A DNA stretch of 64,000 nucleotides. It comes from Sipunculus nudus. Lineage: Eukaryota > Annelida > Sipuncula > Golfingiida > Sipunculidae. The translations under genes were made by a program, and so were the position numbers. Positions 1 to 64,000 of this stretch are shown here, in pieces; positions within the stretch are counted from its first letter, which is position 1; the number at the start of each line of letters is the position of its first letter. The notes below the pieces were generated by a model that did no database searches, was not told the origin of the DNA, and worked only from the letters and a program-made list of their open reading frames with translations. The DNA lies in assembly GCA_026874595.1 (NCBI GenBank), contig CM049314.1, forward strand, positions 39,663,229 through 39,727,228, in the 5' to 3' direction.

Positions 1-307
1 ATATATATATATATATATTTATAAACACCCCACACCTTTACGTTTTAACATAACATAAGGGAACCATCCTGCGCACACACCACTACTTATCAACCTGATA
101 TTTATAAAAAGCAATGCTTTTTATTAATAAGGATTTGTTCGATAGGTAAATTAATACATATTTTCTAATGAACAATTGATCATTTAGCAAATTATTTAAT
201 TTCCAGAATGAAATCATTATTTTATTTTTTTACTCTATTGACCTACTCTTTATCAAAATCTTTACGAATACTGTAAACGAGTATTAATCTAATATTCTCT
301 TATTCAG
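1..307 (+). other. Partial intron with (AT)n at the window edge
   Basis: Bases 1-18 are an (AT)n run cut by the window edge. The rest is AT-rich non-coding sequence ending in a TTATTCAG acceptor used by the CTLD1 exon. The signal peptide exon of the gene must lie further left. Confidence 0.6.
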
Positions 308-900
308 GAATCATACAGCAACTGACTTACCTAGAGGCTAAAGCGCATTGTGCTACAAAAGGGGGGCTACCGATACCAAGATCTAATAAGGAACAAGATG
401 AACTACAAAGAAAACTTTACAGATTTGGAATCATGTCTGTCTGGATAAGGGGGGAGAGACACTCTCTAAATGAGTGGACGTGGGTAAATGGAACAGAGAA
501 TGGTATCTTTAAAGAATTATTGTAGTTGAAACAAGAAAATAAAAATATTTGCTTCATACAAAGATTAACATTTCTTGATGGTAAAGTTAATTAAAAAGGC
601 ATATGAAAGAAATTTACTAAAAAGTTAACTTCTATTTAAAACGGCATATATAGATTTACAAATGAAGAATTTAATTGCACCTGTTTTCATTGTTTCTATG
701 CATTATAAGGCAATATTTATGTAAATATGAACGTTCCTTTGAAAAAAACGAATTTAATCACACTCAGTTTTCCTTTCTAGTACAAGGCAACTTAAAGTCC
801 CACCAGAAACACAAATGTGCTGGTTTTGATCAGAATACAAAGAGCATTTTTACAACCGAATGCTCGAAGAAGGTCCCAGGACACGTATGTGAAGCAAAAC
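308..900 (+). CDS. CTLD1 exons (308-502 and 781-900)
   Basis: The first exon starts after a TATTCAG acceptor and encodes a CTLD core: LTYLEAKAHC (helix 1 and first cysteine), then SVWIRGE and EWTWVNGT (WIGL-like and W-W strands). The second exon carries the late cysteines and ends with the GHVCEA signature typical of CTLD C-termini. Donors are GTATCT and GTAAGT. No EPN/QPD-WND calcium site is visible, so sugar binding by this domain is doubtful. Confidence 0.75.
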
Positions 901-3900
901 GTAAGTTATACTTTGATTTCTCCTTTTTATGTTCGGTCAAGTAGAATATTACGTTCCTTTAACATCACAGAACATTTATACTTTTAATACATGCATTTTT
1001 AGACTGTGAGGATTGCTATAAAGATTTTGGATGGAAGGGACAGGTGTGCAGGAAATTCAGAGATAAATGTTTCCTGTTTCATTGCGACGAAAAGAACTGG
1101 TTCAATTCAAGGTCTGCCTGTGGTAACGAAAGCCAAGATCTTGCAATCGTCCAGAATAGCGATATGATGACATGGCTTTCTGAGCTACAGTTTTTTTGTA
1201 AGCAGTTCTGGATAGGATTACGTAGAGAAACATGGAGAGGACAGGGTATGTATAAATTATTTAACGATTGGTTTACTCTTTTGTTTAATTGTTGTATTTA
1301 TCCCAGAGTATTATAAATATAAAGATATGTTGAGTTAATTAAAGTAGATCACGATATGCTGGTATATTTAATTTGCCTGTTATGAATTCTAGAGCTTACT
1401 GAAGAAAATACAAGTAAAGATTTATCAGGTAGTTGGTGGAAAGATTACAGACCTCGCGGGGAAATATAGACCAAATGATAAAAATAATATTTCAAGGCAG
1501 TCTATAAGTTCGCTCTTTCATCATTTAAAATATGGAACCAGGCCTAATTTAAAAAAAAAACATCATTTCTTCAGAAGTTGCTATAATTTGGTATTAGTAT
1601 TACTATATATAAAATTTATGAAACTCACAAGGAGAGCCTTTGTTTGCAAACTGGGGAGAAAACCAACCAGCCAAGGGAGAGTGCAGGGTATTGACAAGTA
1701 TAGACGGAAGAACTTTCTGGGCTTCAACTGATTGCAATAATAGAGGAAACACCATATGTTCAGTTGGGGAAGGTATGTATGTCTTCAAATGCACGAGCAC
1801 ATGCATTTTGTTATGGTTCCGGGGTTATTTTATTTTTTTCAATGACTGCTCATTAAAGTATATTATGTATGATAATGTACATACGAGGCGCAAACGTATT
1901 CGATATGGTTTCAAGGTGTGTGAAGATCATGTATTTCCCTTGGTGAACAGGTATTTCCACCCACGGATATTATTCAACTCCTACAGCTAGAAAGACAGAA
2001 GATGGAAAATCATCTAGTAAGATTTACAACATTGTATTGATAATCTTAAATATGAATTTATAACGAGTTGTCCGGATTTACAGCTCTAATTGATATTACC
2101 TATAATTTTAATATTACGTTTTTCCATGTATCCACGTATCTAGATTATTCATTCTTATTAATAATTACATTGCCATTGTTTATTTCTACATCTATGAAAA
2201 TTTGCATATTCTTATGTATTTCAGACTTGACTGCAATAATTATTCCGGTGTTAATTTGTATTTTGCTGTTTGGATTGGGTATTTTTGCTTTCATTCTCTG
2301 GAAAAAGGTAAGTATTCAGTAAATTTTAATTTCAAATTCACCTTCGACTGCTGATTTTGCTTTGGCAATTATAGCCATTTCATAAATTGTGCATTCCATG
2401 CGTATTGCAGACAAATCTACTGCGACGAAGAAGTGTAGTGAGAACAAGTATTGGCGAAGATAGGATGCGTAGTGAAGAAGAGAAAAAGAATAATGAGGAA
2501 GATACGCCACTTATAGGTTAAGCATCCTCAGATATGATTAACACACGGCCTTTTGTTAGAAAGTAACGTAACTATTTACATAATATATACACTTTCCTAA
2601 AACCCTCTGTCTTCTCTATAAATTCAAAGGTTTCTTTTGATATTTTCCTTATTTCCAGGCGTATCAACACATGAATTACAAGCACGTCTCTCGGTAGAGT
2701 CAGATACATTGTCCCGTGTAAAAACATCGAAAGGTGACGAAATGACCCTCGTGGAAATGGACAAGATTTACACTGACGTCGATATCTCTTTCCAAAAACA
2801 GAAGTTAACCTTCGACCAGACATTTTCACAGGTACACAACACATGACACCCAAAAGTTGTGTTGACTTAACAAAAGAACAACAACAGAAATGTCATAAAA
2901 ATCTAGTGTACACTAAGGTCACTATGTATAAAAATAGTGGGCTAAATATAATTCATACGACACTGCGTAACCAAGCATATAAATAGCATTCGTGACCGAG
3001 CTTACGTTAGAATCAGTTCACGAAACTATTAAATAATTTATTACCTCCGGCAACGAATGTGACAGGAGGCAAGGGGGTAAATGGTGTTTTTGTGTGTCTG
3101 ATCCATAGTTAAACTTTTTTCCGCAATTTTTAACCTTCATGAGCATAATACTGAAAGTTATGGTCCCATGACGTTTTGGTGATATCAAAGATATAGAAGG
3201 TGGGTGCTGTGACAATAACATCAAAATAACGTCTCGCAGTCCTGACCAACTGGTATTTGCTGGCTGCTACGGCCTTTAAAGCGAACTGTCTAGATCATAT
3301 GACCCACTTCTGGTAAAGCCAACTCTCTTCTTGGGTAAATCCATAGTTGGCAAATTTCCTACTTATAAATTATTATTTGAAAAAGCAACTGACGAGTTCA
3401 TCAATATATTCTAAACCTAGGCTAGCCTTTGTAGATGGATGGCGTGGCTGCTCTCACGCTGACCTGTCACAGTATTTTGTCACCATCTGATATAAAGATA
3501 GAGGTGTTTATTGTAAGAAGTGACTTAATGCATTGGGTTGCTTTAACCAGTCATAGTAGAATAACTAATTTAAAGGTATACACATTTATTGATGTAGTTT
3601 TTTGGATTATCATTTTGAGATAAGCACTCAGGATGTTTTTAAAAGAAACATGAAATTCAGGTCTGCATAAATGTGCAATTACAAATATGTATAAGCATCT
3701 TATTACAGGCTTAATAACAACGTATGGAATGCTAAAATTGTGTATGTAAAACAATAGAACTGTGTATGGTAAAAAAGTCGTAAAAGCGGAATGAGGTACA
3801 CGGATGACATATCTGTATGTTCTATTCGTAAATAAATCTTGAAAATCACAAAATAAAGCACGGTATTTTGGTCTATGTTACTATATTGTACCAAACTAGA

Positions 3901-5519
3901 TCATTCATATACCATGTTATTTAATGTCGATGCAGATATTTGATGCTCTAGCGCTAAATATATCATATGATATGCGGTTATGTCTTGAAATTTCGTATTT
4001 ATTTAACATCGAATATTTGAATGAGGGTGTTTCAGAGTACAATATATTGAGCATGATATTGAAGCACTTCTTAATTATTCGATTGACGCAAATATACGAG
4101 CCATGTATTTAAATAAAAAAGATGACACGTGGCATTGTGTCAGTTATTGTATCTCAAGTCCACTTAATTACACTCCGAAAAATATAGCCAATGTTTTCAT
4201 CTATACCACATCACTTTATATGCTTCATTTTTCCGTGTTAGGCCTGTACTGTTGTCTTTTTTACCGGTCGTACGGACCTACCAAACGAATTTGTTATATA
4301 TATATTAATTAAAGAATTTTAAAAGGAAAAATCATACTGCCATTTACTAATAACACTTTTTTTCTGTACTCAGATCAAGCAGACCAAAGTGAAGCGACTT
4401 CTAATATCTGGTAACAATGGCGTTGGCAAAACAATATTGGCTAGGAAGATCTTACGAGAGTGGTTGAATTCTTTAAAATCAGACTATTCTGCAAAAGACT
4501 TTCGGTATGTCATCTTCATTCCCCTGTCAAAAATCGTTGGGGACTGGAACTTAAATGATATTTTGGGAAATATTTTCAAACTTAATGAGAAAATTGCCAG
4601 TGACATATACAAGGATGCAATTGAAAATCCAAATGGGACTTTAATAATATTGGATGGGTATAATGAGTTTAAACATATGTCGGATAGATGTTCTGAAATA
4701 CGTGGAATAGTTGAAGGGAAGTTGCTTCCCATGGTCAAAGTGTTAGTAACCTGCCGTTTCCCAACCAGAAGGTACCTTTGTGAAGGATGGTCGACATTTG
4801 CAGAGACCTATGAAGTTTCAGGCTTCCAAGAAGAGAAAGTTAAGACTTATGTTGAGAAAAATCCTTCTAAAATAAGTGATGATATTTCAAAAATGCTGAA
4901 AAAAGAGCCACTTTCTTCTCTTGCACGGTACCCACATTTGTTGCGTTTTCTCTGCGATGAACTGAAAGAGGATATGGGTTATCCTGAAATTTATGATAAA
5001 TATCTGGAATATTCTTTCAAACGTTATAACCTGAAGTACGGCTCAAACAAGAACACTGTCTTTAAATCAATTGGATCGGTCCAGCTGGAAGATGATGTGC
5101 CAAAGAAATTAGAAGATGAGGAATTCAAAGATCGTGTGATGATCGAAATTGGCAAAATGGCCATTGATAACATTATTAAAAGTAAGAAAAAAACCTTTTC
5201 TTCCGGCGAACTGAAAAAAATTTCCGAAACATCGCTGCAACTTGGTTTCCTCGTTTTCTTTGATGAATCAACAATGGGTTTTCCTATAGATGAATTTCGT
5301 GAATATTTTTCTGCGCACTTCCTGGCCATCACTGACAAAAAAAGTAGATTAGAATACTTTGGAAAGATGAATTTGAAAGCGTCTTTGGGAGATTCGTCCA
5401 ACAAAATCATGCAGTTTTTGGGTGGGCTTGTGGTAGAAGATGAGCATAGAAAGAACCAATTGAATAATGATTTGAGTGAATTTTCGCAATTGAAGGAAAC
5501 GTTTTCAAAATTTTGCTGA
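308..5519 (+). CDS. Transmembrane C-type lectin-NACHT receptor, copy 1 (3' nine exons)
   Basis: Exons read by splice sites and phase: 308-502, 781-900, 1003-1245, 1632-1772, 1951-2016, 2225-2307, 2411-2516, 2659-2831, 4374-5519. Phases run 1,1,1,1,1,0,1,0 without a break and give about 756 codons; the start exon lies left of the window. Domains in order: CTLD1, CTLD2, short stalk, one transmembrane helix, charged cytoplasmic linker, NACHT with C-terminal winged-helix region, then stop. There are no LRRs after NACHT and no death-fold domain. Known biology: NACHT proteins are STAND NTPases that oligomerise on activation, normally as soluble cytosolic sensors. Inference: a type I membrane receptor coupling extracellular recognition to NACHT assembly. 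The same exon order recurs at 42889-39153, which argues against chance joining of two genes. An alternative is two separate genes split in the 1.5-kb intron before 4374. Confidence 0.75.
1003..2016 (+). CDS. CTLD2 and stalk exons (1003-1245, 1632-1772, 1951-2016)
   Basis: The 1003 exon encodes CFLFHCDEKNWFNSRSAC and FWIGLRRE, a clear CTLD N-terminal half. The 1632 exon gives NWGENQPAKGEC, WASTDC and NTICSV, the C-terminal half with its cysteines. QPA occupies the usual EPN/QPD place, and WAS replaces WND, so the canonical Ca2+/sugar site is incomplete. The 1632 acceptor has a weak pyrimidine tract but is the only one that keeps phase. The small 1951 exon encodes a Ser/Thr-rich stalk. Confidence 0.72.
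2225..2831 (+). CDS. Transmembrane and cytoplasmic linker exons (2225-2307, 2411-2516, 2659-2831)
   Basis: The 2225 exon encodes a hydrophobic helix of about 23 residues (AIIIPVLICILLFGLG and on) bounded by an N-glycosylation sequon (NLT) outside and WKK inside, so the C-terminus is cytosolic. The 2411 exon gives a basic then acidic juxtamembrane segment (TNLLRRRSVV, EEEKKNNEEDTPLI). The 2659 exon encodes a linker with the motif EMDKIYTDVDIS. Its equivalent in copy 2 is FIDEVYTNMVLKDIS, so this linker is a family feature. The junction to the NACHT exon is phase 0. Confidence 0.7.
2832..4373 (+). other. Intron 8 of lectin-NACHT copy 1
   Basis: This 1.5-kb intron separates the linker exon from the NACHT exon, bounded by GTACAC and CAG. 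About 3035-3250 is less AT-rich than its surroundings and reads like a degraded interspersed repeat (starts near TTACCTCCGGCAACGAATG), but no family is assigned. No further exon-like open stretch with good splice sites is seen. Confidence 0.45.
4374..5519 (+). CDS. NACHT exon of lectin-NACHT copy 1
   Basis: A single 1146-bp terminal exon after a CTCAG acceptor. It shows Walker A GNNGVGKT (4410-4433), Walker B TLIILDGYNEF (4638-4670), a sensor-1-like strand LVTCRFP, the conserved proline helix LARYPHLLRFLCDEL, and a winged-helix-like C-terminus (LGFLVFFDE, IDEFREYFSAHFLA). Walker B has Asn where many NACHTs have the second Asp (LDGYNE). The protein stops about 60 residues after the winged-helix region, with no LRR or WD repeats, so ligand sensing must lie elsewhere, consistent with the lectin ectodomain. 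The exon has no initiator ATG near its 5' end, as expected of an internal splice product. Confidence 0.88.
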   Translation: MKQTKVKRLLISGNNGVGKTILARKILREWLNSLKSDYSAKDFRYVIFIPLSKIVGDWNLNDILGNIFKLNEKIASDIYKDAIENPNGTLIILDGYNEFKHMSDRCSEIRGIVEGKLLPMVKVLVTCRFPTRRYLCEGWSTFAETYEVSGFQEEKVKTYVEKNPSKISDDISKMLKKEPLSSLARYPHLLRFLCDELKEDMGYPEIYDKYLEYSFKRYNLKYGSNKNTVFKSIGSVQLEDDVPKKLEDEEFKDRVMIEIGKMAIDNIIKSKKKTFSSGELKKISETSLQLGFLVFFDESTMGFPIDEFREYFSAHFLAITDKKSRLEYFGKMNLKASLGDSSNKIMQFLGGLVVEDEHRKNQLNNDLSEFSQLKETFSKFC

Positions 5520-7033
5520 TAATAAGGCCGGTTTATGATTCACGCAAATAACCATACCTTGTCACTGGAATTTGTACACACCCTAAATGTAATATATGCT
5601 TATTGAACTCCGCTATGAAAACAAAAAATCCATAAAAGTCTGGCAAAAAATCGAATTTTCTGATTTCGACATCATCAATAAGACATTCGCCCCATATTTA
5701 AATATTGTTTATGGCTTCCATGTGTGTAGTAACATGATATGATATCTATTATATACTATTGTGATGAAAAAAATTAGCATGTTATTCTTAATTATATGTG
5801 AAAAAACATATAATTACATATATTATTTGGATTCTATATGAATAAAAGTATTCTTGCCACAAAAATATTTTTCTCTTCCAAATGTGGGTCCATAGTTGTG
5901 TATATAATGGAATGAATCTTATGCAGTTTCTATTCAATAATATTATTCGTTAGACAAAGAAAAATTACGTAATGAGCAATATGATCAAGGAATTCACTTT
6001 CCAAAATTCATAATCACATATTGCTCGAAACTTTTAATAGCAAATGGGCTTAATTCAGATAGAAGTATTCAAATCTTTAAACCTAGGTAAAAACGCCATT
6101 CTTGCAGATCCCAATATAGTACTTTTTATAAGTATAAGCCAAATGGGAAGTTAGATAATTAATATGGGAAACTTCAGTTCAACTAGAGTAAAATAAAACC
6201 CTCAATTTGATATATAACGTTTTTTATTTAACATATGACAGCCATTTAAGAATTTGTTATACCCAATAAAAAAACTGGAACAAAACCAGACTACAGACAT
6301 AACCAAACCACGAAACACCTTATCAGTAGCAAAGCTCCGTCTGCTCGATTGTCAATACAAATTTCCAAACCCTAAGGGTTTCATCGAACTGGGAAGATGG
6401 TTTGAGAAAGGGCGTATGTAGTTTTGATCTATATTCTGATATGGTGAATATTTTCATAAATTTAGAAAAAATATGTTTCAAGCAAGTGTGTTATCAATTA
6501 AAATGAACAAAATTGAAGAACCAATGAACAAAATAAATCTTTTACGAGATCAAACCAGTGCTTTCTGTTGAAAGAAGGATGTAAAATATACATATTTATC
6601 AACATAAGACATGCATATGAGAAATTTTAATTTAAAATGTTTTAAAAAGTAACACAAAATTTTGTTGACAGTCCACGAAAAGTTATATATCGAGATTAAC
6701 ATTTAAGAATAGCTGCTCAGAATGTTTCATGTATACGGAATCTGTCTGTTATCTTTTTTCAAGTGAGTTTAAATAATCATCGCAGGTCATGAGTGCAGTG
6801 AAACTATAGAAAAAAAAACTTTCTCCCTGTTTGAAAAACATTGAGAAATAAGGCTGGCCATGTGTCTCGTACAGGGGTAAAATGGTACACCCTAGCTTGT
6901 CCCTGCGGAGATTGAGATCCGTTAGTGGGGAAATGCGAAGGTTTATACCGCTTTAATACGCAGTTCCAAACGTCGGTTAACATATTTTTTCTAACACATC
7001 GACACACACAAACACATATATACATGTATATAT
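5520..7033. other. Non-coding 3' flank
   Basis: AT-rich sequence between the NACHT stop and a palindromic MITE. No ORF with recognisable domains. A 10-bp inverted repeat (GAGCAATATG ... CATATTGCTC, about 5970-6030) is the only structure noticed. Confidence 0.5.
5841..5846 (+). terminator. Candidate poly(A) signal of lectin-NACHT copy 1
   Basis: AATAAA about 320 bases after the stop codon at 5517-5519. It is the first exact hexamer noted downstream. In AT-rich DNA this match is weak evidence alone. Confidence 0.3.
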
Positions 7034-7260
7034 GTTACAGTCAATGTGTAAAATCAGTCACTTTGTAAATAACTTGTCTTTCCCCATTTCGAAATTTTAT
7101 TCAATCTGTAAAATAATTTGACTGATTTTTCAGTCAATATATAAAATTCCTGAAAATTTCAGTCATTTTGTAAAATGTCTGAGTGAATCAGACAAATTGT
7201 AAGTTGACTAAAAGTTTCAGGCAATTTACAAATTGACTGAATTTATACATTGACTGAAAC
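7034..7260. mobile_element. Palindromic MITE, copy 1
   Basis: Inverted ends: TTACAGTCAATGTGTAAAAT on the left and TTTATACATTGACTGAAA on the right, with internal sub-repeats of the form CAnTTTGTAAA / TTTACAAATTG on both strands. The same terminal sequence reappears, inverted, at 61981-61986 and leftwards, so it is a family. It carries no coding capacity. It abuts a long (AT)n tract, possibly the insertion target. Confidence 0.6.
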
Positions 7261-7318
7261 ATATATATATATATATTTTTATATATATATATACATATAT
7301 AATATATATTTATATATA

Positions 7319-7357
<39 letters not shown>
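7261..7357. repeat. (AT)n microsatellite
   Basis: Imperfect AT/TA dinucleotide run of nearly 100 bp interrupted by TTT and ACAT units, directly after the MITE. Confidence 0.9.
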
Positions 7358-7360
<3 letters not shown>

Positions 7361-8039
7361 TTAAATGAAGGATTGTAAGAATTCATGAGTGATCGCCTCA
7401 AAATGTTCTGCGTATTCATGTTAAAGTTGCACAAATTCAGTCAAACTTTATCCACCAATTTATCTATCTGGTCATCTGATGTTTCTCATACTCTGTCACC
7501 CTCTCTGTACTCTCTCCTTGTTGGCAGATGAGAATACGAATGCTGACGTTGACAATATTTACAACCAGGTTACCGGCCAGCTTATTATTGTTCACCAATT
7601 CATCCCTTTATCTTAAGATGAGTACGGTATGTCTTAATGCTTAAACTGGAATGTCCATTATTTAGTATATAACAGAATATAATAGAATTCATCCCACATA
7701 CTAGTCCGACCAAGAATAACAAAACTCAATCTAATCATGATGCAGCATTTCATTTGTTTGAATTCCTGGGACACCTAGGTAATATTAACAACATATAGCA
7801 TTTGAATCAATTTGAATGCCCATTTACCAGTGTGACCTATTTTGGAGTAAAATTCCTGATATTTTTACCTTTCATTTTGTAACTGGGTCATTCTTAAATT
7901 TGAGAGGTCTCGTTTTTTTTTATTTTGTAACGTGTAGCAAGTATTATGGGATTTTATTAAAAGTTTTTGGAAAATGACCACCAGGGGGCTTTCATCCGAG
8001 AAACTACAATATATCATTTTCGGCAATTTCTCCAAACCA
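7358..8039. other. Non-coding spacer
   Basis: No ORF or repeat recognised between the microsatellite and the tandem array that follows. Confidence 0.45.
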
Positions 8040-9240
8040 TAAACCTTAACTACATAAACTATAGCTCAATTCCCTCTCTGGGTCTTATGTAAAACCTGGT
8101 CGTCTTGTCGTTCTTGTCTTCGAGTTTGTTGAGCATGTTGGTCAGTTTCGTATGTCTGTTTGTTTGTCCGTCTGTCTGTTTACTTGTCTGTCTGTACGTC
8201 TGTTCACTCTTTACAGGCCACAATTTTGCAGCAATTGCTTTCAAACTTACTCAGTTGACTGACAATCAAACGTCCTGGAACCCTATTGCTTTTGGTCAAT
8301 ATAGTTCAAAGGTCAAGCTCATCGAAAAACTTCAAAAGTTGGTCTTAAACTAGTGTTACTTTGTCCGTATGTCTGTCTGCTTTAAGTTGTCCTCCATTTT
8401 GCCTGCTAGCTGGTTCTTGCGTCTTACATATGGTACCTTACAGTTCACTTTTTTGCAGGAATCACTTTATAACTAACACATCATATACTGGAATGATTTC
8501 ACGAAGTGCTAAGTGTATTATTTAAATAGGTCAAAGGTCAAGGTCTTTGTACCTTTGTCCATGTTGGTCCTATTTCATAAGCTATAGCTCATTTTCTGCC
8601 ACGTTTTCTCCATGAGCTGGTTTAGTCATTTAATGTCATGCTAGTGACATCTATTTCCCTTTCTTGCTTGTTCTTGCGCATAACATATAACATTCTACAA
8701 GCCACAATTTAGAAGGAATCACTTTGTAACTTAACATATCGCATATCGGAACAGTTTAGGGAAGCCGATGTGTATTATATAAACAGGCCAAAGAACAAGG
8801 TCAAAATCGTAAAAATATATAAAAAAATTATTTTCTTCATAACTTTGTCAATTAAGGTCCTGTTTTACAAACTACGGCTCATTTTCCACTATGTGTCACT
8901 CTGTGAGTATGTCTGTCTGTTTATCAAACATCCTCGATTTCACCTGCGTGCTGGTTCTTTCATCTTATATATATATAAATCATTCTACAGCCCATAATTC
9001 TACAGGAATTACTTTGTTACCTATACATATTGTATGACAGGACGATTTCTGGAAATTTTTTAGTAAATTATTTAGAAAGATTAAAGGCCAAGGCTATCAA
9101 AACCAAGTCATATTTCCATTGCTCATTGCTCATCTCTCTGACTAATTCCACGTCATTTCCGGCAAGCCCTCGACCTCTGGTCGTCTAGTTGTTTTTAACT
9201 TACTCATCCATGCACATTCTTTAACACACAATTTAGGAAA
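8040..9240. repeat. Degenerate tandem array, unit about 230-280 bp
   Basis: About five diverged units. Anchors recur: a GCTGGTTCTTGCG-like block (8409, 8668, 8950), TCTACAG-CCACAATTT (8212, 8437, 8695, 8988), AGGAATCACTTTGTAAC (8457, 8716, 9003), and a purine block AAAGGTCAAGGTC. Each unit also contains runs of GTCTGTCTG. The unit at 8528-8540 holds a perfect AGGTCA-A-AGGTCA direct repeat. ORFs here are artefacts of the GTCTGT repeats. The array may be part of a larger non-autonomous element. Confidence 0.6.
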
Positions 9241-10374
9241 GATGGTTCGATAAGCAAATGAAAATACGACGGTCAAAGCATTTGAACGGCAAATCTCACA
9301 GCATTTTAGCTACCGCTAAAGCATTTCAGTTTTGGCACACAATACAAAGCATGCTCATCTCAATTTTCATACTGTAAGAGTACGTTTATGCAAAAGACCG
9401 ATTGATCTAAATTTGAATCAAAGTATATTTGATATATACTATATGGTATCATATAATGTACTTTGTCACAACAAACTCACTGCTTTACTGTAATAAAAAT
9501 CTTCTGCATTCGGTTGGATGGATAACACTTTAAAAAAATCACGATCCACGTTCCTAAATGCCATTTGTTATTTGTTCAAACAAGGCGCAAGTTATATTTT
9601 CCTGGCAGATATCTTGTTCAGTTGGTTCCTGTTCAGTGCGTTCTCGTGAGGACAAGGTTTCGTGGTCATAACAACGAAGGTTGGCGATTATGCTGGGGTT
9701 CGACTCATACAAAGCCCGGCGATTATTGCAAAATATTGAAATACGAGATATGCGAGCTGGGCCACTTGACAAACCTAATAATCCACTTCAATGAAGAGGC
9801 CAAGAAGTTTACCTTTATCTTTGACCCCGTGATTTTTCTTTCACCTATTCAGAGCATACATGAGAGGCTTTAGAACAAAATATGAATGGCCTATGATGTT
9901 CCTAATAAACAAGTGATGTTAGTAACCAGCGGAATCATCATATAATTTTGAGTCTTTCATACGAGCATGATCGTCGTGTAAGAAGAACTTCTATAATTAT
10001 GCGTTCGAATTAAATCTGACCAGAATCAAATTAATTTATTAAAATACAACTTTTTTTATATTCTATTTGTATTTTGTTAATTTTCCTGTATTGTCGTAAA
10101 TTGATGCCGTGCCGACGAGATGGGTAAAATGTCTGGCAAGCCCTTGCCAGCACATCCCAAACGACGGGGATTAGACCTTAAAGAAGAGGCGAGACTCTTT
10201 AAACATATTAATCAACTGTATGAAAATTTATTTCATTCTTATATCAACATAAAATTACACTTATAACTTCATAATTACACTATACTTTTAACAAAAAGAT
10301 CTATCATATATATATATATAACTGTAAACAGATATTATCTAATACGGTATCTTTTTTGTCATTATTTTTTAAAG
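9241..10374. other. Spacer with one unassigned ORF (9565-9873 +)
   Basis: The ORF encodes 102 residues with no domain I recognise; its composition is less AT-biased than the flanks. An antisense ORF covers the same stretch. It may be a remnant of an unknown element. The rest of the interval is AT-rich and featureless apart from a short (AT)n at 10305-10320. Confidence 0.3.
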
Positions 10375-10541
10375 CAGTAACAGGCCATAAATGCCAAAGA
10401 ATCATTTGTAAAATTTGTCAAATTTCTTTAAAATTAAATCGTAAAGGGACAGTGAACATACAGACTAAATGTAACACCTGGGAATATGTGTGTGCAGATT
10501 TAGATTATAATTGTGAAATGCATTTTTATTGCCAGAAGTGA
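10375..10541 (+). CDS. Candidate terminal exon of a small cysteine-rich protein
   Basis: After a pyrimidine-rich acceptor (TTTTTTAAAG) there is an open frame to a TGA at 10539-10541. It encodes a C-terminal segment with seven cysteines (HKCQRIICKICQ, then KCNTWEYVC, NCEMHFYC). The spacing resembles a disulfide-rich secreted peptide, but no family is recognised and no signal-peptide exon was found upstream. This could be chance in AT-rich DNA. Confidence 0.25.
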
Positions 10542-11152
10542 TATATATGTTGTTTTGGAAGAAAATTTGCTTTTAATTCTAAACTTCTCAGACTAAAACA
10601 AAAGCTTTATAAATTTATTGATGATGAAAAAAAGAGGATATTCTGAAATGAAAAATATTTATGTATCAGTGAGGGGAGCTACTAAAGCTCATATTCTTAG
10701 ATAATTTACAGCTAACTGAGAGGTAGTTTAACAATAATAATACCTTAAAACAAACAGTGTGAAATTAGTAAAAAGACTTATAATAAGAGTATTATAAGCT
10801 TCCAGAGTGTTTTTGACAAAAGATGCGTTAAAATTAGGTAATAAGACAACTTTGGGACAAATATTGCAGTGAAGTCTTCAGCAACTAAACCTGGTTACAA
10901 CATTTTATACACCATCATATTTAATAGTATATCAAGGTTTTATATACCCCCCTCATGAATTCGAATTAACACAGCGGTAGTAATATGATTTGATTAAGGC
11001 ACATCTGGATAATTGTCTGTAAATGTATTTAAATCTAAATATATATCAAAATATCAATAGGTTTGCATCTTTTATCACAGTAATGCTGGCTTCCGAAATT
11101 GGAAATTTAGTTTACATTCCGGTCATAGCACCCGTTACATATTGGGCACCAT
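10542..11152. other. 3' flank of LRR-Ig gene 1
   Basis: AT-rich, no coding signal. A minus-strand AATAAA (TTTATT at 10614-10619) lies about 540 bases past the LRR-Ig stop and is too far to be a confident poly(A) signal. Confidence 0.4.
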
Positions 11153-12673
11153 TTAAACATGCGTCTCACTACGGGGACTCAGATAATCTGACTTTCTTAT
11201 CTCTACTAACTTTTTGTTGTTTACGGGAATGAAGTTAACCTGGGGAATTCCCGCTGTGTCACATGAAATGCTGCACTCTGTAATATCTTCATATACAGGT
11301 TGTCTCGATGATACTCTATTCGTAGCATCTTCTTCCTCTGGAACTGGTGGAAGTGTGCGTCGTGATTCATGTAGTACCGTTTTCTGTTTTACTCGACATA
11401 TACATACAATGGTTGTTACCATTGCTACCATCAATAAGGTTCCTGCATATGCAATTATCGCAGGCACTGAGAGAAAAACAGATATCTTGGGCATATTCGT
11501 TGTACCAAATTTTTTAAAGATGTATCTTTCGGGCAAGTAAATTTCTCTGATGGATTGGCCGTTTTCATTTTCTGCGATGCAGAAATAGCTTATGTTCCAT
11601 TTAGATACAATAACTGAGAACGACACTTTCGTTTCAATTCCATCCTTTCTTCTTTGTGTCATGATTGAATGGCCATTTTGTTCTTTTATCGTAATAACTG
11701 GAACCGGGTTTCCTGTAGCCGAGCATTTTAGTACATTGCTATTCGCAGTGAAAAATTCCGTAATAGTTGGCATCTGGCAAATCATATAGCTTCCAAAGAC
11801 CCGTTGAATGGAAGCCTCTGAGAGAGTTAGATTTGCATATCTAATATAACTGAGTCCTGTGTACTTATCATTGAAAACTTTCTCGACTATGTTGTTGCTG
11901 CTGTAGTTAAGTCCAAACGATGATTTACAATCAAACTGTAGTGGGCATTTTTGTGATGGTATTGTTAATCGGTTCACTTCCTTACATGCACAGTTAATGT
12001 TGTTTCCCCCCATGGAAACGTAAAATGTGCATGATCCATAAAAAGGGATGCGATTAAGCAAATTATAACTGACATCCAACCACTCCAGTAATGAAGGCCA
12101 ATCCACCGTCGTTTCAATAACTTTAATCTTATTATTACTCAGTCGCAGGTTCCTTAGGAGCTTAAGTGGCATAAAAACTGTGCTCTCTAACTTTGTTATC
12201 ACATTGAAACGCAAGTCTAAATATTCTAAACCTGTAAGTCCATTAAACACACCATACTCCAAGGATGCCAAGAGGTTATGTCTTAGACACAATATACTCA
12301 GATTATGAAGGCCGAAGAATCCTAGTGGTTTTACCTCAGATATTCCTCCATAATCCATAATGAGTTGATTTAGATTCCCCAGACCATAAAAGAAATTGCT
12401 CTTGATTTTAGTAATGTTGTTCTTTGAAAAGTCTAAAATTTGTATCCGCGGTGGAATTATATCAGACAGCATAGAATCGATTATGGTAATCTGGCACCCG
12501 GTTAGGAGTAGCTCAACAGTCGCTGGCATTATATGAAGATTCTCCTTTGACAGACGATGATCCCAATTGTCCTTGCAAAGGAAACACTGATAGGTGCAGC
12601 CGTAAACTCCTCCCGGCAATATAACCGTTGCCACTATAACCATAACCCACAGGCCCCTGAAGGAAAGGGACAT
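11153..12673 (-). CDS. LRR-Ig transmembrane receptor, gene 1
   Basis: Intronless, 506 residues from the Met at 12673. This Met is preferred over an in-frame Met at 12757 because it opens a signal peptide (MSLSFRGLWVMVIVATVILP) and lies about 40 bases downstream of a TATA-like box. Order: Cys-rich N-cap (residues 26-33), about six LRRs (46-225; for example LEYLDLRFNVITKL), LRRCT cysteines (226-255), one Ig domain (Cys about 317 and 370, NPVPVITI, YFCIAENENG), TM helix (407-437) and a cytoplasmic tail of about 70 residues. The tail has a PxxP motif (RRTLPPVP), PVYEDI and DYLSP. This is the LRR-Ig adhesion/receptor class (LINGO/AMIGO/LRRN-like layout); the ligand is unknown. The gene faces the lectin-NACHT gene tail to tail and is paralogous to 47409-48974. 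Confidence 0.88.
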   Translation of the reverse strand: MSLSFRGLWVMVIVATVILPGGVYGCTYQCFLCKDNWDHRLSKENLHIMPATVELLLTGCQITIIDSMLSDIIPPRIQILDFSKNNITKIKSNFFYGLGNLNQLIMDYGGISEVKPLGFFGLHNLSILCLRHNLLASLEYGVFNGLTGLEYLDLRFNVITKLESTVFMPLKLLRNLRLSNNKIKVIETTVDWPSLLEWLDVSYNLLNRIPFYGSCTFYVSMGGNNINCACKEVNRLTIPSQKCPLQFDCKSSFGLNYSSNNIVEKVFNDKYTGLSYIRYANLTLSEASIQRVFGSYMICQMPTITEFFTANSNVLKCSATGNPVPVITIKEQNGHSIMTQRRKDGIETKVSFSVIVSKWNISYFCIAENENGQSIREIYLPERYIFKKFGTTNMPKISVFLSVPAIIAYAGTLLMVAMVTTIVCICRVKQKTVLHESRRTLPPVPEEEDATNRVSSRQPVYEDITECSISCDTAGIPQVNFIPVNNKKLVEIRKSDYLSPRSETHV

Positions 12674-12710
12674 GGTCTCAAGGCAAGTTATTGGTGTCCC
12701 CGTCTCAAAG

Positions 12711-12722
12711 TTATTATAAAAA
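12711..12722 (-). promoter_or_regulatory. TATA-like box of LRR-Ig gene 1
   Basis: On the minus strand TTTTTATAATAA lies about 40 bases before the chosen Met. The paralogous gene at 48974 has its TATA box at nearly the same distance, which supports both start choices. Confidence 0.45.
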
Positions 12723-12757
12723 GTTCCTGACTGCACGATCTCTTGCACTTGATACAA

Positions 12758-13184
12758 TGGTGATGCAAAATAACAAAACTTTTTATGTTATTCATATTGA
12801 TGACAACATTGTCGAAATAACCAGAAACCACATGATATGCTATATAATTATCATAAATAATTCTGATCACAATAGCAAATAATTCTTTAAAGTGAAAAGG
12901 AAATTTTGTTTTGCAATCATCAATATATCTCAGTTACCTGCATGACATTAATACCCATGCTAGTAATTACCAGTTCTGGAAATTAACATTACCATAATAC
13001 AATAACCATAGGAATATAATATCTTATATCTGCAATATTTCCCAATGCGTATTATAGTTACGGTACTGATTTTGCTAGATGAACCATGTTATCTTTATAA
13101 ATATGAGTGTTTCAATAAAGCTATTTCTATCAACTGTTAAAACCACTGATCATCATAAAATCACCCAAGCGACTTTCAAAGAGG

Positions 13185-13233
<49 letters not shown>

Positions 13234-13392
13234 GTGTGAGGCCTTACCGATTTAAAAAGAGACAGAATACGCAAACTGGTAATTTTTTGCACATTGGTCA
13301 GCACGGTTCGCCTATACTAACATGTTTCATGTCAGTAATTAGATGAGTGACCATTGAAGATGAGTTAAACATGTGATAGACCATGACACTGC

Positions 13393-13451
<59 letters not shown>

Positions 13452-14180
13452 GGCGAATCAGTATAATTAATGTTATGTAATGTTATATAACAAAGCATGA
13501 TAGTACCTAAATCCAAACTTTGTGATTATTGATGGATTAATTGCTGGTGCTATTCTGTTTGAGACAGAGAGAATAATACACGTATCCTTTTTATTATAAT
13601 ATTTTAAAAAAATCGAGTACACTTTATTTTGTCATATGTGCCTACTATGGTTACAACTTTGTATCCGCCAAAACGTCTCGCTAATCATACAAATCTAAAT
13701 ATAGGGATCTATATTTGTGTGAACGACAAAGATCAAACTACCGCTTTACCTTCATTTGATAAAGTAGTCACTTACTGTTAATACTCGAGAAGATTGGTGT
13801 GTCAGTCTGTGACTGGGCCTAGATGTTAAGGTTCAGGGTTCACAAAATAACGATATTGTCAGACCAACAAAAGCACTATATCATGCGATATGGATTTAAA
13901 ATGATATAGTTAATCACCTCAATCAACTTTTCACATTCCAAGTTATAAGATGAAAATCTGAACTCATATTAAAACATACAATAATTTTAATTTTGTGAAT
14001 GCATGTATATTAATATTCTTTCTGAATGTAGCAAGCTCTAGTTTACTTCTGTCTTGACATCAATCTAATTGTGCCTTTATCTGTTACTAAAGGATTGTAG
14101 CAACAGTTATACCATTATTTAGCTCAGCTGACTATAAGTTAACTAGCGATCACCCATTGTCCGTCCGTCTGGCCGTTTGT
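12758..14180. other. Non-coding spacer with two (AT)n tracts
   Basis: Contains (AT)n runs at about 13188-13229 and 13396-13448, separated by about 165 bp of unique sequence. ORFs across them (poly-Tyr-Ile) are artefacts. Nothing else is recognised. Confidence 0.5.
13396..13448. repeat. (AT)n microsatellite
   Basis: Perfect AT dinucleotide run of about 53 bp; a sister run lies at 13188-13229. Confidence 0.92.
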
Positions 14181-14990
14181 CTGTTCACAAGGCACACGTC
14201 ATAACTGTTAGACCGAGAAACTTCTGACTGAAAATCCAGGGAAGTCTTAGGCAAATCTCTTTGCAAACCTAAAATTAGGTCATGGTGACCTATATTGTGC
14301 GACCTACGGGCCGAAAACATTATTTGAGCACCCAACAGTCAAGTTAAGCACAAATTGATTCATTAGGCGTGACTCCTCGAACTCAATATTCAGTGAGGTC
14401 CTCGGCAATTGTTCTTGTGAACATGAAATAAGGACAGCGTGACCAATATGCTGCGACCTATAGGAAAAAGGTATCATATTTATACCCTGACAGTCAGACG
14501 GGGCACATATTGTATCCATTTGGCATAGAATGTCCTAACGTAAATTCAGGGAGGTCCTAAACAAATGTCCTTTGATACCTGTAATTAAGTCATGGTGACC
14601 CATATTCTGAGAACTATAAGAAAATGATGTTATATGGGCACCCTGAATGTTAGAAGAGCAGTAATCGTATACGTTAAGCCTACAATCTTCTTAAGTAATA
14701 TCCTGTGAGGTTTTAGGCAAAACTCTTTTGAAAAAAGTAGTTAGGTTATAGTGACCTATATATTGTAATCTATGGGCCGAAAACAACCAGACAGTTATTT
14801 GGGGCACAAAATAATCCCCTTTAGCCTAGAATCTTCAAATGTAGTATTTAGGTGGGGACACGGGCAAATGTATGTGGAAACATGAAATTAGGTCATATTG
14901 ACCTACGATCTGTGAGCTATATGAAGAAAACGTCATTGAAGCACCTTGAATGTCAGACGGGCACAAAATGCACATATGACCTATAATCCT
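14180..14990. repeat. 156-bp tandem satellite with ERE-like palindromes
   Basis: Five units identified by the palindromic core: 14277-14291 (AGGTCATGGTGACCT), 14431-14445, 14587-14601, 14743-14757, 14890-14904 (AGGTCATATTGACCT). Start-to-start distances are 154, 156, 156 and 147. Other conserved blocks are TnnGGCAAATnTCTTTG, GACCTATATTGTG-GACCTA and AGTCAGACGGGGCAC. Units 1 and 5 match AGGTCAnnnTGACCT exactly; the others have one to three changes. No coding function. Confidence 0.8.
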
Positions 14991-15494
14991 TTAACTGATA
15001 TTCACACATTAAGTAAAAAAAAAAAAAAATAGAAAAAAATACATATAGTTTAAGGTAACTATATTAAAAAGTTTATGGTAAAAAGAGTACACACAACAGC
15101 GGTAATACCTTGGTTTAGGGATGGTAGTAAGGGAGATCAAGGGTTTTCCCCGTTGGAGAGGAATTGTACCACTATAACTTTTTTCACAACAGCGCAGAAT
15201 AACAATAACCTTTTATCAAAGTTTGAAGATAAGAAAAAGGATGACATAATACACATGAAAAGTTAAAAAAAAAATATGAGACATTTATTATTATGGCTGT
15301 AAACAAATCCGGCGGATTATTATAGGTATATGGAAATTCTAACGAATTTATAATGAAAATATAAAAAAGGTAAAATATATATTTTCAATAGCAAAGAAGG
15401 AGAAATAAATGGGTGCTACATCTGGATGTTGAGCCTTTAAGTGATGGTATGAAAAGCTAGAAAACTGATAAACGTACAATTATAAATGATGAAA
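14991..15494. other. Non-coding spacer
   Basis: Starts with a poly-A run (about 15013-15026). A 63-residue ORF at 15075 has no recognised similarity. Confidence 0.4.
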
Positions 15495-17690
15495 ATACAT
15501 ATTTCGAATCTAACAACGCATAGGATGCAGAGAACATAATATATTTTTTCAAACTTTTTCTCGACAAGCTCGGAATAAATTGAAGAAATACGTAAAGTTG
15601 CAAGGCGTCGGTTTTACATTCAATGACATTTGTTGGATAAGTATAAAGTATATTTCTTCGGGCAAGTGACATCTCTATTCAAATGGTGAAATTCTTTTAG
15701 GCAAAGTGAAAAAATTTCTGTACATGGTACCACCTACCAAGTATAGTATTTTCATACTTAGGTATAGTAACCAATAATTAGTAATTAGATGTAGGGTATA
15801 AATATCAGGATTTTCTTTGGAAACATTTTATCATACAAACTACAATATATGCTTGATCAGTTGATTACACTCATTATTTTTATTATAATGGTCCATTAAT
15901 TCCTTAATAAGGGATGATTTATATATTTGCACAATCTAGCATCCCTGAATCACAATGATTATGTTATTTATATTTACTTTCGGTAAATTACTATGGTATA
16001 TAAACGGTTCTTGGAAATTCCATAAGTCCATTTTCATTTTCAATTTAGTAGTGTTGTATAAACATACCTATTATAGAGATATTCTTCATACAGATTAAGC
16101 TAAACAGCTTGCGATAACCACGAGAGGCTTTCAGCCAATAGGGATTAAACGGTAACATTCTGGCGCAGGGGTGTAGTAAGTATAATCAACTCTTCTGAGA
16201 AACCCAAAATTATGTCTCTCTGGCCTATATTCTAAAAACATAGAAATAAAGGTTGATGTCAATAACATTAATAAATGCACACGTCATATATGATCAGATT
16301 CGACCGAATGTTGTAAACTTTATATAAATCATGATTCGTAAAAAACCCGGACATATATGGATGCAATTTCATATATACAACAGACGCTATTAAAGTGTTA
16401 CCGTATGCTAAATTAATAACAAGATATAATGTATGTATTACAAACTATTACACGAGTACACTTAATTCTACCGGAAATATTACATGTTTGTTCGGTTCTT
16501 ACGTAGCCATCCATGTATTAATGAACTTGGAAAGGTACAATGAAGCTTGCAGACCACCTGTGTGCAGGTAGCATTGTCCGCATGTAAAAGTTCAGAGTAA
16601 CAGTCATTGTATGAATGACATTAAAGATCAATTGCTGTTAAATAACTGTTAGAGAAGGCATATGGTAAAAGCAAGAATAGCATATTTAAAAGAATATTTA
16701 AATGAGTGAAAATAATAAAGAATGTCTGTCTTCACCAGATACAAAAACTTTTAATAAAACCATTAGCATAGTACAACAAGCTAAGTTCCATCCGAACTCA
16801 TACCAGTATGCCATATATCATCTTTGGAGAATTGGAATCATAGCGATAAACTTTTAACCCAACTAGACGTTGCAGAACGAAACCACAAGAAAAACCCATG
16901 ATTTATATTCTAGGGAATCATACTGATCATGAATCAACAACACCTTTGTTATTTGGAAGATAAACTTATATATTGTGTACGCCCTCCCACTGGTAGGTCG
17001 TGCCATGGTTGTCACAAAATAACATCCAACACAAAGCCTCGTACATCATTGAAGGCTAAACAATAGAGTCTATATCTAGCTGAAAGCGAAAAGGGCAAAC
17101 CACCGTAAAACCTTCATTTGATTGATTTATCACCGACTTTGATTATTCTCATACATACCTGTACGGAGGCGACCTTAATAAGTGACAGGCATGTTTCATA
17201 TCAGATTGAGGCAAACAAAAAAGAAGGCCATTGTCAGTGAAAGGGTCGCTGGCATGTTCTTAAGCCGCTGAGTACATATGAATAAAACCCCTAGAAACCA
17301 ATCACAAAAGAAGTGTAATCTATTTTAGTCATTTGGTCATGAAGTGTAGTCTTTTCAATCTAATATTGCTAATGAACATGCTGAAAAAGGGAATTTATTT
17401 ATTATAAATTCATTCTAGTTTGGCTAGATCGCTGTTGAGATGTTAACTTTAAATTAATGAAACGTTTTATTTATTTTAATCCAATTAATATACATATTCA
17501 TGAGGTTTTATAATTTGGTACTTTATATAAATATTAAGCGTAAAAGACATGATAACAACATAATTCTTAAGGTTTTGCATATTTGTAAATACTACTCTAC
17601 TACAAGACTACTACGCCAAATATATATCACCTCCTGACCCCTACTAGAAAATATAGGAACGGTGTGCAGAAAAAATCAATGATACCTGAA
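15495..17690. repeat. Segmental duplication, copy A
   Basis: Pairs in the same orientation with 19245-22025. Matching blocks include GCGTCGGTTTTACATTCAATGACATTTGTTGG (15605) with the 19345 region, GCTTGATCAG (15852/19608), GTTAGAGAAGGCATATGGTAAAAGC (16648/21076), ATGCCATATATCA (16808/21188) and AACGGTGT(G/A)C(A/G)GA (17659/21992). Divergence is substantial, with indels. No ORF is conserved between copies, so the unit is probably non-coding or an unrecognised non-autonomous element. Confidence 0.7.
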
Positions 17691-19244
17691 CGTGCTGGAA
17701 ATTATATAGCACTTACAAGACCATGCCATAGCAATTACCGAAAGAGACGGCAAACAATTCACTCTATGGCCGATAAATAAATTAGACATGCCGTACAAAA
17801 AAGGTGGGGTTAAATAAATCGGCCAATTACTTTAACGTGGCCTTTGCCTGTCGCCTTGGATTACACGTGAACAAAACCACCTGAAAACCACGGGCCATTT
17901 ATTAATTACCTACCGTCTTATGTTGTAATCTTGTCGAACCTCTCGACACCGAATATGTTTTGCTTACTCAAACATGAGACCATATACTATGCATTAGTAT
18001 GTGTACTTACAACAAGAAATTAGATCATCGATCAAAGACATTACCATTAAAACACACTATTTTGACATTATGATATACACAGAAAGCATCTGCTTTTGTT
18101 ATTATGATGTGTTTGCAGCAGCATATTCATCATGATAATATATCATTTATATATTAAAATATTTTGTATGTATATATGATATTTATATACAAAGTAAAAA
18201 AGAGGTAGAGACAGTGGAGACATAGATGGTCATTAGGCTGGATTTCTGTAAAAATACAGTATGGCTTACGTAACGGTGGCAGCTGTCCATGAAGCGTTTA
18301 CAATTTCATTCTACAAAAAAGTCGGCAGTTCCTGATGACTGATTGTAGATCTTAACAAAGAATTCATTCTGTCAGGTACATGTTAAGAATACTTGTGTAT
18401 TGGCTTGAATACATCAGACCAATGTAACTGTCCACTTAACGTATTATGTGCATAAACGCTATGGTTTTCTGTACTCTGACCACTCCAATCACACCACTGC
18501 CAGGCCACGCGGATAACTAAGTTTGGTTTACATTACAAGTGTATGTAATATGACTTCTCATTACATTTATTATTAACTTGCTCTGCTGAAGACCATACTA
18601 TTGTTTATAATTTTAAAGAATATAAGCTTTCTCCTATACCGTTAAAAATAATTCATTTTCTCAACCATTAATTTCAGCACATCATATGTTCCTCTGCGGT
18701 AATGGAAATTCACATACCATGGAGTAATAGATTGCAATCTGAAATATCTGAACGACCCGCGTGAGGGCTCCATAAAATACATCTCTACAACATGTATATA
18801 GTGCGCCGTAAAGCTTGGTTTTTGTCTCTTATCAAGACGGCTTTTTTTGCTGACCAAGAAACCATATTTGGTGATTACACAATTTAATGGATCCTTAAGC
18901 ATGGTTTTTTCTTTTGTTTAGTTTCTACAAGTAAAGGTTGCAATGTTTACTGATGACTAATTAACAACGATAATTTGGTGTATACTGATATATTATTTGT
19001 ACAATACAAGGCGCATGTACATAGTTTAAAAGTATGTTACAGTAAAATACTGTTTTTCATGGGAATTTAAACAGAGGAGAGAAATGTAACATTGCACAGA
19101 TAATTTGGTGAGCTTATCTAATGATGAAACATTATCCGGTTTATTATCAATCAATTGTGCCCATGTCATTTTCAATAGTGTATACCTCTAGTCAAACGTA
19201 ATTTAAATAAAAATCGATAAAATACATTTACAATTGTAACATAT
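17691..19244. other. Spacer with further dispersed repeat blocks
   Basis: 17719-17795 (CCATGCCATAGCAATTACCG and on) recurs at 29028 and 29508. 18180-18260 resembles 29675-29760. 18450-18545 (TACTCTGACC...CCACGCGG) recurs near 28490, 36105 and 36455. A minus-strand ORF at 18642-18902 has no recognised domain. Confidence 0.5.
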
Positions 19245-19857
19245 CATATAAATCGCATCTTACAGCGTATAGAATGCAGAGGGATATTATTATATATGGC
19301 AAACACTCCCCTAAAGGTGAGAAATTAGTCAAAGGGAAAAGGCGTCAGTTATACATTGAATGACATTTATTGGGTAAATATAAAGTTTATTTTTTTCGGA
19401 GTGCTTTGCACTTTGCAAGTGACATCTCTTTTCAAATCGTGTAATACTTTGAGATAGTGGAACCATTTCTTTACATGGTACCAACTTCCTGGTAAGTGAT
19501 ATTCATACATGGGTAGGGCAGTAATCAATTAATAATTAGATGTAGGATTTAAATGCCATGTTTATCTCTTGAAACATTTCAGTATATAAATAACTACAAT
19601 ATATGCTTGATCAGGTTATTGTACTCATTATTTTTTATAGCTGTCTTCATTATAAATATTCTTTAACAATGGATAATTAATATATTTGCATATGATAAAG
19701 TGCAATATCCCTGAACCCTATTGTTATATTATTTATATTTACTTACAGTAAAATGCTATATTATATAAACCGTTCTTGGAAACTGTTTGAGCTCATTTTT
19801 ACTTCATAGTGATAGTGGTATTATAATTATAATTATAATTATTATTATTATTATTAT

Positions 19858-19916
<59 letters not shown>

Positions 19917-22025
19917 ACATATTAAGCTGAGCCGACTGGCGATGAATACGCTAGCAGCAGCCGATAGTGAACATTGTAAAATGCTGATGTAGGAATTAAA
20001 ACTCTCATAAACTGATCTGAGAAACCCATTATTATGTATCTTTGGCCTATATGCTTAGGTGATCTAGGACATGAAGGCACATTTCAGTTAAATCAATGTA
20101 TGCACAACTCTAGTTTAACAGAATCGACTGAATGTTGCTACCAAAGGGCTGAGATACTGCTTTTGAGGAATTGAAGTGCTGTGCAATACCGGCTTTGATA
20201 TAATTACGCAAGGATGATGTGGAAAGACCAATAACTGGTGTAATTTGTTGTCGTTAAACTCAGCAGAAGCTTTACACTAGAAGATGGGATGAGATAACCT
20301 TACATGAGGTCACCTCTACCTTATTTATGGTACAACACACATTAACTAATATAAATCATGATTCGTTCAATTAAAAAAAAACGTACATACATGGACGCAA
20401 TTTTATATATACACTCGACGTTATTTTAATGGTACAGTGTAATGAATTATTAACCAAGAATAACGGTATGTATTACAAACTATTACACGAGATCACTTAA
20501 TTTTTACTGGAAATGTTCCATTGTCGTGCGATACTGACATTATGACTGATATTATCGCAATTAGATCAACTTTGAGTTAAAATCTGTAAGAATATTACAC
20601 TTAGCATAGTGTCGTTATCCCGACCATAATAACAACTACATTGCGGTGTAATGCACCATTTTATTTAAAACCAAGATACTGGTGGATCATATATTTAAGC
20701 AATTATGTCCGTCTTTAATAACGTTAATATCTTAAGAAAGCCAAGAAGTATTATATATCCAATATTAAAATATTTTATATTTATTACCAATACTTATTAA
20801 TAGGGCACACTGTTAACCCAACATTTGGCGTGTTATGGATTCTACAAAACATCATTGACAAATAGTCATTTATCACTTAAAGCTAAACAAAGCAATCTAT
20901 GTTGTGGTTAAATATGGACTTTTGATTTGTAAAATTCACTTCATTTGATTAACTGCCAAATGTACTTTCTAAGAAACACTGGAGTGTGCAGGTTAACAAG
21001 GCCCGTGTAACAAGGCCCGTGTCTCAAAGAAGCACACAGAGTACCCGTTTAGAGACTCATCCCTCTATATAAATTGTTAGAGAAAGCATGCGGTGAAAGC
21101 AGGAATACACAAGGCAAAGAAAAATATAGGCTTTGATAGATCCACTAGCAAAATGCAACAGGCTGAGCTTCCTTGGAGCCCAAACCAATATGCCATATAC
21201 CAACTTATGGGAAGCTGAAATAATAGCGAAACCACGAGAACAACGCATGATGTATATTCATGATGTATGTTATTTGGAAGATATACTAATGTATTGGGTA
21301 CACAATATACACACATAATATTCAATACACAGAAATCGTAATTCGTTAAAGGCTAAACACTAGAGTCTTTATTAAGATGAATAAAAAGGGGCCTCCGTAA
21401 GACCACCGTAAAACCATTATTTAATCTATTAACCACCTATTCTGCTTATTCTCATTCATGGTCGACATTGGGTTACCATGATGAGTAACAGACATGCCGC
21501 ATATTAACCTTAGACAAGCAGGAAAATAGGCTATTTTCACTGCAAGTGTCCCTGATATGATCTACAGCCGCTGAGTACACTTAAAACAACACCTCCAGGA
21601 AATCACTGGCAATACAATGTGACTTGCTCCCTTCAAGTGTAACTAAATTTAGTCGTTTTACGTGTTGATAAACTCATATTCACTTTATTACAAACGTACT
21701 GGCTGTAAAAAGGGTATTTATTTAATAGCATTTCTTTCCAGTTTGGAAAGATCGCTGTTAAGAGGGTTACTTAACATGAAAGAAACGTTGGCCTTTATTT
21801 TATTCCAATTAATATTAACATTTATAAAATTTTTCAATTTGTTAATTTATAGAAACCATTTATAGATTCAGCGTAAAAGACAGGTTAACAACATGATTTA
21901 ATGTTTTGCACATTTGCGAGTACAGCAATACTACTATCTTGTACAAGACCGCCAAATATATCATCTCCTGTGCTGAACAAGGCAAAATATGAACGGTGTA
22001 CGGAACAGACCGATGATTACTAGTT
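19245..22025. repeat. Segmental duplication, copy B
   Basis: Partner of copy A, longer by about 600 bp because of insertions, chiefly within 20100-21060. It contains an (ATT)n-(AT)n microsatellite at about 19825-19910 that copy A lacks. Confidence 0.7.
19860..19911. repeat. (AT)n microsatellite
   Basis: Dinucleotide run preceded by an (ATT)n stretch from about 19825. Confidence 0.9.
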
Positions 22026-24784
22026 AAAGAAAGGAACTGAGGCTTGAGACAAGTGGTCGGGCAAGGAATCTCCACGTGATTCCTGGCAAATGAATATACA
22101 TTCTGCGTTTGATGACCCTACTAAGAAAATCAAAGTCACATACACGTACACAAAAAAGTAAAAAAAAAAGGCATAAACATAAAACTTCAGACACCAGATG
22201 AGGCAAACTCATGCAAGAACCATGCGATGATTATTCAATGGCATAATAATGGTGACGAATGAATAACACCACATATTTTTAAACGTTATATATCATTGAA
22301 TGACAAATTTATCATTCAAATTTTTTTTGTGGGGTCCTGCAATTAGAAGGACGACACAAAGATCAAACCATTGTGAAACCATAATTTGACTGATCAGCCA
22401 GGTAGAGTGAGTTGGCACTTAACTGATATACATGTCTTATTATACACTAACAGCTAGATTAAAGGTAATTCCATCCTAAATTAGCACATTTGCATTAGTT
22501 AGAAATAACAACAAACAAGGTCAAAGAGGCATAGTACAAATTGCAATGTCACCTGTTAATGGATAGTTCATTATAATTGACCTTGCATTGTCTAGGACGA
22601 TACAGGCAAGGATATAACATATTGCTTTGAAAACTTGGATTAATTATCTCAGTCTGACTGTCGTAACCATAATATAATCACTATTTTCTGATCATTACAG
22701 ATTAATAGTTCATGTAATAAATGACTATTGTGTCATATCACAACTCGGACACATAAGATTCAGTTATAGGAAACATGTAAATTATAATGTATTTTATTAT
22801 TTTAGAAATGAACTAATCTTAACAAGTATTAAGTTTTCCTAAAACTACCTGCATTTTCTATATTCATTTCCTCTTGTCAAAAATAAGTTCTTCAATCGGA
22901 ACACTTAAAAACTATACTCTGGCTGGCCTACCGGAAAACATTTAACGTTGCTTACTGGTGGGACGGGGAACCTGTCCTCGGGGGTCAGTGAACTTGTCCA
23001 CAACATATTGGGAGGGGTGCGAAACTACTTTTTTGCAGTGTTTATGTTAGATTTTTTCTTATGTAATCGGTGACTGGGAGCGTTTGTTTCGTCTATTAAA
23101 GCGAGATCTACATACCAAAAGTGGGTCAACCTAGAGTGTGAGATGCAGGAGCCATAGATGAGGATCAAGACAAGAATGTTTTAGCCCTAGCCCGTTTCCT
23201 TAGTCTCTTCTTGTATATTATGTTTGAATAAAGTTTATATTTAATAAAACTTGATTTTATTATCCTAAAATGAAGCAATAAAATGTAGCCATGCCAATAT
23301 ATGTAGGAGAATAATTGTCATTTATTTATTCATTCACTGTTACCTGGTTTTCTCCTAGTTGAGGCATGGCATGTGAGGAAATATTATTTGTTTCATAACG
23401 AATATTTGTAATTTTTGTCTGGTGAGACAAACTGGCACAATTTGCCACACGGTCAACAATTAAATAATAAAGAACAATAATCTGCTCACGATATAAACAA
23501 TATTAACCTTACTCGCATGTTGACCTGTTTATAATACTATTTGTGATTCAGTGAGCCCTGTTTTTGCCTTCAGGGAAGTGTTCATGATGTTTTGAATGAC
23601 TTAACAGAAACAAGCTTCAGTGTAAAATGTCTTGATAATTGGTTCAGACATTATGTGTGCCTTTATTGCAATGAATGTATATAGTGACATCATCATGTAT
23701 GCCCGTTTCATCTTGATAGTGGATGGTTGCCCAGTATAGATGCTTATCATATACCGTTTATTATTGTTTACAGGAAGTGAGATATTGCCATTATTTTCTT
23801 AATCGTTAATTCAAGCAAATCATACGCTTCTTTGTTCTATCTTTGTCAATATAGGGGCAATACAAATGGCAATGTGCATTCCAATAATATGGTTTACTGC
23901 CACTTAAAAATTATCTGAATGACGTGATCTACTTTAACACATTTCTGCAACATGTCCATAGTGCGTCATTAACACTGGTGTGTGTACTCTGATCATTATT
24001 ACCCGGGTTGCTGTGTCTACTGACACAGCCAATCAAATAATTTTTATTCTTGTGTGGTTTCCGCCGATATAGGTTCCCGTGTTTACAGTTGACTAATTTA
24101 TTACTTACATTTATAACATAACATGCTCATTGGTTTAAAATAAGGGGCACCTACATAAATGCTTTTGTACAATACAAAGTCCAAATTCTTTGTTTATATG
24201 TCAAACTTCCATTGTTGATGCATTTGGAACTTCCTCGTCGACTGCAATTGTGTACGTGTGTATCTTTTAAACTGGAATTTTTCGCTACCTGACAAATGTA
24301 AACTAAAGATAATTCTTTGATACTTTGATAAAATATAGGCCAATACACACCGATCCCAGACTACACCGGTTATGCATTTTTAATATATCGACATGTTTAT
24401 GTGTGCTCCCCCAAATAATAATTCAACAATAACGTGCGTCGGCAAGTCAGATGTCTGGGAGATTTGAAAAGGGAGTTGTGCAACTAGTGACCTTTCAACT
24501 ATACCTTTTGCATCCACTCGTTTAACTGACATAGTTTTCCTTTTGTCAATATTGCGTGTTCACTAACAACTTGTAGATAAGCAAGCTCATATGTAATTCA
24601 CACAAGATTTTTAAGGAATTTTCTGGAAGAGGTATCTACAGTTCATTAATATGTACAGAGAGTCAGCCAGGAAAGGGTAGTTGAATAGATGGCTTTAAGT
24701 GAAGTGCTAAATATAACATTACGATTAGAATTTATTACGGAACCTAATAACAACAGATCCCTTAGTCGTGACGAGAATAAATTT
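22026..24784. other. Non-coding, dispersed repeat blocks
   Basis: 22513-22740 (AACAAGGTCAAAGAGGCA...ATTATCTCAGT...CTGATCATTACAGAT) is repeated at 33113-33330, and 23170-23250 resembles 33535-33600. No ORF with domain content. 22930-23150 is a more GC-rich patch of unknown nature. Confidence 0.5.
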
Positions 24785-24840
24785 TGTTACGGAGATAAAT
24801 AATAATCAGATTCTGTAACACTAGAAAAAAGAAAGTGTTC
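24785..24840 (-). repeat. Truncated 3' LTR remnant
   Basis: TGTTACGGAGATAAAT...CAGATTCTGTAACACTAG matches the LTR edge at 27624-27665. The rest of this LTR is missing. Confidence 0.5.
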
Positions 24841-24925
24841 TCAAAATCACAATCATTAAATTTTTTACAATATTTAAAAAATAATCTTATTTACAACATA
24901 ACATAAACATCTCGTTTAAAACATT

Positions 24926-26300
24926 TCATGAACAACTCGGTAAGCAATCAGAAAGTACATTGTCTTTCCCTTTAATATGTCTTATTTCAAGATTGTAATC
25001 CTGTAAAAACAAACTCATTCTGAACAATCTTTGATTTTTACACTTCAACTTGTTCATGAACGTGAGTGGATTGTGATCACTGAAGACAATGAAAGGCTCG
25101 ACTGATGAAGTAACATAAACTTCAAAATGTTGCAATGCCAAAATCAAAGCCAAACATTCTTTTTCAATAGTGGAGTAGATTTTCTGGTTTGCATGAAACT
25201 TTCTTAAAAAATAACAAATTGGATGATCTATGCCATCATTGCCTTCTGGTAACAACACAGCAACAGTAGCAGTATTACTAGCTTCTACAGCTAACTTAAA
25301 AGGTACCGAAAAGTCTGGAGCTACTAAAACTGGTAAACTTTGCAGAATTGCTTTCAAATTCTGAAATGCATTCTCAAACTGAACATTCCATACAAACTTT
25401 TGTTCCTTCTTTAACAAATTAGTCAAAGGTTCAGCTACATCAGAAAAATAAGGACAAAACTTCCTGTGGTATCCATCCTTATCAAGAAAACGCATTATTT
25501 GCATTTTGTTTTCTGGTCTAGGAAATGCAGAAATAGCACTTATTTTAGCATAATCAGGTTTTGCTTGACCCTGCCTTACAATATGACCCAAAAACGTAAC
25601 TTGTGCATGACCAAACTCAGATTTAACTAGATTTACGGTCAGACGTGCTTCACTGAGTCTTTCGAAGGGGTCGCGAAGAATTTGCAGGTGTTTCTCCCAG
25701 GTGTCGCCGTACACGATAAGTTCATCAATATATGCGTCGCAGCCCTGAATGTCCTCACCAAACCATATGGATGAGGCGCTGGAATGTGGCTGGCGAGTAC
25801 TTCATGCCAAAAGGCATAACTTTATACTAGTACAGTCCTTGCGGCGTCGCAAATGCGGACACTTCTTTCGCTCGTTTTGTCAGCGGAACTGGCCAGAATC
25901 CTTTCAGCAAGTCAAACTTGGAGTCATATCTGGAGCACCGACTCTATCAATTTAATCATCGATCTTCGTAATCAAGAACGTGTCAGTCATGGTGATAGAG
26001 TTCAGTTTTCGAAAATCTGTGCACATACGGTAACTTCCATCAGGTTTTGGCACAGGAATACATGGTGAACTCCAGTTACTGTTACTAGGTCATTGTCCAG
26101 CAAATATTGAACCTCATCTTGTAGATACTTTTGCTTATCTGGATTCAGTCTGTAAGGATGCTGCTTGACTGTGCTTGCCTTGCCAACATCGACGTCATGG
26201 CACAATATGTTAATTCGCGTTGGAATGTCACTAAACAAATGTTCATAATTCCGCAGCAGGTTCTTGAGATTTTATTGCTGTTGTGCGGTAAGGTGTGACA
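24926..26300 (-). pseudogene. Reverse transcriptase-RNase H of the gypsy element
   Basis: The RT start is seen in HDVDVGKASTVKQHPYRLNP (about 26200). The finger/palm region 26000-25745 is broken by several frameshifts. The catalytic box reads AYIDELIVYGD (about 25735), with Glu for the second Asp of YxDD. From 25714 one open frame of 262 residues covers the thumb (TFLGHIVRQGQ), connection and RNase H (STIEKECLALILALQHFEVY, FSDHNPLTFM, IRHIKGKDNVLSD). Confidence 0.8.
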
Positions 26301-26459
26301 GTTTATTATCCAGGTTGTTAAGCACGTCTTAATTTTTAGTGGTACTGTTCCACTCTGAATGTCTACATCACACTTGCAATCAGTATCTACTTGATCTGGG
26401 TCAGGGTCAGTTTTTACACAATTAACAGCAGTAACATCATGTACAACATATTATGTGCT

Positions 26460-27623
26460 ACTTCTGTCATAATATGGTTTCAACATGTTAACATGGCACA
26501 ACTGTTTTTTTCTTCAACCTATCTGGTGTTAACAGTATGTAATTTAAATCACTGACTTTCTTGTCAACAATGTAAGGACCAAAATACCTACCTTGCAGTT
26601 GTCTGCCAGGGATAGGTAGTAAGGCAAGGACCTTTTCATCAGGCTCAAACGTCATACAGTGTGCTTGTCATACTTTTTCATTTTACTTTGTGCAGATTTT
26701 AGATTAGACTTTGCAATCTCACAAGCATTGTGTAGTTTAGTGCGAAAGTCTGAGACATACTGGAATAAACTAAGAGAACCAGGATTTTCACGCAAGAGTT
26801 TTTCTTTAAGCAGTTTTAATAGACCACGAACTGAGTGTCCAAAAACAAGTTTAATGGGCCAGAAACCAAAGGACTCTTGAAAGGATTCTCTCACAGCAAA
26901 CAACAATAGGTAGATTCCTTCATCCCAGTCTGTCTGTGTGTCATAGCAATAAGTCCTAATCATGTTTTTTTTATGTCTGGTGAAAACGCTCGATGGCGTC
27001 CTGACTCTCCAGATGATATTTCGAAGAGCTGTACTGTTTTATACCTAGGTCAAGCATAACTTGCTGGAATAAGCCAGACATTAAATTAGACCCTTGGTCA
27101 GACGGGACGGATTTTCAAAAGTTGAAAAAAAACGTAGTCAGAACCTTTACAATACATTTGGCATTAATTTTGCGCAATGGTATTGCCTCAGGGAACCTGG
27201 TAGATGCGCCCGTAATTGTCAGCAAGTATTCACGTCCAGATTTTGTTTTGGGCAGTGGTCTCACACAATCAACAATAATTCTACTAAACAGTTCCTCGAA
27301 AGCAGGAAAAAGCCTGTGGGGCTTTGGGAGGATTCTGTTAGGGCTTGCCTACGATCTGGCATATGTGACATGATTTACAATATTGTACAATATCTGTCCT
27401 GAGGTTACGCCAATAAAAATGTGTACTAACTTTCTGATAAGTTTTATTTATACCTAAATGACCAGAAAAAGGAGCCTCATGTGCCATGCTTAGATTTTCA
27501 TGGCGAAAGCTTTTGGGCATTACTATTTGATGTTTGATGGCCCACTCATCATCAGCGCATACTTTAGGTGGTCGCCATTTGCGCAGAAGCAGTCCATTTT
27601 TAACATAGAAACAAACTGGGTTC
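26460..27623 (-). pseudogene. Integrase of the gypsy element (frameshifted)
   Basis: Zinc-binding domain: HEAPFSGHLGINKTYQ and CKSCHICQIVGKP (HHCC). The core shows the catalytic acidic residues in IIVDC, PSDQGSN and DAIERFHQT in different frames, with a stop just after CQIVGKP and another near TTFFFNF. The C-terminal part (27000-26652) is open and ends in the GPY/F-type region with HVNMLKPYY-like sequence. The reading continues towards RT, confirming INT before RT. Confidence 0.7.
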
Positions 27624-28065
27624 TGTTTTTACGGAGATAAATTAAAAAACAGATTCTGTAACACTAGGCAGCGTGAAATGTCTAGGGGAATGAATAAATA
27701 AACTGACTCATACTCTTCCATGTACGCTGGAATATTTCTCTCTCATTCCTCTCGGCTCCAACACAGCCCCTAATTTATAGCTTCTCACCCTTAAGCCTAG
27801 AAACTTCTATTTCACGAACAAAGCAAAGCACCCGACATTACATAATACACACGCGCCCAAAGAACAATACAAGACACGCACTCATAGAGCGCGAACAGCC
27901 CAAAATACTCCAAGGGCGCTCTGTCTTTACACGTCAGACCCAACACGTGGGCCGGGCCAACTCGGCCAGGCGATGCTGCCATATCAAAGAGCTATGCGTG
28001 CCACACATACCAAATGTCAACAACACATGGAACACCCCTGCGCACAATAAAACACATTTGTAACA
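27624..28065 (-). repeat. Candidate 5' LTR of the gypsy element
   Basis: On the plus strand it runs from TGTTTTTACGGAGATAAA to CATTTGTAACA, that is TG...CA ends. Its first 40 bases (ACGGAGATAAAT...CAGATTCTGTAACACTAG) are repeated at 24788-24824 on the other side of pol. The interior is more GC- and CpG-rich than the surroundings. Confidence 0.5.
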
Positions 28066-28885
28066 AAGTACTGAGATAATCCCATGATGGCATATCACAT
28101 TCTGGTCGCTGCTTTCCCACTTTAAACATTATTAATGAATAATGAAACAATAAAAAGATTTTTCTTTTCAATAAGTGCCTCCAAATACGCATTTTAATTA
28201 AACGTCGTTATGCTTGTGGATATATCATTTAATAGTGTTAAGTGTTATATATTCTTACACAAGAAGATGTTTTTGGTTTCTGCCGCTGTACACAATCATT
28301 TAATGTTTATCTAAGGGATACTTTGCTATGACGTTCTCCTCATAGTTGTTCACATTTTATTAAGATGGAATTTTTTTTGTATATATGAATCTAGTGTGTT
28401 TTAATAAGTTCCTGTTATGAATGATTGTATACTGAATGATTGAATACATCAGAGCAATCTTATTTACTTGTATCTTGTTTGCATGTACTCCATCATCTCC
28501 TGTACTTTGACCCTCCTTTTTATCAGTGTCAGGCGACGGGGATAATTAAGTTTGGTATTCCATGTATGCAAGTTTAACATGATTTTAATTACCTTAATTA
28601 TTTGCTTACCCTGCTGAAGGTCATATTATAGTCTACCGTTCTAATGAATATATACTTTCCAGGTCGACCCTTTCGAATTGCACCCTGGTGATTAGATACA
28701 GCTCTGCTCTATAGCAATGTTCGGTTTGGAAATGAAGGGATATTTCTCTGTTGGTAGACCGAAATGATAGAATGTCATGGCTACGGTAACAATACATTAC
28801 TAGAATTTAACGTTGGAAGTTCAAGGATACGTACCATGTACCATGCTTTTGGAAAAAAAAGGAATGAATATATGTGTGTATTCTA
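28066..28885. other. Non-coding spacer
   Basis: Contains one more copy of the TACTTTGACCCTCC...GTCAGGCGACG block near 28498-28550 (compare 18470, 36110, 36460). No genes seen. Confidence 0.45.
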
Positions 28886-29590
28886 AACAGTTGAGAAAAT
28901 AGAATTTGCACCTAACGGGAAGGCAATCCTTGTTTATATATGTGTTTATGCATGTGTAAACTAGATAAATGTAACTTACTTCGTGTGGTTTGACTGAACG
29001 TGCTGTACTACACAAAGAACTGAATAGACCATGCCATAGCCATAACCGAAAGTGACGGTTAAACATTCACTTTACGCCATATTACATAAATGACAGACAT
29101 GCCGTACATTAAGTTTAGCTTAATATATCGGTCATTGCCATTTACGTAGCCTTGACCTTTCGCCTTGGATTGCGCGTAAACAAAACCCCCAGAAAACCAC
29201 AAGCCATTCTTTACTTTTCGCTGTACGGTGTAATCTACTCCAATCTCTCAACACATGATACATGTTTTGCTCACCAACACTTCAGGTCATACACTATAGT
29301 AAACATTAGCACGAGTACCTACTACAGGAAATTAGATCACCGATTAAAAATATTACCATTCTAAACAATTAAGAAAATAGAATTTGAATCTAACGGGAAG
29401 GTAATCCTTGTTTATATATGTATTTATGCATGTGTAAACTAGATAAATATAACGTACTCCGTGTGGTTTGACTGAACGTGCTGTAATCTACAAAGAACTT
29501 AATTAACCATGCCATAGCAATTACCGAAAGTGACGGGTAAACAATTCACTTTACGCCACATACATAAATGACAGACATGATGTAATTTCA
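28886..29590. repeat. Recent tandem duplication, offset about 475 bp
   Basis: 28886-29115 and 29361-29590 are nearly identical: GAAAATAGAATTTG, TAACGGGAAGG, AATCCTTGTTTATATATG, GTGTGGTTTGACTGAACGTG, CCATGCCATAGC, GACGG-TAAAC-ATTCAC. Much lower divergence than the larger 15-22 kb duplication. The end of each unit also matches 17695-17800. Confidence 0.75.
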
Positions 29591-29624
29591 GCTGCATAAT
29601 CAACCTTATAATATAATATCTAAT

Positions 29625-29626
29625 AT

Positions 29627-29672
<46 letters not shown>
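29625..29672. repeat. (AT)n microsatellite
   Basis: Imperfect AT run at the edge of the tandem duplication. Confidence 0.9.
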
Positions 29673-29674
<2 letters not shown>

Positions 29675-29779
29675 ATATACAAAGCAAAAAGTATCTTGTT
29701 CCTCTTAAAAGGTTGGTGCTAAACAGAGGTGGTCATTACGCCAGGTGTTTTTGTAAAGGTCTACATATATATTTATATG

Positions 29780-29815
<36 letters not shown>

Positions 29816-29824
29816 GAGAGAGAG
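29780..29824. repeat. (GA)n microsatellite
   Basis: GAGA run of about 45 bp with one GTGA interruption. Confidence 0.9.
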
Positions 29825-30415
29825 CAATGTATTTTTCCGTATCATCCTATAACTAACCATGCTTTTTTTTATAGGGCAGTGGTGTATCCTGTATTTAATT
29901 AAACAGTTTTAGGAATGCAACTGTGAAATTAATACCTGTGATTTTGTAAAGTGATAAGGTTTTAAGCAAGTGACCTTTCAACTTATGATATAACCAACAA
30001 CAATTAGGTGTTGAAGAGAAGTATAACTGGGTGATACAAATCTAGAATTATCACATTATCTGATGATTAATATATGTATACTCCACGAACAGAGCTGAAA
30101 AAATGAACCTGGCGTCTTTGTTCAGGGCTCATCCGAATGATTTGCCCTAAATACAGCTCAATTACATATTTCAGCCTTAAATACAAAATGTGACTCAAAT
30201 ATTAGAAAACAAGCGGGTGCATACTTCAGCAACATCATAAAGGAAATGGACAATACTGCTCTTTTTTGTAAGAAAATTGTAAATATATAAGGTGGAAATG
30301 AGATACACTTAGATTGCAACACTTCATCTTACTAAGAAAATATGTGTACTGTATATAACAAAAAAAATATTTACCAATCGGCTTGACTGTCCTTGCTTCA
30401 AGTTCGGTATACTTC

Positions 30416-30418
<3 letters not shown>

Positions 30419-30473
<55 letters not shown>
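30419..30473. repeat. (AT)n microsatellite
   Basis: Perfect TA run of about 55 bp. Confidence 0.92.
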
Positions 30474-30476
<3 letters not shown>

Positions 30477-33400
30477 TTAATAAATCAGTTTTCATGTAAA
30501 TACTGTGACGGGAACAGGGCGTCGAAGTGAAGCAGAGAGTGGTATTAACATTGGCCTGGGGCAGTGGGCTTCCCGTGAACACAACGAACAGAAGCAAGCT
30601 AAATATTCTCTTCCTTTAATGTATAATGAAATATATTGACAACCTCTATGTGTGTATACTTCACGTAAAGTTGTTACTGGAACCATTCATATACAAAGGC
30701 AGTTTGAGTTTACATAATCGAGTTACACTAAATGAGATAACGTCATTTTGATGGATATTTTAGCAGAACGGTTTTTATTCAGTGGGGGTTAATGTTATGG
30801 TGACAATGATATAATGTAATATGACTTTCAATTGATAGTAAAGCCTACAGGAAGGCATGTATCGATGGCTACATTCAAATAGTTGATGAGGATGATATAG
30901 TTTCTACAACACGGCGTCCTTCATTAATCAGTTTAAAATCAAACTGAGAATATATATTTATGCCAGACATTATGGTTATGTGGGCATCTTTATATTCTGT
31001 TAAGTTTGAATTTTCCCCCAGCTAAATTGGAAAGTTGCCTAACTGAAACATCTATTCAATTACAATTTTGGAGCCTTTTGATTTTGGAGTATTTTTAATG
31101 TTTGAAAATTTGATTTACTATTAATTCTTATCAAAATTATTATTGGGGTACCTGAATCATGGCAAGGAATGCATACTACTTAGACTACTATAATGTGCCC
31201 CCATATGCTGAGGTCAGACACAATTACAGATTGGTTGTTCCGGTGATAGTTTATATCATGCCATGAATTCACCACTTGGTAGATATTCATGTTAGTCTAT
31301 TTTTATCTGACAGTCCGTGGACTTTTTAATGTCAGCGGAGAAAAAGCTACTATAAGTAATACCATAAGTGGGTGCACTGCTGATTCATACAATTAAGTAA
31401 TAATCTGTAATAAAGTAACAAGCTAATGTCACCCTGGTCCAGTTGAATGCTTATTTAGCAGTTACTACATCAATATCAACCCCAAACATTGGCCGTTTTG
31501 TATCATTCTCTTTTGCAGTCCATTAGCAAAACGTTAACCTTAAACTCCCAAAGATAGGTTAATCGGATTCCGAAAGCAGCCTGTCTTTGATATAACTTTG
31601 AGAAAAAGTATGGTATGTCTGAATTTCGAGTGAGAAAACTTAATAGCTTAATGGTGAAAACAACTGTATCAAACACATACTGCTATGTCATGTAGAGGTT
31701 ATCAAAGTATTAATATATGTCATAGCGGTTAAAAATACAAGCAAAGGAGCAATTTTGTAACATTAAAAAATGATAATAACAACAATATTTATTCTTATAA
31801 TGCGCATGTATCCAGAATTTTAAATATTCAGTCAAAGCGCCTGAGAAACATACACATATAAAAAAAGATACATAATACATGCAATAGATATGAAAAGACA
31901 TAGAACTCCACATAAAACTGTAATATCATACATCCTAAAATCATTATTGTAACTATACTAAATCGTTATAAGAAAAAATTATAAAGACCCGAACGTTCAT
32001 GAGAAGATTATAAAATATCACTTTAAACTTTCATAAATATGGTTTTAATGGACCCCATCACTGCATGTGATAGCCATATCACACTACAGTGGGCACCTCC
32101 ATCAAATGGAGATTTTGGCCTAGGCTCATGGGTGTCCTTATTATAGGGGTTTCGACTGCATATCATATGCCTTATTAGTATCTATTTATGTACTCCCAAA
32201 ACGTGATGCCCCAATTATTTTTTTAGCTCGCATTTGCTGTTCAAACAACACTATGAAGTGTACACAGGCATGCATTCATTAATTTATGCAGGAAGATGAA
32301 TGCTTGAATAAGAATTGTTAAGAACAGATAAAAGAAATGCAGTATGTTTATTTGGGAACTTCAGTGCTGCAGGTATTTATCTTTATCCGCATTACCTAGG
32401 GTCAGTATTTTTGTCTATTAAACAGCTGTATGTCTATATCACAAGATTTTAATTAATATTCAAATGTTTTTTTTAAATAAATAAAGACATTTATAAATAA
32501 AAGAAAAATGTGACCTAGCAAGATCAGAAGATTCATTATACTCCCCGAAAATTAAATGAGAATTACATATCTGTCATGGCTTTAGAAAAATTGCATTGCA
32601 TGTAAAAATTAAAAAAAAACTGAATTTCCAAATTTTGAACTTAACCAACTCATACTTTACCCCTGTCCTCCAGATTATGAGTATCTATGAGTAACGGAAA
32701 AGCTATTTCAGACATTCATTTAAACATTCGTAGAAAAAAAAATCCAAGGTGATATAAAAGCCTTACCAGGTCAGGGAAACTGTGGGTAAACCATTTAATG
32801 TTAATCAGAAATGCACATGGGTAACTGTCAATTCCTATATCTGTTATATCTAGGACAATCATTTTATAAAGTAAAATTCTCCACTGATTATATATCATGC
32901 ATAAAACCAGCTCCAATGAGTTAAATATTTAAAGTGAAAACCCATATCGATATTCAAACTACACCTATGGCTTTGCTGTATACACCTGTCTTATCTGATA
33001 CATCTCTGTTTATGCATTGACGATATACAACCAGCAAGATAAAGTGGTTCAGGAATCAGGGTAATAAATAATTAGGCCATTGATCCCATTAGAAAGTAAA
33101 ATTTCTTAGCAAACAAGGTCAAAGAGGCACATGACAAAGGCCACTTGTTAGTTGCTGGTTCATAACATTCAACTTTGCATTGTCGTGAACATTTCAGGGA
33201 AAGTGATTATATGTTTAATTGAAAACTGGGATGAATTATCTCAGTTTAAATGTCCAAAACGTAATATATTCCCCGTTTACTGATCATTACAGATCCAGAG
33301 CACATGTAACGACTAACCGATGTGTCGTACAACAACCAGGTCACTCATGATTTAGGTACAACAAATTGGTAAAACCCAATGTTATTTTTTTCTGATTTAT

Positions 33401-34759
33401 TGAAGGTATAAAATTTTCGTAACATTATCAGAAATCCTGATTTTATGTTAATTCATATTTCCTTGAAAAACAATAATTTTTATAATAAGGGTTCTTTTCC
33501 ATAACCTATTGTAAGCAATTCAGGTGCCAGACGAAAGGATTAAAGCAAGACTGTTTTAACCTGTGTGAGAAGACTCTTCTTGTATACAATGATTAAAAAA
33601 ACATGTTGTTTAAATTATTAGCAAAATAATTATTTTCAATTTTCATTAACTGCGCCTTGAATCAGTGGAATTTGTTCCACTTCTCATGTCCATTTTTTGT
33701 TTGCTTTTTTCATAGATGAGACAAACTTGTACACTTTGATGAATGCATAATTTATGCGTCGCACTTGCTAAATGTAAACAAAATTGATCAATATATAAAC
33801 GTCTGTTAAAATATTTGCAATTCATGGCATCGCAGGCAGAGAATTGATAATGAACAATGCATTACGTAACGGTGACCAGATTGCTTTAGGCGAGTGCAAG
33901 CTTTTATCTAACACAATAGCAGGCAGTTCCTTATGATTGGTCCCGTAGGAAAGGCTGCCTATATTTATTCGATGCATAACGAAACCACATCATGTCTATT
34001 TCATGTTAATGGTGTACGGGCGTTCATACCGTCCATACCGTTTCACATTGTTTGCAGGATATCCGATAAAGTAATTTATTTACTCCACAGTTAAGTTCAC
34101 AATTTTCCGTTTCCCGTGGCTTTTACAAAACACATAGGACCTATGAGCTCTAACAATAAATAATATTAATTAAAATCGTCATGCATCTGTTAGCAACCTA
34201 TTAGAAGGCACTTGCCTGAGCATATGTGCAAGTTTTGCACTGTTTGTGATTGTTCAATGTGCATGCTGTACTATTCAGTTAATAATTGGTTCAAGCCGGG
34301 GTCCCTATATATGTAAGATAATTTGAATCTCAGTGGCTACTGTGAAATTTATTATATCAATATGTTGACTTTATTAATTATTTATAGCCCACCTTAGCAG
34401 GCAAGACCTTACGTATTGCAGTGACGTAATATGTAAGCAGTGACTTAACTTTAGGTTTCCGAGGAGATTTTTTTTTTACAGCAAATGATGCCAACGCATA
34501 CGATTTGTGCCCAATGATGGGTGATCATTGTAACTCAGCATGGCTGAATGTCATGAAACCTCTTATAATTAGGCATCCATGTGTACTTCGAACTTTACTA
34601 TCAAGGTTGCATAATATATACACAAATATAATTGCCAATGTCTCAAGTTGACTCATAATACGGTTTATGTTATGGTATGTTCAGTGGGGAATAATTATGG
34701 GTCATAAACATGGTGGATTAGCATGAGTGTACACTCATTTAGTGTTATTAAAACAGCTA
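30474..34759. other. Gene-free stretch with diverged repeat copies
   Basis: No ORF above 70 residues has recognisable domains. 33113-33340 repeats 22513-22745; a GCAGTTCCT-ATGA block near 33925 repeats 18327. A CTCCATCAAATGGAG hairpin lies near 32097. The remainder is AT-rich unique sequence. Confidence 0.5.
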
Positions 34760-35977
34760 CAGTGGAACCCCGCCTTGCGACCACCCCACAATTGCGACCA
34801 CCCCACAATTACGACCATTTTGCTTGGTCCCGAATTTTTTTTAGTTTATTTATGTTTAAAAATGACTCAAAATTACGACCACCCCTGAATTCAGAATTAC
34901 GACCAGATTTCCTGGCCCCAGCGCTAATGCGACCCCGCTAATGCGACCACCGCCGAGAAGTACTGAAACAACATTTGTCACGAGTCAATGGCTGCGTCTT
35001 GTCACAGGCGCCTTAACGAAATATCAAAGCGGGTAACAAGGTTTCTTAACTCGAGTGTTAATCTGGTCCCGCATATCTTCCCGACTCGGTGTCTTCGCTG
35101 AGACTCGTTGAGGTGTAGGTTATAGATCAAAGAGGGTAACCACCGGCCTGATTACTTAACGAGCCGGTCTGACCTGGGGTCAGATGCTAATTGCCCCTCA
35201 GTGATCACCTTTATTACAGCTACTCTAAGTTTGGGGTTGCAGGCTTAATATTTCAACTCATCACATATTGTTCGATCCTAATTGGTAAAATTAACGACCT
35301 AGTTAATCCTAAATGTGTTCATACCTTACTGACACTGAGTATTGAGCAGTCAGTAAAATTTATAAATAAAGCTTGCATCGGGGGAAAATCCCTCACATTA
35401 ATTTGCCTTTTCTGATAGATCGTTGTCAGTTTATTTCTCTACTGGTTAAGTTTGCATTTAAATTGTTTGCTGTTAGGCAACTATGCCTCTGAAAGAGCGC
35501 TCCTTGAAGGATAAAGTAGCGTTAATCAAGGCGGCAACACCACGCGCAGTCAACACCAAATGGCTCAGCAGTTTAGCGTCGGGAAAGCTCAAGTGCACGC
35601 AATATATACTCAAGCGGAAGGCTAAATATATGACAGCCACGTCTTATGTTCAATATGCATTTAGTAGGTTGTAATCGTATTGCCTTAAGTGTTATTATTT
35701 ATTAATCATCAGTCACTACGTATGTGTACATGTGTATTAATTTTCATCATGAATAAATATTTTCAGCTACACCAAAAAAAATCATAATAGGGGTCCTCCG
35801 CTAAGTAAAATATTTTGTTAAAATTCACATTAAAGATATGCAATAGATAAACTCTGATACCCATTAAATATCAGCGTGTTATATGCGACCACGGTAAGAG
35901 TTTCACAAATACGACCACCCCCAAATTACGACCACTTTGCTCAGTCCCCAGGGTGGTCGTAATTGTGGGGTTCCACT
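34760..35977 (+). mobile_element. Internally deleted Tigger/pogo (Tc1-mariner) element
   Basis: Left end CAGTGGAACCCCGCCTTGCG after a TA dinucleotide; right end GTGGGGTTCCACT, forming terminal inverted repeats. Both flanks carry repeated GCGACCACC / TTACGACCAC sub-motifs (34779-34960 and 35885-35960), typical of Tigger-like termini. Inside, at 35483, is the start of a CENP-B/Tigger-type DNA-binding domain (MPLKERSLKDKVALIKA). The catalytic DDE domain is missing, so the element is non-autonomous. Confidence 0.7.
35483..35674 (+). pseudogene. Tigger transposase N-terminal HTH fragment
   Basis: Starts MPLKERSLKDKVALIKA, then shifts frame: another frame reads MAQQFSVGKAQVHAI (helix-turn-helix), and the original frame resumes as LKRKAKYMT. 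Two compensating indels and loss of everything downstream show it is non-functional. Confidence 0.65.
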
Positions 35978-37266
35978 TTCTTACAAAGTTAACCTCAAAG
36001 TGCTTCAAGCGTGGAACTATCGTTGTATATCTCTTTTGACTGATTGGGTGTTGGCGTGAATACTCGAAAACTATATTTCAGCGGCCTTACATTTTGTGTG
36101 CATGTAGGCTATGATTTCTCGTACTCTGGCCCTTCTAATCACACCAATGTCAGATCACGCGGTGAAATACGTTTAGTTTACATTTGAGGCGAGTGGAACT
36201 TTACTTCTCATTCCCATTATTATTCCCTGGTCCAGCTAAAGATAATTTGAACATGTTCAAAAAACCACTTGCGACCGATTTTTCACCAAGTAATCAGCCA
36301 CGACCTCCGCGATCGGTCACACGTTCTTGTCTCGATTGTCCGGCGATTCCTCAAATTTGCGGTCGTGGACAGGTCGTAATCTAGTCGTATCTCTAGTGTG
36401 ACCGTGGCTTATCTGATTACCTTATATCATGAGTACATGTATGCCGTGATATCTTATACTCTGACCCTCCTAATCATTCTAGTGTCAGACAACTTTGTTG
36501 GGTCCCAAAAAAAGAAAATTTTAGACCTTTCATTTACCACCATAAGGTATATAGGTCGGCCATTGATATTAACATGGCCCTGGAACCGTAGATAGCACGT
36601 GGACAAAACCACTTAAAAAAGCATGGGCTGCCTGTTCTTTACCTGATGCCTCAAGGTCCAATCTACTAAAATCTCAACACCGGATATTTTTGCAGACTCA
36701 AAAATTAACCACAAAGAAACCGCGTACATATGGTGACATGTTTCTATTGCAGCAGCTTAGAGCTCTTCTAAACTGATGTCATATAGGTCCTGTACATCAC
36801 AGTGAAAAGCGACTAATGAAACAGATAAATGATAACTCAGGATCTAATGTGTGTTTCTTGGGCAGGAATCATAATGTGTAAATTGATAGCGCCTGTATAA
36901 ACTGCACTTATTGATTATGGGTAATATCCTGGCATGACTGAAATACTAAAAACACAGAACATTCGAGAGTTTGATTTTATCTTATTAACACATTTGCTGC
37001 CCAGCAAAATATTCCCCAAGTGCAAGGTCCTGCAACAGTCTCTGAGAGGTCCGAGTGAGTTAGTTCTAGCTGTTTAATGCTGATAACGAGGGTGTGAAGT
37101 CCACCTGGTCCAAGGGCCATAATTCCTGCCAGAGGTGTTATGCACGTAAGGATGTCGTAACCCTGTTCGGCCTAATTAGCTAATTAGGCCTACAACCAGC
37201 TAACACGTCAAAGGAAACAAGGTCAAAGAAACACAGTTAAGCGCACTCACATGCATATACATATAT

Positions 37267-37276
<10 letters not shown>
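35978..37276. other. Non-coding, dispersed repeats
   Basis: Two copies of the TGCATGTA...TACTCTG(A/G)CCCT...CTAATCA block (36095-36170, 36430-36495). 36255-36385 is a GC-richer patch (TTGCGACCGATTTTTC) of unknown origin. No gene. Confidence 0.45.

Positions 37277-37337
<61 letters not shown>
37277..37337. repeat. (AT)n microsatellite
   Basis: Two AT runs split by CATA. Confidence 0.9.
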
Positions 37338-37340
<3 letters not shown>

Positions 37341-37580
37341 AGAGAGAGCTCAATACCATGATCGAGAAAGTCCAGCGGCTCACGCAATAGCGGCTCTTGT
37401 ACAAACTCAGATCGTCCATTGATATTTTAGTGGAAATAATAGATGGAGGTTTATAAAACGTCACAGTTATAATCATGTATGATCATCAATTTTCTAATGT
37501 CACTTTATCGATCTGGTAGAACATGCAGGGGTTTGTGTCTCGTTCTGGTTTTTGGTTGCTATAAACAGACCGAATGCATG

Positions 37581-37665
37581 TGTCGAAATATGGCAAAGGG
37601 GTTAAGTAGTAGGATAATAATGGGCCATGGAAACCGCGCAGGTTCGAACCCACTCTTTTGTTTTC
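37581..37665 (+). repeat. tRNA-Ser-like pseudogene or SINE head
   Basis: An A-box-like segment TGGCAAAGGGGTTAAG (37591-37606) and a B box GGTTCGAACCC (37641-37651) preceded by CCGCGCA, as in tRNA-Ser T and variable arms. The anticodon and acceptor stems do not fold cleanly, so this is a pseudo-tRNA or tRNA-derived SINE, not a working tRNA. Confidence 0.4.
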
Positions 37666-39152
37666 ATTTTCCCTACATTTTACAAACTTGTATTTTACCA
37701 CATTTTACTTTTTTGCCTTTCATTACGAACAAACTGATTCTACCAATCAATATAATTCTAAAAATGGTATTATCTTATATTACACAAAGTCATAGAGTAA
37801 TTTACATACCGAGGCGATTGCATGATGCAATGGACCTCGTCATTGTCACCGTCAAACGAAGCCGGGAATTATACGAAAATTGCGAGTGATCAAAGTGTAA
37901 CCCTAATTTGATCAACTTTACGGCTTATGATATAATACTATTTAATGAATTGTCTAAAAGTCTTACGTCGGTTCTGCCTATGGTGAATTCCAAGGTGCGG
38001 TTTGGACTGCCGGTATACTAATGGGCCAACATGTTTTGCAAGTGATCGTCCGAGTTTTCTCACAGAATTTTAAAATTTACATGCACTTGTTGGCGAATGT
38101 ATTAACCCATGCATATTGCTATCTATAAATATGTGGGATGCATGAAATAACTCGAAATAAGCCAAACCAGTAATTTGCAGCCGCGTTCTGGTTACCCTGC
38201 CGATCTGTGTGTCAGGCATGTGACACGCGCCTTTTTGTTGTTGATTGCGCAATAGGCTGTCCTCGCTGTAAACCTGAACGACCTCACGCCTCGCCATCTC
38301 GAGTTCACACCTAAGGTCCCACCAGCGGGTTTTCCGAAATAGGTGGCCAAATTACGCCCAAATATAAAACTATGCACATTTTTTGCCTCCTTACTTCCGT
38401 TTGATTCTAAGGAATACTCTTACAGGGAATCAAATTTACACTACAGCAGGTCATGAACTTATTTCAAGGCAAAAGACTGGAGCCGTGGTGTTTTCACGCT
38501 ACCGACACTTTTCCTGCTTTCGAGTTATCAAGCGCACTGATGAATTACAAATTATTCCATTTCATGACACGAAACCAATTTATAAATAAACTACTACTCA
38601 TGTACGAAGAGTTTATTGATAAATTTGAGAGAATACACTCACGTATATACATATATATAAATATATATGTTGATGTTTATATGTGCTTTTCATCATCACT
38701 ATTATTGTTTCGGCAAACTTATAAATGGTGAATTAACATTAAAGGAAATGGACTTCGCTAGAAAAGCAGGTTTCACTGACAAGATAAACCGATCCACTTT
38801 TATGTGCAGCCAGTGATGACCCAAACTCTTCTAAAGACCGCTCTGCTTTCACAGTGAGGTTAATAAACCAAGGAATCACTGTATTTGCAAACTATGTGGC
38901 CATTAATACTTAATTATTCTATATATTAAAATTTATGCTGAATGTCATTGACAAACAATATGATTTTTTTATTGCGGATTACATTTAACTCAAAATTATA
39001 ATGCAACAGCTGTATCTCTATCAATATTTATATGATTTTCTCTAGTTTAATGTAATTCTAGTTAGTTCTGTTTAGGGGCTACATGGTGCACAACTGTGGG
39101 CACGTTCGGATTCAAACAATATTTAGATCTTATCCGCAGATTTCGATCCCCC
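37666..39152. other. Spacer 3' of lectin-NACHT copy 2
   Basis: 38165-38345 is CpG-richer than its surroundings but has no recognised ORF. TTTATT at 38968-38973 (minus-strand AATAAA) lies about 180 bases past the copy 2 stop and is a reasonable poly(A) signal. Confidence 0.4.
38968..38973 (-). terminator. Candidate poly(A) signal of lectin-NACHT copy 2
   Basis: Minus-strand AATAAA about 180 bases downstream of the stop at 39153-39155. Confidence 0.35.
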
Positions 39153-40243
39153 CTATTCTTTACCAAAATTGAGAATTGTGTCCAGATCCTTGGTCAGAGA
39201 TTCTGTCCTTTTAATTCTAGAAATGACCTTACGTCTCAACTTTGAATAACATAAGTAGTATGCCAGGAAAAACTTGTACAGCATCGGATGAACAAAAGTC
39301 ATCAACTCATGTTGGTGATCGTAATGCAGGAAACCTAGTTTGAGAGTATTAGGCATTCGAAAATGTTTATTTACGTCATATATTGAAGCGAAACATCCAT
39401 TCTTCTGACTCATGTACACCTGAAAGTTTGGTAATGAGGACACCACTAGATGTCCAATTTCAAGGAGTTCCTCATTATAATGGTCAAGTCTTTCTTTTGG
39501 ATCCGTATAAGAACCAGGCACGTTGTACTTATGCTCAAACCTAGAACAGGTACATTTCACAATCGTCAGAAAGAGCTCCAATTCTTTACCTGAAAGGCAT
39601 TCTTCGGTGCTCCATTGGTGGCAGAGGTCTCTTAAAAACACTGGAATCCTACATATATTGATTAAATCCTTGTCAACTCCGAGTTTTTCAGTCATGTCAC
39701 TTCCAATACTTTTTTGAATAAACGGACATTTCGAAATGTACATAGATATTTGTTCTTTGCTAAATCCTTCAACTTTATACTCTTTATCATGAGTATAAGC
39801 ATCCTTTCCTTTATAATATGACCCAGGGCTCCGACAGGTAACTATCTTTGTTGCTTTCGGCATGTATTTGTTTCCTATGATATCATGGATGTCTGGAAAA
39901 GTACTTTTGTCAATTTCGTCATAACCAACTATTATAATCAAAGATCTGTCAGGATTGTCTTCTATGATTTCCATATATGTTGCAGCATCCTCATGTTTAA
40001 GCAGTGGTTGATTAATTATGATCTGAACAAGAGATTTCTTTTCCCTAACATCGCAAAGTATTACAGGAAGGAGGTATGTGAAGGATTTCAGCCTTTCACT
40101 TAACTTTAGGAAATATTAGTCTCCTTTGGCTTCTTGGATTTCAGGTGGCCCCAATCGATCATGATACGTTTCATCAGCGTTGACTTCCCTGTTCCACTGG
40201 CACCTGTTACAATAATGTTTTTTGGAAAAACGCCGTTTGCCTT
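39153..40243 (-). CDS. Copy 2 NACHT exon with one-base deletion
   Basis: After a TTTTAG acceptor: Walker A TGASGTGKS, then a stop after ETNIS. The neighbouring frame resumes at LKLSERLKSF and continues to the end. Walker B reads RSLIIIVGYDEID (Gly for the first Asp). Also seen: IVTCRSP, ICRIPVFLRDLCH and a winged-helix-like end (LGFLHYDHQ, PMLYKFFLAYYLC). Exon length 1091 is one less than a multiple of three. Confidence 0.75.
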
Positions 40244-40515
40244 CTAAAAGTTATAAAAAGATTACGCTGGTTGAAACAATGTTAATAACCTGTCAAAATG
40301 TAAACGTATTCAAAAGAAAATGAATAATAATAAAAAAGTTTTTTTAGATCTTGATCATTTTACTTTGTTACTGTGTTGAACAATTGGAATGCTGTGGCAC
40401 TTTTCATTTGATAATTGGATAGGCACTATGAGAAGATTTCTGGAAAACAAATTTCTTATTTCGTTAGAATATCGTTTTGATACTCATTTCAGGTTCGTAA
40501 AAAATATCTGCTTAC

Positions 40516-41280
40516 TTCACTGAATATATCTTCATACCCATTGGGCAACTCCATTTCGTTTGAAATGTCTTTTAAGACCATGTTTGTGTAAACTTCGTCG
40601 ATGAATTTCTTATTTTTTTCTGTTGATTTCCACAATGAAACCATTCCATGATTACGCCGTATAATCGTGTTTATATAGCTTAAAAGTTCATTTATTGTGT
40701 GTTCATCTGTAAATAAAACAAAATTGTGATTTCAAAATTATTTTTTTAAGACGTGTACACTATCAAACTTGCCCAATAGTCGTTTAATGGAAGTAACCAT
40801 GAATTCAACTCCATAGTAAAAACGATTTGGTATTATTTTGCACACGTATATTTAACGTGTATCCCATATACGTGTCATGGAGATTGTTTACCTTTAATTC
40901 TTTCATAAGGGAGTTGTGTTGATTTTTTTCGTTCGTTGTTTTTTCCCGTTTTTCTCGTTTTACAAGTATTTTCTTGTAAATAATATTTTTATATATAAAT
41001 ATTAACTATGCCATTGGTTTCCAGTTAAACCTTTTACACGGTACAGGAGATAACGGATATAATATATGCCTTTCTTTTCCGACGCAGCTCTAGATGTTGA
41101 GTGTTGTAGCAATCTTAAATTTAAAGAGAAGGCAGTGTGTATAACAGAGGTCGATTATGTCATAGATAGTAAATGGGGAAATACTTACTTTCACAATGAG
41201 GACCATGAAAAGGAAACCAATTATAAGAAATGATACTGATGTGGATAGTGCAATAACAATCACAATCGTCATTCGATTTC
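40516..41280 (-). CDS. Copy 2 TM and linker exons
   Basis: 41280-41189 encodes a TM helix (IVIVIALSTSVSFLIIGFLF) with the same 1-to-0 phase as copy 1. 40706-40516 encodes the linker with FIDEVYTNMVLKDIS and GYEDIF. A phase-0-to-1 exon is required between them; the best candidate, 40972-40892, is strongly basic (RKTGKNNERKKS) but one base out of phase. Confidence 0.6.
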
Positions 41281-41517
41281 CTGAAATATGATGACACATA
41301 TATTACTTGAGCAAAGGCAAAACGGATATCAATAATAGGATCACATACATTTTGTTACTTTGTGATTGTACTGTTGACTCCTTGACATACGAAATCATGA
41401 AAACGAATTATTCAGCACGGTATCGTTTACAACCTCCCCTGTTAAGGAAGGATTCACTTCATGCACACTTTCATTTTGTTGAGCAGAATTATTTTCCCAT
41501 TCTTCTGCGTTAGCTGC

Positions 41518-41533
41518 AATATATATATTTATA

Positions 41534-41590
<57 letters not shown>
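41518..41590. repeat. (AT)n microsatellite in copy 2 intron
   Basis: AT run directly upstream (in gene sense) of the stalk exon acceptor. Confidence 0.9.
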
Positions 41591-41591
<1 letters not shown>

Positions 41592-41754
41592 AAATAAGGT
41601 TTCTGTGCCAGATTCATACTTATAAACCGAAACTTAAATAATAATGGCATTTTGCGACGTAAGTACCTTTAAATTTTTGTCCTTTATCACTAGGATATTT
41701 GTAGTGAATGTTATTATGGCACATTCAACGTGAAAAATGTGAAAACAGCCTTAC

Positions 41755-42308
41755 CTTTTGGCATGCATAATACGTTAAGTCTTTCACTACACATTCTTGA
41801 GCGCCATTGTCCATCCACTGTTTCCAAACTAGAACAATACCGGCTGATGGTTCATTTATTTTCCACGAAGAAAAAGTGACCAGGCTGTTATCTGCGTGTA
41901 ATCACATGTGGTTATATGATTGTAAAAAAAAATCCTTTCTAAATTAAAAAAAATAGGCTTTTTCATGATACATATATATATATAATGTTTGTATATATTT
42001 ATTTTTCATTGAACTTTAATAATTAGCTATTCATTGTATTCCAAATATATGAATGAAAAAATACAAACCCGTGTTAAACCAATCTTCACGTCTGAGTCCG
42101 ACCCAAAAATTAGTACAGCTGAATTCAGCCGCGGTCAAACAAAGCCGGACATCTGTACTTGGAATTATTGCTAAATTCCTTTGATTTGCGATACACTCAT
42201 CCCTCGAGTTAAACCAACCAAGGTCATCACAATAGAAAAGATAACATGATCTCCCCTTTTGTCTACATATAAAACTCATCCTATGAAATTGACTGAAGCT
42301 GAAACAAG
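41755..42308 (-). CDS. Copy 2 CTLD2 exons
   Basis: 42308-42069 encodes CYLFYCDDLGWFNSRDEC and NFWVGLRREDW, closely matching copy 1. 41891-41755 encodes SWKINEPSAG and, one frame over, CSSLETVDGQWRSRMC and NVLCMP. EPS sits at the EPN/QPD position, and WRS replaces WND. The exon length (137) is one short of phase consistency. Confidence 0.65.
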
Positions 42309-42424
42309 CTGAAATGAGGATTTATATGGTTTAACCTTATCAATTATTATTATCCCATGCATATATGGTAACAATTTTGTGACAGCAATTATAAATTAAG
42401 TAAAACGATATCCCTATATCTAAC

Positions 42425-42889
42425 CGGCAACTTCGAAAATGTGGCCCAGCTTTTTCTTTGTGCAGTCTGCTCCATGGATATTGCCTGTGGCCTGATAGAA
42501 ATAGGAACACTGTCCCTTTTTCGTTGAATTGATATATCCATCTAAAGGAAATTATTTATGTTTAAATGAATAACACCCTATTAGGAAACTATTATTCATC
42601 AATACGTTGGAGTGGCTTCACTTTCTAACAGTACTTTGTTTTTATCATTTATTGTTCCTATAAAATATTCCTTCTGATTTCTTACCCAGTCGTGTTCCAT
42701 TTGTCCAGGTCCGTGCATCTAATTTCTGCCGTCTAGCCTTCAACCATATTGACGGCAGTTCCCTATTCTGCATTTCCTGAATATAAGAATGTTGTTCCTG
42801 TTTGAAAAGGGGCAGGGGTAAGTCGTCCACCGAATTACAAACCCCTTCTGCTTCATTATAGGTGAGCAGCGACTCCGAAATATAAAACC
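42425..42889 (-). CDS. Copy 2 CTLD1 exons
   Basis: The first exon encodes SLLTYNEAEGVC, SIWLKARRQK and ARTWTNGT; the second encodes QCSYFYQATGNIHGADC and ends GHIFEV. Both are phase 1 to 1 as in copy 1. Loss of the penultimate conserved cysteine would leave one disulfide unpaired. Confidence 0.65.
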
Positions 42890-43520
42890 CTTAAAGAAAT
42901 TATTTGTCAAGTGATGTCTCCTGTTTCGTCTGTTTTATGCAATGTACACGTGCCAGATCCTCCGATGAATAAATGGTTATCTTAATACAATCTTTTGTTT
43001 CGTAAATGAACAACCAAGGGTCACACGAACAAGTATATTGTAGGAAAGATAACTCGTCTGCTCTCGTATACTGTGGTTTGCTTTATATTGGCGAGGTAAA
43101 ATTTTCGCGATTTTTACTTGTTCTTGTTTTTTGCGAGGACTCTTTTTTTCTCAATTTCCCCTTAATTTAAACTAACCTGCATAGACTATATCTTTTAATA
43201 TATGAATTAAAAAATTTGAACAACATTAGCACAAAAAACTATCAATTGGACCGGGTTTGATGTATATAAGTATTTAAACGAGGAAGTTACTTTATATAAT
43301 TAACATTTGACAGTAAAATTGAAATAAAGTCTTTTACTTTTCTTATTGACTGAACGGTTGTGTTAATTGCAAGATTAGAAGTTTTTTCTCTTAAGTTCAA
43401 GGCGCGAGAAACGAGGGTTGAAGATATAGCAAGTTTTGAGTCGTCTTAGATTTGTTCAGATTTGTATGTTTATCCATTGATAACCATATATAGGATTAAC
43501 ACTTTGAACAAAAGCGCAGT
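42890..43520. other. Upstream region of lectin-NACHT copy 2
   Basis: Should contain the signal-peptide exon, but none is identified with confidence. 43095-43145 holds a TTTTCGCGA / TTGCGAGGA motif pair suggestive of a small repeat. Confidence 0.35.
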
Positions 43521-44045
43521 AAATTGGGTTCTCTAGGGGAACGACTATGAATGTAAAGGCCAAGAGCGTTGGAAACATTTCCAGTGAGTTTAGCGTGATA
43601 TCCAGGAGCAGTTTTTCAAAGGCCATCCACTGGTCGTGAGGACGTAGTTTATCTGTTTATAACTCAATTTTTGATTACAGTGACCGCATTGGAACAATTG
43701 CACTGGAGTTAAACGTTTGAATAATGTTAAAACTCATGTCTTAAGTTTCATGGTCCAACAAACCGTCAATGATATCGTTCTCGAAACCCTGCAGTTTAAT
43801 TATTGCTATATTGCCGATATCCGTTTGTAGTTACACAGGTTCCGTCAAACTAAGAGGCATATGTCGTCATATCCTTGTGGTTCATACCTGAGACATAACA
43901 GTCTTTACTTTCAGTATCACACGAGTGACATCTACATCAATGACTTTTATCTCACAGCCACTTAGGTCAAGTATATTCAATGCTGACAACAAAGGTGAGA
44001 CGCCTATCAGTAAAAAATGTGATTGGTGCGTTTAGAACATTCTTT
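43521..44045 (-). pseudogene. LRR-Ig receptor pseudogene (LRR part only)
   Basis: Collinear with 48286-48865 of LRR-Ig gene 2. Shared blocks: GTAAATTGGGTTCT, CATATCCAGG in variant form, GGCCATCCACTGGTCG, CATTGGAACAA(C/T)TGCACT, AACCCTGCAG-like, CACTTAGGTCAAGT. One LRR is deleted near 43780, and numerous stops and indels break the frame. The Ig, TM and tail parts are absent. Confidence 0.75.
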
Positions 44046-44267
44046 CGTTCAGACACTATCTTTGTTTCCGAAATATTACTGTTGTAACGTTATAAAATAA
44101 TTTTCCATAACCTTGTATTGAACTGATCACACATCATGTAAATGTTTCCCGAATCAGCATTTGTTTCATGTATAAGTCAATGAAGCTAACGATCTCCCAC
44201 TCATATACCACCATCCGGGGGTAGGCAAACAAATAAGCCATCTATTGTTCTTTAAAGTAGTTCTGTA

Positions 44268-44420
44268 TTTTTAGGATATTGTGAGCATCCCTATTTCTGC
44301 AGCACACGTAAATTAATAGTGACACACCATATCCTGCATAGCTCTTTTCGACCGACAGATATTTGCAAAATGTTTGCATGTGTAAAGATCACAAGATGTA
44401 GTAATCACAAAGTTATTTAA
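44268..44420 (-). pseudogene. Duplicated upstream region of the LRR pseudogene
   Basis: GGATATTGTGAGC...CACACGTAAATTAATAGTGAC matches 49108-49170 upstream of LRR-Ig gene 2, showing that the duplication included about 0.4 kb of 5' flank. Confidence 0.6.
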
Positions 44421-47408
44421 AAGGTACTTTTCAAAGAGACTCGTAGTTTGTTGCCAGGTTGATTCGTTTTAATTTCATGTATGTGTTGATGAGGACGTGA
44501 AGCAGAAATGATACATTCCCAATCCTTACAATATGTTTCGCTTCTGATTGTCGGATTATATATTTGCAGAACCCACGCACATAAAACGATGGATTATGGA
44601 TACGTATTTCATACCTAACATTCAGTTCAATTCCCCTGTTTTTTGGCAATACTAATTATGTGAATATATTTACTAAAAGGTACGATCATTCAGCGATGAA
44701 AAAAAGGCTTTAAGGTGACATTTATTGATAAGCAATGATATATTCTTTTGGTTGCCATTTAAATTCCAAAATATGGCAAGAAATTATATTAAGAAACAAC
44801 TTCCATTTCACTCAGACATTCATTTATAAACAGTTTTTTAGATACATTTCCAATACTACCGTCCAAACTCCCATTACTCATTCTGGCAAACGTGTGTACG
44901 CACAACAAATAGATTTTTTTTCACGGTATCCGATATGGTAGGTGGTTTCATCTCTGAGCAGCTCAACCAAAGGATCTATACATAAACGGCATGCTTACAA
45001 TAAACAAATTGTAAACAATTTAAATTTATTCAATATTTTATCAATTATATATATATATATTATTAAATTTTCACGCTTTATTTATTTCTAATAATCCTTG
45101 TATCTGATTTTTTTAAAAATTAAGGTAATAGTTTTTGGATTTTTCCACACATTTACTTCATTTTACTTAATGTAAACATATGTCATAGTAATGTCTATTT
45201 GGACTTCCAGAATAAGGCTCACTGTGAGCTTAATTCTTCAAGATAGGTTGTCTACCATCTAATAGTCAGACGATCAAAGCTGTAGCACGAAAACCGAGTA
45301 ACTTCTAATTCAGTTACGGTACAGGGGATCTTCTTTGCAACCCTAAATAAAGTCAAATAAAGGCAAATACCTAATCAGAGCTGAAAGTAAAATACCCCTG
45401 TTGCATTGTATATATTACAGCTTTTTAGTTTAGTGTACCCATAACAAATTTACAAAATATTGGTGACCATGATGATTTGCAAAAGTTGCTTGTCACATTA
45501 CCATTTTTACTAGACATGTTATGACCTGAACTGCAAGTAGATATCTAAGGAACCCACAGTCTATATAACCGGATTGACTTTAGTAAATATAGGCAGCAAA
45601 ACCACTTCTCAAGAGATTCTCCATTGACTTCATTACTATAGATTAGCAGGGAATGTATGTGCGATATCAATTACTGCGTTAAGTGACTACCCTGAAAGGG
45701 AAATAGATACAGACCATTTATTCCAAAGTTTTCTCATATCCATGATAGTCTATTCCAGTAAGGGGATTCCTTATTGAGCCAATGTTGGAAGGTCTGTTTA
45801 TCTACCAAGATAACTTATGAGTGCACGCAAACTTATTCTGCATAGTTTTACCAGAGGGGGATATGGAGGATTTCGAATAAGTGGCTTAAAAAGCGAGCCC
45901 ATCGATAGACGAGGATACCCAGGGAAGTGTATACATCCCTTATCTGAAAATTTTTTATTTAGGTAATTAAGGAGAGGTCTCTTTCCCTAAGACCCGCCCA
46001 GTATACTAGTAAGAGGTTCAAACAATACTGAAGAGAATGGTGATCTGTAAAACTAAGGCCATGGGAAAACCGATCTGATGCTTGCCGTCGCTAGATTAGC
46101 AGAACCAAAGAAAACCTTTGTTAGGTTGCAAATCGAATACATAAGCTATGTGGAGATGGGTCATAGCCTTTACCAATACACCGATTCTTATGGTATTGAA
46201 AATGACATGAGCATATATGGGACAAAATTACCGACCAAGGTAATTGTGAATCAAACATAGTTAAAGAGAATATAATGACTTTTTTATAATGTTTTTTTAC
46301 CGACCAATTGATCGGTCCCCGATCAAGGATGTTTGCTTACGCAATTAGATTATTTTTTAGGTGGTAATTTAATTTTTGTATATATCTGTGGCTTGGTGTC
46401 TTCCCGCGAGACAAGGAAAGACAGAGGCTGCCGTCTCAATAAAGTAACAAACACATGAATATGTTTGCCACCAGGATTATTTTCTTAAACATATTAAACA
46501 TTCATTTGCCTTATTACGTGCATATTTATAATTTTACTGTATGTTCAACAAAGTTGTGATTTCGAGAAAAATAAACAACGAAATAACAAGTCAACTTTGT
46601 CTACAGCGAAGAATTAATATCCTGATGATGTTTGTCAAGATGAATTAGTACAATGCTGTATGTGATTCTTCATCTGGCTATGTTCGGGGGACAAAGGATC
46701 ACAAAATTTGAATCATAGAAAAATCTCAGCAAATGCTTTAAATGCAAGCTTATGGGTTTATTTGGATGGCATAGTAGCCAATATTTCACCAGTCAATATA
46801 AATCGATTGATGATATAAAGCATAAAGTGGTATAAAGTGTTGAAATACGGGGTTTGTATTGCTAAACCATATTGAGTGACTATAGTGTTAAACACTAGTG
46901 AAATGATGGTGATTAATAATTGTCCGTTTAATATTTAACTGCACATGTAAAACATGATTATAATTAATAAAATGTCATTTTATGTTATATTAACAATGAA
47001 AAAGCAGGTTTAATCATGTCTTGAAACCTTATTAACCAAAGGTTATCCAATAATGTTTTCTGAACTTTATGAGATTACTTCTATTATACACAATACACTC
47101 ACCTATATACACTGCATGCTTATATGCCCAAGAACTATTCAATAATTATCCAGAAACGACAAAATTGCGATATTATTGGTGATCTAAGCATGAGCCAGAC
47201 AGGATTAAATATTTCAAACCAGTAGCATTTAGAAGAAGTATTTCTCCACTGTTTCTATAATACAAGGAATACAAAGATCAATTTAATGTTTACAGCAACC
47301 TTGAAAGGATCTATTCACCAAACGAAATCACTTTAAACAATGCCTTATGTTATGCCATCATATTATCACTGGCGTGGGCCGATATTGCCAGAATCGAGTA
47401 CGAATCAT
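44421..47408. other. Gene-free stretch
   Basis: AT-rich; short ORFs only. A GCTCACTGTGAGC palindrome near 45220 and a CCGACCAATTGATCGGT palindrome near 46300 are the only structures noticed. Confidence 0.45.
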
Positions 47409-48974
47409 TTAGTCAACTGGGCATAAATAGTCTTCGTCTTGCTTTTTCTCTTTCAGTAATACCTTTTCGGAAGGTGATCCCTCCTTTCCCTGTCCAATGT
47501 CAAGTATCTTATTCTCATCCGATTCTTGTGGGAGGGTTTCTATATATTGATAAACATGGCAGTGTTCCTGATTTCGTTCAGATTCCTGACCAAGTAACTC
47601 CAGATACGCGGCAGGTTGAGGTGGAGCCGGAAGGGGTCTCTCGGTGGAATTACGATTTCTGCAAACTTTGACAGCCATTCTGACCACGATCGCGATAACA
47701 GCCCCAATGACGCTACACAGTCCGAGATAACCTCCATATGTTAGAATAGGTTGTAACAATGACGATTTGTCCATGTTAGTCATTGTAGACTGGTACTTTA
47801 AAGAGCCCCGTGATGTAGTATTTTCTGTCATACCATACTGGTCTTTTTCTTCTATTGTTTCAATGGTGTTACCTATTATGTTAGTTGCAAGGCACGTAAG
47901 ATTGGACGTTCCATCTCTAATATCAACGGACAAAGAGGCGATATGGTTTTCTTCACTAAAACTCCCTTTCGTTGATACAATTATCTTGGAAGTTTTTATA
48001 AAAAGCTGTGGCTTTGGCACACCATCACTCATGCAGGTTAAATTATTCCTGTTCAAAGCAAAATATATGATTTCCGGTTTTTTGCACACGGGTAAATTTA
48101 CAAAATAACTAGAGCTCAATGTGAAGGCGGTCTGCAAGGATCGCGGGTCTTGTGTAGTTTTCTGGTAAGGTTCTGTTGTGTTCCTATGCAATGATAGAGT
48201 TGACAGCAAATATGTTTTACAGTTTGAAAACAAAAGGCATTTACTTCCATATATGGCATTTACACTTCTAGCGCACTCGCAGTAAATTGGGTTCTTTAAG
48301 AGGTTAACGCTAAATGAACAGGCCCCAAGCGTTGGGAATAGTTTCAGTGAGTTTCCCGTCATATCCAGGTACAGTAAATTCACGGGCCATCCACTGGTCG
48401 CGGTGACGTTATCTATTTTGTTATGACCCAAGATAAGATTGGCCAAAGACCGTATTGGAACAACTGCACTTGTATCAAACAATTGAATTTTATTTAAGCT
48501 AACATCTAAAGTTTCAAGTTTCAACAAACCGTGGAACATGTTATCCCTTAGATTTGTCAAATGGTTACTACTCAGATTCAATACCTTGAGAGATGGTAGA
48601 CCATAGAAACCCTGTGCTTCAATTATTACTATATGGCCTTTATCCATTTGTAGTTGCAAAAGTTCTGTCAAACCAAAGAACGAATGACTGCGAAGCCTCG
48701 TGATTTTGTGTCTGGAGAGAACTATTGTCTTTACTTTTGGTATCATGTGAGAGAGATCTGCATCAATCCCTCTAATTTCACAGTCACTTAGGTCAAGTGT
48801 CTTCATTGCAGACATCAAAGGCAAGTCTCCCTCTTGTAAAATGTGATTCCAGCTTTTAGAGCAAATGGCACATTCCTTTTTGCATACACTGCCTTTGCTT
48901 CTAAAATAAAACAGTTGTAGTGTTAGAAAAATAAGCCATGCCGGTTGTCGTACTGTTCTTTGCTGATGAGACAT
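47409..48974 (-). CDS. LRR-Ig transmembrane receptor, gene 2
   Basis: Intronless, 521 residues. Signal peptide (PAWLIFLTLQLFYF), Cys-rich cap (31-38), about six LRRs (58-225; LKVLNLSSNHLTNL), LRRCT (YCECARSVNA, Cys 232-261), one Ig domain (NLTCMSDGVPKPQ, SNLTCLATN; Cys about 314 and 361), several N-glycosylation sequons, TM (about 406-433) and a tail of about 85 residues. Tail motifs: proline-rich ERPLPAPPQP, then YLEL (Tyr 457), YQYI (Tyr 475) and DYLCPV (Tyr 516). YxxL and YxxI 18 residues apart resemble an ITAM but are wider than the usual spacing. Paralogous to gene 1 over the whole extracellular part. Lies upstream of lectin-NACHT copy 2 in the same orientation. Confidence 0.9.
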   Translation of the reverse strand: MSHQQRTVRQPAWLIFLTLQLFYFRSKGSVCKKECAICSKSWNHILQEGDLPLMSAMKTLDLSDCEIRGIDADLSHMIPKVKTIVLSRHKITRLRSHSFFGLTELLQLQMDKGHIVIIEAQGFYGLPSLKVLNLSSNHLTNLRDNMFHGLLKLETLDVSLNKIQLFDTSAVVPIRSLANLILGHNKIDNVTATSGWPVNLLYLDMTGNSLKLFPTLGACSFSVNLLKNPIYCECARSVNAIYGSKCLLFSNCKTYLLSTLSLHRNTTEPYQKTTQDPRSLQTAFTLSSSYFVNLPVCKKPEIIYFALNRNNLTCMSDGVPKPQLFIKTSKIIVSTKGSFSEENHIASLSVDIRDGTSNLTCLATNIIGNTIETIEEKDQYGMTENTTSRGSLKYQSTMTNMDKSSLLQPILTYGGYLGLCSVIGAVIAIVVRMAVKVCRNRNSTERPLPAPPQPAAYLELLGQESERNQEHCHVYQYIETLPQESDENKILDIGQGKEGSPSEKVLLKEKKQDEDYLCPVD

Positions 48975-49010
48975 GTTTCAGGTATCAGCTGATGAACAAA
49001 GTTTCTGTTC

Positions 49011-49020
49011 CTTATATAAG
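49011..49020 (-). promoter_or_regulatory. TATA box of LRR-Ig gene 2
   Basis: Minus-strand CTTATATAAG ends about 37 bases before the Met at 48974, implying a very short 5' UTR. Same geometry as gene 1. Confidence 0.55.
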
Positions 49021-49712
49021 TAAATGTTAATTAAAACTCTCACTCATATTCCAACTAATCTTGGAAGCAAAACTAATAAAAACCCTTGAAGCAGCTGGAT
49101 GCTTATACGGATATTGTGAGCTTCCTTAATTCTGAAGCAGACGTAAATGAATAGTGACCCAGCTTATACTGCTTAGCTCTTTTTCATCAAAAAACATTTG
49201 CAAAATATGTGACAAAGTGTTCGAGATCACAGGATGTGTTTACAAGGAAGTTATTAACAAGTTGATTTCCATATTTATATCTAGTTGTTCGGCTGATCCG
49301 CTTCAATATAGTGTTTGCGTTGATGTTGACATTGAGAATATATGTAACTTGCACTATTTGTTTCAAATAATTGTTGTATATGCGTGACTTTTAATTTTTA
49401 AATCTTTATTTGCATTTTATTGTTGAATGCTGTAACTGCGAAATAAGTGCACATCAAGGATCATTGTGGATAAGTAATTAACCCTTTTACATTTATATTA
49501 TTGTCCCAGTGTGTTTGGCGTAATAATTATCTTCCTGTATTTGTTTCCAGAGATGAACCTTTGGTCTAAAAAATGGTTATAAGATGACAATGCCTCATTC
49601 GTGGTCTATTGACTTGTTTCTCATATCAAATATGTGTTAATAATTAGTTACATTTTGATCAGACTACAACAAGTTACTATTGGCATTTTGTTCAAATAAA
49701 GGCACCAAGTGT
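49021..49712. other. Upstream region of LRR-Ig gene 2
   Basis: 49105-49235 is the parent of the copy at 44268-44420. Nothing else recognised. Confidence 0.5.
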
Positions 49713-50103
49713 TACACCACGGAGGATGTGACTTTCCAGGTTCTTTTACAGTCAGTCAGAATAAAAGGCAGACCTGAGATGACACACACGCAATGTGTAC
49801 TCCACATATTGTAAAAGACATTTGTACGTTAATAAGAAAATATAAGAGACAAGTCCACATTTCTAGAGTATGTAAATAGTAAACTCCGAATCACTGACTC
49901 GCACTGTCGTTTACTTCTAGCGGAAGGCCATCACCGCAGAACTCACGCTACCAGTCCGTAGATACAAATCAAGCGTTAATAAATAGAAATCCTGTGTTAG
50001 AGCCCTCTGTCGACGGCTCTCTCTATCTTAGCTGCACTCAAATACCTCTCTCCGGCTGTCGGATACCGAGTTAACTCTCTCTTGCAAATTTTAGCACCGT
50101 TAC
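49713..50103. repeat. Candidate solo LTR
   Basis: TGTTACACCACGGAGGATG at the left and GCACCGTTACA at the right give TG...CA ends with inverted TGTTAC/GTTACA tips. It contains an AATAAA at about 49979 and is CpG-rich. No second copy is seen in the window, so this rests on form alone. Confidence 0.35.
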
Positions 50104-50620
50104 AATTCAGCGTCAAGAGAAAGTCTCACTCCTGTTACTGGGAACTCTATAACGGACTAAAATTGCCTTTCCATCGCCAGTTATCACTACAGTATCTGAA
50201 GTGCTGCACACAGCATTAGAATTCGGCTCCTGCAGGCTTACAGTCCAGTCACTTTGACGCTTCAGTCCGTCAAGGCTCGCCGAAGAAAAACACAGACCAC
50301 CGGGGATGGACTGCTTAGAACTACACATCGGTACAACACCAATCTCAAAGCGACTACCGGGTCTTCCCTCGAAAATCGCTTGAACTCCAGTTAGGTTCCA
50401 TTTCCTGACGTCACAATTTCCGTCAAAATGCTCCGCCAATCAGCACCTATATCCATCTGTCTCGCTGTCTCAATCATAAAACCACAATGAACACGCCCCC
50501 AGGCATATTACGAGGGAAAACTGTTCTAAGCGAAACAGACACACAGATACAAACATTTTGGCGCTAGCCAAACACCGTTGCTAAAGAGATCGTCGTACAA
50601 GATCGGCTTGTCGCAACCTA
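50104..50620 (-). other. CpG-rich patch with ORF (50113-50439, minus)
   Basis: Much richer in CpG than its flanks; contains a CRE palindrome TGACGTCA (about 50407) and an ATTGG (CCAAT) at about 50434. The 108-residue ORF has no recognised domain and ends just beside the LTR-like block. It could be the promoter and first exon of an unseen gene, or the internal part of an LTR element. Confidence 0.3.
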
Positions 50621-52209
50621 AGGAGGAACATTAAAGGTGCTGGTGTTCTATAGTGATCGCTAAATCTCTTAGATATCAATATCAAACAATAGCAGGTGCT
50701 ACCCCGAGTATGATACGCTAATAGCTAAACATGATATAACACACAATAAAATAATAATCTTCAAAACAATTATCTGGTCATACACCCTATACAAAAAATT
50801 ATTTAAAAAGTCACAGACCTTTGGTGACACAAAGTATAGATATATATCATATATAAACGGTGTAACACCCATAGGTCTTAAAAAGCGGTATACATTCAAT
50901 CACTTCTAAAACCAGGAATCCTGAAGCATCATGCTGACAGTACAGACTTTCAGACGTTAACTTCAGACTTATAATGTGCCAATAACTAAAAAGGATTCTT
51001 ATCATGCAGCTGTATATGTATAGGCAACAACGACATATTACTATGGCTTAGTAAGACTAAGGCAGCTAAGCTAATAGCTTTGACGTATTGCCGTGGCTTA
51101 GCAGGATCAAGTCAACTTACCTAGTAACTGTGATGTAAGATAATAACACCTTTCTACAAAAGTATAGTATTCAAACAAAGGCAAACACTGAAATACACAG
51201 ATATCTAATATAACTTAAGCATTTATAGTGGCATTAAAAAAACTATTGAATCTCTGATAAGATATCCATGGGATCGTTTAAAAACCACAAAAGATATCAA
51301 TTCCTACATGTAACATGCAATACAGCATGCTTTGAGACGCTCTGGTATCAACATACTACCCTTCAAATTCACTTACGAAAAAAGTGAGGCAACTACATGG
51401 CCAGCAATTTAGTACGCTGTCCTGTATACAGACTCACTCGAAAGATACAAGACTAAATAAACGATACAAATCTACCATTCATCTACAATCAGCCAAAGCC
51501 AAACATATTACACACACCCTGAAATTAACATTAGCTAATAACTCATATTTCTATTTCATCTGGGGTTACAATATGCTTATAATCACTTCTGTCTGGCTAA
51601 ACTTATTGAAAAAAACTTAGTGGCAAATCTTTGCAAAAACAACTGGAAGGAAGAACCAACTGAGCATGCTCAAAGAACAAATAAAAAAAAATAGTGCCTA
51701 AACTAAACAAAACATGGCAGCACTTGACAGTAGGCGCACCGGTGTCACATACGGTTTTATATTAAAGAAAATATTACATCTGAGGATTTACTACGTTGAT
51801 AAAAAAACAAATAAAACTATTTTAATTGAGAAAAATGTTAAAAAGTGAAATATATGTTAAGTGATATCGAGAAACAAACTGGTGTGGCGGGCAACCGCAA
51901 TTTTTGAACCAGCGCCTTGTGTTTGACCTTGTATCAAATTCTTTCCGAGTAAGATAAAAAGCAGTGGACGCTTTGTTTCGTTTACACGTTACGCAATATT
52001 CAAACGAACTAATATTTGAACACTGACGTCACGTCAAATACAAATATCTGCGATCGACTCCCTGATGCTGCACGTGCTGTTTGCAGTAAGCTAGTTAGTT
52101 AGTAACGTAAATTGAAATACTCTCACGGTTATGATAAAGATACATATAGATCACCCCCGGACTGCAGGTTCTTTTAACATTAGACAAAATATAAAACCAA
52201 ATTAATTCA
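50621..52209. other. Non-coding spacer
   Basis: No ORF with domains and no clear repeats. 51000-51120 has a short internal repetition of GGCTTAG(T/C)A. Confidence 0.4.
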
Positions 52210-53398
52210 GAAAAATGAAGGATCTGAACTTTCTTATGACCTGTCCCCTTTACTCTTTACACTGCTCCCCTAGATACTTTACTGCACCAGCGTTGTCTTT
52301 ATAATACGTATGCTGATGATTCTACTTTGTATTTGGTTTTCATGCCTGGGCAGTTCAGCAAGAACATCACATATATGGAGGCTACTGCTGGTTTAGTACG
52401 TAAGTGAATCGCCAACAACAGCTTCAAATGAACGATCATAAAACAGAGGTGATGCTGGCGACAAACATTAAATGTCCAAATCTTTTAATCGGCAACCATT
52501 AAGTTTAACCACCTCAGTGGATTCGCGATCTTGGTGTATATTTTGATTCCCATTCCACCATGGAGCAGCATGCCAACACCATTTGGCGTGTGGCCAATAT
52601 GCATCTCCACAACATCTAAAAAATAAAAGCAAATTTGGATCAATGTTCTCTTTAGTGCTTGATCCATGCTTGTATTACTAACATGTTTGATTCTGAAAAT
52701 GCCTAACTTCTTGGGTATCCGTCTTCATTTATTTAAGAGGCTTGATCGAGTTCAGAACACCGCAGCAAGAAAACTAAGTTGATGTGACAAGAGTGATTAC
52801 AATTCACCTGTTTTGCGTCAGCCGCCAGCCTCCGTATGAGTCAGCGAATTATATTTAAGGTGGCTAAACTACTTTTCAAGACCGAACATCGCATAGCCCT
52901 GTTTTATTTACAAGATCTAATTTCATTCGTACACACCAAGTAAGTGCCTCAGATCGGCAGAACAGGACTTACTTTTTGTTCCAACTACAAATGGTTGCTC
53001 AAAGAGTATTTTGTGTGGCAGGTCCCCGTTTGTGAAATTCATTTCATTTAGAATTAAGAAAAGCTGAGAACCTAGCCACATGAAAAATGCCAAAGACAAA
53101 ATAATTTTTACAATTTTTTTTTATTTTCTGTTATTTTTCAGATGTGCAGATTTTTATTTCTACACAATAATTTTTATGGGTTTAATGTCTTTTATTGGTT
53201 TAATATCATTGTACATGTAAATTACTGGATTATGTGCATGTCTTGTCTAGCCATAGTAATATTTGAATGTTAGTCTCCATCATATTTAAGAATTTTTATA
53301 GTCATTTTTATGTTATTGCTTGCTTTTAAAAGTAATTTAGAGTAGAACACTGTTTCAAAATAAAATATTATTATTATGATTATTATTACTATGATAAT
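52210..53398 (+). mobile_element. CR1-like LINE, 5'-truncated 3' end
   Basis: Degenerate RT C-terminus in shifting frames: the catalytic box YADDSTLYLVF (52309 on), then NDHKTEVMLATN, IRDLGVYFDSHSTMEQH, ANMHLHNI, QRIIFKVAKLLFKTEHR and a terminal VWQVPVCEIHF-like piece, in the order expected of CR1/jockey-group non-LTR elements. Followed by a 3' UTR and an (ATT)n tail ending about 53398. Many stops; inactive. Confidence 0.75.
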
Positions 53399-55034
53399 GA
53401 AAAGTGGGATTAAATGTATGAAACAGACCCCTCATATCAGCATCGATATTCCGCAAAGAAACAAGACAGATTAATACTTAATACTCTAAAACAGTTAGAA
53501 CTGAGCAAAGCCTGAAAAAAAGGAAAAAAATATGCCTTATTTTTCCCAAAGAGTGCAACGTTCAACCCTTTAAATGTTGCAAGCTATTTATCCAAGAACA
53601 AAATTAAAAACTTTATAGACCCGACAATTGTTAACATGATAACATTATGGCTGTCTTTATTCACAGATATAAACCTGATGAAAACTCCCTCCAATAATAT
53701 GAGTGACAAATATATTATGAGGGAAAGTACATACTGAATTACTGAGCGTTTTCCCTTGGGAACTGAAAAAGCCATTATGTAAGAGTACTTTTAATCAGTT
53801 ATTTCAATATATACAATAAATTAAGCTGTATTTTTTTTGTTTCACTTGATTACTTTGGCACTTAGCAGGTTTATCACTTGCCCTGAGTTGTACTGTGCCT
53901 TCTACCATGCCCTCTAATGAATCCCCACAGTATCAACCTAGTGATTCCCAGCGAGCCGCTGATAATCGCCATCTAAAATTGATCGCAAAAGAGAACTTCT
54001 GAACATAGTGATTAACAGTCCAGGGTTTATATTTTTTTACAGGAAATGTCCATTATTAATATACCTGGTGCCCGAGAAATAAATAACCAGTTTTGCTCGC
54101 TGGATATTACGAGAATCTATTTAACTAGCCATCAGGACCAAACTTAAAATGTCCAGTCAGCCATGCATTTTTTAAGCACGTTCCTACTCGGAGACAGCCT
54201 CCTGCCAACTGATTACCACTCAAAAACAGGAAACGTGAAGCTCAAGTAAAGAAAACAACCCATTTCAAGTTATACTGATTTTGTAGACTAAAATACCCGG
54301 CTGAACAGGGGATCGACACGTTGAAAAGACCTGGTTATATCAAAACAAGATGTGCAAGGAAAGCTTAATGCTAAGCTTTATGAAACATGGCAATTACGAC
54401 TGAACCACACATACCGGGAGAAATTTATATATCATGCATTCCCAATGCAGTAAGATACTTATATCACAAACCTTATAAATTCATCGTTGAATCATTTCTT
54501 AGTAAGCATTGCAAAAAGCTCGTAGACATTATGTAAAAATTAAACGAGACCAACTTCATACATCCTCAGATCATAAAGCGCTGGAACCCTAAATTGAGTT
54601 ACTCGACATATATGTATGTGTTGTGGACTTTATCTTTCAACCTCTTGGGTATTACAAGGGCAATTGCTATAACAACTGTTATTACAAAGAGCTGGTCTCT
54701 CGTTAAACCTTCTCTTCTCTCTTCAAAGAAGAGTAGCCGTAATAGCCATTTTGTTTCACAAATTTTGGTTATCATTTTAACACACTATAAAATTGTCGCA
54801 TTAGCTTTTTGTTGGGCATTTTGAGCGAATTATGGTGAAAAATAAAAGGATTACAGATGTTAAAAATGTATTGGCTTGGTTTAATGCTTAAACATGAGAT
54901 ATGTACTTTCGGCATTCTAAATGAGCAGTTTTATTTTAGTGTGCATGTGATAATCATGTTTATTGAAACAGGTTACTGTGAAATCCATATTATCAACGTT
55001 GTGAGGCATATTCTTAAATTTTAAGCAAAATTCA
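53399..55034. other. Non-coding spacer
   Basis: AT-rich; ORFs at 53584 and 54594 lack recognisable content. Confidence 0.4.
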
Positions 55035-55665
55035 AACGAAATATGCGAGTTAATATATCCACTATCAGCGTCTTATCTGCAGCTTTCAAAAGCCCTGATG
55101 GACTGCACTTTCTCTGGAAAAGTTACAATAAAGACGATGTACAGGATAAATAAACACCCACTGATGGACTCTGAATAAAAATTCTATCGTTATGAAGAAC
55201 TTATGAGCCTACTGTTTATATGTCATATCATTTCCGTAAAAAAATAAGGTTGAGTTAAAATACCTTGGGCTGAACTTTTATTAACATTGTGTCTAATGGC
55301 TTTCGCCACAAGAGAGCATTATTTGCTAGGTTGATTCCGAATGTCTAATGGCATATGCAAGTTATTATTTCAAATATCGGCGTCTTATTTGCAGCTTTCA
55401 AAAGCCCCGATGGACTGCACCTTTTCTGGAAAAGTTACCATAAAGAAGACGTACAGGATAAACACCCATTGATTAACTCTGAATAAAAATGCTATACGTG
55501 ATGAAAATATTACGAGACTACTGATTATATGTTATATTAGTTTCGTAAAAAAATATAAGGTTGAATTAAAAATCTTAAGCCTGAACTTTTATTCATTTAT
55601 GGATTTATGGTTTTCGCCAACAGAGAGTATTATTTGCTATTTTGAACCTCTTATTAAATATTGCA
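55035..55665. repeat. Tandem duplication, unit about 315 bp
   Basis: CGTCTTATCTGCAGCTTTC at 55066 recurs at 55381; GATGGACTGCACTTTCTCTGG, GTACAGGATAAA, CTCTGAATAAAAAT, CGTAAAAAAATA and TTTCGCCA-CA-AGAG follow in the same order in both units. Two units, about 85-90% alike by eye. No ORF. Confidence 0.8.
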
Positions 55666-56277
55666 TATACATTCGTCCATGGAAACCTTAGCACCTCTGA
55701 AACACTACGTCTCAAATATCTTTTTTCCACTGACTGACTGAAGATGTATTAAGCCTCCCCCCCCCCTGAACGCTCCAGTTAGAAGGGTCTTGGACCCGTT
55801 TCCTGGGCGCTCCCTAGGCAAACAATTTTGATTGGAGTCGCAGACGAAAACAACATAAAGCCAAGCAGAATGTTGTCCTAGAAACGAGAGTTCCTCGGGG
55901 GGGGGGGGGGGAGGGGGGGGGGGGGCAAGCAAAAGCAGCATATGAGGAGACCGGTGAACAACAGCATCCACAGGTACAAAGCCGAAACCCGTACATCCAT
56001 TAACATGCGCACCAGCTCGGGCCATGCCCAACAGAACCCACCGCTAGTAACCATCGAATACTTGAAGCAATTATCGTCACATCTTACCCTACTTTTAAGA
56101 TGCAAATTACACGAAAAGGGGAAATATGCATCAAAATCACCTTGATTAAAATTATTGTTCTCTATTCAGTACCTGTATGAATATATTTGTAGATGCAATC
56201 AAATTATATAATCCTAAACTGTAAATAAATGCATTCGAAATGCATAATAGCATATTATAAACATTTGTTTGGTTCAA
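55666..56277. other. GC-rich patch with poly-C and poly-G tracts
   Basis: A C run at 55757-55768 and G runs across 55899-55925 with one A interruption. Overlapping proline- and glycine-rich ORFs are consequences of the tracts. The sequence around them (TGGGCGCTCCCTAGG, GCACCAGCTCGGGCC) is unusually GC-rich for this window. Confidence 0.5.
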
Positions 56278-57400
56278 TATATATATATATATATATCCAT
56301 TCGACCATAAAAGACATCAATTCCTTAGATTTTACATATTTATGTATCGTATGTACCTTTACAGTGGCCTGACCTAGTTTGTTGTCTTCCTCTTTTGCAC
56401 TTCCTACAACTTCTCAATGATTTTTTTTCAGGGATTCCGGTAATGTATAGTAAAAGGTTAATTCTCGAAGTTTAATAGAAATTATGAGGTTAATTGAATT
56501 AGTACTTAAACCATACTAAATCGATCATGACTTGAAAATTTGTCTTTGCGACAATCGAATTTTAACGTTCAAGCGACATATTATAGATTTATGCAGTCGG
56601 TATATGACAGGAGTAGAACTGCTTATACATAGGTATATAATGTATGTATTTGTTTTCCTTTTGAATTGTGAATGTTTGTGTCGGTGTATTAATTTCATAT
56701 ATGTGTTACAAATTAAGTGGAAAAATACGGTTCTGTAAAGCAGCAAAATATACAGAAAATTAGCTCCCCTTGAAGCATGCCAAACAGTTGAACAAATCAT
56801 TTAAAACAGTCAGCTGGCCCGCGGTAAGACAGTAACCTTTGGTGCTTGGCAGATGCTGCCTCTTAATGATGGAATGGTATAGTCTGGGCTATTTAAATAC
56901 AGACCAGATGTAAACAGCGGGAAGATATCAAGCCCTTGGGAAGCCACCGCTGCTCCGAGTATTAAGTAATTTTCTGGTATATTCGTCGACAAGCAAATTT
57001 ATGTGTGTAGGCTGTTAGGAAGCCCTTGTTTGCATGGACGCATGGGTTCTTTATATATATATATATATATATATAAACTCTTTTACCATTTTTCTACGAT
57101 TAATGTAAAATGTATACCATTAAACGGCCTGCTGACCCAACGTATCCGTGTGTGTTGGATGGAGCAGCCTTGCGATGTTATGCGGTGCCTTGGAATGAAC
57201 ACTCCATCCATAAATGTTTGGTTATTGCATCCCGTGTATATAATATAAAATATGACAGGGAAAACATGCTGGGTGGCTCGCATGTCTGACTGTTGTGTTG
57301 GTGAACTGTGAGGTGTGTTATTGAATCTGACAATAGCAGGTTCTGTCCATGCCGGATTTTCTCCCGAGTTTTAAGATAATAGGGAGATTATTGGATAGTC
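56278..57400. other. Non-coding spacer with (AT)n
   Basis: Short AT runs at 56278-56295 and 57052-57075. Small ORFs only, none recognised. Confidence 0.45.
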
Positions 57401-57616
57401 TTGCCTAAGTATGAGTGCGAGGTGTTTTTTATCGGCAGATCTGACAGGAAGGCACCTGATAGGCCCATCCCGCAAGGTTGCCAGCAAATTAACTTCCAAG
57501 GAACGTGTAGTGACGAAACAATACAAATGGAAGCGGTTATATTTATCCTGGACTTAGAGTGGCGAGTACTCTCATCCTTTGCCATTGTTTTCGATAACAA
57601 GAATAATGAAGCATAA
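57401..57616 (+). other. Unassigned coding-like ORF
   Basis: 71 codons with balanced composition (APDRPIPQGCQQINFQGTC, IFILDLEWRVLSSF) in an AT-rich region. No domain recognised and no clear splice sites. It may be a fragment of an old element. Confidence 0.2.
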
Positions 57617-59557
57617 TGGATTAGTTAAAAAAATTTAATTGAATTTTGCTTTTTACTAGCAAGGCATCAACATATGTATAATGGTTTAAAACTATCAGCA
57701 AGGATTAGTCACAAATGAGTAATATATCTGCTTTAGACATATGTAAGGTATGTCAAATATTAAGCGTGGTGCACTTCAAGTAAATTTTCCACTATTATTA
57801 GTTATATTATTATTATTATTATTATATTGCTTATAGTTAGTTATTGTATAGTTCGAAAATATCTTTAAATGATTCTCACTGGTAGGCCGGAAAACCTGTT
57901 TACATTAATATCACTGTATCTTTTTATATATTCCTGCTACTGGCAAATGCTTATCCAAACTGGGGATCAGAGCAATAGGCCTTAAAATGATAATACCATA
58001 AAAAATACACTGGTTGTTTTTTATTTTGATTTAATTATTCTTACTGTGATCGGAGTCTGTTCGGAAATTTTTTTCTTGATATTGATGGACTTTAGTACAA
58101 TTTTAGTTCAAAGTACACGTTATATCCCATGAACATTATCTTTCTCTTCTAAAGAAAGAGAATGGAGTTTCAGGCGTTTTTATCGGAGAATATTGAGTTT
58201 ATATACACAGTACCGCAGTGCTCTTCCATTCAGCTTCTAGCATTAAACTTAACATATTTGGAAATTAATAGTATTTGGTATTAATACTTGGGGCGCATTT
58301 TGTTATGTAAACTCTATGTTGTACGTGAATGGTCATTTATATGCTACTTACTAACTATATGTATATATATACATATCGTGCAATTTTGAAGTTTAGGATG
58401 GAAAGTTTAACTTTTAAATGCATCCTCAACCTGTCTTAATAAATGGGTCATGTGACGATCTTTTTTACCTCATGACCCCAAAATCAAGAGAGTTCTTCCT
58501 TTAGAGATGGGCCATAATTAAAATTTAAGTTTGAATTCCATATATAAATCCAAACAGAAGTTTTTATTAGGAAACAAATTTGACGGACATACTTAAAGAC
58601 GAACATACACACCATACGCCAGACAGGGTGATTACCATAGGGCATACGTTTATTCAAGCAAGGCCCTGATAAACCCACAAGGTTTCGGGATTCTAGATAC
58701 CACCACAGGTGCGAGTAGGATAGAATCAATATCATTTGGCAATCTTAAAATAAAAAAAAATAAAAAAAAATAAAAAGACATACATGTGTGGCCATCAGTC
58801 TTCAGGAACTGATGAAAGCAATCATAACCAATAACCACACAATGTTTCGGAACACCAGAATACAATTACAGCTAAGAAACTGGGTTAATTACTGCTATTT
58901 CACGGTCTCAATAACAAAATCGTAAAAAACAGAGAAAAAAAAAACACTGGTGGCGCCGCAGTCTTGTCAGTTTTGCTCTGATACAAAATGTAATCGATTA
59001 CAATTACAAATACATTTTAAAATGTAATCGATTGTTATTGATTTCTATTACATATTACAATTGCCCTTATCCTTTAGTCTTTTTCTCAGACCAATAGTTT
59101 AGGCTATGGTCCTCCCTTTTCTAGATTTAGGGACAACTTTTTTAGGACTTATCATTGATTCCTCTTGGTGGAACATCTTCTTTTTCAAAATCATCTGGCT
59201 CTCTGTGTTAGTTGAATAATTGTTTCAGATGTTTACCCTGTCAAATGAAAATGTGTTTTATTTATTTTTTTAGACATTTTATCAAAGATAAATAATAAGA
59301 CCAAACAAAACGAGATAATATAGAAGTATGACCAACTCAGGACATATGTCAACAGTTAGTTTCATTCGCCAATAATGTTTTAATCAGTTTTACAACTTCA
59401 CTCATCATTTAAGTTCTCTGGTCGGGTATTACTTCTTTATATTCGTGGACAAGAGATCCTTTAATTTTTTAGGTTATGTCGAAACGTTGACCTTTGACAA
59501 TGTACATTGTAACTTGTTCTATAAAAGAAGAAATGAAAAAAATGATTTTCCATCGCA

Positions 59558-59563
<6 letters not shown>
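57617..59563. other. Non-coding spacer
   Basis: Contains an (ATT)n at about 57805, an A-rich low-complexity run at 58750-58775 and palindromic TGTAATCGATTACA at about 58989 with a half copy (AATGTAATCGATT) at 59020. Confidence 0.45.

Positions 59564-59623
<60 letters not shown>
59560..59623. repeat. (TA)n microsatellite
   Basis: Perfect TA run of about 60 bp; long poly-Tyr-Ile ORFs across it are spurious. (CT)n and (CA)n runs follow at 59680-59719. Confidence 0.93.
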
Positions 59624-59626
<3 letters not shown>

Positions 59627-59719
59627 CCCATGTATACAATGGTTGTCTATACCCATACACCTACCCGCACAAACACAGCTCTCTCTCTCTCTCTTTCTCT
59701 CTCTCACACACACACACAA

Positions 59720-60395
59720 TATATATATATATATGTATAATGTAGTGCAGAGCAATAAATATACCAGATATTTCTGGCCTACCGATGTTTTCCCAGTTCT
59801 CAACCGCTTTCATTTTTCTTGAAACCTTAGATAATTCAGTCTATGAGTCACAAGTATCACCTGAGAAGCATACATCAGAGCTACAGTGTGTATAGCTTAT
59901 ATTGCTGCCTGTGGAATTTGTTTTCACTACCTTTCGGGCTGTTTCCCAAGAGAGCCAGTTTTACGGTTTGTTTTGCCCTTTGACAGAATCGTTTTCCCTG
60001 TGTTAATTATGACGTCGTATTCATTTTATTTGCGAAAGCGCTTCAATTTAACAGAAAACATGAATAAACACCTTTAAAAAACAATAATTACATCATATTA
60101 AACGAATGTTCTCATTGCCTATGAAAGAATTGAGAAACAGAATTGAGTAATACATACAATCCGAAAATTTTGGACTTAAATCGGCAATGGAAGCTATTTG
60201 ATTAAGAGAACAACCTCTTACAATAGTCAATGGGCCAGACCCAGGGTTGTGCTTTTCATGGTTCTGTCTAAGTTTGATGTGTATCCAATCCAGTTTTTGT
60301 CTACTTAATATGTCAGCTTCATGCACACATTACTTTTTATGTTTAAATGTTTAGAGAAAATGATTGAAAGAAAAATAAATACATAAAGCTGCACA

Positions 60396-60425
<30 letters not shown>
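59720..60425. other. Non-coding spacer
   Basis: No genes recognised. (AT)n at 60400-60426 borders the Penelope-like pair. Confidence 0.45.
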
Positions 60426-60430
<5 letters not shown>

Positions 60431-60678
60431 TAATTTACGAAAATGTTCAGTTGTACATTAACACGTGTTTTCATGCATTCGCAATCTTCAGATGTGATCT
60501 GTCAACGTTTGGTGCGGTTATGTAATCATGTGTTGATGCACTCAGCCATGGTCAGGTGGGAATGTTCGGCGATCAGGATTATGCCTGCATTTCGAAATGA
60601 TTTCTGATCTTTTGTTCAGCCTTTGTGACTTCGGGAATGTTATTATTTGTACCTTTTCTTCGAGGCAGAGATTACAAG

Positions 60679-61070
60679 TTATATTGCGGAGCTTTCTCGG
60701 GGGTGCGCTTTTAAGAACCCGCCAGCTGATTGAATATGGGGTGTTCTAATCCTGCTGTAGCCAAATGTACTTTGAGAGTTCGGAATCTTTTTCATATTTT
60801 TGATGATTAAATGATTTTTTTTGTGGTTTGTGTACCATGATTTGAAATCGGTACCGGCAAGTCCTATATATGTTTTCTCGGTGGTTGGCGTTTTGACCGT
60901 GGCGGCATAGACAATGCCGGCTTGACGGCAAGATCGTTTTAGCGGGCATTCTGATTTGTTCCTGCAGTTGCATCCGCTGTTTTTCGTTGTGTTGTTGTCG
61001 TTAATTAGTTGTTTATTGTGTTTCTGAATTATATTTTGCATGTTGGCCATGGTGCTGTAGCTGACTTTAA
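60679..61070 (-). pseudogene. PLE GIY-YIG endonuclease fragment
   Basis: Starts in the RT-linker segment (MANMQNIIQKHNKQL), then a zinc-finger-like CNCRNKSECPLKRSC, then GIVY...TYIGLAG, the GIY-YIG signature of Penelope-like elements. A frameshift near 60775 moves the ending (STELSKYIW) to another frame. Confidence 0.75.
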
Positions 61071-61079
61071 CAGTGACTC

Positions 61080-61762
61080 AGCCGCCATTTCCACAAACAG
61101 TCAATCGGATTGTACCGAGACGACGGGCTCGCGGTGTTCAAGAACATCACGGCAAGGGCCTCGACAAAAATTACATCAATATTAAAAGAACTGTTCTCGG
61201 AGTAAGGTCTTAGAATCACCACAGAAGTAAGCAAACATTTCGTAAATTACCTGGATGTTACACTTAACCTCCAGACGGGCTGCCACCAGCCGTACAGAAA
61301 AATCAACGACCGACCCCTGTAAGTTAACACAAACTCAAACCACCAACAACAGTACTAAAACAAATCCCTGCCGGAGTTTCAAGACGCATTTCCCAGCTTT
61401 CAATTAGCAGAGACGCATTCGTCAATACAAAACAAGTGTACATCGACGCACTAGAATCATGCGGGTACCTTCAGCAGCCCCAGGAAATGACATACAAACC
61501 ACCACCATCAAAAGACCAAAAGAACAAAAAATATCGGAGGCGGAACATTCTCTGGTTTAATCCACCATTCAGTTTAAATGTGAAAACGAATGTTGCCAGT
61601 AAATTTTTAAAACTTGTAAAAAAACACTTCCCGCCCGGCAACATACTTCACAAAATATTCAATAAGAACACTGTTAAAGTCAGCTACAGCACCATGGCCA
61701 ACATGCAAAATATAATTCAAAAACACAATAAACAACTACATCTGAAGATTGCGAATGCATGA
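61080..61762 (+). pseudogene. PLE reverse transcriptase C-terminal fragment
   Basis: The RT catalytic box YRDDGLAVF (61112 on) is followed by frameshifted KHFVNYLDVTLNL and then an open stretch with RRRNILWFNPPFSLNV, HKIFNKNTVKVSYS and MANMQNIIQKHNKQL. Directly after this comes the element's 3' end (CATCTGAAGATTGCGAATGC), so the endonuclease domain is deleted in this fragment. Confidence 0.75.
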
Positions 61763-61868
61763 AAACACGTGTTAATGTGTAACTGAACATTTTCGTAAAT
61801 TATAACTATGTACCAGCTCTTAGCATTCCGCTAATAGAGCACTATTGGATTCGTTCTGCAAACATATA

Positions 61869-61872
<4 letters not shown>

Positions 61873-61903
<31 letters not shown>
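61873..61903. repeat. (AT)n microsatellite
   Basis: AT run between the PLE pair and the MITE remnant. Confidence 0.9.
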
Positions 61904-61908
<5 letters not shown>

Positions 61909-61921
61909 GTATATATATTTA

Positions 61922-61986
61922 TTACAGCCAATTCTGATATTTTCAGAAAATTTACAAATTGTCTTATTTTACACATTGACTGTAAC
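61922..61986. mobile_element. Palindromic MITE, copy 2 (short)
   Basis: TTACAGCCAAT at the left and ATTGACTGTAA at the right, with TTTACAAATTGTCTTATTTTAC inside in part; same termini as 7034-7260. Again beside an (AT)n tract. Confidence 0.55.
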
Positions 61987-63354
61987 ATCAAGCTAATAAA
62001 ATATTTCATTTATAACCATTCATTTGTCAGTTCATTTTAAATCAAATCCGAAACTCCAAGAGAATCATTGGGCATTAAGTACAGCACGGGCCTTTTACCA
62101 ATATATGTTTCCGCGTCATTTTAAAACTTTCTTCTAACCGGAATATCTAACATTCAGCTAATTAAATTTATTCTGTCACATTTATTTTTTAATTTATCGT
62201 AATGGGACTATTGACAGAACATATTTTAACATTGCTAAGCCGTCATAATATCTCCTTTCTGATGTATGAAAGTATGAAAGTAACAATGGTTAAAATGAAA
62301 AATACGGGATCAGAAACAGTTTTTATTTTATTTTACATTGGACTAATATGATTATTTTATTGGTGTTTTGAGTTATACTGATTATTTAAAATACCTACTC
62401 TGCCGATTTGGCCAACAGATTACATATAAAATAAGTTATTGGGGAACAAATGTGCCTTCTTCTGATGTATCGACGGCGTAGGATTTTATTGCTTTCTACA
62501 TATGCTTTACTTATTTTTCATATCCATCAACATATTTTAAAAGGAGTCCCAACTAGCCTATAGCCGGCATCACCTGAAATCGTGGTTTCTTTCTGTCGGA
62601 ATTACTACCGGTCAGCAAAATCATCTATAATTTTTTGCAGCCCTCTGTCATTAATGGTAGAATATTGAACCGAACTTGGCAAATGTATATTACCATACAT
62701 CATGTAAAATGCCTAGAGGAAGTCAACAAGAATAGCACTTAAATAGAAAAAAGTCTAGCATGGATTAGACAAAAAATACTGGGTATAATGGAGATTATCT
62801 TAGATGCGGCAGCTACCATGGAGGGAGAAAATCTCCCAGGCGAAAGATTCTACCTATGTCAAGATGTTTATTTTCAAATTTATATATTAAATAATCTTTA
62901 CCAGGGTTCTTTTAAATAACGTTCTAGGATATTAGCAAATATCTTTTGGTAATGTTACATTACTTCTGATATAGTAAAGCCTGAACAACTACCACGATGT
63001 GTTATTTTATTAAGTTGGATTATGGAAAATATACCAGCTTACGTTTAGGATACCACCTAAGGTGTCGTATCCTGCTGAAATAGCAAATGTTTAATATATA
63101 TAACACAGATGCTTACTAAGTGTTCTTATTGATAAGATAGTTTTCCTTTAATTACCCCTTAGGCTTCCTAAACATACAACAGAAGAAATGTTACCACACA
63201 GAGACTTTGTCAAATGTGTACAGCTCTTTTTTTAATTATCAACCGTCCTTTAGAACATTTGTTTCAGTCATATTTTTTAAAATACAATTTTCATTCTATT
63301 GAAATATATTGAAAATATATGATAGAAAAATATCTTCAATATTTTCCTTACAGG
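61987..63354. other. Non-coding spacer
   Basis: AT-rich, no ORF or repeat recognised. Confidence 0.45.
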
Positions 63355-63593
63355 AGAACCAGATGCCGCAAATTTAGTTGAGATAAACAAGTTTCAGGTA
63401 CCGGTCCATCGCACTTTAGTAGCTCCGTATGTTGAAATTATGAAGAAGTTTTGAATGAACGGGGTTTGCAACTCAAAATATGCGGAGGTACAATACGAAC
63501 TCAGGGAACTGTTAGGTGACGAATTTCTGTCTAGGTTCATCAGCAGTGTCACTTGATAGTCACCATACATTGCTTGTATTATTTCTTCGGCTG
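63355..63593 (+). other. Possible exon, broken, unknown product
   Basis: After a TTTCCTTACAG acceptor an open stretch reads EPDAANLVEINKFQ and PVHRTLVAPYVEIMKKF to a stop; adjacent frames continue with NERGLQLKICGGTIRTQ and YELRELLGDEFLSRFISS. The composition looks coding, with frameshifts. A donor after NKFQ would give a phase 1-to-0 exon like the linker exons of the lectin-NACHT genes, but similarity to them is slight. Confidence 0.25.
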
Positions 63594-64000
63594 AGTGAGA
63601 AAGGTGCTGAAGGATTTATATAAACTGACGGAGAAGGATAGGTTTATATTGGCTATAACCATCTTAAAGGGTACTGATTTCAAATATTTGATTTTAAATC
63701 CACATACCGACAGTGTGAGATGCTTGATTCACAAGTCCAACTTATTGATATTTTGATAAAACTAATATTCGATTAATCTAAAAAATATTTTCTTAATCCT
63801 ATTGTAACAATCCGAGTGCATATATAAGTGTTGTTATTTATATAACTCTTAACTAGTGCTATATGGCCTTAACAAAAAGAGGGAAAATATATTGGACTGT
63901 ACGACGCGCAAAAGAAGGGTACTTTTTTATTTACCAATTGAATGTGTATAATTTGTCTTCTTTTATCTGTACCAATCCATTGATTCATAATTTATAGTAT
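63594..64000. other. Window end, nothing recognised
   Basis: AT-rich sequence without ORFs or repeats that I can identify. Confidence 0.4.

Follow-up and report, generated by a model that had tools for sequence, protein, structure and literature searches.

Gene 1 (positions 308–5519, plus strand) of the window, that is, of the whole 64,000-nucleotide stretch of Sipunculus nudus DNA analysed here, probably encodes a type I single-pass receptor that would carry a pair of CTLDs outside the cell and a NACHT domain inside it, and that would belong to a large family. The gene comprises ten exons that are stop-free and phase-matched and lead from CTLD1 through CTLD2, a transmembrane (TM) exon and a linker to NACHT (Table 1). 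All ten have AG/GT boundaries, and the spliced frame encodes 768 residues and ends at TGA. The exon order, the phases and the domains were observed directly. A sequence-only reading had nine exons joining without a phase error; the in-phase joining holds but the count does not, as the window has ten. The order CTLD-CTLD-TM-NACHT that it proposed for 308–5519 is borne out by the exon phases and by Pfam matches to NACHT and Lectin_C, and the exons flanking the linker–NACHT junction (2831–4374) agree in phase.

Table 1. Exons of gene 1 and gene 2, in window coordinates.
Feature	Position	Strand	Evidence
Gene 1 candidate signal-peptide exon, outside the window	-127..-61 (L009 9802-9868)		ATG, hydrophobic leader, phase-1 donor
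Gene 1 CTLD1, first exon	308..502	+	Phase-compatible; Lectin_C in CTLD1 E 1.9e-7 (CTLD scanned alone)
Gene 1 CTLD1, second exon	781..900	+	Phase-compatible; Lectin_C in CTLD1
Gene 1 CTLD2, first exon	1003..1245	+	Phase-compatible; Lectin_C in CTLD2 E 1.9e-9 (CTLD scanned alone)
Gene 1 36-base exon within CTLD2, phase-symmetric, possibly optional	1393..1428	+	Exon phases
Gene 1 CTLD2, last exon	1632..1772	+	Exon phases; Lectin_C in CTLD2
Gene 1 short stalk exon	1951..2016	+	Exon phases
Gene 1 transmembrane exon, phase 1 in, phase 0 out	2225..2307	+	Exon phases, TM-exon scoring
Gene 1 juxtamembrane exon, basic and acidic	2411..2516	+	Exon phases
Gene 1 linker exon before NACHT, DxIYTDV pattern	2659..2831	+	Exon phases, linker comparison
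Gene 1 last exon: NACHT, winged-helix region, stop codon; no LRR	4374..5519	+	Pfam NACHT E 2.2e-19 (768-residue scan)
Gene 2 CTLD1, two exons (42889-42686, 42541-42425)	42425..42889	-	Lectin_C E 3.3e-5
Gene 2 CTLD2, two exons (42308-42069, 41891-41755)	41755..42308	-	Lectin_C only E 0.025, below curated cut-off
Gene 2 transmembrane exon	41189..41280	-	Exon phases, TM-exon scoring
Gene 2 linker exon	40516..40706	-	Exon phases, linker comparison
Gene 2 NACHT exon, frame break near 40115	39153..40243	-	NACHT matches either side of the break

The weak points of the exon model are the acceptor at 1632, which reads AAG, and the donor of the candidate signal-peptide exon, which reads GTTTGT; in addition, a simple splice score favours neighbouring sites over the donor at 503 and the acceptor at 1003. 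That candidate exon is probably the missing 5' end of gene 1. Among the relatives, signal-peptide exon candidates were found for L050 and one weak candidate for L048, and none for L049, L051, L055 and L056, where less than 900 bases upstream were available to scan. A dileucine-like patch was noticed by eye in the juxtamembrane exon; it looked strict in gene 1 only, and we give it no weight. The intron preceding the NACHT exon contains AATAAA motifs at 3831, 3852 and 4112, so shorter, lectin-only transcripts are possible. These internal motifs, together with the long pre-NACHT introns at some loci, are consistent with alternative splicing that would yield both a short surface lectin and the full CTLD-TM-NACHT receptor, with NACHT included only in some cells or states. 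We regard such an arrangement as unlikely; it is compatible with the receptor reading.

Lectin_C was detected when each CTLD of gene 1 was scanned alone, and was not listed in the whole-protein Pfam scan. Across the family genes scanned, it was found at E up to 1 in all seven CTLD2 (best 4.5e-11) and all six CTLD1 (best 4.6e-9), and profile comparison places DEC-205, PLA2R and mannose receptors as the nearest relatives of the CTLDs with solved structures. The canonical Ca2+/sugar motif of C-type lectins is EPN or QPD with WND. This combination was not found in the seven CTLD2, so that a canonical sugar-binding lectin is unsupported; because the corresponding triplet is EPS in four, EPT in one, QPA in one and missing in one (the exon boundaries of the relatives being approximate), 'lectin' may be a misnomer for these domains. 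For the NACHT domain, the nearest solved structures are NLRC4 and NLRP3. It retains Walker A and the sensor Arg. The switch may nevertheless be altered or dead, because the winged-helix His, present in all 16 aligned relatives, is lost and the second acid of Walker B is Asn instead of Asp. The protein stops after the winged-helix region, and the Pfam scan of gene 1 returned no LRR, WD or Ig family, nor, among the 768 residues at E up to 1, a death fold or BIR; a TIR or kinase domain was likewise not found in gene 1. For gene 1, Pfam listed neither DED nor TRADD-N, although Pfam may hold no model for the NCOA6-type TRADD-N.

The unit recurs elsewhere in the genome, which was also observed directly. 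Merging same-strand genome search rows less than 3 kb apart, with the partial rows C15:8601054 and C15:8601786 excluded, gave 137 NACHT loci; since the searches score only the best candidates, the genome totals are lower bounds from a biased sample. With the first CTLD query, 33 of the 137 loci had a same-strand CTLD match no more than 15 kb upstream; the remaining three orientations gave 1, 2 and 1, and 300 shifts of position averaged 1.9 with a maximum of 6. A further count over the same distance gave 36/137 (other orientations 3, 3 and 1; shifted mean 2.3, maximum 7, 300 shifts). A same-strand CTLD was found within 10 kb upstream of 30 of 46 linker matches (1, 0 and 0 in the other orientations), and 50 of the 137 NACHT loci were tied to a CTLD directly or through the linker exon. 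The increase from 36 to 50 carries less weight, since no shifted-position control was applied to the linker-to-NACHT step, which tolerated distances of up to 70 kb on contigs where NACHTs are dense.

CTLD, TM exon and NACHT match followed one another in 9 of 10 loci, a figure that is not a genome-wide rate because the loci were fetched for an upstream CTLD match. CTLD2, TM exon and linker were present in all five loci read first, and CTLD1, CTLD2 and TM exon occurred in order in 4/5 loci outside profile building; L053 has CTLD2 and a NACHT match, and its TM and linker were not found. In 7/7 genes examined, the best-scoring TM exon was flanked by a phase 1 intron upstream and a phase 0 intron downstream, and the best NACHT acceptor was phase 0 in 6/6. 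The TM-exon filter itself gave stray matches (on the opposite strand of L054, one extra in L049, and some in 3/5 contrast loci) and missed the TM of L051, which exon scoring had found. Chance joining of open reading frames in gene 1 is ruled out because the domain order and the exon phases recur at other loci. Another explanation is that two adjacent genes, one for a CTLD-TM surface lectin and one for a separate cytosolic NACHT protein, have been kept together by repeated duplication. Consistent with it are the C9 NLR-LRR-like genes, which have the linker–NACHT unit without CTLDs (linker in 4/5 loci, CTLD in 0/5), the linker–NACHT gaps of 14–53 kb at some C17 loci, and the AATAAA motifs inside the gene 1 intron. 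However, the TM, juxtamembrane, linker and NACHT exons of gene 1 are phase-matched, the TM and NACHT phases just described are the same in every gene examined, and the unit was found on nine numbered contigs, in one orientation nearly throughout. All this makes a pair of genes improbable, and we retain the single receptor as the preferred reading.

The genome contains a large family of which gene 1 is a short member. In the CTLD-linked relatives that were printed, LRR-like sequence continues past NACHT by eye; Pfam support for this was weak, as of three relatives scanned L030 matched LRR_14 at E 1.3e-6, short of the curated cut-off, and L018 and L023 gave no LRR at E 0.1. The absence of LRR and WD repeats noted initially holds for gene 1 in Pfam. 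Given these tails, lack of LRRs is no defining trait of the class, and a whole family without LRRs is unsupported. The NACHT exons of relatives are under constraint, with dN/dS of ~0.14–0.38 between close relatives with enough changes; gene 1, for which a close relative is lacking, is in none of these pairs, and some pairs consist of NACHTs that have no CTLD assigned to them. In the NACHT tree, CTLD-linked and unlinked genes are intermixed, which argues against a single origin of all CTLD-linked NACHTs, though the tree labels are incomplete because the 'unlinked' C6:28204780 and C17:3216659 were later tied to a CTLD.

A second CTLD-TM-linker-NACHT order, gene 2, lies on the minus strand of the window (42889–39153) and is apparently a decayed copy of the gene 1 order. 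In Pfam, NACHT matches on one side of its frame break at E 2.9e-5, narrowly missing the cut-off, and on the other at 4.4e-9, and the upstream scan gave no signal-peptide exon candidate. Gene 1 might similarly be a decaying or decoy member, the longer-tailed relatives being the working receptors: it lacks LRRs, has lost the winged-helix His, has a long branch in the NACHT tree, and has a neighbour with a broken frame. Yet its frame stays fully open through all ten exons, and Walker A and the sensor Arg are retained. We doubt that gene 1 is such a member; even so, the receptor reading would stand at the level of the family.

If gene 1 is translated as a single protein and placed in the membrane, as we infer, its predicted layout is a signal peptide, two CTLDs, one TM helix, a juxtamembrane stretch, a linker, and NACHT with a winged helix. 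The CTLD pair would bind a ligand outside the cell, either a microbe surface or a protein, and binding would cluster or reorient the receptors. The membrane-held NACHT domains could then undergo nucleotide exchange and assemble, and the assembly would recruit partners, a step proposed because gene 1 yielded no match to a death fold, TIR or kinase domain. The likeliest output, by analogy with AjNLRC4, would be uptake of the bound particle.

Dozens of similar loci suggest a large, little-described set of surface immune receptors. It is conceivable, if somewhat doubtful, that they form a dispersed and still-duplicating surface NLR repertoire, in which NACHT-LRR switches are joined by splicing to pairs of CTLDs and members swap both ectodomain and NACHT parts; if so, an invertebrate would have a set of many surface sensors that feed into a single kind of intracellular switch. 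NLRs of animals are usually regarded as sensors within the cell, and the receptor reading, with NACHT directly beneath an extracellular CTLD pair at dozens of loci, would mean, if true, that an animal lineage has made large-scale use of NACHT as the signalling part of its surface receptors. The gene set offers a way to ask how NACHT could be switched from outside the cell, and bears on whether antibody-less animals keep large germline sets of surface NLRs.

Members of the mannose receptor family have several CTLDs and type I membrane topology. This family (DEC-205, PLA2R, MRC1), related to the CTLDs of gene 1 by sequence profile, differs in its greater number of CTLDs and in a short tail that lacks NACHT. 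Compared with the NLR class, gene 1 has the NACHT domain with Walker A and B but not the C-terminal LRRs or N-terminal effector domain, and whereas that class is cytosolic, the signal-peptide and TM exons of gene 1 predict a membrane protein. The cytosolic NLRC4 and NLRP3 share NACHT and winged helix with gene 1 and, to our knowledge, have no ectodomain. The C9 NLR-LRR-like genes of Sipunculus nudus have the NACHT, winged helix and linker of gene 1, but no CTLD was found in them.

NACHT-LRR proteins with TM helices, predicted to be membrane-bound, have been described in sea anemones (PMC5094078) and sponges (PMC12909245); the anemone type has three to five N-terminal TM helices (PMC5094078), and the available text of neither source mentions a CTLD ectodomain. 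The oyster Crassostrea virginica, a bivalve, is reported to have ~50 TRADD-N proteins that combine a Cys-rich ectodomain with a TM helix and an inside region of varying domain content, which can include STAND NTPases, the superfamily of NACHT (PMC8195603). This expansion resembles the present family in size and in its plan of extracellular domain, TM and intracellular immune module, but in the available text the ectodomain is not described as a CTLD, and the inside part carries DED and TRADD-N (PMC8195603). Neither of these was listed by Pfam for gene 1. A similar plan is that of AjNLRC4 of the sea cucumber Apostichopus japonicus, reported as a membrane receptor with Ig domains outside and NACHT inside that drives Vibrio uptake (PMC8699970). 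It shares with the predicted topology of gene 1 an ectodomain, TM and intracellular NACHT, and like gene 1 has neither CARD nor LRR; it differs in having Ig domains instead of CTLDs and two predicted TM helices, in being described in the available text as a single gene, and in belonging to an echinoderm (PMC8699970). The suggestion that no described receptor class has this order therefore fails for the general kind, surface binding domains with NACHT inside, which AjNLRC4 already represents, and survives for the CTLD version, which was not found in the literature searched.

Gene 1 consists of ten plus-strand exons (308–5519) with AG/GT boundaries and agreeing phases, which yield a 768-residue open frame ending in TGA. 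The in-phase joining described in the sequence-only reading holds, with the nine exons counted there replaced by ten within the window plus a leader exon. The first two exons encode C-type lectin domain 1 (CTLD1) and the next three CTLD2, one of the three being phase-symmetric and 36 bases long. They are followed by single exons for a short stalk, for a transmembrane (TM) segment and for a juxtamembrane stretch with abundant charged residues, then by a linker exon and the NACHT exon. The candidate leader exon lies upstream of the window, at approximately −127 to −61; it carries an ATG and a hydrophobic leader, its phase 1 donor is compatible with the exon at 308, and a TATAAA is found about 95 bases upstream of it. 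Because such a fitting leader exon lies just upstream of the window, gene 1, leader exon included, is probably complete. Under the simple splice score not every site ranked first: the 503 donor and the 1003 acceptor score lower than neighbouring sites, which break either the phase or the domain.

Pfam scanning of the whole gene 1 protein identified NACHT (E 2.2e-19), did not list Lectin_C, and returned no match to Ig, death-fold, TIR or kinase families. When scanned singly, CTLD1 and CTLD2 matched Lectin_C with E values of 1.9e-7 and 1.9e-9, respectively. At a threshold of E up to 1, this match was found in all six CTLD1 and all seven CTLD2 family sequences, the weakest one viewed separately being CTLD2 of gene 2 (E 0.025). 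The nearest solved structures for the CTLD1 and CTLD2 profiles are those of DEC-205, PLA2R and the mannose receptors, and those for the NACHT exon are NLRC4 (E 2.8e-5) and NLRP3 (E 7.8e-5). The modelled ectodomain contains 14 cysteines and four N-glycosylation sequons. By analogy with NLRC4, the winged-helix histidine would hold ADP in the closed state. Among 17 aligned sequences, this histidine is absent from gene 1 only and kept in all 16 relatives; the Walker B motif of gene 1 is DGYNE, with asparagine where the same relatives have aspartate (DE).

The window contains a second copy with the same order of CTLD1, CTLD2, TM, linker and NACHT (gene 2, minus strand, 42889 to 39153). Identity to gene 1 is 34 and 35% for the two CTLDs and 31% for an aligned NACHT stretch of 168 residues. 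No exon between TM and linker could be confidently identified. Gene 2 looks decayed, or else its exon model is wrong after CTLD2, because its NACHT exon has a frame break near 40115 and the top-scoring splice sites 3' of CTLD2 are out of phase with the next exon. Other features of the window are listed in the table.

Other features of the window
Feature	Position	Strand	Remarks
LRR membrane-protein open frame	11153–12784	−	Pfam LRR_8, weak Ig_3; tyrosine-bearing tail
LRR membrane-protein open frame	47409 to about 48974–48977	−	Pfam LRR_8; tyrosine-bearing tail
Retroelement fragment	24929–25801	−	Reverse transcriptase and RNase H matches; RT_RNaseH E 2.3e-27

By eye, the minus-strand stretch at about 43880–43999, close to gene 2, resembles a disrupted copy of the 47409 LRR gene.

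The same arrangement recurs elsewhere in the genome (1.43 Gb in 153 contigs, the window being on contig 9). Merging the matches from the NACHT searches (at least 99 and at least 108), with two partial entries omitted, gave 137 NACHT loci; genome searches score only the best candidates, so that locus totals are lower bounds, and the search with gene 1 CTLD2 scored the best 150 of 613 candidates. With the first CTLD query, at least 33 of the 137 NACHT loci had a same-strand CTLD match no more than 15 kb upstream, as against 1, 2 and 1 in the other three orientations and a mean of 1.9 (maximum 6) over 300 shifts of the CTLD positions. A linker-exon query had at least 46 matches in the genome. A same-strand CTLD lay no more than 10 kb upstream of at least 29 of these, and the three alternative orientations gave no such pair (shift control: mean 0.77, maximum 4). 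Addition of a second CTLD query raised these figures to at least 36 directly linked NACHT loci (against 3, 3 and 1 for the alternative orientations; shift control mean 2.3, maximum 7) and at least 30 of the 46 linkers (1, 0 and 0). Altogether, at least 50 of the 137 NACHT loci, including genes 1 and 2, are tied to a CTLD directly or via a linker, 32 of them on contig 17. Linker-mediated ties, some of which span 14–53 kb, are weaker because the linker-to-NACHT step carries no shift control. CTLD2-related matches also occur on contig 9 at 42.4–43.1 Mb and at many places on contig 12, many with no NACHT among the listed matches nearby; these are either other CTLD genes or neighbours of unscored NACHTs.

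Ten NACHT loci with an upstream CTLD were fetched, L047–L051 and then L052–L056, the latter lying outside profile building. All five of the former contain CTLD2, a hydrophobic exon and the linker, followed by the NACHT match, and four also contain CTLD1 (the L047 stretch starts at CTLD2). In four of the latter five, CTLD1, CTLD2 and the TM exon precede the NACHT match in order, with the linker present in three of the four; L053 has CTLD2 alone ahead of its NACHT match. The filter for TM exons missed that of L051, which splice-phase analysis found, and gave stray matches in L054 (opposite strand), L049 and three contrast loci. In all seven genes compared, the top-scoring TM exon has a phase 1 acceptor and a phase 0 donor, and the top NACHT acceptor is in phase 0 in 6/6; the remaining junctions are less uniform, as the linker donors of gene 2 and L048 are not the top sites and the L051 linker acceptor is tied. 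In the contrast set of five NLR-LRR-like loci on contig 9, no CTLD was found (0/5) and the linker was present in four.

Gene 1 ends after the winged-helix region. At nine loci, of which seven are CTLD-linked, the NACHT frames extend beyond this length and show LRR-like repeats by eye. Pfam support in the three scanned relatives is weak, with NLRC4_HD2 (E 0.0044, 0.012 and 6.4e-6) and, in one of them, LRR_14 (E 1.3e-6), all under the curated cut-offs. Since the relatives' frames run on in this LRR-like manner, CTLD-CTLD-TM-NACHT-LRR may be the usual architecture of the family, and gene 1 a shortened version of it.

Among the 45 closest NACHT pairs listed, pairs with dS ≥ 0.06 have dN/dS of approximately 0.14–0.38, as expected under constraint; gene 1 is in none of these pairs, and some of the NACHTs, e.g. 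contig 9 genes, have no known CTLD. Two near-identical pairs gave 0.78 and 0.89 with very few changes. The closest NACHT relatives of gene 1 among the scored loci, C3:40722674 and C3:40821238, lie about 98.6 kb apart on contig 3 and are identical over 360 compared codons; either the locus was duplicated recently or the assembly contains it twice. CTLD and NACHT relatedness was compared for six contig-17 genes (L027, L028, L031, L034, L035 and L042, with stretches L057–L062). L035 and L028 have 94% of the CTLD2 stretch in common and 84% of NACHT, whereas L034 matches L035, L027 and L042 at 92–93% in NACHT and merely 22–27% in the CTLDs. This discordance hints at ectodomain exchange, with which it fits; the CTLD-NACHT tie crosses long introns here and may be wrong.

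Gene 1 is most likely a type I surface receptor. Joined in a single transcript, its exons would place the CTLD pair outside the cell, where it would bind a ligand, and the NACHT switch would assemble beneath the membrane and recruit partners as its output. No CTLD-TM-NACHT protein was found in the available parts of the literature on NACHT/NLR proteins with C-type lectins, TM segments or molluscs, and annotated cases may exist. None is named in the available parts of surveys of ctenophores (PMC11797021), cnidarians (PMC8260672), placozoans (PMC6321704), the hard clam (PMC7831173) and Aplysia (PMC9334734), the last reporting only four NACHT proteins, or of a marine review (PMC9505182).

NLRs bearing TM segments are reported in anemones (PMC5094078) and sponges (PMC12909245). 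Among tested proteins, the nearest precedent is sea-cucumber AjNLRC4, reported to be a membrane receptor with NACHT inside that drives Vibrio uptake; its ectodomain consists of Ig domains, whereas that of gene 1 consists of CTLDs (PMC8699970). The opposite topology is reported for a second sea-cucumber gene, AjNLR-new (PMC13133943). The closest published parallel to the CTLD-TM-NACHT family in size and plan appears to be a set of about 50 proteins, reported for one oyster, that combine a Cys-rich ectodomain and a TM helix with DED and TRADD-N, and whose variable region may include STAND NTPases (PMC8195603).
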